Shown here: positions 1-64,000 of the stretch, piece after piece
Layout: each line of letters starts with the position of its first letter
Numbering within the stretch: position 1 is the first letter of the stretch
Assembly: GCA_037833965.1 (NCBI GenBank)
Contig: AP031354.1
Location: forward strand, 5,992,001-6,056,000
Direction of reading: 5' to 3'
Source of the DNA: Marchantia polymorpha subsp. ruderalis
Taxonomy: Eukaryota; Streptophyta; Marchantiopsida; Marchantiales; Marchantiaceae
Length of the DNA: 64,000 nt
Notes under the pieces: model-generated
The model's input: only the letters and a program-made list of their open reading frames with translations
Databases searched by the model: none
What the model was told of the DNA's origin: nothing
Translations under genes and position numbers: made by a program

Positions 1-1745
1 ATGGAGGAACAGTCCGGCCTGCGGACGCGTACTGCGGCGCTGGCAGCGACGCCGACGAGGCCGAGGCTTCCGACACTTTCGTGGCCAGACGTGACGTATA
101 CGCCACTGGTGCCGCATACTCCCGACGCATTTCTCCTGAGGCGAACTCAACCCAGCGACCTCGTTATGCGTTTCCGTCTCCGCGATCCGGTCCCTGATGA
201 CTCATCAGGGACCGGATCATCGAGAGGAAAACGTGATGATTAATTTTAATTCTTTGATTAATTATTACTCTTTGCACGTTTCACGTTCTCCCGATGTACA
301 CCACAATCAATCATTTCGTCGTCGGCCTCGAGGTCTTGGACTTCGACGTCCTCCCCCTGGAGCATGGAGGCCCTTGGCGAGGCTGGTTTGCACCACCTAA
401 TCAGCTTGCGTTGCGTGCTAATCTGTTGCTTATACAGATGAGTAAATGTGGCCTTGCAGATATATTCCCATGTGACTCATGCTCTGCTCTCCTGGTCCAG
501 AAGTCGAAACGAAGAAGGACACTGCTGATCCATTTTGATCCAACATGTAGAAGGGAAACTGTTTAATCAATCTCCCTGTTTAATCAATCCTGCAGAGATG
601 AGGCCAACCTTCCAGTTCCCGTCCACCAACCGCAGAGATTTGGATTCCTCGGGGTTCAGCGGCAGCTCCGAGGTTGACTGACTGACTGCAATTCCAATAA
701 CCCCCCGTTCAGTCGGTGCACGGGTGATTTGAGGTCTCAGAATCATGGGCAGGAGGAGGAAGGTAAAGGAAAACTCTCGGCAAGTCCACAGACTTCGACA
801 CTACCTACCTTTGTCGAGAACATGATGTAGGTAAGCCACACATGAACGTGGGACTCTCTTGCTTCAACTTTGAAAAATCGAGCACTAATCCACTTATGCA
901 TGCGGTCTACGTTCATCGTGCTTCTCTTGGCCACATCTTCTCGTCATGTGGGAAAGTGAGTGCCCCTTGGGGCTCTCCCGATAGTTGTTGTGTCCATGTG
1001 CTTGCTTCATCATGAGATACGATTGTGAAACCTTCAAGAGACTCTGTCGAAATTGTAATCTATGGGTAGTCGCTCAACAATGACGGCGCGAGAAGAGAAA
1101 TTCAATCATCCTCTTGTCATGCGAAAATCCTTTCTTCTTCCCAAGTTGCATAGTGTCTTATGGAAGTGGACTGTGGATTTGAAGAGATGCCACAAATCTA
1201 ATTGTGGGCATTACGTATAGACTCATCAACCACGTGCGCTTTTCAAGGCTCGATTGTGGAGAACACAGTTCCTTGTTGTACTCGTAGATTGCTGAAGGAA
1301 ACTTTCAGTTCTGAAGCTTTCTCATAATCTAGCGGGCAATCAAAATCTCAACAGGCATCAAACATGTCCCTCGATACACTAAATCGATACGGGAAAGCTC
1401 TTGCAGGAGACATGGAACTTCTAAACTCGATCACAGGTTTAACCGGCGAGAGGAGTTTCGTTGACCCACGTAGTCCAGTGTCAAGGTGTTGGAAAACATT
1501 TTGCGTGAACGCTGGGCAATATGAAGCGTGTGGCCGAAACTTGATTATTTCCACCGAAGGACACATTGCCATAAATATGGATGGGGTGAACGGAAAGTTG
1601 GACAGCTTGCTGAGCATCGTTCGAAACATTCCTCGTTCTGCCCATACCCTCGATCAGTCGAAACAGCATTTCGTGCCATCATCAGTGTCGTGCTCTCCCC
1701 AGCAGTAGTAGTATCATCTAATCAACCCCGCAGCTCCTCCCATCG
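1..1745. other. Intergenic, no supported gene
   Basis: Short open frames occur on both strands (an 80-codon frame from base 1, a 115-codon frame at 1364-1708), but they overlap open frames on the other strand and I recognise no domain. The first frame is open at the window edge, so it could be the tail of something outside. The only clear structure is the hairpin at 184-218. Confidence 0.5.
184..218. repeat. Perfect hairpin, 17-bp stem, 1-base loop
   Basis: The arms read GATCCGGTCCCTGATGA and its exact reverse complement, separated by a single C. It is not followed by a T run and is not near a recognised gene end. It belongs to a set of perfect short-loop inverted repeats scattered through the window. 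Confidence 0.9.
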
Positions 1746-1753
1746 GTAAGAAG

Positions 1754-2020
1754 GAGGGATGGGCACGTAGCCGGCTAATCGGCTATCGGCTGAAAATGCA
1801 CTCAACCGAAAATGAAAATGCACTCAATGTTTATTGAATTAATTTCGGCCTAATCTGAGGAGATAATCGGCCGAAAATGTAATTTCGTCCCGAGTTTACG
1901 GTTCGTTTTCGGTCTCGGATAGAAGTGGCAATATTTATCGGCGAACCGTCGGCTAATCGGCTAGCCGGATAACGAAATATATTAGCCGACTAGCCATTAG
2001 CCGAGCCGTGCCCATCCCGA
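1754..2020. mobile_element. hAT-type MITE (267 bp)
   Basis: The ends are inverted repeats: the left begins GAGGGATGGGCACG and the right, read inward on the other strand, begins TCGGGATGGGCACG. Both continue into GGCTAATCGGCTA-like sequence. The element is flanked by an exact 8-bp direct repeat, GTAAGAAG, at 1746-1753 and 2021-2028. An 8-bp target duplication and a GGGATGGGCA-like end are typical of hAT elements. The interior is rich in CGGCTAATCGG repeats and has no coding capacity, so the element is non-autonomous. Confidence 0.85.
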
Positions 2021-2489
2021 GTAAGAAGAATAGATAAGACTGGATTGCGATCTACGGTAATTCCGGTGATGCGGTAATCCGGGGAGAGTAAACCTGTATC
2101 AAGGCTCTATCCAAGTAAAGGGTAGCTGGAAAAATTAATCCGAATAGCTTGCAGTAAGGGAATCTTCGTTGTGGCTAGTTGGCATGCACATTGGGGATTC
2201 TGGGAACAGATGAGAGCGGTCGCTCGCGCGCGCGCGCGGGCACGCTGATTTCATCATTTGACTATCTTTCGATTTTCAGCAAAATCACTGCAGTGTACCC
2301 ACTAATGAACCTGATCGGAAGGCTCAATTTAGTAAGCTGCATCTGCATCGGACAGTCGTCTCAAATAACAGTTGGCGCAAGAAGGCCACCGTTGGTCGAG
2401 ATTTCAGTCATTCCAATCCTCGGCCGGAAGAAGGTTCAATTCGTATTTGTACGCATGGAGACGGAGAGCTGCGTTCTGTCAGCTCTGCA

Positions 2490-2551
2490 ATGCAAATATA
2501 TGGCTAGCCATATATTTGCATCACATGCCTGCTAGCCATATATTTGCATCG
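2490..2551. repeat. 32-bp perfect palindrome plus a third copy of one arm
   Basis: Bases 2490-2521 are a perfect loopless palindrome centred on GGCTAGCC. The right arm (GCTAGCCATATATTTGCATC) then recurs in direct orientation at 2531-2550, so the same roughly 20 bases occur three times within 62 bp, one inverted and two direct. Confidence 0.9.
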
Positions 2552-3969
2552 ATATATGGTTCGCTTCTCAAACTTTTACAGTTGCATTTCAGGTACTCAA
2601 GTTTGTAATGCCATAGAAAAAGTCGTTGATTAATTACTATCTTCCTTCTCTATCTTACCATATGCGGATCCTTACGAGAGGACTTTTTTTTGGGCATATT
2701 AATCTTTTTACGATTAGCTCGAGAATATTAACTAAAAATTTAAAAAAAATGTAATGTAGTAATGCAGTAAACTAGGTATGTTTCATAGGGTCCATCAATT
2801 AATTTTTTCTACTAAAGAGCTTGAGGCATTAATTTTTGTAAACATTTTTTATAATTTATAAATTTTAAGATTTTTTAATGAGATATTTGTACATTAAATA
2901 ACATAATGATAATACTTACAAGTAAATATTTACAATTTGAATTTAGGTATTTATATTGATTAAAAAGAATTTCATCTGATGCGATGAATCAAAATTGAAA
3001 ATCAAAACTGCAATATATTTCAAGTTTTTTATGACCAAGTACCAATCATTATTGTTTAATTTTATTTAAATAAAAATATAATATAGAAATATTTTTAAGG
3101 TTACCTCAAGAGAATTATTCAAAGATTAAAAAAAAAATTGCAGAAGTTGTGGATGACCCTTTGCCACAGAGCCAACTGGTTCATAGAATAAGAGAACGCC
3201 ACTCTCCTTCACTCCACTCATGGTCTCGTATAAAGTTAGTCCAAGCGTTTTGCCGTATACTGTAATTATATGAGACTATATATTCCTCTATCCTAAGCCA
3301 GAAACTGGACAAAAGCAGTTCCGCCCTCGGAATCTTTTACTATTTTGTTAGAGGGCTTAGGGCACCAACAGTGAGCATAAGCTCTGTCGACAACACAGCC
3401 CTCGAAGACAGTTCTCCGGGCTTCTCGTAATGCGGTCTAATCGAAATTGGCTCTTTTCCAAGCGTCTCTGACCTCGGCGCGCCGATTTCATGAGTGTGGC
3501 CAAAAGATATGAACATTTTGAGTATCATGTGACTTCTTTCGATCGAAGACGGTTTGGAATATTCTTTTGTTCGTCACGAAGGACGAGGATTAAATCGTGA
3601 CTCTTCTCGTGATCTATAAATCACAATCATGTCTCTTCTGAGCTAAACTTTTGCTCTCGTAGTCGTAAGCAGGAGCATTAGATTTGACTCCGATGGGTCC
3701 GCCAGAAGAACAGAAAGTGTTGGACTACTTGAATTTTGACATTCCGAATGAACCTGGAGGCAGCTCACTCCATCTCCCAAAGTTCCTCACATCCTCCCCT
3801 GAACCGCAGCAATCCAGGCCGAGGGCAGCGCTGGTGGAAATCAACGAAGGCAGATTCGCGGATTCGCATCCTTTGAACATCTTTCAACTCTTCCACCGAA
3901 CTGCTCGTGGATCAAATTGATGTGAATGCGCGGATTTAATTATCTGGAGGATCGTGCGATTAATTATTT
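2552..3969. other. Intergenic; AT-rich 2600-3180
   Basis: Bases 2600-3180 are strongly AT-rich with poly-A and poly-T tracts and no coding. A 78-codon frame at 3684-3920 (TTG or ATG-type start near 3684) has no recognisable domain and I do not call it a gene. Confidence 0.5.
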
Positions 3970-5650
3970 AAGTGCAGGACAGTGCATCCTGGAGGGAGAC
4001 TCGGTACAGTACTGGGGAACAAGCGACTGAAGCAACTTACGGGAGCCTGCCGGGAAGTGGGTCACGGCACTGCCGTACCTTCTTTTTACGTCGGCATCGC
4101 GACTTCGCTGCGGGACTTGCCGTATGCCTTCGCTCGATGAATGCGTCCGCTGCTTCGTCCGCAGCTTCATCGCTGACGTCCGAATTGCCGCATGACGTGA
4201 ATCGGTGCCCGCTCTTTTCTGCAGTGTCAACACCGCAGCCGCAGCAGGGACACGTACGGCGACGTCGGACGTCACCGCACGATCAGGGTCGCACTGTATT
4301 TGCAAAAGCCGGCAAATCTAGTGCCGTTTCTCTCAGTCGTATAGCTAGACGCGACCGGTTATGTTCCGCGATGCCGGGTTTCTCCTCGGACCTTTTTGCC
4401 CTTCGCTATCTTCACCGGGTACAGCACCCGTCGAGTCCACCGGCTGATTCACGGGAACTCCGCGATTCTGCCTTGTTATCCGGTAGACTCCGCTCGCCCC
4501 TCTCGCCCTGACATCCAGCAGTCATCGAGGCCGAAGTGCCTCACCGACGTCCGGCAGTTTACCGCCCTCACCCGGTTGCCGGGCGGACGTCGAGGATTGT
4601 CACCGTTCTGCAGCAGAACACGACAAACAAGAGGCCGGAAAGGCCGCATCCGAGATTCCGGGAGTGTGGATCGAAGATTCTGATTCCCTGGCGGACGTGC
4701 GAGGGCGTGGGTCCGAGGAGCCCGGAAAGTGCCGGTCGCCAAATCTGGGATTCAACAGGGTCCTGGTCCTTGGCAATTACGAAGGACCACGACCGAGCGA
4801 CCTCTCGGACTCTCGGACTCTCTTCACGTCCCTTGGCTTGCAAGGCAGCCCCGGGCCCAACCACGGTTCTCACGTCTGAGCACGACTACAGTAAGGACGC
4901 GGAGAGGCGAGGGACCAAAGCTGTACGCAGTAGCGGGCCGAGCGCTCGATCGGTTGCGCGGTTGCTCGAGGTTGGGGGTGGGGAAGTGGGGGGTCGGGGG
5001 GGAGGGGGGAGATTTTTCCGAGGCGCGGGGTTTATCTGAACCCGCCCGAGGGCTGCAGATGTGGACGGAGAGACGGTTGCATGCCTGCCTTCTCGACATA
5101 CCGTTCCGTCGATCGGTCGGTCACCGGGGGCGTCATCCGGTCCATGTGTTGCGATCGGGGGCTGCGCTCGCGCCATCACACGAACGGCGTGCGTGCAGTT
5201 GCGTCCGCGCTAAAGTGCGCGGGCCAGGGAGGCTATCCGAGTCCCCCCCTGTCGGTTCCATCCCAATCGAACTCCGTCTGCGTCTTCGCCACTGGCCGAT
5301 TGCTGCCGGACATTCCCCGCCACCTCCCTCTAACCCCACCCCCTCCCCTCAACCCCCAACTGTTGCCGAACGTTTGGGGCAAGATGCGCCGGAGGGGCCT
5401 CGGCGCCGAGGCCCCTCCGGTTCCTTCCTCGCCAAGCTACGCCCCGCAAGTCCGTACACTTGTGGGCCTAACCACTCCCCCAATCCCGCCCCCCGCCCCT
5501 CTGCAGATAATCGAACCCCAACCCCAACTTCAACGCCAATCCGATCATCAACGGGTCACTCGATCCACGAGTCGACAAACGAGCCGAAGATCAGTGCCTC
5601 CCGGCCACATTTGCCTAATTCGACACATCTTTCCATCTGAACATGTCGAC
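3970..5650. other. GC-rich, CpG-rich island with no convincing gene
   Basis: The base composition changes sharply to about 60% GC with many CpG steps. Open frames exist in nearly every frame on both strands, the longest 303 codons at 4729-5640 on the plus strand. Their translations are Arg/Pro/Ser-rich and low in hydrophobic order, as expected from GC-rich non-coding DNA with few stops. A G-run stretch lies at about 4973-5020 and a C-run stretch at 5325-5360. It could be a promoter/5' UTR island or part of a large non-coding repeat. Confidence 0.45.
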
Positions 5651-8600
5651 CGACGAGTGGGTGTTGGAGCCACTAAATCCGGGTTTATATACGATTCTTG
5701 ACATTGGGTTTCCTTTCGATAAATGTCATGATGCGTGTTGCCAAATCGTTCTTGACGCCGAGAATCCGTTCCACGAAGCAGCTTTCCGTCCAGATGTGAT
5801 CTTGTTTGTCGAGAAGCTTAAATGTAGAAAGAGCTAAAACCCCATTCTCGTTTGCTTCTTCGTTCACTCAATTTCGCACCATGATCCGCCAAGAGTGATG
5901 TTTTGGCCTTGCAAATGCAGGCCGTCCCACTTCATTAAAGCGCGTTCGGTGTGTCGCTTCAAATCTTTATCAAACCAAACACGCCATCGGATGCTCCTTC
6001 GAGCCTCTGTCATCGACCAGCGTCCTCAAATTTCGGGGCACCGGACATTTGATTCTCCTCGATATAAACATGGGCTGTAAAGTACCGGAGAGTCGATTCC
6101 TGATCCCATTTGCGTGTGTGCTTCCTTCATGTGATACGATGAGTTTTCACACTCGTACCTGCGTTAAACCACCTTCCATAATTGTTCTCACGCAATGAAT
6201 CTAATTATATGGAAAGTTTGACGTTCTATGGATTGCGAGATTTGGGCACCTTCATATGAAATCAAGTATGAGGACATTATCAGGAGCTCTGAGTGTCAAG
6301 TAGAGTTTTCCTTCAATGTAATTCAACAACAAATGGTCATTTACCTTCACCGTGGTACATAACAAAAGATATGTTGACATGTTTCTCGATAGATTCCTGA
6401 TGACAATTTTCTTGGGAATCGTAGGAATCAGTATTCTACATGGTAGATATTCGATTGATCTCTACTTGGATGATAAATTCTTTCTCGACATTCACGTGCA
6501 CAAGTTGCACATTTTCTAAGCAACTTGATCACAAATTACAACAGTCGGTCGGTTCAGCCACATCGTGGTGAGTCAGTGCTCTAGTGCACAGTGATCTAGA
6601 CTGGAGTTAGTGCGTCTTTTGACATGATAACCATCATGCCAAATGGGCACTGACCAATTTACTCGCTCCTTCGTTATTATTATTACATGTCTCATTAACA
6701 ATGAATTCTACGCAGAAGTCTCTCAATGATCTCAACCCTTTCTCGAACTAAACATAAATAGTGGCAAGAGCAAACCTGCAGGCGAATATTTTGAAACATT
6801 CTCTCACAATTTTGGCGACTTCTTCGATCCCCATCAACATTCATTCCTTCATCGTGCATAATCGTTTCAACATCTGAGCTGAAGATCGATCAAGCACAGC
6901 TCCGACCTCATCCTGCCGATTAGACATAATCCAACGTAGTGTGTCCGTCAACCCCATTTCAGCTGATGTCTACTAAGCTTAGAGGTGTCCTCGAATTTGT
7001 CGTTGTCTTGTTGTTTGGGTGTGTGCGGAATTCCAGAAAGGGAGGAAGAGGAAGCTTTCGCACATTGGAATCTACGCTTTGGAATCCAGCACGAGAAAGC
7101 TGCAAGTCGATCTCCTCCGCTGTTCCCTGATAAGGAATGGCGAGCACTGAGAGAAGGCCATGCAGAGTCTACCTGGACCTGGTTCTTCCTTCCACGTTAC
7201 AAACAAAGCGCGCAGGCAGATTCCAAGTTTGACAAAGCGCTCGATTTACCGCCGATCGAGGAGAATGACTTGACGCTCTAGAAACCGACAGACTACGAAA
7301 GTCTGCAGCTTCCATGAGAGAGAGAGCACCGGAGAGACCGAACAGGAACTCCAATTCCGAGTAGGGTTCATGATTTCATCGGACTCGACGATCGGCAGGA
7401 GCCAGGAAGTGACAGAAATCGCCCACTCTTCATCGTGATAAGTACCATATAAACCAGGCCACTTCTCGACACGTGCACGGAGCGCCCACCAGCCTTTAAA
7501 ACTCGCACCGATAATAATGACCGAACACGAGGGATTTACTTTTCGGAGGCTCCAATAAGTGGAACACTGGAAGAAAAGAAAAGCAACCGCCTTTTTCATT
7601 CGCGGCGAGTGATTTCATTTGAGAAATGAGCCATTCTGCTTTAGGGTTAAGGAGACATGATTTGCGGAAGAGAAGTGCGTGTTCGCTTTACGCTGATTCC
7701 ATCGATAAGAGATAAGGAGCCCATTGGCCTGCTCCGTGCCCTAAACAGATGTCGAAAGTCCGCACCCTCGCAGACGAGCAAAACGTCACGATCAATCTTT
7801 CCACTCTCTGCGCGACAATGGCACACCCGACGACTGACACACGCCCCGTGCTCTCGCGACACGCGACGCTCTCGCACCTGAAATCGAGGACTTTCTGCCC
7901 CGACTTTTCCTCTCTCCGGATTCGGATGAGATCCGCGCACCCGCCTCTCAGTCGCATCCGGACCGAAGACATTCTAATTCCGAATGCTCGCCCCGCGCAC
8001 ACTCACCTTCGTATCAATCCCTCGCTCGCTCGTCGGCACTTTCCGTCGGCTGCTCAGCAATTCCTGAAATCCCGTGTCGATGTGACGCACTTCGACACGT
8101 CCTCCTCCCTAAAGAAAGAAAGACTTCCCGATAGTACTTCCAGACCTCCATTGCTGACAGTCGCTCCATTGCCATCCTTGCGCTTTGCCATGGCCATCAA
8201 ATTCCTCCACCTTAGTCGATGGTGATTTATCGAGAATTCACCATCTGATCCAACCTCGTTGACCTCTCTCTTCCTCGTAGACCTGATCTCAATTCTCAGG
8301 CTTCTTCGCCCTTTCAGCTCCAAATTACACTTTCACCTTCAATTCGAATCCTCGTCGGCACAGTCGCCATTGACGAGGTGACAAAAGCACAATGTGACAA
8401 CATTTGCATCTCTTCCAGACGAGCTTTGTTTGAGGTCGCGAAGACACTTATCCTGTATTCAAGCATCGCTGGTGTCGGGCAAAGCAACAATTAAATAAAT
8501 AATTAAATAATTAAAGCTCATGTGACAGTATTTGCATCTCCTTTGGGTGAGGTTAGTTCGAGCTTAGCGCTGTCATATTTACTTACATGGCTTCGAGGGA

Positions 8601-8851
8601 ATGCGATTAATTAATTTTTTGTCATTCATTGGAGTCTAGATTGACTCACTGCTAGACCTCTATCTTTGGCTCTTGTACTGTACCTCGATTCTCTATCGTA
8701 GCTATGGGACATGTTTCAGACTTCCTAGGTCGGTCGGGTGTCAGATGCTACATGGGACTATATTTTTGGCTATTTGATTATTTACCTATTTATGATTTTA
8801 TGAACTGCTCAGAGCCTACAACAACGCAGATGACATTCTTAGGATGTAGAG
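5651..8851. other. Intergenic, no supported gene
   Basis: Composition is mixed, with a moderately GC-rich part at 7640-8350 where frames on both strands are open for 60-158 codons but show no recognisable motif. I see no transposon ends or RNA genes here. Confidence 0.45.
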
Positions 8852-9709
8852 CAGACATCATTAAAAGTGGCATTTGTGATTTTTTCCACCTTTAAGTTAA
8901 TTGTGGCATCCAAAATTTCTTAAAAGTGTCATTTGTATTGAAAAACTTATATGACAATGTTAAACCACATAGATTGAGCTTATTTCTGGAGAACGTGAGG
9001 CAGGATTGTTTCTCCTTTGTGACTAAGTCAGGTTCCGCGCTCATGTTATGTTCAAGGTACCCCAAAACCATCGAAAGCTAACGAGAATTTAGAAGAGTCC
9101 ATGAACACGACGGCATGATTATTCAAAGCAGAGAGAGCTAGTTTTTTGAGAAGAAATGAGTTCAAAGGTCTTGATACTAACATTGAGTATATTAAACTTT
9201 ATCTAAATCGTGCCGACTTCCAAAAACCAAGAGACGTGAATTGTAATATCCTCAAAACCAAGAAGAATAACATCACCTATCTTCAATCCTAGGATTGGAA
9301 AGAAACTTGGTTTCATGACCAGAATATTATGGCATTAGAGTTTTAAAAAATCTTCGCGGTGTATGTAACTCTCTTCTTCCGAAAATACATCCATCAGGTG
9401 ATCATACCTTACTTAGATTTTTGTCCACAATCGGCTCAAAAACACAGATGCAGTGATTCTCTTTCTAGTCACTTATTGACGGCAATGAGGTCTAATGCTT
9501 GCTTGGTTGGGATAATAACATTATTATGTTATCAACCGCGCATTTCGTAAATTTTAGACAGTGCTTGCAAACTCTAAAAGATTTACGTCCTAAAGTTCAA
9601 TTGCAACCAAAGAGCAACTATAGAAAAAAGCTTAATTGTGACATAGGCCCAATTTTAATTACGGAAAAGGTGTCATTTTTTTCATAAAATGCCACTTTTA
9701 ATGAGGTCT
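8852..9709. mobile_element. Mutator-type MITE (858 bp)
   Basis: The two ends are inverted repeats. The left reads AGACATCATTAAAAGTGGCA and the right, on the other strand, AGACCTCATTAAAAGTGGCA, with similarity running about 40-50 bp inward. An exact 9-bp direct repeat, GATGTAGAG, flanks the element at 8843-8851 and 9710-9718. A 9-bp duplication is the usual mark of Mutator-like elements. No transposase is encoded. The ends do not resemble those of the large Mutator-like element at 42553, so it belongs to a different subfamily. Confidence 0.8.
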
Positions 9710-9718
9710 GATGTAGAG

Positions 9719-12700
9719 TATATATATATAATCTGAGGTTTTGGGCTTACGATCAGTTCTTCTCTATGCATCACCTACAAGGTTATTTATTATTGACCCC
9801 TTTAGATGCCTACGTTAGACCCACATCGGTCTACCAGAGAAAATCGAGAGTCGCTCGATGTGTCGATTACATATTCATCCGGAGCTCAGAGCCTGCAGTA
9901 CACATAATTATTTAGAGTGCGATATTTATAACCGTGCGGGTTGAGAAGGGATTTTTGCCTTCACCATAAAGTTTTTGTAGAGATGATGAGACCTAGACTT
10001 CAAACACGAAGGAAATGGCCTTCATCTCCAACACCATCATTGTTGACTCCCGTTGTGATGCCTATGTTAGACCGCCATCCATATTAATTACATGGTAAAG
10101 CAGTCGCTTTTTGAAGTATATAGTTTTTATATTGAATATTACAGTTTTTCATGATATATTTATTTATTTATTTATTTATTTATATTTATATTTAAAGAAC
10201 TACAGGTAAAATATGGTTTCGTAAAGAATGAGATAAAAGAAAAATAGACAAACTAACAAAGAGCTGGCTTCATTCCTGCCTATACTTATGCTTTTTTTCC
10301 TTGTGTAATTTTCCAACTAAGCTCATGGAGAGGCTGAATTTTACTACTGTGTATATCGTGACCTTCTTTAGTGGAGCAAACTTCTATATTTGATAGCGAT
10401 ATTTGAACAACTGGAAAGATTCGCGGGTTTTCACAACTGATACAGAACTATCTGTGGCAATACATACAATCCACAACACTTAATCATGACTAGTGCCATT
10501 TATCCTATCCACACCACCTAATCACGATCAATGAACTACGTTTGAGATTAAACTTGTGAGAATAGGAATAGCTTTGGAGTACTTGAAATACTTTTTCATC
10601 ATTCTGAGGTCATGTTCCGTCAAAAATTGAGATCAGATATATATAATTACATTCATATTTCAATCTTGGTTACATTGATTTTCAAATGAAACATTAAGGA
10701 GGATTCAAAAGAGAAATTTTTGAGTTTCATAAGATTTTTAGTGTTTTAATTGATTTTCTAAAATATGATAAATGAATACACTTCTTCGTACATATAAAAT
10801 ATCTCTATTGGAGCCAATTTGGAAAATACCAGAGATCACAATGAAAATTTTGAGTGTTTTTAGATTTTATCTTCTTTTGTAGATAGCATTAATACTGTGT
10901 TGTGAAATGTGAGATGTTAAGGAGTGTGGTTTTGCGGTCTAGGAAACTTTCACGATAGAATATCAAATGTCAATATTGTACTCTTCGTTATAGGTATGGC
11001 TTCGATTTTTTCTCGCGAGGCAAATTAGTACGGTGCATGTGTTTCCAATTTTTATTTAATAATAAATCATTTTTCACACAGAAATGTCGAAAGTTATAAG
11101 CAAGCACGTAAGATATTATCTTCAGGTGTACTGTTACTTAAGTTTTGATTGAAGGATTACCGCATACATCTCTTGACTGATTTTTCTCATATATTCATAT
11201 ATGGGTTATGAAAGTGATGAACATCTTAATCATGTTCTATTTAAGAACTTTAAGCTTAGGTATTCAGGTTAATGTTTTCAAATCAAACATATTGAAACTC
11301 TTTGTCCACTAATCAATCTACTGGAACCATCGCTGGATCAGATTGATTTTAAACTTCGCTATTTTTTTATGTCTAGATTATACATGAAAAATTGACCAGA
11401 TTTTTGAAATAGTCAGATGGCAGTAGACAACATAACACCATACGAGTAACATAACTTTGAAGTCAAGTTCAATTAGGAGATATTGCAAATAGTCCATGAT
11501 TAAGTTACTTTAGGATCTTGAGATATGAAATAAATTTCAGTCGTTTCCGACTTATAATTTTTTATATATAACTAATCCTATGGAAAAACATTTATGTTCT
11601 TAATCTTTTACATCCATATGTGACTACGTATGATTGGAGGCGTTGAAATATCACACTTACGAGTTCTTAAGTTTTTTTGGGCTAATTTTTATTCATATTA
11701 CCTTTTTCGATGATCTAAATTTTATTAAGTATGATTATATGGGCATCTTAGATGTTCTCTAAGGCATACAATCTATCCATCATTTTTCCAAGGTAAATTT
11801 AAATGACTGAATCATGTGAAAAATTATTCGTATTTGTCAACCCAACAAATACGAATATTTTTTGGGTTGACAAGTCATTTATATAACTTGTAATAAAAAC
11901 ACATGGGTAACTAACATAATGATTATTGAGATGTATCATTGCATTTTTTATAGTAATTTATTATCATTCTACAAATGAACATATCTATATGTTTTTACTA
12001 GCAGCTCATGTGCACCCATCTTCATCTCAGAGATACTCTTTGGTACACTTAGTTCTAATTGTTTGATTTTCTTACGTTTCATCATCCTTTCTATCAGTTT
12101 GAATGTTAGGAGAAAGATTTTATTATAATTGTTTTTTAAATGAAATGTGTACATTTTCTTAAAATATTCTTATTAAAGATCATAAAAAGAAAGAGATATA
12201 AAAATTAAAGAGAGCCATTAGAGCAAAGCCACATGATATATGTGCAAAAGCATTGCTTTCATGATTTTTCCTAAAAGTTTGTTGTTGAACAAAATGTTGT
12301 AGACCCATGTTACTATTTGAGGATCTCAAATCGAAATAAATTTCGTCCTCCATGCGAAATGTTAGTTATAGGTTTTTCAATCCATTGCTTTCCTTTTCGG
12401 AAATAAACATTCTTGAATTGTGTAACTCATTTCATTCGTTTAAATTAAACAAGGTTTTGATAGCTTTATCATATCTTATACAATATTGTGTTTACAAAAC
12501 CTGTATGTGATGGTTGAATTTCCATATGCAAGAGTTGGCTTCATTTGCAGCCCAACCTAAGAAAGAAGCATGATTCCCAAGTAAATGAGTCTTGAAAAAC
12601 AAAGAAGAAGACTATTTACCTCTCAAGCCTTGAAATAATAAGGATATAAAGTGACAAAATAACGCCATTAACGAATTACAATATACTTCTTGTCATATTA

Positions 12701-13800
12701 ATAAATACATTGTTGCTGGAATATGAACCAAATCAATCATTATTCTATTTGGAAATTTTTCTAATATGCAAACAGCTCGATGTAGATGATTAAACATATT
12801 TCAGTAGAAAGATGCGAATTTGCTATAACATACTGTTGGAATCTATCCACGATGTTCAAGATTGGCTTCAAAAGCTAAAACTTGACGTTGAAAATTGATA
12901 TATTCGAGGGCAATCGAGCATAAAGTTCATAACGGTAGTGGAGAACAATTCCATGAAATGCGGAAAGTCACACCCTAATTTCTAGATCCATCTCTAAACT
13001 TCTTAACTGACATGTTTAACTCATTCTTAAAATACTCATATGAAGTGGGAGTGCGTAAATCGGGAAATACTGGGTATCCGTGCATTATTCGAGGGGTCTA
13101 TCTTGAAACCCGTTTTAACACAACGGGTTTAATGCAAATTTAATTCATAAAGACGACTTAGATTCTGATGGATAGATATCTGATGTCCTACAGAAGTTAA
13201 GAGCACATGATTTTATAGTACGTGCCATTGAAACCTCGACACGTTTTTTGAAGCCTCGACAAGGACATCCACTTGAAGCTATCTCTTGGGGCCTCTGACC
13301 TTGTCAGGGACAATTCCTCGTCTGCCTCTCCATTCGTCCGAATTGCGGTTTTGATAGTGCAATGGTCTCGAAACCTTTCCATTCTGAATATTCGTGCAGA
13401 TGTCATGCGCCTGATACAACTCGAGCCTCGAAACTGAATATCGGAGAGTTTGACTTGTTGTGAAATTGTGGCTTCAGATTATTTGAAGAGAAAATGGCTC
13501 TGGTACCTGAGAATATATCAAATTCATCAATCCATATGACTTGTATAACTGAAGGGAATAAGATAAAGAGGTGGTTGAGATTAATCCTACTGTTGTGTGG
13601 TGGAAGGTGGCAATTCATTTGCACTTTAATCTTTCCATCCTTAATGCATTTTGGGCCTCTTGTACCACGTGTGGTCTTCTTTCTGAGAGCGGCTTCCTCG
13701 TTGTAAAATATGCACATGTGGCTAGGTTTTGTGTTTTATGTGAGCCATGCGTTTCTCTAACCACCTTTGCCTTGTTCCTGGCGAGGCTTATCAGAAGTTG
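9719..13800. other. AT-rich intergenic DNA
   Basis: There is no gene. It holds an (ATTT)n microsatellite at about 10155-10193, a diverged direct repeat of about 45 bp (9790-9830 and 10040-10080, sharing GATGCCTAYGTTAGACC), and the interleaved hairpins at 11826-11874. Frames at 13200-13800 are open for 60-100 codons on both strands without recognisable content. Confidence 0.5.
11826..11874. repeat. Two interleaved perfect inverted repeats
   Basis: ATTCGTATTT (11826-11835) is inverted at 11847-11856, and TTGTCAACCCAA (11834-11845) is inverted at 11862-11873. The left arms overlap, so the two hairpins are mutually exclusive and were probably made in sequential copying steps. Confidence 0.85.
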
Positions 13801-14030
13801 AGTTATAATATGGCTCGATCGAGAGCCACTATGGATTACTAGATGACCTGTGAAAACTTGCTTGTTGTGAAGAAATGTGCCCATTCAGACATATAGAATT
13901 AATTAGCTATATACTTCAAGGTCGTCTAATAATCCATCGTGGCTCTCGATTGAGAGATTCTATTTGTCTACTGGCTAGGTTTTGTGTTTTATATTGTATT
14001 TTGTCGGTGTCTAATGGCTAGGTTTTGTGA
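13718..14030. repeat. Direct GGCTAGGTTTTGTG repeats and a 32-bp inverted repeat
   Basis: TGGCTAGGTTTTGTG occurs near 13718, 13973 and 14015 in the same orientation. Between the first two, a 32-bp arm beginning near 13817 (GATCGAGAGCCACTATGG) is inverted near 13920-13951 with a few mismatches, giving a fold-back unit of about 135 bp. No target duplication is obvious. Confidence 0.6.
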
Positions 14031-14720
14031 ATAAGAGATTCTTGATGATCTTCTTGTTTGCATTTGGTTATAACAAAGTATTTCTTTACCATATAAGTAT
14101 TAGTATTGAAGTACATTTCGATCCAGATCTGTATGCAAATATTTTTGAAACCTTATATATGTCTCTAGATGCATAAAAGGGAGTGTGCTACCTTACAACT
14201 TATATTCATGATATTATTTCCAATTTTGAGACTTATCAACAAGTTTATGTTTACAATCTCATCGTATTATTTATATTCTATCGTCTCAAATTGACCTCAC
14301 AGTCATCTTTAACTAAGCTGCCCATGTCATTTCGACGTACTAGAGGCTGAATAATGATTTATTACCTCCAAATAGTCTTGTGATAAGATAAATTTGCTCA
14401 ATCAATTGAGAGTCGATGATATATGAATTATTATGAGGTTTCTTTTTACTTTCACAATGTCAAAATTTCCAATGCAGCAGAGGATAACTAGATTTTATAT
14501 ATTTTAAAGATAATAAGGTTAGTCACAAGAGAAGTATGGAGATATCAGAAAGTAGCTCAACTACATCTAAATGTAATTTATATTTTGCATTGAAATAAAC
14601 CATGGTTTTTTGGAGTAGGCAAGATAGAGCAAGGTTATAGGCGGTTTTTGTGAGTATAAAAGCTAGTCTTTCCATAAACATTCATCATCAAAACATTTCA
14701 TTAAATAACCAGAGATAATT

Positions 14721-15349
14721 GCTTGATGGTACCCATGTGAAACTCAAATTACTTGATGGGAAAAAAACATGTTTTATTTTAACCGCTCAACTCAACGCCG
14801 ATGCGATCGCCGTTGGACATGTTCTAATCAAAGTTCTTATAACTTGATATTTTGTGTTATAGTGTAGATAGTAATTTGACGACTTCACCATGGTGGTGAA
14901 GTACTCTTGCCATATTTGCATCTGAAAAAAAAGCGAAAGCTTCCTACCCATCCTTTGACTCTCAAGATCGATCTATATGGGGTCCGTGTCCCAAGATGGA
15001 TGGGTAAGAGTCAGAAGTAGCTGTGAAAGCCTCTGCAGGAAATCCTGTCTTTACCTGCCAAGAGTATGGGACAGATTTTGCCTTCCATTTGCAAGGACTC
15101 CGTGAGAACATTCATAACCTCCCCCATGTCTTGCCTCTCTGCGCCATTGGGCAGGATGCACGACAGTGGCAATCTCACAGGAGCACTCCTTCTCGCTCTT
15201 ACTCACCGCAGAACAACGGATCCACGATGGTGTTGATTTGTAGTATTTGAACATCGCTGACGATGGACCGTCGAGAGTGTCCCATCGGGTAAAATGAAAC
15301 CTGTTGGTCCCATCAAATTTGTTTGAGTTTACTTGGGGTCCCATCAAGT
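14721..15349. repeat. Candidate MITE bounded by imperfect 40-45-bp inverted repeats
   Basis: The left end (14721-14760) contains GCTTGATGGTACCC and AAACTCAAATTACTTGATGG. The right end (15306-15349), read on the other strand, contains ACTTGATGGGACCCC and AAACTCAAACAAATTTGATG. I could not find a matching target duplication, so the exact ends and family are open. The interior is less AT-rich than the surroundings and has 75-98-codon frames on both strands with no recognised domain. Confidence 0.45.
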
Positions 15350-17820
15350 ATTTTCCTCTAGATAACTTGGATATTCATCCTAAGTTGCTGTTCTATCTTG
15401 ATGAATTACTATTTGTACATTTCTTTGCATAAGGCCTATATTATCTTAAGACATATATGCCATGTGCAATATTTCAATATAGATGAGACACACATTATTC
15501 ATCCTTGTAAGCCTGATTATTTACCACTTTCATTGAGCTTCATGTTGTAAGTTTGAAAATAAAGCTATAAAGTGTATGTCTCAGTATGTTTTGAGCAACT
15601 CTCCACATTTTTATCTTGAAATGGTATTTTTTGAAATTGGTAGACGGTCTACATATTATATGAGTGCTATTAAAGTATAAAATCTTTGACTCTCATTAAT
15701 AAGATGCAGTTCTTGATATAAGTTCCATGATGATGATATGAATGTATTGAAAAAATGTTCAAGCAGCCCTTAATATAACCTTATCTTGAAAATATTGTTG
15801 TTTTTTTTAGCATATTAAGTTTTCACAAAAGTGAAATTTTATTATGAAAACTTTGGTAACAAACATATTTTCGTGCACAATAATATATATTGAAATTTTT
15901 CTTATCTTTTGATCATGTAAAACCATGGATACCAACTTTGATTTGTTACGTATAATTTCATGTGAACCTATCATGTTGAATCAAATTTAAAAGTTATAAA
16001 ATTTTTTTATAAAAAATATATTCAGAATGATTAATAATTTATATGTAATATATTTCCTTCATGTTTGACGAGATATAATTGAACAATCCTTTTATGGTTC
16101 ATATATCTTAGAATAAAATAAAAGTGTGTAACATATTCTACAATGTAAGGTTGATAGTGTTCCAATTTCAGTTCCATCTATGGCGTCTTCCTGTCATCTT
16201 TGTTATCTTATCATCGTGTATTACTCGACATTATTCATCAACATGAATGAAAACCTAGATGCAAAGAACTGATGAATTCATAGAACACAGACACGACTGC
16301 AATATGGTTCTCGTATTACGATATGAACGCCTTCTTGCTTGTACATAATTTCTCTTAATCGCGGTCAAGAGTGTGACTTGTGTGCATTCAAGTAAAAAAC
16401 TCATGACAAGATGAGCACAATTTTTTCAAATTGGATGCGTTAGTATTGGTTTTGGTCACCTAAAGCTTGATCGTCTTTTATGATATAAATATATATCAAT
16501 TATTATATAATACTCAATTATATCATGGCAATATATCGTTTTCACCTCTGTCCCATCCTCGAACTTCACCAGCCTTGCAATAAATCGTGGCCGTAATTAA
16601 AGCAATCCACACCAAAAGTACAGACTTGGTGCATTCGTGACGCCGAGTGACTAATTCAAGAGATCAGATCGTCGAGTCGATCAAACAGAAACAATTTGGC
16701 GCCCGTCGTCGGTCGGTACGAAGGGGGGAGAGCTCATGCATCAAGGCCACCCATCGCAATCGGGCGTGCATGTGGTTGACGGGTCGAATTACGTAAGATC
16801 GAACTCGTGGCTCCTAATTCCCCGTTCCGAATGTCGCCGATCGATGATCGATGATCGATCAGCGAGAGCGTTGCGCCCCGCGCGCGTGGAAATGAGAACC
16901 AACCAGCCAGCCTTCACGAGAGGACAATCGGCCATGTGGCTCATCTGAGTCCACTTGCTGCAGTCGATGGAGGGCGAGCTCACGACGATGCATCCACTAT
17001 GCCTCGGCACAGTCGCCCATGCCTGCTCGAGAAGCGATGGAGGACTCGAATAAGACAGGTCACGAGGCCTCTCGTTTCTACTGTCTAGGACTGCGGGTCC
17101 ATCAATCAATGTCCGCCCTCGGAGGAGGCAGGCTCATGGCACTTCCCATCCCCTCTCATCTGCTGCTGTGACCGGCCCCGGAGCGAGAGAGACTGGTCAC
17201 AGCACATTGGAGCCATGCAGTGCGTCGTCGTCCTGTGTGGCGGTGTGTGCATGCGGACGCTCTCTTCTCATTGCTGGCTGGCCACTGCAGACGGATCGAT
17301 TGAGGAATCAATCGCGGTCCACTCCGGGCACACATTTGCCTTTTTTCCATGCAAGTACAGCTCACGGCTCGGCACACAGTCCTTCTCTACTGTAGTTGCA
17401 GATGATCGTGGGGGGAATCGTGAAGGTCCGCCATGGAAATGCTTCGTTCGTGGTCCAGATCACGGCATCTGCAGCCATAGCTTTGTCAGAGCTCAGCTGA
17501 GCTCGGAGCTGGGATAAACCGCCGGGCCGGCTTTCAGTTGTGTTTGCGTGCGAATGTCGTTCGACAGTGAACGTGAGCGAGTGTTCAAGTTAGGACTCTC
17601 GCTCTTGTCGCCTCTCTGAAATCCCATCCCATCCCATCCTTACTTGGGCTGTGGAGATCTGTCTCGCACCCTGTCCACTGTCCGGAGCTCAGCAGTGCAC
17701 GAAGTGACCTGTCTTATTAGGCTCAACAAAACCTGTCAGGAATAGAGGCACCAGAGGACCGATAACGGTGATGCAGGGAGCGAGTCAGATCGGATCAGCT
17801 CATCTCAGCTCAACTGAACA
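15350..17820. other. Intergenic; becomes GC-richer towards a possible promoter
   Basis: Bases 15350-16540 are AT-rich and empty. From about 16540 composition becomes GC-richer and CpG-containing, with pyrimidine-rich blocks (CCCATCCCATCC at about 17620). This looks like the promoter and 5' untranslated part of the short coding exon at 17821. Frames of 60-105 codons on both strands here are not convincing. Confidence 0.4.
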
Positions 17821-17952
17821 ATGGCAGCAGCAGCAGCAGCAGGAGGAGGTGGAGGAGGAGTGTTTCTCATCCTCGTCCTCGCCCTGCTTTTGCTCCTGTT
17901 AATGGCCGGAGGGCTGAGGGCTCAGGCTGGTCTCGGCTTTGCTAAATTATAG
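17821..17952 (+). CDS. Signal-peptide exon of an unidentified secreted or receptor protein
   Basis: A 43-codon frame starts with ATG at 17821: six Ala, six Gly, then a 15-residue run of Val/Leu/Ile/Phe, then Met-Ala-Gly-Gly-Leu-Arg-Ala-Gln-Ala, a classic cleavage region. It stops after eight more residues. This looks like the first exon of a secreted or cell-surface protein. The only possible donor before the stop (CTG/GTCTCG near 17930) is weak, and I could not find a second exon downstream, where the 125-codon frame at 18130-18507 matches nothing I know. It may therefore be a stub left by truncation. The homopeptide start (GCA and GGA repeats) is typical of plant signal peptides. Confidence 0.45.
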   Translation: MAAAAAAGGGGGGVFLILVLALLLLLLMAGGLRAQAGLGFAKL

Positions 17953-20900
17953 ATAGATTCAAGTCGAACGTGAAGCGCTGGGCCATAAGGAATCAGATCG
18001 TGAAAACCGAACAAGAGTCTTCTTCCAGAAATAATCGTCAACTCATTGTCAGGGTTGAAGCTGATTGATTGATAATCTGAGAAACGGCCTTGGTCGTATT
18101 TTAAGACTCTTTTTTGAAGGCGGAGGTTTGTGGTCCACATGAAGGACGAGAATTATACAATATTATTTCTTCAGCGGTCGATGGTCAAGATACTCACAAG
18201 GTGCAACGCATCTCTGAAACTTGAAGAAGTCGGATTTCATTTTTCAGCTGTCGACACGCTGTTGCACTCGGATTCCGTTCCGTTCCTTGTATGGCAAAAG
18301 ACGGTGTTTACTGCACAAATTTACTCCGATTGCGGTCGGATTCTGAATGAATCTGGAATCCGAGAAGAATGTACGAGTGGGACAAATAAGCAAGACGAAG
18401 TAACAGCAACAGCGTTTCTGCGAGGGGTCATCGAAATCCTAAGTTGCACCCCACTTGGTCAACGTCATCTGAGCTTTTTATATTTCTGTTCTGTCTGCGG
18501 TGCATAGAAATGGTTGCAGGTCACTCCTTCTGGTGGGTGCATCTCCCACGAGTGGATCTTTGATGATTCTCTTCGACTTACCAACATCCAAAAGATGGCT
18601 AATACTTTCGGGCTCTTCTTCCTCTACACAAATCTAATCAAGCTCCATGACGTTCAGATTCAGATCTACAGTCAGTTCAGATTACTACGATTAACAGAAA
18701 ACATGAACAACAGTACTTCCTTACACGACCTTTGAGGAGAAAACTGTATAATCCGCGGGCGTGTTCAAGCACTGCTCGTTTTATCACCAAGTTCGAAGAT
18801 AAATATCCCGATTTCCACCACAGCTAAATGTCACCATCTCCTTCTGCCAAATAGCTTGTACCACGAATGTATCTGGACAACACTTTTCGGCATCTCGGAT
18901 TCTGTTATACATGTATATGGATATGGATGAATAGACTGCTAGAGGATTGCTCTACTACACATGGAAGAACTGGAAAAAACAAAATGCAGAAAGACCGAGG
19001 AGGAGGTCCGTGGGCAGCGTGGGGAGCACATCGTGATTGTTCTCCAGGCAGTTGGTTGATTATCAGGTCGCAGGTATAGCCGGACCGGAATTTAAGTCAT
19101 CCGCCCTCTTTGTCCTCCCTTGCGTTTGGTTGCGCTGGCGGGTAGAGGGACCGGAACTTTGTTTGCCATCTTCATTGATATCTGAGCGTGAATTGCTGCC
19201 TTCCATCTGACGACGACTACATCAGCATCTCTCGAGTTCGCATCATCTGCCATCAAATTCGTGTACAATGTACAAACGAGGGACCGGTTCGGTTCGGTTC
19301 GGTTGGAGCTCATCCCAACGAATTGCAGTAATTGATGACTTGCTGTTCTTTCTTGCACTAAAGCTTAATTTAAGAATACATCACCACGTTACCGTAACAA
19401 TATTGTCAGTCAGCGTTTGATATTTATGCAAGCAAGGTTTCCAAATGTTATGGTATCCAAGATGTGATTTCCTTGTTTGTCTAGGTTAATGGAATTATAA
19501 ACACGTACTTTAAGAAAGCGAATGCAAGGAGTCTACCTGTGGATACAACTTATCGGAAGGTGTCCATGCAAATTATGGTCTTAGTATTAATTTACTCCAA
19601 CGTCCATGTGAAGAGGGTTGTGTTGTAATCACATAAGTTTCTTGAATCTGGATTTGACTTTCATTTCTTTGGACTTTGAAGCAGACGACCTTTCAAAAGT
19701 AGATGTAGGACATGGAACATGAGTTATCTTATCAATAATTTTTGGCATTCTTCTGTCCCAGTTGTCACAATTTGGTTAGAAAGGTATGCAAGCATGGCTA
19801 TGGAGACATCATGGAACATGGAAGTCTGCCTCATGATATTTCAGTACTTTTTAGCATGCTTAGTCAGTTTGTCATTAGTCTCTATCCAGTAGAACATGAC
19901 TTAGTACCGACAAAAGATATTTTGTTGAAGCATACCCACCATTAAGAGTCTACACATTCCATGGTCCACATAATTGAAAGTTACTTTCAGAAAACACGCC
20001 ACGTCCATCCTAAAACATGAATAGCATGTTGCCTTTCTACAGCTTGAGTTGTAATTACACATATGATATGAAACTTAAATGGGTGAGCAGAGTTCTCAGT
20101 GTTGAGGTTGATAATGTAATGTTAAATTAAGATCATCAACGCAACCACACAGTGGTAGCAAATTCACCTAATAGATGCATCTTGCTGTGACGAACGTGAT
20201 GTCACGGAGCCAACACGAAAGCTTGTTCATAATACTAGAGACTGCAGGACGCATGTCTTTCATCATCTTTACCGGCACAACTTGCACTCAAATTTTTGTG
20301 GCAGGAGCTGCAGTTCAGAGCCAAGCTCTATGTCTCATGCTTTACACCCAAATGATAGTCAGGTATATGAAGGCAGTTTAGATTCTTTTCACGACGAAAG
20401 TGTCCTCTACTTTTTTTGGCCTTCCTTCCACCCTCATTAAACTGGTTCCCATTTGTTATCGTTGTCATCGTTTCTTTCCATCTCATATATGTCAGGGTTT
20501 TGCTTCTTTAGGCCATATATATCTAAAAGATTTCACTTTATCTAGGCTTTTTCCGACGAAATATAACGATACAACTTTCAACCAGATAACCTCGCTATAA
20601 AGCCAGCTCCAGCAGCCTATCGCAGTCCTCTGTTAAAGCAAACACTTGTGGCAGTGTCTTCAGTATGAACTGTTCCCGCCATGAAGACAAAAGTATGAAA
20701 GAAATAAAAATTCTTTCCACAGCACAAAAGTCAATAGAACAATGTACACAATTCATTATACTGGGCCCGAATTAGGACCCTGATGACACCTGCAAACGTA
20801 AAATGCTACCAGTTTCATTTCCCAAGCGATGTAACCATCACCTCACAATGGAAGTGGAATTACAGCGACTCTCTAGTGTCTTACAGGCCGCTTATCCATT

Positions 20901-21462
20901 GTTGTGACTAAAAGGCTACTTTCTCTTTAGATTCCAAGTGGATCAGATTCCGTACAGGAGAGGATTACATTCTCGAAAGTGGCAAAAATCCACTATCTCT
21001 TTGTAGACATTTTCCGTCAAGCAGAGATCCTTCTTTGGAGCAGTCGATCCAAGAGAAAATGATCGATCTGGTGATAAATAGAAATTCTATCGATGAAGTG
21101 AAAATCATGCGCAGTTCATCCTAGAAAATGTGTTGTGCCTATAATTCCCGAAGATCACAGTCTGATCTGATGTAAAGGCACATATGCTTGAGAACTGAGC
21201 TCTCTTCTCAAGGAATTACGCAAGGTATGACTAGCAAATGTTAACTGGGAAGCATGTCCTCCAAAATGAGCGATTCCTAGAAAAATCCTAGCCGGATTCT
21301 AATCAGAATATTCATAACCTGAGAAACCTTCAATCACGTCTCTGGGACAATGTGTGATATTTTCACAATCTTAAATTCGGAGACAGACCTCTGTGGAGTA
21401 AACCCTTTTCTCTCTCAGGTTTGTATCAAAACCAGACAGAGAAGCCCAACTTTTCGTGCTGC
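17953..21462. other. Intergenic, no supported gene
   Basis: Small open frames occur on both strands (for example 18130-18507 plus, 19092-19358 minus) without recognisable domains. The last few hundred bases would contain the 3' UTR of the minus-strand TFB4 gene. Confidence 0.45.
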
Positions 21463-24400
21463 TCAGGAAACTTTTCGCTTCTGTGCAGCGGCAGCAGCAG
21501 GGTTGGGCTGCTTACTAGGAGCAAAAATTGCACTGCAGTCACAATGAACAATTCCGTTAGTATATAGATAATAGCGAATGTGACCGAAAGGGTAAAACTT
21601 GAAGATGAAGGTAGCGCCATAAGCCATAAGACAAACTGCATTCCAAAGCCAAATCAAAGAGCTTCCATGCCAAGAATCTGATCATACTTGCAAGTCGTGC
21701 ACGTTCGCTGACCCTTGCAAAATATAGACAAGCACACAGAGCATACGAAACCCATGTCGATAGACTTCTTATGACAGAAGCACCTGCTCCAAACAAAATT
21801 CAACAATTAGCTACCTCGACTACTCATGGTGTAATGAAGTCTTGAAACAAAATATTCAGTGAGATCGAAGGTATTTGCCAAACATAGCCCGAAGACCACA
21901 CGCCTCGTGCCATGGCTGAGAGTTACTTATAACAGCATTATACTGGAGAGGTCATTACGATCGAGTAGTAGTAGGTGCTTGTCAAAGAATAATCAACACA
22001 TTAGTCTATGATTGCTTTGTGCAACATTATCAATTTGCCACATCAAGGTAATCTCTCAAGCTAGCTACATGGAAGGTTCATTACATAGACTAATGAGCTC
22101 AGCTTTCATTTACATGAGGACTTTACTGAGCAAGGCATCAACCCAAAACTTCAAAAGGAAAGATATGCGACGCAATCTCTCAATCGAGGGAATGTCGATT
22201 ACAATTAGCCGAGTCTACTAGATTACTGAGAGTTCACATGCTGAGAAACATGCATAAATATATTCAGAACGGTGACAGGGCCTCTTTAAGGGAATTACAG
22301 CTTAGTATGTGCATAAAGTATGAGCATTGAAACGAGAGATCCACTATGTGAGAAAGTATAAGTCATACTTCTCCACGAGCCGTAAACATCTCAAAACGAC
22401 TGGTGATCTAGTAGGGAGCAAGATGCAACTCACGAGGCACGAAAGTCAACGCCACTTGCACGAGGAAGTTGCAAAAACTTTCTTGAGTATAGATCAGTTG
22501 CAAACACCATCTGCCAAGCAATTTCAACCGAAAGCCACGTCAAAAGTAGGAACTCAAATTTCTACAGCAAGGTAACAAAACTTTCACCCGCCATGATATG
22601 CACGAGCCTGTACTCTTTTCAGTTCTACCACATGCTTCAAAGCAGTTCTTGCGAGCTGCCAGAGATGATAATGATATACTTGGTTTTACAACGTATTAAG
22701 ATAAAGGTTGTTACCCCTCAAAGCTTGCGGGAAAGCTTATGGAGAAATTTTGTAATTATCTTTAAAAAAAATAAAACTTACAGAAAGATACTCGAATAGG
22801 CCTTCCGGTGCAGGCGGCTTCATGTAAATACCCCCTGTAATGTGTGTGGCCTGTCATTGAATATTTCAGTCCTTTAGACTAGATTGAATTCTTTCAGAAG
22901 CAAATGTTGCAGGCTGCACGGTCAAAGGACAAGACGACGAATGAGCAAGACAACTTCCTCATAGAAGAACCCAAAACGCACTGAGCATATGATGGACCAG
23001 GGACCTAGATATCAAGACTAGAGAGATTATACCTGCTGAAGAAATGCTGAGTGATGATTTCCCACGATACATGCATCGATTGGCACCTGCAAACGAAACA
23101 GGTCACAATAAAGTCACATGTCATGCATCTTACGAGAAAGAAGTGTGAGTGGATACATTGTCCCATCCAAGAGAAGTTGCATGTTCCAACATTCCAGGAT
23201 TTTGCCTTCCAACATTTCAGTGCTTCTCACTAACTTACCAGACTACGTTGGGCAGAGAAAATTGCGTTCATCACGGCAATGTACCTGCAAAATGTTGTTA
23301 TAAGACTTTGCGAATGAAAAGCAGAATTCTCTTTAGCCGCATTAAGTGTCACACGACTGCAGGGACACATCCAGAAAAAAAGAAGACCAAATCTGAAGAG
23401 CAACAAGAGAGACACGTACTGCGGTGGAGCATCAGGTGTACCCTGCAAACATAAAATCTGACAATGACAAGAACTTGATTAGCAACGACTGTAGGCCTCA
23501 CTAGGCTGCAAACAAAGAAAATGGAGTACTTGCCAGTTCGTCTGGGCATCTAGTAGTCTGTAACAAGAACAATTCTCCCTCTATCAACATACATAAGACA
23601 TCGTGCTTTAGGGTCCACAGCATCATGGAGGGCCGTGACGTCAAGCGGGTAGTCCCCCTCAAGAAAGAGTAGAGCTAAAACGCTGTAGTCAGGTGAATCT
23701 AACTGGTGGCAACATCTCGGTAACTAATCAGAGCCAAAACTAACGGCAGTGTGGAGAGTCTTACCCTCGGAAGAGGATGAGGAGATGGTCCGCGCAAAAT
23801 CCTTTGAATGTCTGGTATAAGCAGTCAAGGTTACTTCTCATAGCATTATGCAGATGACTTCACAACAAAAGACAACTTCCTCTAGCTTGACGTCCCAAAA
23901 CCTCAGTTAGGTTCGGATGTAATTCGTAGCCAGTAACACTTAAAAACAAAAAATCAATCTACTCTATATTTACTACAAGACTGGTTCATACATTAAGGAC
24001 ATCTGTAGTCCTGTACACAAGATCACTTGGACTTCTTTTAGATACAGCAAAGTGCCATTGATAAAGAACCAGAGAGCAGAGAATATCGATTATCCTCCGT
24101 TCCCTGGTTCAAGTCATAAACGGCCTCCTTTGACATAAAGTCCTCCAGCTTTTGGGTAATCTTTTCCACCACTGATAGTTTCTTGGAAACTCTAGCAGTT
24201 CGAGCATTTTCTGATAGTTCGGCTGCGTTGGAATCGTACAAATATGCACTGTCACGAAACGAGAACAATTTCATTAATGTCGAAGACGACATCTATCAAG
24301 TATAATTTACACATTGCTACCACGAGTCCACCCAACTATATTGCAAATCTCTTGTTCTTGAAGTGGTCTATTTTCTCAGAACGATGCTGGAACACTTCTA

Positions 24401-25422
24401 TCAGATCAGTTTGCCAGACTTGTCTGCGCAGTCTAAAGTGCCAAGCTATCTGAAGTTCAAAAACATCGTCTTAGTTAGGGGGCAAAGTAACCGGAGAGTG
24501 GAATCTATACAACAATGCAAATTCCAGGGCACCCTATGTGGTGACGATGAATAGCAACATTAGGGAAGCCCAAGGTACCAGGAAGTTGCACCGGTCGCAA
24601 TAACCACGATTCGATTAGCTTGATTTAGAAGATGAAGGGAGTTGATGAAGAGGAGCACCTGCAGCAGTAGCAAGAAAACGACATCTTCTGTTACAATCCG
24701 AGGGCTCAACAGACAAACCCAGTCCTCCCGTGTACAAATTCGATATAAACAAGAGACTACACGTCTTCTTCGCTTTCAACAATAAACAACATGTGTAGAT
24801 ATAAACGTTCATGAAATTCCGTACAGAAACTCATCTTTCATTGAAATCACTGGTAAATTATAAATTGCCAACTTCAGAGCACTCAAGCCTGATCATACCT
24901 GACGTTCTCAACTAAAAATTAAGATAAAGTCATGCGATTGAGAAGTAAAATTCTCAGACGTATGTAGACTGATAGAATGCATCTTGTGTCGAAGACAATG
25001 ACACAGCTAAAACAAAACTGATAAAACATTTGAAAATTTCATCATGATGCTATTTTATGCTTTAATTGTTCTCGATTTAAATTCGGGTCTAACGAAAACT
25101 GTAAAATTACTCATACAGCAATTCAGGAGCAGAGTGAAGGGGGAAATTCCTCAGTCCCTTACATGTTCCAGAAACCGGTCAAACGTGAAATTTGCAGGTC
25201 CCGTAGAATGTGCCCCATTGCTTCGACCTCCCCAAAAATAGGGATTTGCCTCCAAGAGAATTACCACCTGACTGATGTCATCTGTATCACCCGTTTTGCG
25301 TGATCAGAAATTCAGCTGATCAAAGTCTGCGCAAGCTGGGACAATCTGCTCAACAACAGCGTAGAGGACCTGCAAATTCATCTGTGCTATTTGAACATAC
25401 CTGTAGCGTTCAATGCATCCAT
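21463..25422 (-). CDS. TFB4: TFIIH core subunit TFB4/p34 (GTF2H3), 12 exons, complete
   Basis: The product is a structural subunit of the TFIIH core complex, which acts in RNA polymerase II initiation and nucleotide excision repair. Coding exons in transcript order are 25422-25401, 25281-25163, 24658-24579, 24248-24046, 23811-23765, 23457-23420, 23284-23239, 23086-23033, 22850-22782, 22510-22434, 21783-21688 and 21532-21463. All introns are GT..AG, and the lengths sum to 921 bp (306 residues plus stop) in one unbroken frame. The start exon is only 22 bp (MDALNAT). Residues 9-230 form the family's von Willebrand-like fold, with recognisable VVILLEANPYFW, LLSGSLSMALCYIQR, ILCLQGTPDAP, YIAVMNAIFSAQRSLVPIDA and FLQQ..HITGG..MKP blocks. 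The C-terminal zinc-binding region has Cys 253, 255, 266, 269, 274, 280 and 283, then a basic tail QKRKVS. Length matches the family (about 300). No defect is seen, so it should be functional. Confidence 0.95.
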
Positions 25423-26424
25423 GGCACAATCGTGCTACGTCACCAGACTTGACAACGATCGTCACTGCATCCCATCAGCAGCTGATTCCACATTTCAAAC
25501 AACAGAGCGAGTCTTACAATCGAGCCGCTTGTTCATCTCTCGGGATCTTGCAACCCCGTTCCAGAAGATACTACCACAAAACATTACTGGACAAATTCGA
25601 AGATAGTTCGTCCATGAACGAGAGCCCCTGTACAAAGTAGCACCGCCGACTTCATCGGTCCACGCAATTGGAAGGTCTATCTATGCTCAATGGACTGCCA
25701 CCGTAGTCTGGACTGCGACATCCCCAACCTTTGCAGAGAGAAATCGCTCCGTCCACGGCACTGACCAAAACTCTAAGAAGCATGCTAAGAAACAAGGCAC
25801 AACAAACACGCCCAAGTAGAATCTTTTACAGAATCTTCTGTACCTTAAACCCTTAATTCCAGAACCCTGTTGGACACAATTGCTCACTGGCCTCAATTCT
25901 GAGTAGCCCTGCTCATCGACCAGCACAGATCACTGAATCCACCGCAAACAAAGTAGAGAGAATTCGCCCACCGGGTGGACACGTGGAGGTGATCTGAGCT
26001 CATCAGTGCGAGTGGTAACTCACACTGTCCCCTGCATGCTGCTGCTGCTGCTGCTGCTGCGAATACTGCTCAGAAAGAGATCCTTGAGTTCACGACCAGT
26101 GCGCCGCCTGCTCATCGACGTCGCAAAGTCAGGGGAGTTCAGGTCAACTCAACTCCAGTGGAAGAAATTGGACGCGACCATTTTCAGAGTTATATGATGC
26201 TATCGGCTCATTTGACCCCCTTCGGTTTCATCCCTCTGCGACTGGAATGGGTCTTAGCATCCCTTCCTCTGCACACTCATGTGCAACGTGTCAGTGTCAC
26301 CCTCTACGTCCACACCTCTCGTTCCCCGTCTAATTATACGGTGAACGGGGCGAGCCCATCATTCTATCCATCACTTGATTCTCTACGTACTTCTACACAC
26401 GAGCACCAGGAGACTATGCTTTTA
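25423..26424. other. Upstream region of TFB4
   Basis: This should contain the TFB4 promoter on the minus strand. An AAACCCTTA telo-box-like motif lies near 25852, a type of element common upstream of plant housekeeping genes. A (CTG)n tract lies at about 26037-26060. Short frames on both strands (for example 25687-25926 minus) are not convincing as genes. Confidence 0.4.
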
Positions 26425-26640
26425 ATAAAATAGCCACTTTTGCTGCTAGTTTTGACAGAGCCAGAAAGAAGGTTGCTTTCTTTGCTAACAAGAGTAAGAT
26501 GTGGAGAAAGAATTGTGGTACACAGGGGCATAGCAGAGAGATTTGTAATTGCTTATCATGTGGTGAGAGTGGTAACTTGGGCTTTCTATGCACAAAGGTG
26601 TCTGGAAAGTCAGTAATATATGCTCTCAGCATTCAGCTCT
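26425..26640 (+). mobile_element. Worn zinc-knuckle (Gag-like) retroelement fragment
   Basis: One reading frame shows two consecutive CCHC-knuckle-like motifs (around CGTQGHSREIC and CLSCGESGNLGFLC) behind a basic stretch, the arrangement seen in Gag proteins of LTR retroelements. No LTRs, polymerase or other parts are visible nearby, so this is a short, old, broken fragment. A host zinc-knuckle gene remnant is the alternative. Confidence 0.4.
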
Positions 26641-28827
26641 AATATGAGTTATGATGGTCTTCTATTTCGGATCATGAAGAAAGTGTTGTGATATAAGAAA
26701 ATGAAAATGGTGATGAATCTCCAGACCTTGGAGTGGAACTGTTCCTGTGGCTTTTGTTTGAGTGATAATCGAGGACGACGAGCATACAATGGTACTGTAG
26801 AAGTTCGATATGTACCAATTAGTAGGATTCTTGATGTTGGTGACCGAGTTGTTGAGAATCTTTCACCTGAGTGGACAGTAGAGTGGTAGTAAGTTGTAGA
26901 AACATCGTCCAGGACTGAGACGTATGGTCAAACTTTCACAATCATGTTCTAAATTTTGGAGGTAAGAAACGGAGTCTCGAGAGACAGCAGAGAGACTGAT
27001 ACATCAGTATCGACAACAGAAAAGTGATCGCTAGAATTCGAACAAATGTCGATGTAGAATAACGCAAAATTCCGCGCTACAGATCTTTATGCTCCTGACA
27101 CTCGCCAACAGCATCCGCAACAGACCTTCATATTATCTGCAACGCTGTAAAGCATATTGTAGTCAAGCTAGCAATTCTACAAGTTCCAATCCAGTACGGG
27201 AGGGAAGTACATATCATGGAAATGACAACTAAAAATCCGGAGCACTCTGTGGAGACTGAAGTACAAGCCTTTCAAGGTACACAGTTCGACAATAAGAAAG
27301 AAAAGGAGGTATGAGAAGACCGGCATTTGTTACAGCAAGCTGCCAGTTTAATCTGATTGTTAGCCTGAAGACCTTCGAGAATATGATTTGGTCGAGCAGT
27401 TGGTGGAGTTTTTATTTTCCCTCTTTGTAGAACATGGGAAATCTTATCTTTAGTGAAGCTGGTAGCTTCAGTCCAAAGTTTCAAGCTTTTTGTGAAGGTT
27501 GTGAAGGTTTGAGGTGGAAGTTGAAAATGAGAATACTTAAGTTCCATAAGGTTTTACAAAGGCAGGATACTTCCTGAAAACGGGCAGCGAATGAAGGACA
27601 GTAACGAGCAGCAGTGCTTCTGACGAAACCATAAGTTGAGCGAAGGGCAAGACTGTCAATAAAATGATGAGCTTTTTGTAATTCTTACATATGTTTATGT
27701 TTCATCCAACTTCTGCGTCAATATTTCAGATTCTTCGACAATCTTTGGACCTCCTTAATAACTCCATGTGAGGACACCCTGAAGGGACGAATTACCAGGT
27801 GCACACATAACAGGTTGCCAGGAACTCCTCTCTTTGCAGCAATCCAAGTGTTAGGATTCATACACGGCATTATCATAGAATGTTAAATCTACCAGCAGTG
27901 TCTTTGCTGATACCACAGGCGACTTCACCGTCGTCGTTGAGCTCTTACACAGGCGCAGTTCGTTTACATATTATATCAGACGACACTCTTCGAATCGAGG
28001 TCGCAATAAGCCCATATTGCGCAAATTATATGGACAAATAGAACAGTTCATGTTCATGATTATGCCAAACTGGCGGGCTTGTTATTATAAACATCCGAAG
28101 AAATTCCCCGGTTATCTCTCTGTCCTATCTCTAAAATCTATGCATGGTTTGAGCTACATATCTATGAACAAGTTTTACCTAGTCCTACTTCACAGTCATG
28201 AAATGTCCTGAACACGGACCGAAAAAGCTCCACGGGTCCTTCCTTGTTGTTTCGTCGGTCACAAATCAAACTCAAAGAGCTGTCAGAGCAAGTAACGAGA
28301 CCTTGAGATGCGTTACTCGTCTCACACAGACTTCGACAGCTATGGCCTCTGCGTGCAGCTCCTACTGAGGTGATCCTACGTATACCGAAGCTCCTGCTGG
28401 AGTCGCCGATTATAGTGAAGTATGGATGTCATTCAGGCCACCATAAGCTTGTAGATACTCAGCTGAAAACCCCAACTCATGGCAATCACCGTCGTTCAAG
28501 TCGAGCAGGTCGTCTTTATGACGTTCCAAACGTCGAAGCAGAGAAAAAATATGTCAGAAAAGTGAATTGCCGACACTGTCATGACTGTCGAGGAACTTTT
28601 CTGAGATGTCCCGCACTAACAGACTGGGTGCAACCGATTCTCCAAATTCTGCGCGTGATGATAAGGGGAGATTGATGAAGAGTGGCATCCTTTTAAAGGG
28701 CAGAGAGCAGGTATATATAAAAGCATTTCTGCAACTTTGCTGCAATTTGTGATTAGCCATCTGCCAGTCGAACCGGGCCAAATGTTTAGGAATAGTTAGA
28801 TAGATTGTCATCAAACGTTTGAGGTAC

Positions 28828-28847
28828 AATCGCTGTCGACAGCGATT
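28828..28847. repeat. 20-bp perfect palindrome
   Basis: AATCGCTGTCGACAGCGATT is perfectly self-complementary with no loop. A 12-bp palindrome, TCAAACGTTTGA, lies just before it at 28810-28821. Confidence 0.85.
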
Positions 28848-30330
28848 CGACACGACAGCGACACTCATAAGCCAGAGACGGTAATCAGATCGACATTCCA
28901 TGTCACGAATCAGATCAAACGTTCGCAATTCCAGATATGGTAGAACAGAAGAAAAAGAAGAGCTCGGTTGAACCAGAACTTCAGATGTATCGTCGAGCAA
29001 GCCTAAGCAAGAAGAGTTTCGGTTTTAGGCTTGCGGAGGCTAGTCATTCTTGAGGAGGAGGAGGAGGAGTTGGAGCAAATCATTTAAGCTGTCAGTAGAG
29101 AGCTTCTCGAATCTGAGATCTCAAGCGTTGGTGCTGCGGGACCTACTGAAGGGCTGCGCTTTGTCCTGTTGATCTTCAAAATTCTGTACTCTTCTCATAC
29201 TGGTCCTCAGTCCTCAGTCAGGTCGATTACAGAAAAAGCTTTCCTCGTGCATGAGGTTCGGATCCTTCGACCTCTGTTATCACATGCATTCCAAATCTCT
29301 TTTAATTTATCGTCACGGAGTAAAAATCTTCCTTGGAACTTCATCTCGATTTTAATGAATATGAGGTTTCCTGGTGTTCTCGTGCAGCCGATCATCCAGG
29401 TCCTTTCAGAAGGTTACAAGGATGACGAGCTTTTAATTTCACTTGCAATTCCTCCACCTACTTACAACTTTGATCAAATGTCGGGCTCTGAAGGTTCGAA
29501 TAACTTCCGAACCTCCCAAAACCCGAAGGAGGATGCCTTACGATAGATCTGAAAGCTGTGCCCTTAGCGCCATATGTAGTCGGTGCTCATTCCAGAGCTT
29601 AAATCTCTCGAGATTTTACATGCGTACACAGGTAGAGCTGATGTTAGGGACGAAGAGTTGGTCCATCTCGCTGAGCACTGATGCTAAATCAGATGCAATA
29701 ACTTGACTTCTGAGCTATAATACACGGAGCAGATCTAAATAAGGACTCGCGCAGCGTGTGTGAAATAACCTGGCCGCTTGCAATGGCTGGTTTCGTTCGC
29801 GTGCTTTACTTAGCGACACTCTTGAGGATTTATGGAACTGTTGAGAAATTGAATCAGCTGATCGTCAGGCTTTTGTCGATTGGAGTAAAAATTGAAGCCT
29901 AAAGAGCTCGAGGAAAAGGATTAAAGAAGGAAGACTCTGAAGATCAGACGATCCTCGGCCTACATCGTCGAAAACCTTCTTGCAGCTGAGGACGATAAGC
30001 ACATCATTGCCAGTTTCAGGAGTAACCAATAACATCTTGTGAAACAGGCTAGCAACGAAGAAACAGCGGAAGACGGAAGAAATCTGCTGAAAGTTGATGG
30101 CCAGGATAATAGCACGCATGCCATCCTGCAAAGTTGAAGACTTGCAAATTCTAACAGCTTCACTATCGAACTCACCTTCATCAATAAGAGTTTGAAGTTC
30201 CATCTGGCATTCGTTCTGGGTTGGGATCAATCCTAAAACCAGCAACCCTCTAAACCTCCACGGAATCGACCACATTCCTTTCAGTTATCCTCGTACCTAA
30301 CCTAACCTAATCTCATCACCTAAGCTCTCA

Positions 30331-30378
30331 ACAAAGTTGCTTCTCACCGTAGCAATCTACGGTGAGAAGCAACTTTGT
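30331..30378. repeat. Perfect hairpin, 22-bp stem, 4-base loop
   Basis: The arms at 30331-30352 and 30357-30378 are exact reverse complements around the loop CAAT. Stem and loop are smaller than a typical plant microRNA precursor and no flanking imperfect stem extends it, so a small-RNA gene is unlikely. A recent inverted copying event is the simpler explanation. Confidence 0.95.
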
Positions 30379-30699
30379 AGCTTTGTGATTGCTGAGTGCA
30401 GATTGCAACTCTAGCGACTTACTCGACAGCGTCAACTCTCACAGCCAACTGGAAGTTGCTCAGAGAACCATGGCAACCTGAGATCAATGGTGGAACCTGC
30501 ACGTAGAGGTTGAATAAGTCGACCATTAAGCAACTTTGAAAGTAGATACGAAGGATGATATCATAGCTGATGTGCTAAGTGAAGTACCGTAGCACCAGTC
30601 CAGATGACAAAGCATTTAGACCTTCCATAGATCTGGTAGAAAAATTACGATCAGATCTGTCTCTTCAGATCAGATATAAAGGCTTCTACGCTGTACAGC

Positions 30700-31573
30700 T
30701 CATCGCTTCAACTTGCTGTTTTGCCAGCTCTGTAATCTCCACGGATAGCTTCCATTAGGATCTCGATTCATTCCTTTTATGGATCTATTCAAGATCTTCA
30801 TAAATCCAGAGCACTGCATCAGGAACAGTGGTTCCTTGAGCCGATAATAGATGTCGTTGCAGGTCGGGATCAAGATCCAGAAACAAGGAAAGATAAATGT
30901 TGGATTGCAGACAACTACATCAATCATCAGATTGACCTTTCAGTCAGCATTCAAGCTTCCACAGACTGATCTCGGGTGTGCCAATCCCGCATCCATCGCA
31001 GGCAGAGGGAAACATTCTGCAGTAGATCCGTAAGCCGAACCTTGAGGATGCAAGTGATATCGAACTGGATGGCCCAATGGCGACATTCTTCTGGGACTCG
31101 ATCTCACTCGGTTTGCAACACTCGACCTCTGGAACGAAGACCATGGTATTCCACTGTCGCCCACGTATTGGGAGGCTGGCTTCTGCAGTCTATCCATGCA
31201 ATGGCTTCCGCAGTCAGAAAAGGAGACCGATATTCCATAATGTCAGGTAGGCCCAACCGCATCTTGATCGTGATAAGAGGCAGTGCTGGAGCATGACTTT
31301 TTGTATGCCACAATAGACAACAAGGTCTCCATTTGTCTTTATTGTAAACTTGGTCTTCCATGCTTTCCTCTTCTGTCCGGATAGCAGAGGCCCGTGGGAC
31401 ATGCTACCAAAGCATGTTACGTCCTGGAGGCCTTTTACATCTTCGAGACTCTTCTTAGGTTGCAAGTTAGGCTCAAGTCTCTTCAATCCTGAGAGTTCTG
31501 TAAAGTTGGATAAGTCCTTTTCATAGGCTACGCCAGGAAGCGATCTCAGTATTGACTTCTTGTCAGCGAGCAA
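30700..31573 (-). pseudogene. Probable decayed B-lectin (GNA-type mannose-binding lectin) gene
   Basis: Read on the minus strand, 31214-31573 encodes a segment ending HGPLLSGQKRK..KFTIKTNGDLVVYCG. This fits the B-lectin pattern LxSGQxL...F.MQxDxNLVxY (the QxDxNxVxY mannose site is here KTNGDLVVY). Immediately after, the similarity seems to continue in another frame (WHTKSHAPALPLITIK..., about 31190-31300), where the next W.T......L.L subdomain would be expected. A weaker similar block (LFLMQCSGFMKILN) occurs near 30800. One frameshift after the first subdomain and several stops suggest a dead gene. Plant B-lectins bind mannose outside the cell or form receptor-kinase ectodomains; no signal peptide or kinase is visible here. 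Confidence 0.35.
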
Positions 31574-32322
31574 GTATATAGCATTTATAATACTCGGTGC
31601 CAGGATACAGGGGCGCAGTTTGGGACCCCACCATCAGTTCTGAATCATTTGCCAGAGAAAAGTATGGTGAAAATCAAATGATGTCGAGAATCCTGGAATC
31701 GATTCGCTCACGACGTCATGATTCCTTTGTTCTATCCCTCGAAACCCCTTCGCTAATCCATGGACTTTACTATTCTTCATGCCATCGAGCACCGTGCAAC
31801 TTGACCTTGTACAACTCGGCCAAACACCAACAGATTCCCAAGGTCCCATATTAAAGAGTAGCCCTGAGTCTTCTCGTCGATTCCAATCATATTTTTTGAG
31901 TCATTAACAGATCATGGTTAGGAAAAAGGCTGCACCATTCTAAAACCAACAGTGGAGAACGTAGGTCGCTCACTGATCATCTGTTGACACCAGTTTGGCC
32001 TCACCAGCGGACTGAAGAGTATCTACCTCCCAAAGCATCATTCGAATCACTTAGTTCATTCCTTTCTGGAGAGTCGCAAGTGACCGAGGGTCAGTTGGGC
32101 ACCTCTGGGCTTCTACCACCCAGCTCTCTTCAATAAGACTCGCACAGCTTTGTCTCAAAGATAGCACTGCACCGCTGACTGAGCATGTGGTTTGATTAAT
32201 GTGCACTCGGCGATAGACAACTCTCTGATGACGACATAAAACAAATATTTCGACCATTGAGCTTGCAAAGCCCGCGGGCCCCCTTGATCTCGTCTGTTGA
32301 AAAATTCAGAATTATCGTGACC

Positions 32323-32357
32323 CTCATTGCTATGGTCCTGCAGACCATAACAATGAG
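32323..32357. repeat. Near-perfect hairpin, 14 of 15 pairs, 5-base loop
   Basis: CTCATTGCTATGGTC pairs with GACCATAACAATGAG across a CTGCA spacer, with one mismatch. A second hairpin follows 36 bp later. Confidence 0.8.
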
Positions 32358-32393
32358 TTCATCATGACAAGTGATCACAGCCGACCGAAGGTT

Positions 32394-32426
32394 CTTCTCA
32401 ACTACTATTGTGACGTAGTTGAGAAG
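32394..32426. repeat. Perfect hairpin, 12-bp stem, 9-base loop
   Basis: CTTCTCAACTAC is exactly inverted as GTAGTTGAGAAG across a 9-base spacer. Confidence 0.85.
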
Positions 32427-33207
32427 GAAATGTTCTTATTAATCAAAGCAGAGGAGACTTCTGCTCACATGGATTAATGAATTTCTTATCGAGGTTAAGA
32501 ACTTTGGGCCGATGTAGGAGCTTTACCTTCGATTTTCGACGTGGTTTAAACCAGTTCCATGGAGATGTTGCGAGGACGGCGTCATGTATTGATCTGGGAG
32601 GTAACTGGAGCGAGCCATAACCGGCGGCCAGCTACGTGACGACTCTGAAGGTAGGCCAAAGTTTCAGTCGAGCTCCGTCAGCAGCACGTGGAGTGGAGTG
32701 GGCTGGAAGCCCAGAGCAGCTTGTTTCGCGCATGTTTCATCGGGAAAGATGAGCATTTCACTCCAAATTCCACCACCTTCCCAATCGGGATCGCGTCAAT
32801 GCTTACTTCCGCTGCCTACTTGCCTCGATATATCACGCTGCAGATGCCCGTCCATGGCAGCACAGTGCGTTGATCCAACGCGTCAGTGAACGTCAGTTGG
32901 GGTCGAGTCGACTGGAGCCTGGCTCCTGTTTGTCGGGCCGAAGGGCCATCTTTCCCTTTAAGAGGTGCGCACTTTCATAGCACTTTATAACTACTGGGGT
33001 TCCGAGCTTGCAAGCACACACACGAATGTTCGCATTGTTCCAGTCAGTTATCCATTGTGTTGCGCTGTCAGATCTGGAATCCAAGCAACTCTGAGGTGAA
33101 ACCCGATGTACAAACAATAATTCGGTGAAATCTCGAGCTTCCAGGTAGTCGGTGCCAATCGGGGCACAGAGTAGGGCTCGAACGAGAAGAAAGAGAAGTC
33201 GAGAGTC

Positions 33208-34254
33208 ATGGCTGGCGCTTTGGATGCGATGATTCCGGTAGGCCTGGGCCTGACGGTGCAGGAGCTTGCAAATTTGGGCGCATTTGGAGTGGTCCGAGAG
33301 TCGGTCAAGGTGTTCGGAGGAGCACGGCCTGCGCTCGTGTGGATTCAATTCGCCCTCGTCTTGCCCTTCACCCTCTTCATCAACGCAGATCAATACCTCC
33401 AACACAAAATCATCGACAAGCTTTGCCCCGATGTGCCGCCACCTCCGTCTCCCCCGATCGTCAGGCTCGCCTACGCGGGGCCGCTCGGGCATGTGCAGAA
33501 GTGGATGGCCACGGATCTGCACAAGTGGTTGGACATGGATCTGCACCAATGGCTCGGACTGCTGTCCATCGTCGGGCTCGTCCTGCTGAGCTTCTTCGTC
33601 GGCCTCGTCGTGCTGGCGGCCATTTACCACGCCGTGGGATGCATCGTCCAGGGCAGGAACGTGGGCTTCTGCGAGGCGATGAAGGGAGTGCCCCGGCTAT
33701 GGAGGAGGCTCTTCGTCACCAGCTTCGTGAACATGCTGCTCGTGCTCTCATCCGTGGCCGTGTTCATCATCTTCGTCATCATCTTCAAGCTCGCCGTGCC
33801 CAGCAAGCACGATCTGCTGCCGATCATCGTCGCCGTGGTCGGAGCTGTGTTCCTGATCCCTATTTTCATCATCTACCTCATGTTCCAGGTCGCCAATGGC
33901 GTCACTTGCTTCGAGGAGGATTATGGTGTGGCCGCCTTCCGCAGAGCCAAGCACATCATGCACGGCAAGTGGTGCTCGGCCGTGCTCTTGTTCATCCTGC
34001 TCGCCATCCCCACCACGCTGCTCGGCGCCCTGCTCGGCTCCCCGATCGCCATCGCCACGGGCTTCAGCTGGAAGCTCCTCGTCCTCGTCGTCGTCTACGT
34101 CATCTTCACCTCGTACCTCACCGAGCTCATCTGCATCTGCTGGGCCGTCTTCTTCTTCTCGTGCGCCGCCACCTTCGACCTCCGAGCGCCGCACGACGAA
34201 ACGCTGGCTGCCTCCTACCATGCTCTGCCCGAAGACGGCATCGCCGCCCCGTGA
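33208..34254 (+). CDS. Six-helix plant membrane protein, paralog 1
   Basis: An intronless gene of 348 residues starting at ATG 33208. The N-terminus carries the signature shared by all four paralogs here, GLGL-x2-QEL-x3-G (residues about 14-28). About six hydrophobic segments follow, near residues 45-60, 113-140, 168-190, 203-230, 256-280 and 286-315, with a Pro-rich, amphipathic loop after the first. The conserved block VTCFEEDYGVAAFRRAKHIM (about 232-251) sits between segments 4 and 5, and the last helix ends WAVFFFSC. This pattern matches a plant membrane family usually annotated only as transmembrane protein or 'polyadenylate-binding protein 1-B-binding protein'; the molecular role is unknown. 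Codons are markedly GC-rich compared with paralogs 2 and 3. It is followed by a (GAGC)n tract. Confidence 0.9.
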   Translation: MAGALDAMIPVGLGLTVQELANLGAFGVVRESVKVFGGARPALVWIQFALVLPFTLFINADQYLQHKIIDKLCPDVPPPPSPPIVRLAYAGPLGHVQKWMATDLHKWLDMDLHQWLGLLSIVGLVLLSFFVGLVVLAAIYHAVGCIVQGRNVGFCEAMKGVPRLWRRLFVTSFVNMLLVLSSVAVFIIFVIIFKLAVPSKHDLLPIIVAVVGAVFLIPIFIIYLMFQVANGVTCFEEDYGVAAFRRAKHIMHGKWCSAVLLFILLAIPTTLLGALLGSPIAIATGFSWKLLVLVVVYVIFTSYLTELICICWAVFFFSCAATFDLRAPHDETLAASYHALPEDGIAAP

Positions 34255-34255
34255 T

Positions 34256-34284
34256 CGAGCGAGCGAGCGAGCGAGCGAGCGAGG
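34256..34284. repeat. (GAGC)n microsatellite
   Basis: About seven GAGC units follow directly after the TGA stop of the preceding gene, in its 3' UTR. Confidence 0.9.
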
Positions 34285-35293
34285 AAGCGAGGAGCGAGAA
34301 ATAAAAAATCCGCCCGAAGAAGAGGCGAACAGTTTGTAGAATTTTCGACCCACGATGATGACCATCCGCACCTCGAGGGGAATAAAACTCCGAGCGATCA
34401 GAAGATTTGTCCCTCCCTGACATTGATTGATTGATTGACAAATTCGCCCCTCCCTCTCGACGACGACGAATCCTCAGCCCCCGCCGCCACATGTGCACTT
34501 TCTCGGCGATCGTCGAAGCCTCATGAACGAATCCGCTCGCACCTCGAGGGGGGCGCCCTGTTACCGGTGATCACCCGTACTCTCTTGGTATTTTGTCCTG
34601 ACGAAGGCCTAGATTGCATAGTATAACCGTACCCACCGGTCACCATGTAAACTCACTCCGAAGCTGCTGCTCAGTCTCGGCCTTGCCGCCATCATTTTCC
34701 ATCGCCATCATTTCATAAACATTCGAGAGAATTTCTCTCGCGGGCTCCGTTTGAGGCAAAAGTGTGGTCCGATCTTTCGCGCAATGTATATCTCTCTTTC
34801 ATCACGATGACAGCTTTTGTGAGTTTCAAGTTTTTCCAGCCGGTAGCGTGATTCTGATTTCTGTGGTGCGTTCGTCGGAGATGATGATGTTCTGGCCCTT
34901 TATGGCCTACTGTACAGCCGGATTCCCTGGACTCGAGGACTTATTGATGAGGGCTACGGTGCTAGGGGAGAATATCTTCAATTGTAGTTGACCAGGTCTA
35001 GGATCTGATTGCCTCCACAACACGGGTAAATTATTGTTTAGTCCATGTAGATTTTTCTTCAATCTCAACTTGAAACCAAAAGAGAATTAGTTTCGTTGTG
35101 AAAGAGATATGGATGATGTATTTTGTCGACATTCCCATACACGTCGTACTCAGGAGTAAATTGCATCTCTCTTGTTCTCCTTCCGGAGTGATTCCAAATT
35201 GGTAGCGGGAGTGAACCATTTCAAAGTGCACATCGAAGACGAGAGAAGGGAAAGAGAGCATTCATCCCACTCGTATCAGATGCGAGACTCGTG
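34285..35293. other. Intergenic between paralog 1 and the tandem pair
   Basis: Bases 34285-34620 are GC-richer and probably include the 3' UTR of paralog 1. The rest is mixed composition with no recognisable gene or element. Confidence 0.5.
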
Positions 35294-35323
35294 ATAGCTG
35301 CCTAGTGCTGTTCGATGTCCAAA

Positions 35324-35350
35324 TAGGGTTTAGGGTCTAGGGTTTAGGGA
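35324..35350. repeat. Interstitial telomere repeats (TTTAGGG)
   Basis: TAGGGTTTAGGGTCTAGGGTTTAGGGA is three to four plant-type telomere units. Copy 2 of the tandem duplication has unrelated bases (ATGTTGTGGATTCAG) at this place, so the patch was gained or lost after the duplication. Confidence 0.85.
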
Positions 35351-35695
35351 AGAATAGATTGAGTCCTCAACTTTTGACACCCTGTTTTGGTCACACGCAG
35401 AGAAGACGATCAGTCAGTCGGCAGTCTAATCAGATTCTCTTGATGCCCATATTACCCACTAATCGAAGAGGAACCTTTAATATGTCGAGAACCTAATGCA
35501 TTCACATTAATTCGAACGAAATTAGCGAGATTAGCGTGGTCACGAGTTTCCAGTCAAGAGGAGTCAAAGGAGGTCTCGAAAAGTCTTCATTCGGACCCTT
35601 TTGTTTCTGTGCCTGTCAGTATGTGCGCAGATAGACCGAATATCGACGGATTCTGCCATCGAGAGCGCCAGAATATGTGCCAGACGTGACGAAGA

Positions 35696-35758
35696 TATGA
35701 CGATGAGGGAAGTCCCTCATCGTCATAAAAGTCTGCGTGGACTAAAAGTCCACGCAGA
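35696..35758. repeat. Twin perfect hairpins present only in tandem copy 1
   Basis: The first hairpin is 35696-35727 (15-bp stem, loop AG); the second is 35732-35758 (12-bp stem, loop AAA). Copy 2 (around 37960-38000) reads straight from GATGAGGGA into CTAAAAGTCCAC. Relative to copy 2, copy 1 has 31 extra bases (35711-35741), consisting of the inverse of the left flank followed by the inverse of the right flank. Confidence 0.95.
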
Positions 35759-35893
35759 GGGTTTCGTGCGAGGAGCAAGTGTGGCAAGCAAGCTTGGTGT
35801 TGTGAATTTCTCCTCGTGATGATGTTGGGGTATAATGCTTGGAGATATTTTCATGTATCGTACCTTTAAGCTTCGTAAGCCCACATGAGCTCG

Positions 35894-35900
35894 TATATAT
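35894..35900 (+). promoter_or_regulatory. Candidate TATA box, paralog 2
   Basis: CGTATATATCTCTG lies about 160 bp upstream of the ATG at 36058 and is conserved in tandem copy 2. A start site about 30 bp downstream, in the pyrimidine-rich TTTCTCCCCTTCCATC, would be typical. Confidence 0.45.
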
Positions 35901-36057
35901 CTCTGCGAATTTCTCCCCTTCCATCACAAGGGCGTCCGCATACCGAGTTGGAGGTCACTGAGCATTCATTCAGCGATAAGCGGATGTAGAGAACTCTGCC
36001 CAGTTGATTGTCGACCGATCAGGGACTTGAGGACATTACACACAAGTGCCAGGAAAA

Positions 36058-36966
36058 ATGGATGTAGCCGTGGACGAATCACCGCCCACCGGGCTCGGCT
36101 TGAGACGGCAGCAGCTTCGACAGACGGGTCCATGTGAAATTTATAAGCAGGCAACCGAGCAAATGAATCGCCCTACGTTACGGTCGGTGATGCTCAAGGT
36201 CGCCTTCCCATTTGCTCTACTCAATTTCGGAGCTTCAGTGCTCCTCACTTCCAGGATCCCCAATGAACCTTCATGGCAGGTTTTGATGGCCGTCACAGCT
36301 CTGGGACTGGCAACCTCTTGTCTCGATCTCTTAGTCGTGGCTGCCACGTTCTTCACAGTGGGACGCCAGTACCGGGGAGAGAAGGTGACGCTGCAGGAAG
36401 CTCTCCGAGCTATGCTGGGCTTGTGGCCAAAATTGTTCGTCAACAATCTTTATAGCACGGGCTTCATGTTCGCCGTATTCATGGTGAGTCTAGCCGCGGC
36501 CATGACCATCATCTTTACCGCCTCCTCCGATGCTGTCAAGTATTTCGCTTTCGTTGTGATCGCCTTGGTCCTCATCATTCTGGTGGTTGCGATCCAAACT
36601 TTGTCCATCTTTGCGACCGCAGTTACCTGCTATGAAAAGACTTATGGCTGGGCTGCTTACAAGCAAGCGCAGAAGCTCCTGCAGCGCAAATGGAATTCGG
36701 TACCGCTCTTCGCGCTCATATTTTATGTTCCCGTATGGATCACCGGCACCTTTACTTCATATCTCTTGAAGGAATTCCCGGAAACCTCTTTATGGATGGA
36801 ACTGTTCAGGATAGTTTCGTATGCTATCGTGATCACATTGTTTGATCAGCGGTTACTAGTTTCGGGTGCCCTATTCTACTTCTCCTGCTTTGAGAAACCC
36901 GACGAGCAGAATGTGAGTGACAGCATGGAAGCTGGGTATCACTCAATTGCCTCACAGGAGGTTTAG
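36058..36966 (+). CDS. Six-helix plant membrane protein, paralog 2 (tandem copy 1)
   Basis: An intronless gene of 302 residues. The frame is open to a GTG at 36046, but the first ATG is at 36058 (MDVAVDESPP). GLGLRRQQLRQTG at residues 12-24 is the family's N-terminal signature. Likely membrane segments are 47-63, 74-102, 128-153, 161-189, 214-236 and 248-273. The conserved block VTCYEKTYGWAAYKQAQKLL spans 189-208 and the end of the last helix reads ALFYFSC (271-277). The family function is unknown; it is probably an integral protein of an endomembrane or the plasma membrane. It differs from paralog 3 at about 50 residues, almost all in segments 3-6 and the 29-42 linker, whereas the rest and the untranslated flanks are nearly identical. 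Confidence 0.92.
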   Translation: MDVAVDESPPTGLGLRRQQLRQTGPCEIYKQATEQMNRPTLRSVMLKVAFPFALLNFGASVLLTSRIPNEPSWQVLMAVTALGLATSCLDLLVVAATFFTVGRQYRGEKVTLQEALRAMLGLWPKLFVNNLYSTGFMFAVFMVSLAAAMTIIFTASSDAVKYFAFVVIALVLIILVVAIQTLSIFATAVTCYEKTYGWAAYKQAQKLLQRKWNSVPLFALIFYVPVWITGTFTSYLLKEFPETSLWMELFRIVSYAIVITLFDQRLLVSGALFYFSCFEKPDEQNVSDSMEAGYHSIASQEV

Positions 36967-38131
36967 GTGCCAGAATACAAATGGTGTCCGATTCGTCATT
37001 TCCTTTACAGATAGAGAGCTCACATCGTACACGTTCTCAAGCACGCAAATATAAGAACTTGGCATTTGCAAGCTCGAGGACGAGTTCTTCAAATGTCCAC
37101 TTGTATTCTGTCTAAGCTTGTATACAAGACCTCTAGTCATACGTGGACGATAAGGAACAATAAGAATTGAACAAATTCTCATAGTACATTCAGCGGCAAA
37201 TTTTCAAAAGTTACGTGATTTGGAGACAATCAATCTTATGTGCTGAGAAAATCAGTACATGTGCCTCACAATTTCGTTCTTTCTCTTACTCCCGGACTGT
37301 GAAATATTCCTCTGTTTCGTGTTCTTGAGGGCTTTTGACTTTATCTGATTCCTTGCATTCTACGAGATTTCATCATCCATCATGTCTTTGCTGTAAACAG
37401 CCCTGCTTGAATAAACGAGTGCGGCCCCATAAGCCTAGAGCGGAATGCAAGGGCACGCACGCAGGGACAACATTGTGTGAAGACCCATTAAGGATACATC
37501 AGAACTGTAAATCATAAGATAAAATAACTGAATGTAGAAAATGTCTGCTCGTTCTATAGCTGCCCAGTGCTGTTCGATGTCCATGTTGTGGATTCAGAAA
37601 AATGGATTGAGTGAGTCCTCAGCTTTTGACACCCTGTTTTGGTCACAGGCAGAGAAGATGATCAGTCAGTCTAATCAGATTCTCTTGATGCCCATATTAC
37701 CCACTTATCGAAGAGGAACCTGCATACGATGGCTCGCAAGGCCTTTAATACGTCGAGAACCTGAATGCATTCACATTAATTCGAACGAAATTAGCGAGAT
37801 TAGTGTGGTCACGAGTTTCCAGTCAAGAGGAGTCAAAGGAGGTCTCGAAAAGTCTTTATTCGGACCCTTTTGTCTCTGTGCCTGTCAGTATGTGCGCAGA
37901 TAGACCGAATATCGACGGATTCTGCCATCGATAGCGCCAGAATATGTGGCAGACGTGACGAAGAGATGACGATGAGGGACTAAAAGTCCACACATACGCT
38001 TTCGTGCGAGGAGCAAGTGTGGCAAGCAAGCTTGGTGTTGTGAATTTCTCCTCGTGATGATGTTGGGGTATAATGCTTGGAGATATTTTCAAGTATCGTA
38101 CCTTTCAGCTTCGTAAGCCCACATGAGCTCG

Positions 38132-38138
38132 TATATAT
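38132..38138 (+). promoter_or_regulatory. Candidate TATA box, paralog 3
   Basis: The same CGTATATATCTCTG context as in copy 1, about 160 bp upstream of the ATG at 38296. Confidence 0.45.
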
Positions 38139-38295
38139 CTCTGCGAATTTCTCCCCTTCCATCACAAGGGCGTCCGCATACCGAGTTGGAGGTCACTGAG
38201 CATTCATTCAGCGATAAGCGGATGTAGAGAACTCTGCCCAGTTGATTGTCGACCGATCAGGGACTTGAGGACATTACACACAAGTGCCAGGAAAA

Positions 38296-39204
38296 ATGGA
38301 TGTAGCCGTGGACGAATCACCGCCCACCGGGCTCGGCTTGAGACGGCAGCAGCTTCGACAGACGGGTCCATGTGAAATTTTTGAGCAGGTAAAGGAGCAA
38401 ATGAAGGGCCCTCCGTTACGGTCGGTGATGATCAAGGTCGCCTTCCCATTTGCTCTACTCAATATTGGAGCTTCAGTGCTCCTCACTTCCAGGATCCCCA
38501 ATGAACCTTCATGGCAGGTTTTGATGGCCGCCACAGCTCTGGGACTGGCAACCTCTTGTCTCGGTCTCTTGGTCGTGGCTGCCACGTTCTTCACAGTGGG
38601 ACGTCAGTACCGGGGAGAGAAGGTGACGCTGCAGGAAGCTCTCCGAGCTATGCTGGGCTTGTGGCCAAAATTGTTCGTCACCCATCTTTATAACGCGGGC
38701 TTCATGTTCGCCATAGCCACGGTGACTGTAGCCGCGAGCATCAGCGTCATCATTAACGCCTCCTCCGATGCTGTCAAGTATTTCGCTTTCGTTGTGATCG
38801 CCTTGTTTTTCATCATTCTGGCGGTCGTGCTGCAAACTTTGCTCCTCTTCGCGACCGCAGTTACCTGCTATGAAAAGACTTATGGCTGGGCTGCTTACAA
38901 GCAAGCGCAGAAGCTCCTGCAGCGCAAATGGAATTCGGTACCGCTCTTCGCGCTCATATTTTATGTTTTACCGGTGATCTGCGCCACTATCACTTCATAT
39001 AAATTGAAGGCTGTACCGAAAACCTCTTTATGGATGGAACTGTTGAGGATAATTTCGTATGCTTTCCTGAATACATGGTTTGATCAGCAGTTACTAGTTT
39101 CGGGTGCCCTGTTCTACTTCTCCTGCTCTGAGAAATCCGACGAGCAGAATGTGAGTGATAGCATGGAAGCTGGGTATCACTCAATTCCCTCACAGGAGGT
39201 TTAG
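38296..39204 (+). CDS. Six-helix plant membrane protein, paralog 3 (tandem copy 2)
   Basis: Intronless, 302 residues, start at ATG 38296 (MDVAVDESPP; the upstream in-frame GTG at 38284 is not a plausible start). Architecture is the same as paralog 2: N-terminal GLGLRRQQL, six hydrophobic segments, VTCYEKTYGWAAYKQAQKLL block at 189-208, and ALFYFSC near 271-277. Compared with paralog 2, segment 3 (for example FAIATVTVAASISVIIN versus FAVFMVSLAAAMTIIFT) and parts of segments 4-6 have been rewritten while keeping hydrophobicity. Neighbouring codons are identical even at silent sites. No break is seen, so it is presumably functional. Substrate or partner is unknown. Confidence 0.92.
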   Translation: MDVAVDESPPTGLGLRRQQLRQTGPCEIFEQVKEQMKGPPLRSVMIKVAFPFALLNIGASVLLTSRIPNEPSWQVLMAATALGLATSCLGLLVVAATFFTVGRQYRGEKVTLQEALRAMLGLWPKLFVTHLYNAGFMFAIATVTVAASISVIINASSDAVKYFAFVVIALFFIILAVVLQTLLLFATAVTCYEKTYGWAAYKQAQKLLQRKWNSVPLFALIFYVLPVICATITSYKLKAVPKTSLWMELLRIISYAFLNTWFDQQLLVSGALFYFSCSEKSDEQNVSDSMEAGYHSIPSQEV

Positions 39205-39783
39205 GTAACAGAATACAAATGGTGTCCGATTCGTCATTTCCTGTACAGATAGAGAGCTCACATCGTACACGTTCTCAAGCACGCAAATATAAGAACTTGG
39301 CATTTGCAAGCTCCAGTACGACTTCTTCAAATGTCCACTTGTATTCTGTCTAAGCTTGTATATAGGACCTCTAGTCATACGTCGACGATAAGGAACAATG
39401 AGACTTGACCAAATTCTCATAGTACATTCAGCGGCATATTTTCAAAAGTTACGTGATTTGGAGACAATCACTCCTATGTGCTGAGAAAATCAGTACATGT
39501 GGCTCACATTTTCGGTCTTTCTCTTACTCCCGGACTGTGAAATATTCCTCTGTTTCGTGTTCTTGGGGGCTTTTGACTTTTTTCTGATTCCTTGCATTCT
39601 ACGAGATTTCATCATCCATCAATTCATCTTTGCTGTAAATAGCCCTGCTTGAATAAACGAGTGCGGCCCCATAAGCCTAGAGCGGAATGCAAGGGCACGC
39701 ACGCAGGTGTACAACATTGTGTGAAGACCCATGAAGGATACATCAGAACTGTAAATCATAAGATAAAATAACTGAATGTAGAA

Positions 39784-41038
39784 GAAAGTACTCGAATAAA
39801 ACGATTTTGGCGGATAGTCAAATGTCGTCGCCTGGTAGATAAAGCAGATCTAAGAATGTAAGGTTAGTAGGTTGACAGCTCCACATTGACCACTCACTCC
39901 GAAGGGCACCAGTGAATCGGCGAGACACATGTAATGCTTGTACTTGTTACGACCAACGTGGATTAAATTGTTACTTTACACAACAGCCTTAAATTCGATG
40001 AATGATGAGAAATGGTGGTGAGTGAGTTGTGCAGTTCAATATCTATTTCAGGTTCCTACATGAAAGAGTATTCAAATGGCACTGGTATAAAATTAAAATT
40101 GTCTTCTCGATGATCTACTGTGGCCGTAATGACTTTTTCGCATAGAGCTGAAATCTATCAATATTTGACAGGAATTTGAAGTGTATCGAGCTAAGCACGA
40201 GAGATATCGTATAAAGTCAACTACACTGTAGTCACTGGAAAATTTTATGCTTCAGACAGCAAGAGGAAACTGGCACCTTGGACGGAGAATGGTCGGTTCC
40301 GCCGCCCTGGCTTCACCTTGTGCTTTCTCGTTAATCCTCCATGATCTTTGGAACTTTGGATACCTACTACATACAACTTTGGAAGTCCTAGAAGTTTGGA
40401 CAAAAATTTCCAAGTTATGCTGACCGGTTGAAACTTCCCACTTAGCTCAGTCGGTAAAACATCTTCCTCCATATGAAATAAATATAAAGTGTTCTTACAG
40501 ACTTTATTCCATGTGGAATTTGAGAGGGAGGCAAAACGAATACATAAAGGATGTAAAGACCCCATCAACCTCTACAAGGAAGAAAGGAGTAAGACTCAAC
40601 AGGAATAAGATAGAAAATAACTGATACAATGATTCACATATCTAAATTATTCTAAATCACTAAACCCTAAACATCGGCTATAAACAATAGGAGGATACAA
40701 TCAAGAATGAACGAAAGTAATTATTTTTTCATGTATAACATCAGATAATGTTCTATGTAGAGTTACGAAAACATATTGTCTGAATTAATCTACAAAATCT
40801 ATTGAAAAGATGAATTACTTGCTTGAGGCACTCAACACAGGTGGATGCACTAAACGCAAACTGGATGGGTGAGAGATAACAAGCAGATACTGTCTTGGCT
40901 GGAAAACGGCGAGATCTAACTTGCCCAGGGTAAATAAATCTCTACAGGAATTGATTTATCCGGGTTTTTGAGGTTAGCTATCTCTGGCGACGAATTAATT
41001 ATTGCTATTACGCAGCTCAAATATTTACAAAAAAATAT
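39784..41038. other. Intergenic, no supported gene
   Basis: A 107-codon minus-strand frame (40245-40568) has no recognisable domain. A tRNA A-box-like TTAGCTCAGTCGGTAAAA occurs at about 40440, but no matching B box or cloverleaf follows. One AAACCCTAA motif lies near 40665. Confidence 0.5.
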
Positions 41039-41264
41039 TGTTCAAAAAGATATTATTATTTTTTTCAGCTGGAATATTAGTGAAGAGAACTAGTACATAT
41101 AGTCTAGGGTAACTTGTCTTCTAGTGTTGCCTTATCTCACCGCAACGGCTATACATCCGTTTACCTGGTTTGTTCAGATCCTCACCTTTATAATAAGGTG
41201 ACAGCTAATATAAGACGATATACTAAACTAATGGTTCGCACTCTAAGAGTGCGTAATTCTAACA
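41039..41264 (-). repeat. Copia 3' LTR (left-hand copy)
   Basis: Matches 57049-57229 over most of its length, sharing GAATATTAGTGAAGAGAA and CACCTTTATAATAAGGTGAC. It carries an extra hairpin-like stretch near its inner edge that the other LTR lacks. Confidence 0.75.
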
Positions 41265-42552
41265 CCTTCTCTTACTCTAGAGTGCGAAAGATAATCGTTT
41301 GAGATCAACATCGTAGAAAATCTTTCAAGGAATGTCGAGTCTGAGAGGCAAGGGCAAGGCAATATCGGAGGGTAGTGAGGAGTTACTATTTTCCATACTA
41401 TGGAGATTTCTTCACATGTTATTGAGATCGACGGTGCTGAACCTGAAAGCGAGCTGATGCATCCAGCTGCAGTGAATCCAAGGTGGACGGAGTTGTCGGA
41501 AAGAGGAGGAGGTTTGGAGCCTCCACTTAATGTCGCTAATGGAATTTCTAAACCGGAATTCGTAGGTTAGATTTCAGCCTTCCAGTAAGGAAGTAGTATG
41601 AGGTAGCCATTGGAAGACTACCTGACGTCTACTTGAGGCTGTGTCTCAAGTAGTGGAGTATCTCATATACCTGCACAAAGCATTTGGAACTAGGAGAGTG
41701 TCCAAGCTTTTTTGTTCAGGTTAGGCGTTAGAACTGCTTGGTAAAGAACTAAGAGAGTCGTCACTTAGAGTTGATATATTGCGGAGGCCTAGAAAATGTT
41801 GATGCTGATTGAATTTTAATCTTGGCAGGGCTTTAGTAAGCATGTCTGCTGGTTGAAGCTTAGTTGACAGGAAATAAATGATAATTTTGTCTAGAGCAAC
41901 TCTCTCCCTAATGAAATGATGTTGTATGCCTATATGTTTACTACAGGCATGAAACACAGGATTCTTTGCCAGTTTAATGGCATTCTCGTTGTCGCAATGA
42001 ACAATTGTAGATTTTTCAGCTAAATCAGAGTTGTGCGCTGCGGAGGTTACCTTGAAATTCTTACATGAAAGTGATGTACGTGGTAGTGTTGTCGGATTTA
42101 TTTCTCGGAACAGTTGGCGAAGCCAAATGGATTCTTGAGCACCAAATGAAAGTGCCTTGTATTCGCTTTCAGTGGATGAAAGCGATATCAAAGCTTGCCT
42201 TTTGGACCATCAGGAAATTGCCCCACCAGCAAGAGTAAAAGCATAGGCTCTCAAAGTATCTAGGCAAGAGTTCCAAATGGCGTTAGTGTATCCCTGTAAC
42301 TGAAGTGTAAAACCTCAATTAAAAAACAAGCTGTGATCCAACGTAACTTTCAAATATTGTAGGGTCTGGAAACCCACCTCCAAATGAGATTCTTGAGGCT
42401 TGGCCATGAATCTAGAGAGTTGCACGACATCAAAGCAAATGTCGAATCTTGTGTTTGTTGCAAAGAGCAGTTGGCCCGCCAGTTTTTGATAGAATGTGGA
42501 GTCTACAGAAGGGGTACCTGTATTTTCAATCAAGTATTTTCCTGCTTCTATA

Positions 42553-42982
42553 CGACTCGCTTAGTTGCACAAACTTTTACAAACGGCCGTACTGCCAGGT
42601 GTCAGGGATCCCAGTTTCTTTCTCCTCTTTCTTTCTTTCTTCATCCTTCCTTCGGGCTGCCCCGGATCAGCCGGATTTTATCTTAGTTTTGGGAACGGGA
42701 AGGCGGAGCGCTTTGCGGAGAGGGTCGGCGGACCCTACATTCCGGCAACCATGTAGAGGCCATCAACCGGATAAAATTCCAACAACCATGTAGAAGAGAG
42801 GTCGTCACTGTAGAGGCCGCAACGTTGTATCTAGTGCGTTGCAATGATCTACGCCGTAAAAATGATCGCAGTCGTGTCGTGGAACGTTGCGGGAACTAAA
42901 ACTAAACTGCAAGAGGTATGGCTCAGATGGAATCCCTAATTTTCAAACTGTAATATTTGTAATCAAACGGTGATAACAAATT
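42553..42982. repeat. Left terminal inverted repeat of the Mutator-like element
   Basis: Its inner part (42713-42982) is the reverse complement of 53461-53747 at roughly 85-90% identity by eye; the outer 35 bp also match the outer right end. Confidence 0.85.
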
Positions 42983-43163
42983 GAGGCGACGAAATTTTAA
43001 GCGGCAAAGATTAGGGTTTTTGAAAATAGAATCACATCAATATTCTCCAGCTTGTCGTTTCGACGTCGCTTTTGGGTGCCAGTGTCAGTGCTTTGAGGAG
43101 CTCGTGCCAGAGCTCGTGCTTGTACTTTTCTTGTCATTTCAGGTGCTTTTGCAGGTGTGGTGA

Positions 43164-44691
43164 CAGCATGGAGGCAGATGGATTGTGCAGGACCCACCTT
43201 ATGATGGCCCTTTCAATTCGTTAATGTTGAATTGGTCAAATGGGACGGCCTACATCAAAAGCTCGAGGCTTAACGATTTTGTTTCGGGAGAGGGATCTTG
43301 TCATAGCGATGCGAAGACAGAATTTGTGACACGTTGCTCATACAAGGGTGGAGGTACTAGGCACAATTGGGAATCGTATGCAATGTATTATTGCAAGTAT
43401 GGTACTCCAGAAAGTGGCAAGAAGAGTATGCTTTCCTCGAATTTTATTCAAGATCCATCAACAAAGGCAAAATTTGGTCCTGGCAGCAGGGATAGACTAG
43501 ATCATGATTCGCATCACAAGGGCTGTCAGTGCAGGTTTAGTGCCATTAAACTGCTGTCTAATGATCACATTCCACCAGGAATCACAAAATTGATATACAA
43601 GCATAGAAGACACGTAAATGCTGTAGGTGTAGCTTGTCATGGCACAGCGTGTTTGGATAGTGTTGGCTTCCCATCTCAAATGGCGCGCAATTTATCCTCT
43701 GAATGCAGGTAACGTCATATTTGTTACATTTTCAATGTATTTGTTTATCGTTCACAGTCAATCTGCCGTCATATTTGTAATATCTACAATAAGTTTGTTG
43801 TTATTACAGTTTGTAAAACTTTGACACTAAGCAAGCACGTTGTCTAATATTTTCTATGTTCTTATGCTAAGGAGTGGGTTGAATGTGAGTTAAGAAGAGG
43901 TTTAACTCCTCCACAAATTCTCATGCGTGCTGCAAAAGCACTGTTCTAAAATCATCAGCGCTTAGGCTATGTGCAAGGGACCCCTATTAGAGATCATTAT
44001 ATCACATCTGCCGATGTGTATAATATCAAATTGGAACTGGACAAAGAAACTTGGAGAAGGCATGCTAATGATAGAATTAGCACAGAATTATGGATGAAAG
44101 CGAATTCATCTCAAGTTGTTTTGTATCAGGCACCAAAAAGTGATACATTTAAACCATTGAGGCTTGCTGTTACAAGACCCTTGCTCCTAGATTGGTTGCT
44201 AAAACATGGAAATGGAGGTTGTGTTGCTATAGATGGAACGCATGGCACGCAGAAGTATAAGGTAATATTCTACTTGTCCATTTTGATGTTTTTATCATCA
44301 GGGTTCCATGATTATGTATATTCTACCTTATTATTTGCAATCTCTGCAAGATATTTGAAAAAAAGACGGTTTGGAGCTTTAACCAGTCCTGTAAGACATT
44401 ATTGAACGTCTCAATGTGTGCTGTATATGTTGTTTTATATACCTTGATCACGTCTAAATTATCAAGACATAAAAATAGCGAATCATTCATTTGTATCAGG
44501 TTTAGCTTAGTATCAATGAAGATGAATACTTTGTAGACGATTGCTAGCAGCAAACTGATACGTTTATTTCATTTTTTGCAATGCAGTATCCAGTGTACAC
44601 CCTGATGGTGTTTGACGAATATGAACACGGACATCCTACTGTTTTTGGATTCCTCGAAAGAGAAGAAACAGAAGATCTGGTGGATTTATAA
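43164..44691 (+). pseudogene. Mutator-like transposase (MULE), decayed and 3'-truncated
   Basis: Three exon-like blocks lie just inside the left terminal repeat. Block 1 (43164-43708) encodes WIVQDPPYDGPFNSLMLNW and then a C-x-C...H-x-H region (YYCKYG, KGCQCRFSAI, KHRRHV) like the WRKY/GCM-type finger of MULE and FAR1 proteins. Block 2 (about 43865-44261) contains YNIKLELDKETWRRHAND and the first catalytic Asp in CVAIDGTHGTQKYK, ending at a GTAATA donor. Block 3 (44587-44691) begins after a TTTGCAATGCAG acceptor with YPVYTLMVFDEYEHGHP, the strand after the first DDE Asp. There is an in-frame stop at 43947-43949, the junction of blocks 1 and 2 does not keep frame, and the frame stops at 44689. 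The rest of the DDE domain (second Asp, Glu, zinc knuckle) is missing. It could not encode an active transposase. Confidence 0.75.
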
Positions 44692-47283
44692 TCTGCAGCG
44701 AAGAAGATGGCCCAGCATTATATCCTATGATATTAATGTGCCTATGAGTTTGATGAAACTTATTAAACTGATGTGGAATGGCAGAGCAAGATAGTGAAAA
44801 CTAGTAGTTTGATGATCTTTGATTTATTGATGAAAAAAAATACTTACCTGTAATGTGTTTTATTCTACTAAGAAATGTCACTGCTTGTTGAATTTTTAAA
44901 TTATTCAGTAAATATTAAACATTTATATATAAAAAAAAGTGTATTTTGGTCACTCTTTCACTCAAAAGTGTATTAACAACTGTGCTCATTTTGGTCCTTT
45001 ATAATATGACAAGTCGACGAAAATGGCCAACTTTATCTGCTAGACTGGAAAGCTATTGATTCGAGTGGAATGGAACACGCGAGGCGGTTCATCTGTAACG
45101 AATAAATTCAGAAAACTAGACAGACCTAGGAAGCACAGGAACAAGAGAAAAAGCATTGCAGTTGTAATATGTGCCACACTGCAAAAGTGTGCAAAAGTAG
45201 TGGGAGCATTGGTTGCATAGTGTAGGATAGAGTTATAGAGTTATAGGCCAACTTTCCTGTATCGAGAGATGTGAAGTCTTCCTTGCCTACGTTCTCTGAG
45301 CTCTTCTCTGATGTACAACTTTAGAGTCCCCCGAAGAAGTCTTTGAGCTCGTCTGTACAGATATGAGACCAAACACTATAAAACTAAACTGCTTATATAT
45401 ATTTATATTTACACAGACGAAGGATTCAGAAGTACAGCGGAAAACTTGGATTCACGTAAGGTCGTAAGAGCTTGAGCCTCACGGAAAACCAAATCTCGTA
45501 TTTCCACTAAAGCAGATCGAGGTCTGCTTTGATTGCAAGATCAACCAGGTCCGTGGGTAAGTGGAGTTCTCCACTGACTTCCGAAGCCCAATCCTTTGCT
45601 CTTGTACATAGTTTACAGACTGTTGCAGTTGTATAATATGTCACTAATTTGCAATTTGAATGAAATATATGGCCAGATTTCCTGCAATATGCAAATCGCA
45701 GTGGAAGTGTCACCACTTGTATCCCACATTTTAGACGCAGTACAGCGTCTACAGAAATAATTTTCCTTCACTTTCCACTGAACGGTTCATACTCGAATGT
45801 GCGTATTAATTTGCCGTTCAAGATTTAGATCTTGCTTTTGTTGCTTTAGGATGGCATGCTGCGTATCTCAATCGTGGATCACTGCAGCTGCCGCGCACTT
45901 TTCTTAAATCGTCAGAGAGACGGGAGACTTCTCCAAAATCTAACTAGTTGAACATCGAAGTAAATCTTCAATCATCACCATGAAAGAAGCCCAAAGCTAC
46001 GGTGGTCAATCATGTGTTGACCACCGTAGTGTATATGACACTCACTCATTCATTGTACGAGCGATCAGAGAGCTAACCGGGACACTGGCCCTCCGAAGCA
46101 ATTCTATAACGAACATTTACAACTATGAGCTCACCAGGACACTGGCCCTCCGGAGCATCTTTGTAACGAACATCAACATTAACTCCTAGTTGGCATGGGG
46201 TGTGCTTATGCTAGAAAGGTTGGTTGCTGCAAGTTCAATAGAGTTTTATGCATATCTTTAGCTGAGCTTCATCATCCTCAAGCTCCATCTTGACGAATTC
46301 TTAACATATCTTTTTGCAGAAACACTCACTACTACGCCAACTGTTTTCTGTGTACGGTCAGGTATCTAAAACTGTCAAACAGGTGTGGAGGAGTTCTAAA
46401 CGTTTTCTTTCTGTTCATATACTTTTGTCTGGACTTCCCATATCATTATTCTAGTTACTTCTAAAATTGATGCTAATTACACCATTTTAGAATTAGAGTA
46501 ACTTGTGTTTTTGCACATTAACTAAATGCAGTGGTCTCTCTATGATGACTGTTTTACTGTCCGTTAGTCAACAGTTGTACATAGAGAATTGTGAAGTAGA
46601 GTTTTGATTTCATTCTTATGATATAACGTGCATGCTTGTTGTCCATTTAGGACTTTCTTTCCGCCGGCCACGCTACTGCTTAGACTTAGGATGTTGGTTT
46701 CCAGCGTACAATATGTTTCTTGATCTATCACGACATTTCTTTGTTTACAGATGAGTTATCATCCTGGTATCATCTATAGGAGGACTTATAAAACTTCATG
46801 AATTATGCACAGGTTCTTCACAGTCTTACTGAGGGTAGCACTCCTTCTTAGGAGCTCATCGCCACTGTTAAAAAGTTATACGAGACTAAGCTGCAGGTAC
46901 GCATTGATCAACTTCCTGTCAAAAGCTGGGACTACAGACAATTCATAGACTAGACATCACAGTTAGTTTTGCCTGTGTTGCTGTACAGCACAATGGATTC
47001 TAATGTGACAGTTTACATTATCTTTTGTAGCAAGGTACATACAATTTGTATCTCTTGTGATTTGCTCTATGTTCTTTGACATCAGATAATTGGAAGGCCG
47101 CCCTTAGTAGGAACATGTAGATTTTTATACAGTAGTTACGGCACAACACCAAGGGCACAGTTTGGGTGGAACTTCATTCAATATCTTCAGGAATTTGTTG
47201 ACTGAATACAATGCTTATTCGTATTGGTTTATTGAACCTTGACAGAAGACTCTTGTTGCGAGCGAGCGGTGTAGTGAGCGATC
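44692..47283. other. Non-coding interior of the Mutator-like element
   Basis: About 2.6 kb between the transposase remnant and the BED-finger gene. No coding frame is convincing. Hairpins occur at 45509-45530 (8-bp stem) and 45997-46029 (13-bp stem), and a short direct repeat (ACACTGGCCCTCCGRAGC) occurs near 46083 and 46139. Confidence 0.5.
45997..46029. repeat. Perfect hairpin, 13-bp stem, 7-base loop
   Basis: CTACGGTGGTCAA is exactly inverted as TTGACCACCGTAG. Confidence 0.9.
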
Positions 47284-50200
47284 ATGGCGGGAGTATTTGG
47301 GGGCAAACTGGAAGAGGCGATATTGGATAGGCACTATGCAAAGGTGCCACACGTCACCAAGGGCGGTAGGCATAACTGGAAATGCCTACTGCAAGGTTGT
47401 CTTTTCCCAGGAACATTTTCCCAAAAAAATTATATCGAAAAGCATTGGAGGAAAGACCATGTGGACTGTCATCTCCAAATTACCCAGAAGCTTCCACCTG
47501 GACCAAAGACGACTGGAGTTTCCAGGAAGGCTGACAAGAAAGAGTTGATTGACTCTTGTGACAAGCATTTTGGTAATATCTGTCAACGTTGGATCAAGCA
47601 CAAGCAAGATAAGTTGGATTTTTTTCGAGGCGAGGTATGCAATTCTTCGGTGGCAAGTTTTTTTTTTCTATTTGCATTGTTTATTTCAAATTGAATTCAA
47701 GTAGACTTCCACAAATAATTTAAGATTTATTATGTTCAGATTGCAATAACCGTATATATGTTGCACAATTGACAGTTTGAGTTGTGTGTCTAGATTATTA
47801 AGGGATATTTCGACCAAAAGATATATTTTCTAATGACGGGAGAGGATATAGGAGAATTGGAGGAACCTCCGGTGATTTTGAGGGCCATGAGACTCGTATG
47901 CAAGAATTTCCTTCCAGGTTGGAACATGTTGAGAATTCCAGAGTTTACAAATTTTGTCTTTGATCATCTTGACGAACTACTTGATCCCTGTAAGAGAAAG
48001 GCACAGTTCGTAGATTCTATTCAAGAGTGGGTGAAGAGAGAGCATGCCAAAAACAGAAAGAGCAGTCAACGGCGAGGTATGAAGAAGTCAGAGATTGACA
48101 TTGACGAAGTTGAAGCCATGGAAGATCTTGTGGCGATCTTGAGTGCAGATGACAGTTGCAGCGATTTGAAAGCTGAGGCAAAAGAATGGATAGTATTCTG
48201 TGGTAAGTACAATTGGATTGAACAATCCAACTGGAATCCATCTTTGGAATGTAATGAACGAATAATCTTGAAATTTCTGGATTATCTCTATAGTCCAACG
48301 GGCAGGAAAGCCAAACTTGATCTTGGAGAAACCGTTCTGAGAGGTCGAATGAAGCGCATGGCAGACCTGGGTGTCATCGAAGATGAAGAGACAGCTCGGA
48401 CAAAGGTCAGACATTCTTACTCCTGACGTAAAGATTTTCCAATTTGTAATGTTTATGTTACAATTACAGATATTGCAGTTTGGATATGATCTAAGAGTAT
48501 TGTGCTTGTTATTTTTTTCAGGGTGAGATTTCAAAGTCAACTCTTGATGAATAAGAGATGTATGCTTCCGTAGAGCCCATATAGCCATTTTTTATGTCTG
48601 TACATATATCATAGGAAATTGAAAAGTGGGGAGCGAAGGTTGAAGTCAAGAGAATGGATGCAAAAAAACGAAATCTTCTCTTGGAGTGGGGAGAGAAGTA
48701 TACGGCAGACGAACTTAATACGACAGACGCCTCATATAAGATCCGTGTCAGCACATGTAATAACCCACCAAAGGCTAAAACTGCAGTATGGTGGTAAAAA
48801 GATCGAACCCACAGGGACAGAGGCAACACACAGAGTAAAAGTGTCACATTTAACAGACTTTTGGTAGAGTTTGAATTCTAGGCGACTGTCACTCCCAGAA
48901 ATACTGCAGTGCTCGACTCGGAGGCTCGACTCGGAGGAGGATCTCAACTCGGAGGATGCTCGGAGGATGCACGGTACAGCTTGGTCACTCAACACACACA
49001 CACACACCTGAAACTGGCAAAAAGCACAACTCGGAGGTCGGTCAGGACCTCCGCTTCGGATTTCAGGAGGAAAGTGTCTCGCAAGTTCACTCAGAGGTTC
49101 TGCAGGAAGTGCCTCCCACTCCGGCTTTTACTGCCCTTCCGCCAGGAACTAGCGGGGGTACCCGGACTGGACTTCTCACTTCGGAACGAAGCCTCTACGT
49201 ACGCCGTGGACGTCACCCTCGACTATCACACAAAACGCAGGGAGTGCAGACCCGACTGAGAACTTACTGAAAACACGATCCAGTAACACACACACAACCT
49301 GAATTACAAACCAAGGTTTACACGAAGTAATGAAACTTCACATTGGCATTCAGGGGAAACTTCCCGTAGGAGTACAATCAGGATATGTCACTCGAAGGAG
49401 TAAGGGGGAACTGTTCAAGTATCTAACTCGCAGCCGGCTCTGAGTATCAGAAATCACCCGCAGGTGCAGATCCGCACTACTCAAGTCTCTAACCGGGTGC
49501 GAGCTCTGAACATTCAGCCGAAGGCCTTCAACTACAACATACGGTAACTTCGCTATGCTGCAGCTTCTCTACGTGGTGCCAGGACCAAAATGCACAAACA
49601 CGCCAAGAAAGTGAGTTCCTGATCTGCACTTCCGAAACTGGAAGAGTCCAAAGGCAAAACGCCTTGAACTACTTTATACCTTCTAAGGTCCTAACTAACA
49701 CTACACTACCCGCTAGGGTGCGAGCCGCAACAGATCCTACACCTGAGAAGTCGGCGGCTACCTTCCCCTCTAACTTACAACCTAAATCTAACCCTAACCC
49801 TAAATCTAAATCCTAAGCCTACTGTACAGAGCCGCCAGCGTCTTTACATCCGAGATCTGAGGCTGAATATGTGCAGGCATGCGTGGCCGACCGAGATCAA
49901 CGGTCCCACCAAATTTCAGATCCATCCGACCGTCCATCGCAAAGATATGGACTCCGCAAGATCTCTGAACCGCATCCGGTTTGCCGACCTTGAGTTCGCC
50001 GACTCCGAGTTTGCCGACTTGAAGTTCGCCGACCTCGAGTTCGCCGACTCCGAGTTCTCCGAAGGCGTTGACCGCCGAAGACGCACTTCCGCATCTTTGC
50101 CTATTTGTAACAGTCACTCCCGACACCCATAACTCACAGATCCTTGATCCGTTTCAAGAGTTCTTGGGCTCGTTGGAACGAGCGCGTCGAGCTCTTTCTA

Positions 50201-51505
50201 ACGAGACCCTAATTGAGTCAAACCGTTACGAGTTGAAAGAGTTATGCCGGTTTTATCCTTGGCCGAAGGCACACTGTCAAAGGCTTGTTATCTGTTATCG
50301 CCGAAGGCGCCCGCACGATGTTTCGCCGACTCCGAGTTCTCTGACCTCAAGTTTGCCGACCTCGAGTTCGCTGACTTGAAGTTCGCCGACCTCGAGTTCG
50401 CCGACCTCAAGTTTGCCGACTCCGAGTTTGCTGACTTGAAGTTCTTTGACCTCGAGTTTGCCAACCTCAAGTTTGCCGACTCCGAGTTTGCTGACTTGAA
50501 GTTCGCCGACCTCGAGTTTTCCGACCTCGAGTTCTTCGACCTCGAGTTCGCCGACCTCAAGTTTGCCGACTCCGAGTTTGCTGACTTGAAGTTCTTTGAC
50601 CTCGAGTTCGCCGACCTCAAGTTTTCCGACCTCGAGTTTTCCGACCTCGAGTTCTCCGACCTCGAGTTCGCCGACCTCAAGTTTGCCGACTCCGAGTTTG
50701 CCGACTTGAAGTTGACACGAAGACGTCCGTCGCCGAAGGCGAACATCTAGGGCCGAAGGTGGATATTCTGCTAACGACGAACTCCTTCCGCCTATCCGTA
50801 GGCGTTCTCCTTCGCATCTTCCGACAGTCACAACTCCCTGAGTCCTCATCCGTTCCAGGCGTTCTTGGTCTCGTTAGAACGAGCGCGTTGAGCTCTTTCC
50901 AACGAGACCCTAAGTAACTCAAGGCGTTAAGAATTTAGGAAGTTATGAGTGATCTACCGCCGAAGGTGCTCGAAGCGAGTCCTGCAGCGTGAACCGCCCG
51001 TTCCATTCCAAGCGTTCCACTGTGGCCTAAGCCCAAAACCCCTCGACTGTCCTCGATCCTCTTTTTACTCTGGCTTTGCGTACCGATTACTATTTACAGC
51101 TGCTACCACGGTACTTACTAATCAAAAATGTTCTAATTCCGACGAAAAACAAAAAGTGGGTTACCACAGCACACTTGAAAACAAAGGGTCGGTAAAATGG
51201 GCTGTTGCTGTCAACAAGTGGTGGAATAAAGTTGAATTGTTTGCAACAGCGATGTCTCTTGTTAAGGATCTTAGCAAAGGACCAGAACGTGATCGCGGCG
51301 GAAAACGTGCAAGTAAGATCGTTCCCAAGCATTTTCTTTGAGCTTTAATTTTAACTGAAATATGTTGTATCAAAATGATAATATCTGCGATTGGGTTGCT
51401 GTTATTACAGATAGGAGAACTCGTTCTTCAGATGGTAACATGGATGTAGGCATCAAGAGAAAGCCACCTGGTGAGAGGACACGACGTGCTAACATATGGC
51501 GATGA
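47284..51505 (+). CDS. BED-finger protein carried by the Mutator-like element (function unknown), interrupted by an LTR
   Basis: Exons are 47284-47634, 47794-48405, 48615-48755 continuing at 51174-51312 across the inserted LTR, and 51411-51505. All introns are GT..AG. Without the LTR and one copy of its 5-bp target repeat, the pieces sum to 1338 bp, 445 residues plus stop, in one frame. The N-terminus has a BED/C2H2-type finger (WKCLLQGC...IEKHWRKDH, residues about 33-61). The middle (about 118-320) is acidic to mixed with a KRxMKKSEIDIDEVEAMEDL stretch and FLDYLYSPTGRKAK; the tail is strongly basic (KRKPPGERTRR). I do not recognise the rest. A shorter form using an acceptor at 48521 would add only GEISKSTLDE and stop at 48554. 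It may be an accessory gene of the transposon, as mudrB is in MuDR (analogy only), or a captured host gene. The LTR now prevents a normal product. Confidence 0.7.
48756..51168. mobile_element. Solo LTR (2.4 kb) of an LTR retrotransposon, probably Gypsy-type
   Basis: It starts TGTAATAACCCAC and ends GTGGGTTACCACA, so the ends are a short inverted repeat bounded by TG..CA. The exact 5-bp repeat GCACA flanks it (48751-48755 and 51169-51173), the usual mark of LTR element insertion. There is no coding domain or second LTR, hence a solo LTR (or a non-autonomous element). TGTxxTAACCC ends resemble those of plant Gypsy elements, which is why I favour that family. It contains a 15-bp minisatellite and an internal duplication (about 50100-50330 with 50820-50990). 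The intact target repeats suggest it is the youngest layer of the nest. Confidence 0.8.
49980..50716. repeat. 15-bp minisatellite with higher-order units, inside the LTR
   Basis: Variants of GCCGACCTCGAGTTC repeat about 6 times at 49980-50067 and about 26 times at 50328-50716. They are arranged in 60-75-bp higher-order blocks (CTCGAG, CTCAAG, TCCGAG, TTGAAG variants in order). Because 15 is a multiple of three, all frames stay open and one reads as an ADLEF/ADLKF/ADSEF pentapeptide repeat. This is a by-product of the repeat and not evidence of a gene. Confidence 0.9.
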
Positions 51506-53418
51506 GTTGAAAGTCGTATGTGGACTTCGATACTGGTTAGTTTCACTTACAAAAGTCTTAAATGGCAATTTTCATACCTGTTTTTTTTCCCACTCTACCT
51601 AGATAGGCTCCAATGTGGCTCGAAAGAAGTGATATGGGGTTTTTTCTCCTCATTTCTTCCTTGTAGTTGGTGTACTTGTCCTACTTTCGAAGAGGAAGCG
51701 GATAATTATATGTATTTTGAATCGGTGTTTCAGACTGCTATGCTTTTGCTTCAATAACCATGGTAGTGTAGTTGCTTCATTCTGGAACTCGAAATCTGCT
51801 GATGTCAGTCTGAACTTGATCCTTAACATATGTTTATCCTTAACGTATTCATAAAATCACCGTTCTTGGATTCTGGGACGGTAGATCAGTATCTGATTAT
51901 AATTTTGCTTTTTCTGATACAGCTTTTATGGTGCCAACGAAGGATGCAAGTGCGATGACAAGTCCTCATGCAACCCTTGCAATTGCAAATGAGATAGAAC
52001 ACCTTCAAATTATGCTGTTTATATTCCATGAAGTCATCCTCAGTCGACTGAGGATGATGAGCTGTAGCGAAAGTTTTGCAAATCATGTATGCAGTGGCTT
52101 TATGACGCACTCATCACTTTCTGGAAGTTTGACTGTGCTTTCAGTTGACAGTTCGCAGCTTTAGAGTTTTTGTATCGGAACAAAATTGGAATAGAGCTAA
52201 ATCGTGCACTACACATTAACTTTTCTGTACACTCGGATTTCTCTACAGTCTCAGACTTATTTGAATTATGAATTTGAAGCCTTGGAGGCTAATTTTGAAT
52301 CTTTTTGTATTGTGAGATGTCAGCGTGGTTTTTAGTACCAGTTCGGTTCATGGAAGCTGTAAGTTAGGAGATAGTCAATCTACATGGTGGCACACAGGTC
52401 GAAAGCAAAAATATAGGGTCACATGAAAGGGAGAGAAACATACCCAACAAATCTAGCTCAATGATAAGAGATACAAAGAAAAGGAATCGGGACTACCTTC
52501 TCCATAAAAAGTCATTTCTTGTTCAAACAATATCCCCCGCCTATTTCTGTGTGTTTATATTCCTATAGAACTCTCATGACAAAAACAGGAAGACGTATAC
52601 AGTACTTTTGTCTGAATTTGAAGATTTTTTCTTGAACTCAATGTAGGATCACACTAAACCCTACATCACAGAATCCTGTGTATATCTGACGACATACATA
52701 AAGTCAGCAGAAGCATGTGCTGTAAGATTTCTGGTCATAGGTGTGTTATGTGAACTTACTGCATGCTTAAGTGAATTAAGTTGGACCTTGGACAGTAAGT
52801 ATGGAGAGTAGTGAGAACTGATTCGACAGAGGTATGTAATAGCCAAAAGGGTGGCGAGTTCCAAAGACAATTCTTGTCTCATCCGACAGAAGTTGCCAGT
52901 TATTGAAGCTGTCATTGGTCTGGACCTTTAGTCACATTGATTCATAATTCATCTCACAAAATGTCATATATTTGCTTCTGTTATCTGACTTTGCTCATTG
53001 CAAAATGCTCATTTCTATGCAAGATGGACGATTATAATCAGTCAGGTCCTGAGCTATCTACATCCAGCAAAAACTCAAACTATCTCGAAACTGCAGCTGT
53101 AAATATGTTAAACGATTATATGCTCTAATATGTGACTATGTTACCAATTATGCAAGTCACACAGCCATCTGAGAGCTTATAGGTGCACTAGACGTCGGCA
53201 TAGGTGACAAAGACAACATTCTGATAGTCACACAAAACTTTAAGTGAATCTACTTCGAGATTGGACGTGCCTATCAGAGGTCTCACACTGTAAGTTTCAA
53301 TGCACATCGAAGACTTCCAAATCAAATTGTTCTGAACTTTTAGTGTTCAGATACAGGTATCTGACAGATACAGGTAGAAAAGGGTTCGAGATAGAACTAT
53401 TTACTGTGTATTCTTCAC
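51506..53418. other. Non-coding right interior of the Mutator-like element
   Basis: A short frame after an acceptor-like TGATACAG (51923-51992) encodes a Cys-rich tail, GCKCDDKSSCNPCNCK, then stops. It may be the remnant of a last exon of a transposon gene, but nothing upstream joins it clearly. A 24-bp perfect palindrome lies at 52034-52057. The rest shows no coding. Confidence 0.45.
52034..52057. repeat. 24-bp perfect palindrome
   Basis: TCATCCTCAGTC followed directly by its reverse complement, no loop. Confidence 0.9.
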
Positions 53419-53460
53419 ACGACTCGCTTAGTTGCACAAACTTTTACAAACGGCCGTACT
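53419..53460 (+). repeat. Internal copy of the transposon's left tip
   Basis: About 42 bp (ACGACTCGCTTAGTTGCACA...CGGCCGTACT) are identical to the first bases of the left end (42552-42593) and in the same orientation. They lie immediately inside the right terminal inverted repeat. The right 570 bp (53421-53990) is therefore itself bounded by inverted tips. Confidence 0.9.
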
Positions 53461-53990
53461 ATACAATATGTTATCACAGTTTGATTACAAAAATTACAGT
53501 TTGAACACTAGGGATTCCATATGAGCTATCCCTCTTGCGATTCAGTTTTAGTTTTTAGTTCCCGCAACGTTCCAAGACACGACCGCAATCATTCTTACGG
53601 CGTAGATCATTGCAACGCAATAGATACAACGTTGCAGCCTCTACAGTGACGGCCCCTCTTCTACATGGTTGTTGGAATTTCATCCGGTTGAGTGCATCTA
53701 CATGGTTGCCGGAATGTATGGTCCGCCGACCCTCCCCGCAAAGTGTTCTTATAGTCCATCGTTAGATCCGTCTGCCGGAGATCACTTTGATGCTCCACCG
53801 GAAAATTGAGTGCCAATGAAAAACCTGCCCGGTTAGCCTGCCCGCACGTTCTTCCATCTTTGGTCCAAAAGAGGAGAGTCGCAGCGAAAAGAAGAACTTC
53901 CGTCACGGGTCACTGCAGGATGACACCTGCGTGGGTCTATGAAGGCCCTATATAGGGGCTATGTATAAGTTTGTGCAGCTAAACCCGTCC
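53461..53990. repeat. Right terminal inverted repeat of the Mutator-like element
   Basis: Reverse complement of the left terminal repeat, best over 53461-53747; the outer part is more diverged but the last 35 bp match the left tip. Confidence 0.85.
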
Positions 53991-55571
53991 GCTTCTATAG
54001 GCAGTGCTGAAGTTTTGTAGTCTTCCATTATGAACTTCTTGAGAACCTTTAGAGTATTAGACTTTTGGTGCAAAAAAAGTCCTACCTAACTTTAAACAAA
54101 TTCTACTCGTAAATATCTTTTAATCTCTCCAAGATCGCTCATCTCGTAATGAGTCATAAGATCAGACTTAATCTCAAAAAATTTGGACTGATTATTACCA
54201 GTGATATACATGTCATCAACGTACAACATCAATGGAACAATGAGAGAGTACTCCTTAAGGATGTAGAGGTTTGGGTCCAAATGCTACGAGTCCATCCTGC
54301 TAGACGTAAATATTTATCATTCATATTAGGCCTATGAGTTGCCTAAGCCCGTAAAGAGCTTTATTTAGCTTACACAAAAAGTTCTCAAAGCCAATTTTTG
54401 CAAATCCAAGTGGCTGGTGTACATATACTCAGTAAAATGCCATTTAAAAAGGCAATTTCTACATCGAGATCTGTGATAGGTCATCCAGAAGAGCCAACTA
54501 TGGCTGAAATGGTCCTAACTGTCGACCATTTTACTACAGGTGCAAAGATGTCAGAATAGTCCATACTTTCTTTTTGCTGAAAGCCCCTTGCCACTAGGCA
54601 GGACTTGAGTCGTGGTTCAGAATTTCCTTGTGACTCCTTCACCCAAAAAACCCATATGCAAGTGATTGCCTTGGCCCAAGGTGGTAGCGGGACTAAAGTC
54701 CAAGTGTCATTTTTGTCAATAGAATTCAACTCTTCAATCATTCACAACTTCTCGACAAATTTGTTCTAGCATTTTCCGCACCTCTTGGTCAGGTTTCATA
54801 AGTGCATTGATGCATATCATTCAGGAATATTGATTGCCCAATAAAATGTAACCTTGATGCCCAAGTAATCAATAATTTCTACATTGTAACACTCTAGTGT
54901 GTTATTAAGCACTTTGGTATAGTAATTGATATAATCCTTCCAGTAGAAGAGGGATCTCCGAGAGCTTGGAGTGATGGGCCGGTCAGATGTGAGATTTTCG
55001 TCGGTAAAATTTTGTTGAGGCAAGGGCAGTGGGGTCGGATCAGGTTTGGAGTTGGCTGAATCTGCGAATGAAGCAGACTGTGGTTCTCTGCACATCCACA
55101 GAGAACCACGGAGCCTCAACTGAGGAGGGTTCAAAAGGTGGAGGAAGTGGTTGAGCTGAGGACACAAATGGTGATGGCAACTTTGATGGAGGTTCGGTGT
55201 ACCGGCATGCAGAGGTGGAAATTCTGCAGGACGTCGGACTCGAGTGATGTAGACGCAAGAATGGATCGGACAGAAGGCGTTTTGGGATGCAGCAAAATAT
55301 TCCAATCAGCAACTAAATCCGGGTCATGACGAGCTGCGAGTCCAAATATGGATTCATTAAACATGATATTTTGGCTAATATGAACCTTCTCATTGATAGT
55401 ATCATAGACGATAGGCTTTAGATTGAGTATTGTAGCCTATGAAGCTAACTAGGACCACTTTTGTAGAAAGCTTGTCATGGAAAGTTGTCAATAGAACCGA
55501 GTCAACACATCCGAAAACTCTCAGATGTTTGAGATTAGGAATCAGTCAAGTAGAAAAGGAGTCTTGGTTTT

Positions 55572-56981
55572 TTGACAGTGGAGCTTCGTCGCAATCAAAC
55601 CGGGCATAGTTCTTTGCTTTCTGATATTGAGAAACAAACTGAACATCTTTCAGTTATGACCGCGGGTAACCAAGTCCTTTTTGTCGATGAAAAAAGCTAT
55701 CTAATCTTAACTGATAATAAGATTTTTGATGTTTTCTATGTTGTTGGTGTTAAGCGAAATCTACTTTCCGTAGGTCGCCTCACTGATTTGAGTCATATAG
55801 CATTGTTCGACTCTAAACAATGTTATGTACTCAACAAAAGAAACACACGTAAGGTATTACTTCAAGGAGAACGAGATCCACGCAATAGTCTCTACAGGCT
55901 TTCCAAGCCAAACAGTTTGTCTATGAATCCCCTCACAACATTGTCTCCTACTCAACTAATGAGGTCTACTGATGTTTGGAATATTGAAGACCCTCAACCT
56001 GATTTGCAGATGTGTTCTGTCACACAAGCAGAGCTTTGGCATTGATGCTTGGGGCATGCAAACTATCAGAAAATTCATCTGATGGTTGCCAAAAAGTTGG
56101 ATGTAGACATTCCTCAGATTCGTCATCAAGTCTCTTTGAAGCAGTTGTCTCAGGGCTAAACAAAGTAGGGACCGAGTGCCCAAGGACTCTCACACAAAGA
56201 CCACGCAACCATTACAACTACTTCATTTTGATCTCTGTGGACCTCTTCCTTGTGATTCACTAACCAAGAAACGTTACATCTTGATGTTCACCGATGATTA
56301 CACCAGATACACCTTAATCTAATTTTTGAGAACAAAGTCCGAGGCTCTACAGTCTTTTCAAGAATTCAAGATCTTGGTGGAGAATAATTACAATAGAACT
56401 ATTGCTGCTCTACGAACAGATCGGGGAGGAGAATATCTCTCAAATGCATACCATGACTTGTGTATCCAATCAGGTATTAAACACTACCTCACCAGTGCTT
56501 ATATCTCACACACCAAAATGGCATTTCTGAGCGGAAAAATAGAACTGTACTTGAAATGACTCGTAGTTTGTTATTATATACTCAGTTGCCGAAGCCTCTA
56601 TGGGAAGAGGCAGCTAGAACAGCAGTATACATATTGAATCAGCTTTTTACTAAAGCCGTCTAGATGTACACTCCTTTTCAAAAATTAACTGGTTTGATTC
56701 CCAATCTCAAACATTTGAGAGTTTTCGGATGTGCTGACTCCGTCCTATTGACAACTCTCCATGACAAGCTTTTTGCAAAAGTGCTCCCGGTTACCTTCAT
56801 AGGCTACGATACTCAATCTAAAGCCTATCGCGTCTATGATACTATCAATGAGAAGATTTATATAAGCCGAAATGTTAGGTTTAATGAATCCATATTTGGA
56901 CTCGCGGCTTGTCAATTAGGATATTTTGCTGCATACCAAAACGCTTTCTATCCCATCCATTCTTGCGTCTACACCACATGA
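55572..56981 (+). mobile_element. Second copia fragment, integrase region, head-to-head with the first
   Basis: The plus strand shows the pre-integrase region (LTDNKIFDVFYVVGVKRNLLSVG), integrase core (ALRTDRGGEYLSNAYHDLC) and integrase end (PNLKHLRVFGC). The last 300 bp (about 56690-56980) match the reverse complement of 55240-55550 at roughly 85-90%, so two copies of one copia family, or an inverted piece of the same element, face each other here. It has no LTR of its own on this strand. It is broken, with a handful of interruptions. Confidence 0.75.
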
Positions 56982-57048
56982 GTGAGTGTGACGTCCCGCA
57001 GAGGTGGATCCAGAATTATGCGTCACGTCGGACTGTGCTCTGATACCA

Positions 57049-57229
57049 TGTTGAAAATAAATGATAATTATCAGGTTAGCTAGAATATTAGTGAAGAGAA
57101 ATAATACATATAGTCCATGTAACTTGTCTTATAGTGTGCTACACATCTGATTACTTAGTTTGCTCAGTTCCTCACCTTTATAATAAGGTGACAGCTAACA
57201 TAAGACCACATACTAAACTTATACTAACA
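57049..57229 (-). repeat. Copia 5' LTR (right-hand copy) next to primer-binding site
   Basis: 181 bp, TG..CA on the minus strand, followed without gap by the initiator-tRNA primer-binding match at 57037-57048. Confidence 0.8.
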
Positions 57230-59671
57230 GGAGACTAGCAAAAAGTATGTGAAGCTGGGAGACATTACAACGCACTTGGCAGATGTTCGAAAGAGAGAGG
57301 CTGAAATCCGAAGGTTGTTTTTTATTCGGGTTGAGAGTTAAGAAAGTTGAGAGTGTTCTCTTTTATTCCAGTTGCAGCCTTGATTGGTGAAGCGTATGGT
57401 CTCCCTATCGTGGACGTAGGCAAGTTCTTCAACCACATCAAATTTCTTAAGTTCAAAATCTGTTCACTCTATAACTCGTTGAAATTCGGAATGCGACTTA
57501 CGACGGTATCGTGACGAGCGTAGGAACTGAGGAAGGAGTCACTGAGGAAGGCTAAAGTGGTCATTCGAAACATTGCACTCCCAATAATTTCGTGAAGTCA
57601 CAAGGATGGACACGGAGATCGAGGTTTTACAATGGATTCAGCTTTGCCATTTACATGTTCCAGTTTTAGATGTTGGCTGAGGGATAATGATGTTTAGGGT
57701 GTGAGTGTCGAAACATGTCAGCACAATGAACGCCCATCGAAGAGGTTCTTTATGACATTACATCGCTGTCAACCGGCAGCTCAACCTCGTCATTGGCAGC
57801 TACTATTTTTCGTATCCGCATATCATAAACTAAAGTTGTTGCTTTTCGGTACCAAACTTGAGTATTTTGAATTCCTATAACAGTTCCTAAGAATCGCTCA
57901 TGGTTATAAGCAGGACATCTGAACATTTATACAGAATTTTATGAGTGCTGACAGTCTTCATATGCTGTCTGTATTTTTGAAATCAGTGCAATCATCGTAT
58001 CATCTGGACCTCTCATGTGGATCAAATCAAAGCCATCGTCAATTTGGGCAGTAAGGTGCTGGACAAAGGTGGCCAACAGATATCATATCACTTGTGGAAA
58101 ACTCACATGTGCATGCCAGATTCAACACTGAGCACTGCGAACTGTACGAAAGTAAAGGACGAGTAGCGTATGCTGTCCATGACCCATTTCGTACCAAAGA
58201 GAAGATTGGAATTCTTCTATGATAGTAAGAGAGAGTCACGATTAAACTCATCGATCGTTCCAGCAATATTTGAAGGTAATTAGAGAGAAGTACGCGTGAG
58301 TTGGGTAATTCTTCAGGAAATGAACTTCTCTGATAGGAGATGGACTGAAGAAGAAAAGAATTCTCCCCTGGTTCCTGTTGTCACATGTCTGGAACTCATT
58401 CCTCAACGCTAACGTCATGGAACTGACTCAATCCATCTCGCTGCACACTTTGATGGGCCTGAAAAAATCACGTGCTTCACATTGTCAGAAACTGCATCGT
58501 AAAGCTGCACTCTGCTCGTTCGAATTCGAACAACTGGACGTTGATAAACGAGCAGAATTCCTCTCCTGAGGTGATACGCGTGCATTCCGAAACTCCGAAC
58601 GTTGTCGCCCAGCAAACTGCATCAAGATTTCCACGAAACAGGAGGCAGTGAAAACTCTACTCATCATCTCGACGAAGTTCTGATCGGATCGAAATAATCT
58701 CAGTGCTCATCGAACTTGAACTTCCAAGCTCACAAACTGGTCATCGGTGCTCAGAGCTCGGTGATTACAGCCCAGAACAGCACGGTTTCAGTTGTTTTCA
58801 GGTATCTTTCTGGTCCAAGCTTTTGTCGATCCATTCACTTCACTGTTTTCTGAGCACGTACTGTAGGAAGGAAGCACCGAGGTTGCTCCAGTGACGCCAG
58901 CTTCTAATACACTGTCGAGTCTGTCAACCATTCGTCTGTTGATTGACCTGTCACCTACAGAGGACGTGCCAGCCACTTGCTTGGATGAAAGTGGAAAGAG
59001 GGCGGGAAGGGAAGTCTATGCGGATCTGGATGATTTGTTTACCACGATAGCAGCACTGCCTCGTTCTCTACTTTTGTGGGAAAAGTGGGCGAGCTTATTT
59101 CGGAGGAGGAAATTAACAATATGAGACATAATCTGTTGCTTCGCATTTGGCTTTTACTGTTTTATTTGGGCGGGGTACTTTTTATTGTCGTGTTTCCCGT
59201 GAATTGCGTCTGATGAAGTGGTGCTGTCATCGTTCTGCTTTTCTCCACGACAAAGTCCGTCCTTCCTCTTCATCCGAGGTCTTACGCATTCTGTGACTTG
59301 TGCCTGTTCTGTGCAATTGGCCTGGAAACCTGGCATGACCTCTGCCGAAGTATCTTCAAGCAGCATCTTCCGCATGAAGGACCGCGTGTGGGTTGCAGAG
59401 AAGTTGACAATCATCTTTCAGGACTGGATTTTCAGAAAAGCGGACAGAGATACTGATGTCTGCTCCTTTGGGAGATCCTACCATTGTCCAGGCTTCAGAT
59501 CTTGAAGAACGGGGGAAGTCGAGCTTGCAAGGATATGCATAATGTGCATGTCCATTCGGAGGAATCCATCTTCGGCAGTGCGCGAGAACTGCTCAGAGTG
59601 GGCAGTTCCTGGTCGAAGTCGATGATCTCCGAGTCAAGCCAGTAGATCGATCGATCGATCGATCGATCTAT
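57230..59671. other. Intergenic; possible isolated exons
   Basis: No complete gene is supported. Two stretches look more coding than their surroundings: 57231-57330 plus (KKYVKLGDITTHLADVRKRE) with 57395-57520 plus (AALIGEAYGLPIVDVGKFF), whose splice phases do not agree, and 57939-58058 minus. Other 60-95-codon frames are unremarkable. A (GATC)n tract runs at 59644-59671. Confidence 0.4.
57939..58058 (-). CDS. Possible last exon of an unidentified minus-strand gene
   Basis: After an acceptor-like TTTGTCCAG the minus strand reads 39 codons, HLTAQIDDGFDLIHMRGPDD..., to a TAA stop. Composition and codon order look protein-like, with a balanced mix of acidic, aliphatic and aromatic residues. I do not recognise the family and found no upstream exon in matching phase between 58060 and 59700, so this is a tentative fragment, possibly of a gene destroyed by the neighbouring transposon nest. 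Confidence 0.25.
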   Translation of the reverse strand, partial: HLTAQIDDGFDLIHMRGPDDTMIALISKIQTAYEDCQHS

Positions 59672-59677
59672 CACGTG
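59672..59677 (+). promoter_or_regulatory. G-box core CACGTG upstream of paralog 4
   Basis: TATCACGTGGCAT lies 120 bp upstream of the ATG at 59797. CACGTGGC is the classic plant bZIP/bHLH binding core and is well placed for a proximal promoter element. Confidence 0.4.
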
Positions 59678-59796
59678 GCATCTTAAGTGAAATCAGTCGA
59701 TCGATCAATCAATCAAACAAACCTGTTGGTACCGATCAACTGGCATTTCCAACTCCAGTGATTGGAAAAGGCTGAGGTGAGGCAAGGGCAGGCAGT

Positions 59797-60813
59797 ATGA
59801 AAGTTAAAAGTGTGGACACGATGGAAGAGGCCGCTGGCCTCGGATTGACCCGGCAGCAGCTGGCGGAATTGGGTGCATTCGGAATCGTCTGGGAGTCCAT
59901 CGATCTGTTTCAGCGCCCTCCCCTACCGTCGGTGCAGTTCGCCATCGTCCTGCCTTACACTGCCCTCTTTGTTATAGTTCAGTTCCTTCAAGCAGGCTGG
60001 CTACTCTCTCTGCTCCCGAATCCGGCTACTGCTCAGGCTCAGGCTCCGCCTCAACTCAATGCTCCTCCTCAGGCTCCCCCACCTGTGGCGCCACTCCCCG
60101 ATCTGCCTCTGCTGCTGTGGAGCCTGATCCTTGTCCTTGTGGCAATTTTCACCTTCTGCCTGAGCTTGTTCGTCGTTGCTGCGACTTTCTACGCTGTGGG
60201 AAGCATATACTGGGGCAAGGAAGTGACCCCCCCAATTGGGTTCCGAAGCATGTGGCCGAAGTTGTTTGTCACTGCTGTGTACCCAATGGCCTTCGTATTC
60301 GCAGTGCTCCTGGGATCAATCTTCGTCTTCAGCATTCTGAAGATCACATTTTCCGGCTCTCTGATGGCAGTGTACCTGATCCTGATCGGCTTCACTTCCA
60401 CCATTATGATCTTCATAGTTAAAATTCTGATCCAAGAGGCAAACGGCGTGACTTACTACGAAGAGACCTTCCGATTCCCTGCTCTCAGGCGAGCACTTTC
60501 TATCATGAATCAAAGATGGGGAACCGGGCTGCTGTTGGTCATCATCTACCTCTGCGCCGGAAGCATCTTGGGGTTTCTGAGTCCGAATCCCGCTGTCTTG
60601 AGCGAACGAGGCATCGAGAAGCCCGATCTCATTCTCGGATTGGTATACACTGTGCTTCTGTCATGGTTGACTCAGCTGTCTCTCATCTCCTGGGCCTTGT
60701 TCTACTTTTCCTGCACTGCGAGATCCGGTGAGCAGGATGTGGATGACCGTGTGGAAGGTGGCTATCAGCCAGTTCGCGCAGAACAGATCAGGGATGAGGA
60801 CGACGAAAAGTGA
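59797..60813 (+). CDS. Six-helix plant membrane protein, paralog 4
   Basis: Intronless, 338 residues from ATG 59797 (a second in-frame ATG at 59821, residue 9, is an equally good start). GLGLTRQQLAELGAFGIVWES (residues about 15-35) is very close to paralog 1's N-terminus. A Gln/Ala/Pro-rich extracytosolic or lumenal loop of about 35 residues follows the first helix. Five more hydrophobic segments lie near 104-133, 150-180, 188-212, 240-262 and 275-302. The family block is VTYYEETFRFPALRRALSIM (about 216-235), and the last helix ends ALFYFSC. The C-terminal tail is acidic (EDDEK). Same strand and family as the cluster at 33-39 kb, from which the 16-kb transposon nest now separates it. No break is seen. 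Confidence 0.9.
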   Translation: MKVKSVDTMEEAAGLGLTRQQLAELGAFGIVWESIDLFQRPPLPSVQFAIVLPYTALFVIVQFLQAGWLLSLLPNPATAQAQAPPQLNAPPQAPPPVAPLPDLPLLLWSLILVLVAIFTFCLSLFVVAATFYAVGSIYWGKEVTPPIGFRSMWPKLFVTAVYPMAFVFAVLLGSIFVFSILKITFSGSLMAVYLILIGFTSTIMIFIVKILIQEANGVTYYEETFRFPALRRALSIMNQRWGTGLLLVIIYLCAGSILGFLSPNPAVLSERGIEKPDLILGLVYTVLLSWLTQLSLISWALFYFSCTARSGEQDVDDRVEGGYQPVRAEQIRDEDDEK

Positions 60814-62454
60814 CGAGTCCTTCGAGATCAGTTCGATCCGGAGACTCCAGGTAATTTAGGATTAAGAGATCCATCTGATCGGTCGCGTGTCTGTCATCTG
60901 GGTTTTTGTAATTAATTGTGTATAGGAGGAGATAAACGTGGTCATACGGAGCAGATTCGTGAGGGCTGAGATCGAGCTGCCAAAGCGAGCATGTTATCTC
61001 CCCATCGCACGGACTGATTGCCTCGTTTCAACTGCGATCACCCTCGTAGGCTCAAAATGTTCAGCTTCTCTCGTTAGCTATCAACATTTAATATGTCCCA
61101 GGACATCATGACTCGAGCACTGTCTCCTCTCTTCTTTCGGCCTTCTCTCCTTCTCATTCGTGGTGATTCTTCGTGCTGAAGCCCTCTCTCGTATGTCAAT
61201 GCTGCACATTACATTCTCACCAGACTCTACAACTGGCTGTATAATTTACCGACTGTCGAACCAGCGCATTACGAGTGGAAGAGAAGAATCCAACGCAATC
61301 GGGCTTTCGTCATCCGTCTAACACACAAAACACGTATTCCGGATTAGCGAGCAGAATAGATCGAAAAAGATTGAACAACATTTCTACTGCTTTGTTGGAT
61401 AATCGATTCATCATCAAATTATAAATTCTCTAAATCGGATTATCTCATTGGTTTGAATGATGCAGCTTGAGTTTTGATCAGTTATATCTTGTTATTCTAT
61501 TATGCTATAAATTTCAACGCGTCAACAACTTTCAGCATTTGGATTTTTATTCGTCATTATCGCTCTCTAGAAACATTCTAAAGTGAGTTATTGCTTTAAT
61601 TTTTGGCAAAAAAAAAAATTATTCTCAAATGATGGATTTGTCAATTCTCCTTTTAATCTAGTTCGGTTTGAAATTATGATGTTTATAATCTACTATATTC
61701 AACTGTTATTGTTTATATCATAGTTAATTAATTTTTTGGCTGTATAGTAAATTCAAACTTAAGTTAAAATTATTTGGAATTCACTGGAGCCTAAAGTTGA
61801 CATTTTATATTTGCAATCGTATAAAAATCTAAGATATGTTTAAAAACTTTTCAAAATTTTTGGAGAGTTTTGGAAAATTATACATTGCACATTTAAAGAA
61901 ACGATAACATGGTGAAAAATATGGTGAAGTCACCTTCGCAAAAATTTTCAAACTAAGGATGTTGAAAAGCTTAATACATTTTTATAAGATATTCAAATTA
62001 TAAAGTAAACCTATGTGTGTGTCTTGAAAAAGTATGTGAGTCTTGTGAAGCTTTTAGTATATCAAATTGTTATTAACAAAATTTATATATTAAGCTTGTT
62101 TTTAAATTGAAAAATAAACTTACTTGAGATAGTTTTGAATCTGTAGTAAAGTCTGATACATGATGTGCACAATCGAGATTGCAAGTGATTATCACAAGGT
62201 TAGTATAGTAGTTATAGATTTTGTTTCAGATTTCCTCTAGATTAAATTTTTTTTGAGATAAAGATTAAATGGTCTACATGTTATCATGAACCTTGATATG
62301 GGCTGAATCAAAATTAAATGTTTTTTGATAAGATAGATGCATGCTAGGATTGATTATAGTATTCTAGTAAGTTATGATAAAATTTACAAACAAGTTTCTA
62401 CATATCACCATGTACTACATTGAATGATTCATAAATAATTTCAAGATATTGAAA
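60814..62454. other. Intergenic, AT-rich from 61380
   Basis: Bases 60814-61300 probably include the 3' UTR of paralog 4. The remainder is AT-rich with no recognisable gene or element. Confidence 0.5.
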
Positions 62455-62760
62455 GGTAGCGGCCCATCTACAGTATCTCTCATATATATACCTCCTCAAG
62501 AGCTCTTACTCTTGTGATTCTTGAGGAGCCAAAGTATAGTTTGGCTTGTGGCATTGAAGACCTTGATTAACTCTGACTTGCTCCTGATCACAATTAGCTA
62601 TCCATCTCCTCGGTAGCGGCCGATCTACAACATCTCTCGTGTATATATCTCCTCAAGAGCTCTTATATACTTATCTTGAGGAGCCAAAATATACTTTGGC
62701 TTGTGGCATTGAAAAGCTTAATGAACTCCAACTCACAATCGGCTCCTAAACTCCTCAGTA
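62455..62760 (+). repeat. Two tandem copies of a 150-157-bp unit
   Basis: 62455-62611 and 62612-62760 both begin GGTAGCGGCC and share CTCCTCAAGAGCTCTTA, CTTGAGGAGCCAAA and TTTGGCTTGTGGCATTGAA. Each unit contains an internal CTCCTCAAG / CTTGAGGAG stem. No coding. Confidence 0.9.
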
Positions 62761-64000
62761 ACCTGCCTCACTTAGTGCCAAGCCACACGACCAATGAACA
62801 ATGAACAATGAATGAACCCTCGCCGGTCATTTGCTGGCCAAGTACTCCTTTTACCACACGGTAGCGGTAATTTAAAAGATCGTAAGTGGCAAAGAAAATT
62901 GATTGCTGCGAACTTCCAGGCATTTCCGCTTGGAAACTCAGGTTTTTTCGGGATCGATAAACTCCACGTGTATTTTTGAGTTGAGTCTCCGCGTAAAAAG
63001 ATGATGTGCTGGGAGAGTATTCTCTCTATCTCGACAAACTAGATATGTGTTTGAAGCTCTTTGCACTCCAAAGTCACTATGGCAATGTGGTAGAGGTTCC
63101 GGAGCTTTGTCCAGGTGGCCAACTTAAGCCTACAAAAACCACGCTAACCTCCGGCCATGAGCTTATTGCTGGTAATGTGGCAGCGGCCTTACTATAGTTT
63201 GAAAAAACATTAATATAATGAGCATAAAACATCTACATTCAATTAACAAAGTTTGTTTGTATTAAATGTACATGTTGAAACGGTCAAAGATGAAGAGGAA
63301 AGTAAGACAACTGAGCATAATGATATTAACTAGAATTGAATTGTCTATTGACATGCAAATAAATGGCATGATATTATCATATTCAAGTCTTTGAGAGGAT
63401 TTCTAATCTAAACACCACATCTGCTTCATAAACAAATGCATTTGCTTTCTCAATTCACATAATCTGCTTTTCACGACTCCAAATGCATAGACGACGATAA
63501 CTGGCTTGTGCTTGCAATAATACTACAATATCATACTCACATCAAATTTCCATGAGGATCTCAGATGTTTGGATTGAGTACTCAAATATACTCCAAAAGC
63601 CTTACAATGATTGTGCAAGTAGAAAAATGTCTGCTTATATCGATATGTGTTTGTGAGAAACACTTCATCAATGTTGTGTCAAATTTTCAATGTTAAATCC
63701 GGATGCGTTGATGCCCCAAATTGTCCTACTCTAAAACATCAAATCCAATTGATAAAATCTTTGGATATACAAATCGTTCCAGCTCACATTCTTCAACCTA
63801 CAACTCAAGCCAAATATAATCAATGATTACATCATCATGCTAGGATAGTTAGAATTCACTCTCTTTTACCAACGCATGGGCATAGAGTTTTCAAATTTCA
63901 TTACTTAAATCAATGAAATTTTAATAGTTAAAAATTAATTGGCTAAAATTTCCTGCCAACGAATTAAAATTTAGGTCTTCCATTGTTAGACCTTAACGAC
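62761..64000. other. Intergenic, AT-rich
   Basis: A 63-codon frame at 63006-63197 lacks recognisable features. Short CAATGAA repeats occur near 62790-62815. Nothing else is supported up to the window end. Confidence 0.5.

What the first reader, a model, noticed from the sequence alone, without database searches (positions are those of the whole stretch)
35294..39783. Tandem membrane-protein pair differing almost only by amino-acid changes, clustered in membrane segments
The two 302-residue products differ at about 50 positions. These fall in residues 29-42, 129-155, 171-186, 224-243 and 250-266, while intervening codons and the untranslated flanks are nearly identical and I count fewer than about ten silent differences. 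An excess of replacement over silent change with hydrophobicity preserved suggests diversifying selection on helices 3-6 after a recent duplication. Alternatively, patchy gene conversion from another diverged paralog replaced those blocks.
Basis: partly seen in the sequence, partly recalled or inferred. Interest (0 to 1): 0.75.

Follow-up and report, generated by a model that had tools for sequence, protein, structure and literature searches.

The report
Liverwort membrane-gene triplet under positive selection
Three young copies of a six-helix membrane-protein gene in the liverwort Marchantia have been changing their protein sequence faster than nearby non-coding DNA changes, mostly within membrane helices, which suggests that selection is reshaping a membrane protein of unknown job.

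Summary
The window comes from a Marchantia polymorpha-like genome. A 2.24-kb tandem duplication holds two intact 302-codon genes, A and B, differing by 53 replacement and 7 silent codons. By codon models A/B alone are marginal (omega 1.8-2.2, p 0.04-0.06); all three together give 2.3-2.45 (p 0.002-0.004). This survives multi-nucleotide mutation, rate variation along the gene and a cluster-preserving neutral simulation (p 0.001). Replacement sites changed 2.2-2.8 times as much as flanking non-coding sites. Most of the excess is on B, in helices 3-6; C shows a high ratio on few changes, A none. No donor paralog for B's clusters was found. A and B share a 274-bp conversion-like identical tract over the 5' UTR and N-terminus. 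Best reading: positive selection after duplication is retuning the transmembrane bundle of an uncharacterised six-TM family, while conversion homogenises one end. The kind of event is known; the family's function and the driver are not.

The parts
35296..37540 (+). Tandem unit 1 (contains gene A); approximate limits
   Evidence: blastn of the two units, 90.75% over 2,281 columns; alignment
37556..39790 (+). Tandem unit 2 (contains gene B); approximate limits
36058..36966 (+). Gene A: 302-aa single open frame, six-TM protein by prediction
   Evidence: intact ORF; six-helix model, mean pLDDT 62
38296..39204 (+). Gene B: 302-aa copy with the most amino-acid changes
35869..36142 (+). 274-bp tract identical in A and B (B: 38107-38380) across 5' UTR and codons 1-28, where copy C has 7 private differences: probable A/B gene conversion
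   Evidence: label-shuffle p 0.0006
36142..36183 (+). A codons 29-42, N-terminal helical stretch before TM1, 7.5 N : 0.5 S changes vs B
36442..36522 (+). A codons 129-155 (TM3), 17 N : 0 S changes vs B
36568..36615 (+). A codons 171-186 (TM4), 8.5 N : 3.5 S vs B
36727..36786 (+). A codons 224-243 (end of TM5 and TM5-6 loop), 16.5 N : 5.5 S vs B; several positions differ among all three copies
36805..36855 (+). A codons 250-266 (TM6), 7 N : 1 S vs B
38680..38760 (+). B codons 129-155; a 34-mer from this stretch has no other match within 3 mismatches in the genome
38965..39024 (+). B codons 224-243; multi-base changes; a proline that A and C share with 6 of 9 older paralogs is displaced by one residue; no donor found
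36937..36948 (+). C-terminal YHSI, YxxPhi-type motif (A)
   Evidence: family alignment: YxxPhi at this place in 9 of 12 aligned members, three of them A, B and C; motif name recalled
39175..39186 (+). C-terminal YHSI, YxxPhi-type motif (B)
33208..34254 (+). Older paralog D of the same family (348 aa, 26% identical to A)
59797..60813 (+). Older paralog E of the same family (338 aa, 32% identical to A)

Best explanation
A, B and dispersed copy C are a recent three-copy expansion of an uncharacterised six-transmembrane plant protein family. After duplication, positive selection changed amino acids in the transmembrane bundle (TM3-TM6 and the TM5-TM6 loop), most of all in B and probably also in C, while hydropathy in the membrane cores and the reading frame were preserved. 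Gene conversion between the tandem copies kept the 5' UTR and N-terminus identical. The likeliest mechanism (inferred) is a change of what the membrane-embedded surface binds or passes, either a ligand or substrate, or a partner or antagonist. The constant loops and the C-terminal tail keep topology and trafficking unchanged. Shown here: copies, intact frames, rates, clustering, no donor found. Inferred: topology in detail, conversion, selection as the cause. Not shown: function, expression, the driver.
For: Three-copy codon model: omega 2.28 (p 0.0017), 2.45 with multi-nucleotide changes (p 0.0038), M2a over M1a p 4e-8 and 0.001. With rate variation along the gene shared by silent and replacement changes, omega 2.37-2.43, p 0.0018-0.0032. 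Neutral simulation that keeps clustering and adjacency: 10 silent of 90 changed codons, expected 22.5%, p 0.001. Replacement sites 94.5/659 changed against 36/707 in the near flanks (p 4e-9), 26/405 in the 3' flank alone (p 4e-5) and 50/798 with a further 5' stretch (p 3e-7), while silent sites (17.5/247) do not differ from the near flanks (p 0.20). A/B alone: 63.5/658 vs 41/1213 flank sites, p 5e-8. Positions 1+2 against fourfold sites: B/C 69/604 vs 3/124, p 0.0006; A/B 58/604 vs 4/124, p 0.011; A/C 38/604 vs 3/124, p 0.059. No stop in any copy, against a joint neutral chance of 0.014. 35 of 53 A/B replacements lie in TM cores that make up 41% of the protein, p 1e-4, with smaller hydropathy change there than random (p 0.0055). 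No GC-biased direction (B: 20 W to S, 23 S to W).
Against: In codon models A/B alone is marginal (p 0.059, 0.041 with MNM; 0.068 in the rotation test; counting omega 1.31 and 1.59), as is A/C with MNM (0.072). Lineage A shows no signal (p 0.31), and a free omega per branch is not better than one omega (p 0.47, 0.33). C's excess over the flanks (26/659 vs 12/707, p 0.009) shrinks when the further 5' stretch is added (22/798 by the counts, not tested). In-block silent divergence is also raised (dS 0.153 in blocks, 0.030 outside), so local rate or complex mutation contributes; B has 16 adjacent changed pairs. Raw silent:replacement codon counts in the five wrong frames are not far from the true frame (for example A/B 11:52 vs 7:53). 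The flanks may be partly constrained or homogenised, which would make them too slow a yardstick. TM cores were drawn by me after seeing the data. A/C replacements are not enriched in them (18 of 36, p 0.28), and no helix face is preferred (six of six helices p >0.1). Only one genome was examined: no population or sister-species data.
Confidence: 0.72

Rival explanations
1. Relaxed constraint: A, B and C are redundant copies drifting at omega 1, and the excess is chance plus multi-nucleotide mutation.
For: A/B alone only marginal in codon models; lineage A omega not clearly above 1; in-block silent divergence raised; an omega of 1 is not rejected for A/B or for A/C at the 0.01 level.
Against: omega=1 rejected on three copies in four model settings (p 0.002-0.004) and in the cluster-preserving simulation (p 0.001); replacement change exceeds flanking non-coding DNA; no stop in three copies (joint chance 0.014). 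The single in-frame 3-base gap in the CDS is not informative: the near flanks hold only a few gaps too.
Confidence: 0.15
2. Patchy gene conversion from a diverged donor: B's clusters were copied from a paralog or haplotype that is lost or absent in this strain, and the replacement excess was inherited from the donor.
For: Clusters separated by identical stretches, raised in-block silent divergence, 16 adjacent changed pairs on B, conversion-like A/B tract, mosaic lineage pattern CDS vs flanks (p 0.0046).
Against: Searches found three copies in the genome; a 146-base cluster query finds only those three; 31- and 34-mers from B's two densest clusters have no other match within 3 mismatches. Next paralogs are 32% identical or less. 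Conversion alone does not create an excess of replacement over silent change, so the donor would itself need one. Blocks 29-42 and 171-186 were searched only as part of the whole unit.
Confidence: 0.1
3. Mutational artefact: a local mutation hotspot or GC-biased conversion.
For: Clustering and adjacent changes in B.
Against: No W to S bias; models with shared rate variation still need omega 2.4; rotation test keeps the clusters and still rejects.
Confidence: 0.03

Closest known systems
Positive selection after tandem duplication with concurrent gene conversion (general kind recalled; plant NLR and defensin examples seen only as titles and abstract starts in the listings)
   Same: Young tandem copies, omega above 1, local homogenisation, intact frames
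   Different: Changes lie largely within predicted transmembrane helices of a small membrane family of unknown function rather than in a ligand-binding ectodomain or LRR
Uncharacterised plant six-TM family (PANTHER PTHR33133-like; name recalled, not tested)
   Same: About 300-400 aa in 12 aligned members, each a single open frame, six predicted TM helices (modelled for A), a partly conserved E...A...W segment after TM4, C-terminal YxxPhi in 9 of 12
   Different: A/B/C are a young fast-changing clade; the other members are 32% identical or less to A
CysZ sulfate permease / EI24 (PF07264)
   Same: CysZ chains are the best Foldseek matches of the model (6d9z E 0.10, TM 0.45/0.55; 6d79 E 0.28-0.32, TM 0.51/0.68; probability 1.00)
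   Different: No match reaches E 0.001, from a model of mean pLDDT 62; no Pfam or profile match
YciC / UPF0259 (PF06790)
   Same: By eye, similar wording of the loops around TM3 and after TM4
   Different: Profile comparison gives no support (hhalign prob 0.4%, 11 family members vs 16 YciC)

Membership tests
Genes under positive selection | omega significantly above 1 | tested here: met
   three copies; the pair alone marginal:
Genes under positive selection | replacement rate above an independent neutral yardstick | tested here: met
   94.5/659 vs 36/707 or 50/798 flank sites
Genes under positive selection | excess of fixed over polymorphic replacements (McDonald-Kreitman) | not testable with these tools
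   one genome only
Patchy conversion from a diverged paralog | donor sequence present in the genome | tested here: not met
   no donor found; the search tool warns that a miss does not prove absence
CysZ / EI24 (PF07264) | profile match | tested here: not met
   not among the family members' hits; hhalign to the one E. coli CysZ prob 0.9%
CysZ / EI24 (PF07264) | shared fold | tested here: inconclusive
   top Foldseek hits but E 0.1 or worse on a low-confidence model
YciC / UPF0259 (PF06790) | profile match | tested here: not met
PTHR33133-like plant family | match to the PANTHER model | not testable with these tools

The most novel reading that the evidence does not exclude
An unrecognised recognition or arms-race system in which the target of diversifying selection is the membrane-embedded helix bundle itself: a liverwort six-TM protein that escapes or recognises a hydrophobic effector, toxin or viral or partner transmembrane segment, with duplicates specialising to different ligands.
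Probability: 0.2. Interest if true: 0.75.

Novelty: new member of a known kind. Interest (0 to 1): 0.48.

Why it matters
A whole-gene omega above 2 is uncommon (general knowledge; not measured here), and it falls mainly in predicted transmembrane helices of a family for which the searches I made showed no described function. The genes are short single open frames in a haploid model plant that is easy to transform. Other accessions and subspecies have assemblies (MarpolBase), so both the selection claim and the function can be tested directly. If true, it marks an unstudied membrane protein as the site of an adaptive conflict or specificity change in a liverwort.

Tried and rejected
Donor conversion: searched for and not found. 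Overlapping reading frame as the cause of silent constraint: the other five frames carry 17-42 stops summed over the two members of each pair; their silent:replacement counts are close to those of the true frame, so raw counts alone do not carry the case. GC-biased conversion: no bias. A single helix face under selection: no periodicity. Membership in YciC/UPF0259 and CysZ/EI24: no sequence support. Pfam, NCBIfam and solved-structure sequence searches gave nothing above a cut-off for family members. Whether variable sites are simply family-variable sites: conservation 0.43 vs 0.47, p 0.12, uninformative. Polarising by older paralogs is weak and mixed: at 35 B-specific sites 52 vs 39 outgroup matches for the A/C and B states, at 18 C-specific sites 28 vs 14 for the A/B and C states, at 9 A-specific sites 6 vs 13 for the B/C and A states. 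The proline at 225 is displaced in B, but at 129 B keeps the T of all nine older paralogs, which A and C lost. Papers: nothing on these genes was seen in the titles and abstract starts listed; the M. polymorpha pangenome paper that I recalled by DOI is not held.

Mended on rereading: the flank yardstick was first a near-flank choice; one search adds wider flanks and the A/B pair alone. It weakens the C lineage and strengthens A/B; I left the odds as they were.
Full report
Where it is. The window lies in a 241,466,482-base, nine-contig genome. A 20-base M. polymorpha actin primer that I recalled matches it exactly once and is held in the text of three Marchantia papers (listing only). MarpolBase lists MpTak1_v7.1 with 9 chromosomes and 241 Mbp and MpTak2_v7.1 with 9 and 242 (PMC13078153, passages seen). 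I take it as M. polymorpha, probably Tak-1; a close relative is not excluded. A passage of that paper speaks of reads from a haploid genome, so allelic confusion is unlikely.

Anatomy. Two head-to-tail units of about 2.24 kb (90.75% over 2,281 columns) each hold an uninterrupted 302-codon gene: A at 36058-36966 and B at 38296-39204. A third copy, C (303 codons, intact), lies on the same chromosome at 13,997,052-13,997,960 and shares about 1.8 kb of the unit. A further 83-bp piece of the unit matches about 1.3 kb upstream of it, as if something had been inserted there. The DNA search of the genome finds these three copies. Protein searches with A and with D give 14 distinct family loci, a lower bound by the tool's own note; I aligned 12 of them. 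One apparently split ORF and one fragment with stops were left out. Two older members, D at 33208 and E at 59797, lie on either side of the pair in this window.

Pair counts. A/B: 60 codons differ, 53 by replacement and 7 silently. Path counts are Nd 63.5 and Sd 15.5, with codon-position counts 31, 27 and 21. NG86 omega is 1.31; pairwise GY94 omega is 1.79, p 0.059; with multi-nucleotide changes 2.16, p 0.041. A/C: 2.38, p 0.023; with MNM 2.17, p 0.072. B/C: 2.65, p 0.0014; with MNM 3.09, p 0.003. Per block: 29-42 5.9, 129-155 infinite (17 N, 0 S), 171-186 1.09, 224-243 1.27, 250-266 2.7. So by codon models the pair itself is suggestive, not decisive.

Three copies. Adding C makes the case. 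One omega for all three: 2.28, p 0.0017; with multi-nucleotide changes 2.45, p 0.0038. M2a beats M1a at p 4e-8 and 0.001. Separate branch values are A 1.27, B 2.28, C 3.74 (1.09, 3.18, 3.84 with MNM), but a separate omega per branch is not needed (p 0.47, 0.33). With two rate classes shared by silent and replacement changes, omega stays at 2.37-2.43, p 0.0018-0.0032. These are my own implementations with one starting point each. In a simulation that rotates the observed change positions along the gene, keeping clusters and adjacent changes and discarding draws with stops, the silent fraction expected is 22.5% and observed is 10 of 90, p 0.001. By lineage p is 0.012 for B, 0.056 for C and 0.31 for A; by pair 0.068 A-B, 0.039 A-C, 0.009 B-C.

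Neutral yardsticks. By parsimony, replacement changes are 94.5 of 659 sites, silent 17.5 of 247, near flanks 36 of 707 (5': 10/302; 3': 26/405). Replacement exceeds the flanks (p 4e-9; 3' alone p 4e-5) and silent does not (p 0.20). By lineage against the near flanks: B 51 vs 10 (p 5e-9), C 26 vs 12 (p 0.009), A 17 vs 14 (p 0.29). Adding the further 5' stretch 35630-35755, which I had first left out, makes the flanks 50 of 798 (p 3e-7 overall), but puts C's flank changes at 22 of 798, so the C excess over flanks is not firm. For A/B alone, replacement 63.5 of 658 stands against 41 of 1,213 flank sites (p 5e-8), or 58 of 1,277 with the ragged unit edge (p 2e-5). Intact frames in all three have a joint neutral chance of 0.014. 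The direction of change shows no GC bias.

Where the changes lie. The AlphaFold2 model (four window sequences, mean pLDDT 62, pTM 0.57) has six long helices at 39-66, 72-105, 112-154, 158-196, 215-238 and 245-278. In TM cores that I drew by hand from hydropathy and this model (41% of residues) lie 35 of 53 A/B replacements (p 1e-4), 40 of 62 B/C (p 4e-5) and 18 of 36 A/C (p 0.28). Hydropathy change in the cores is smaller than for random replacements: A/B p 0.0055, B/C p 0.019, A/C p 0.054. Residues 229-242 (end of TM5 and the TM5-6 loop) differ among all three copies at several places: TGTFTSYLLKEFPE, CATITSYKLKAVPK, YATLFSYLLKDLPR. No helix shows a preferred face.

Conversion. A and B are identical over 274 bp (35869-36142), where C has 7 private differences (shuffle p 0.0006). 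The lineage pattern of changes differs between CDS and flanks (p 0.0046), which selection on B could also cause. This fits conversion between the tandem copies at the 5' end. A donor for B's clusters was not found. A lost or unsampled donor cannot be excluded.

What the protein may be. No Pfam, NCBIfam or solved-structure sequence match passes a cut-off for the family members searched. Foldseek ranks CysZ chains first (6d9z E 0.10; 6d79 TM 0.51/0.68, E 0.28-0.32; none at E 0.001), which is a lead only. hhalign gives no support for CysZ or YciC. A C-terminal YxxPhi-type motif stands in 9 of 12 members, A, B and C among them; its reading as a sorting signal is recalled knowledge. I infer an endomembrane or plasma-membrane six-helix protein whose bundle binds or passes something. 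Whether the driver is specificity change or conflict is open.

Verdict. Real, well beyond a chance reading once C and the flanks are included, and of a known kind: positive selection after duplication. Unusual for its target (membrane helices) and its unstudied family. Only one genome was at hand, and the genome-wide rarity was not measured.

Noticed in passing
window 35324-35349: Telomere-like TAGGGTTTAGGGTCTAGGGTTTAGGG stretch in unit A, near its left boundary, absent from unit B; perhaps a trace of break repair at the duplication.
   Followed up: no
window 35698-35758: Two adjacent hairpin-like inverted repeats in A (read by eye); at the same place B lacks 31 bases (alignment).
   Followed up: no
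window 50244-50750: ORF of 168 aa with pentapeptide repeats (Pfam PF13599 E 2e-13, PF00805 E 1e-10), over a 30-base tandem repeat of about 13 copies.
   Followed up: no
window 36937-36948, 39175-39186 and family members: C-terminal YxxPhi-type motif at the same place in 9 of 12 aligned paralogs although the surrounding tail is poorly conserved.
   Followed up: partly
L009 / G000:C5:13,998,415-13,999,688: Apparent insertion of about 1.3 kb in the upstream flank of copy C, between two pieces of the duplicated unit.
   Followed up: no
window 55572-56045: Weak match to the Pol_BBD domain (E 2e-4, below its cut-off): possible retroelement remnant.
   Followed up: no
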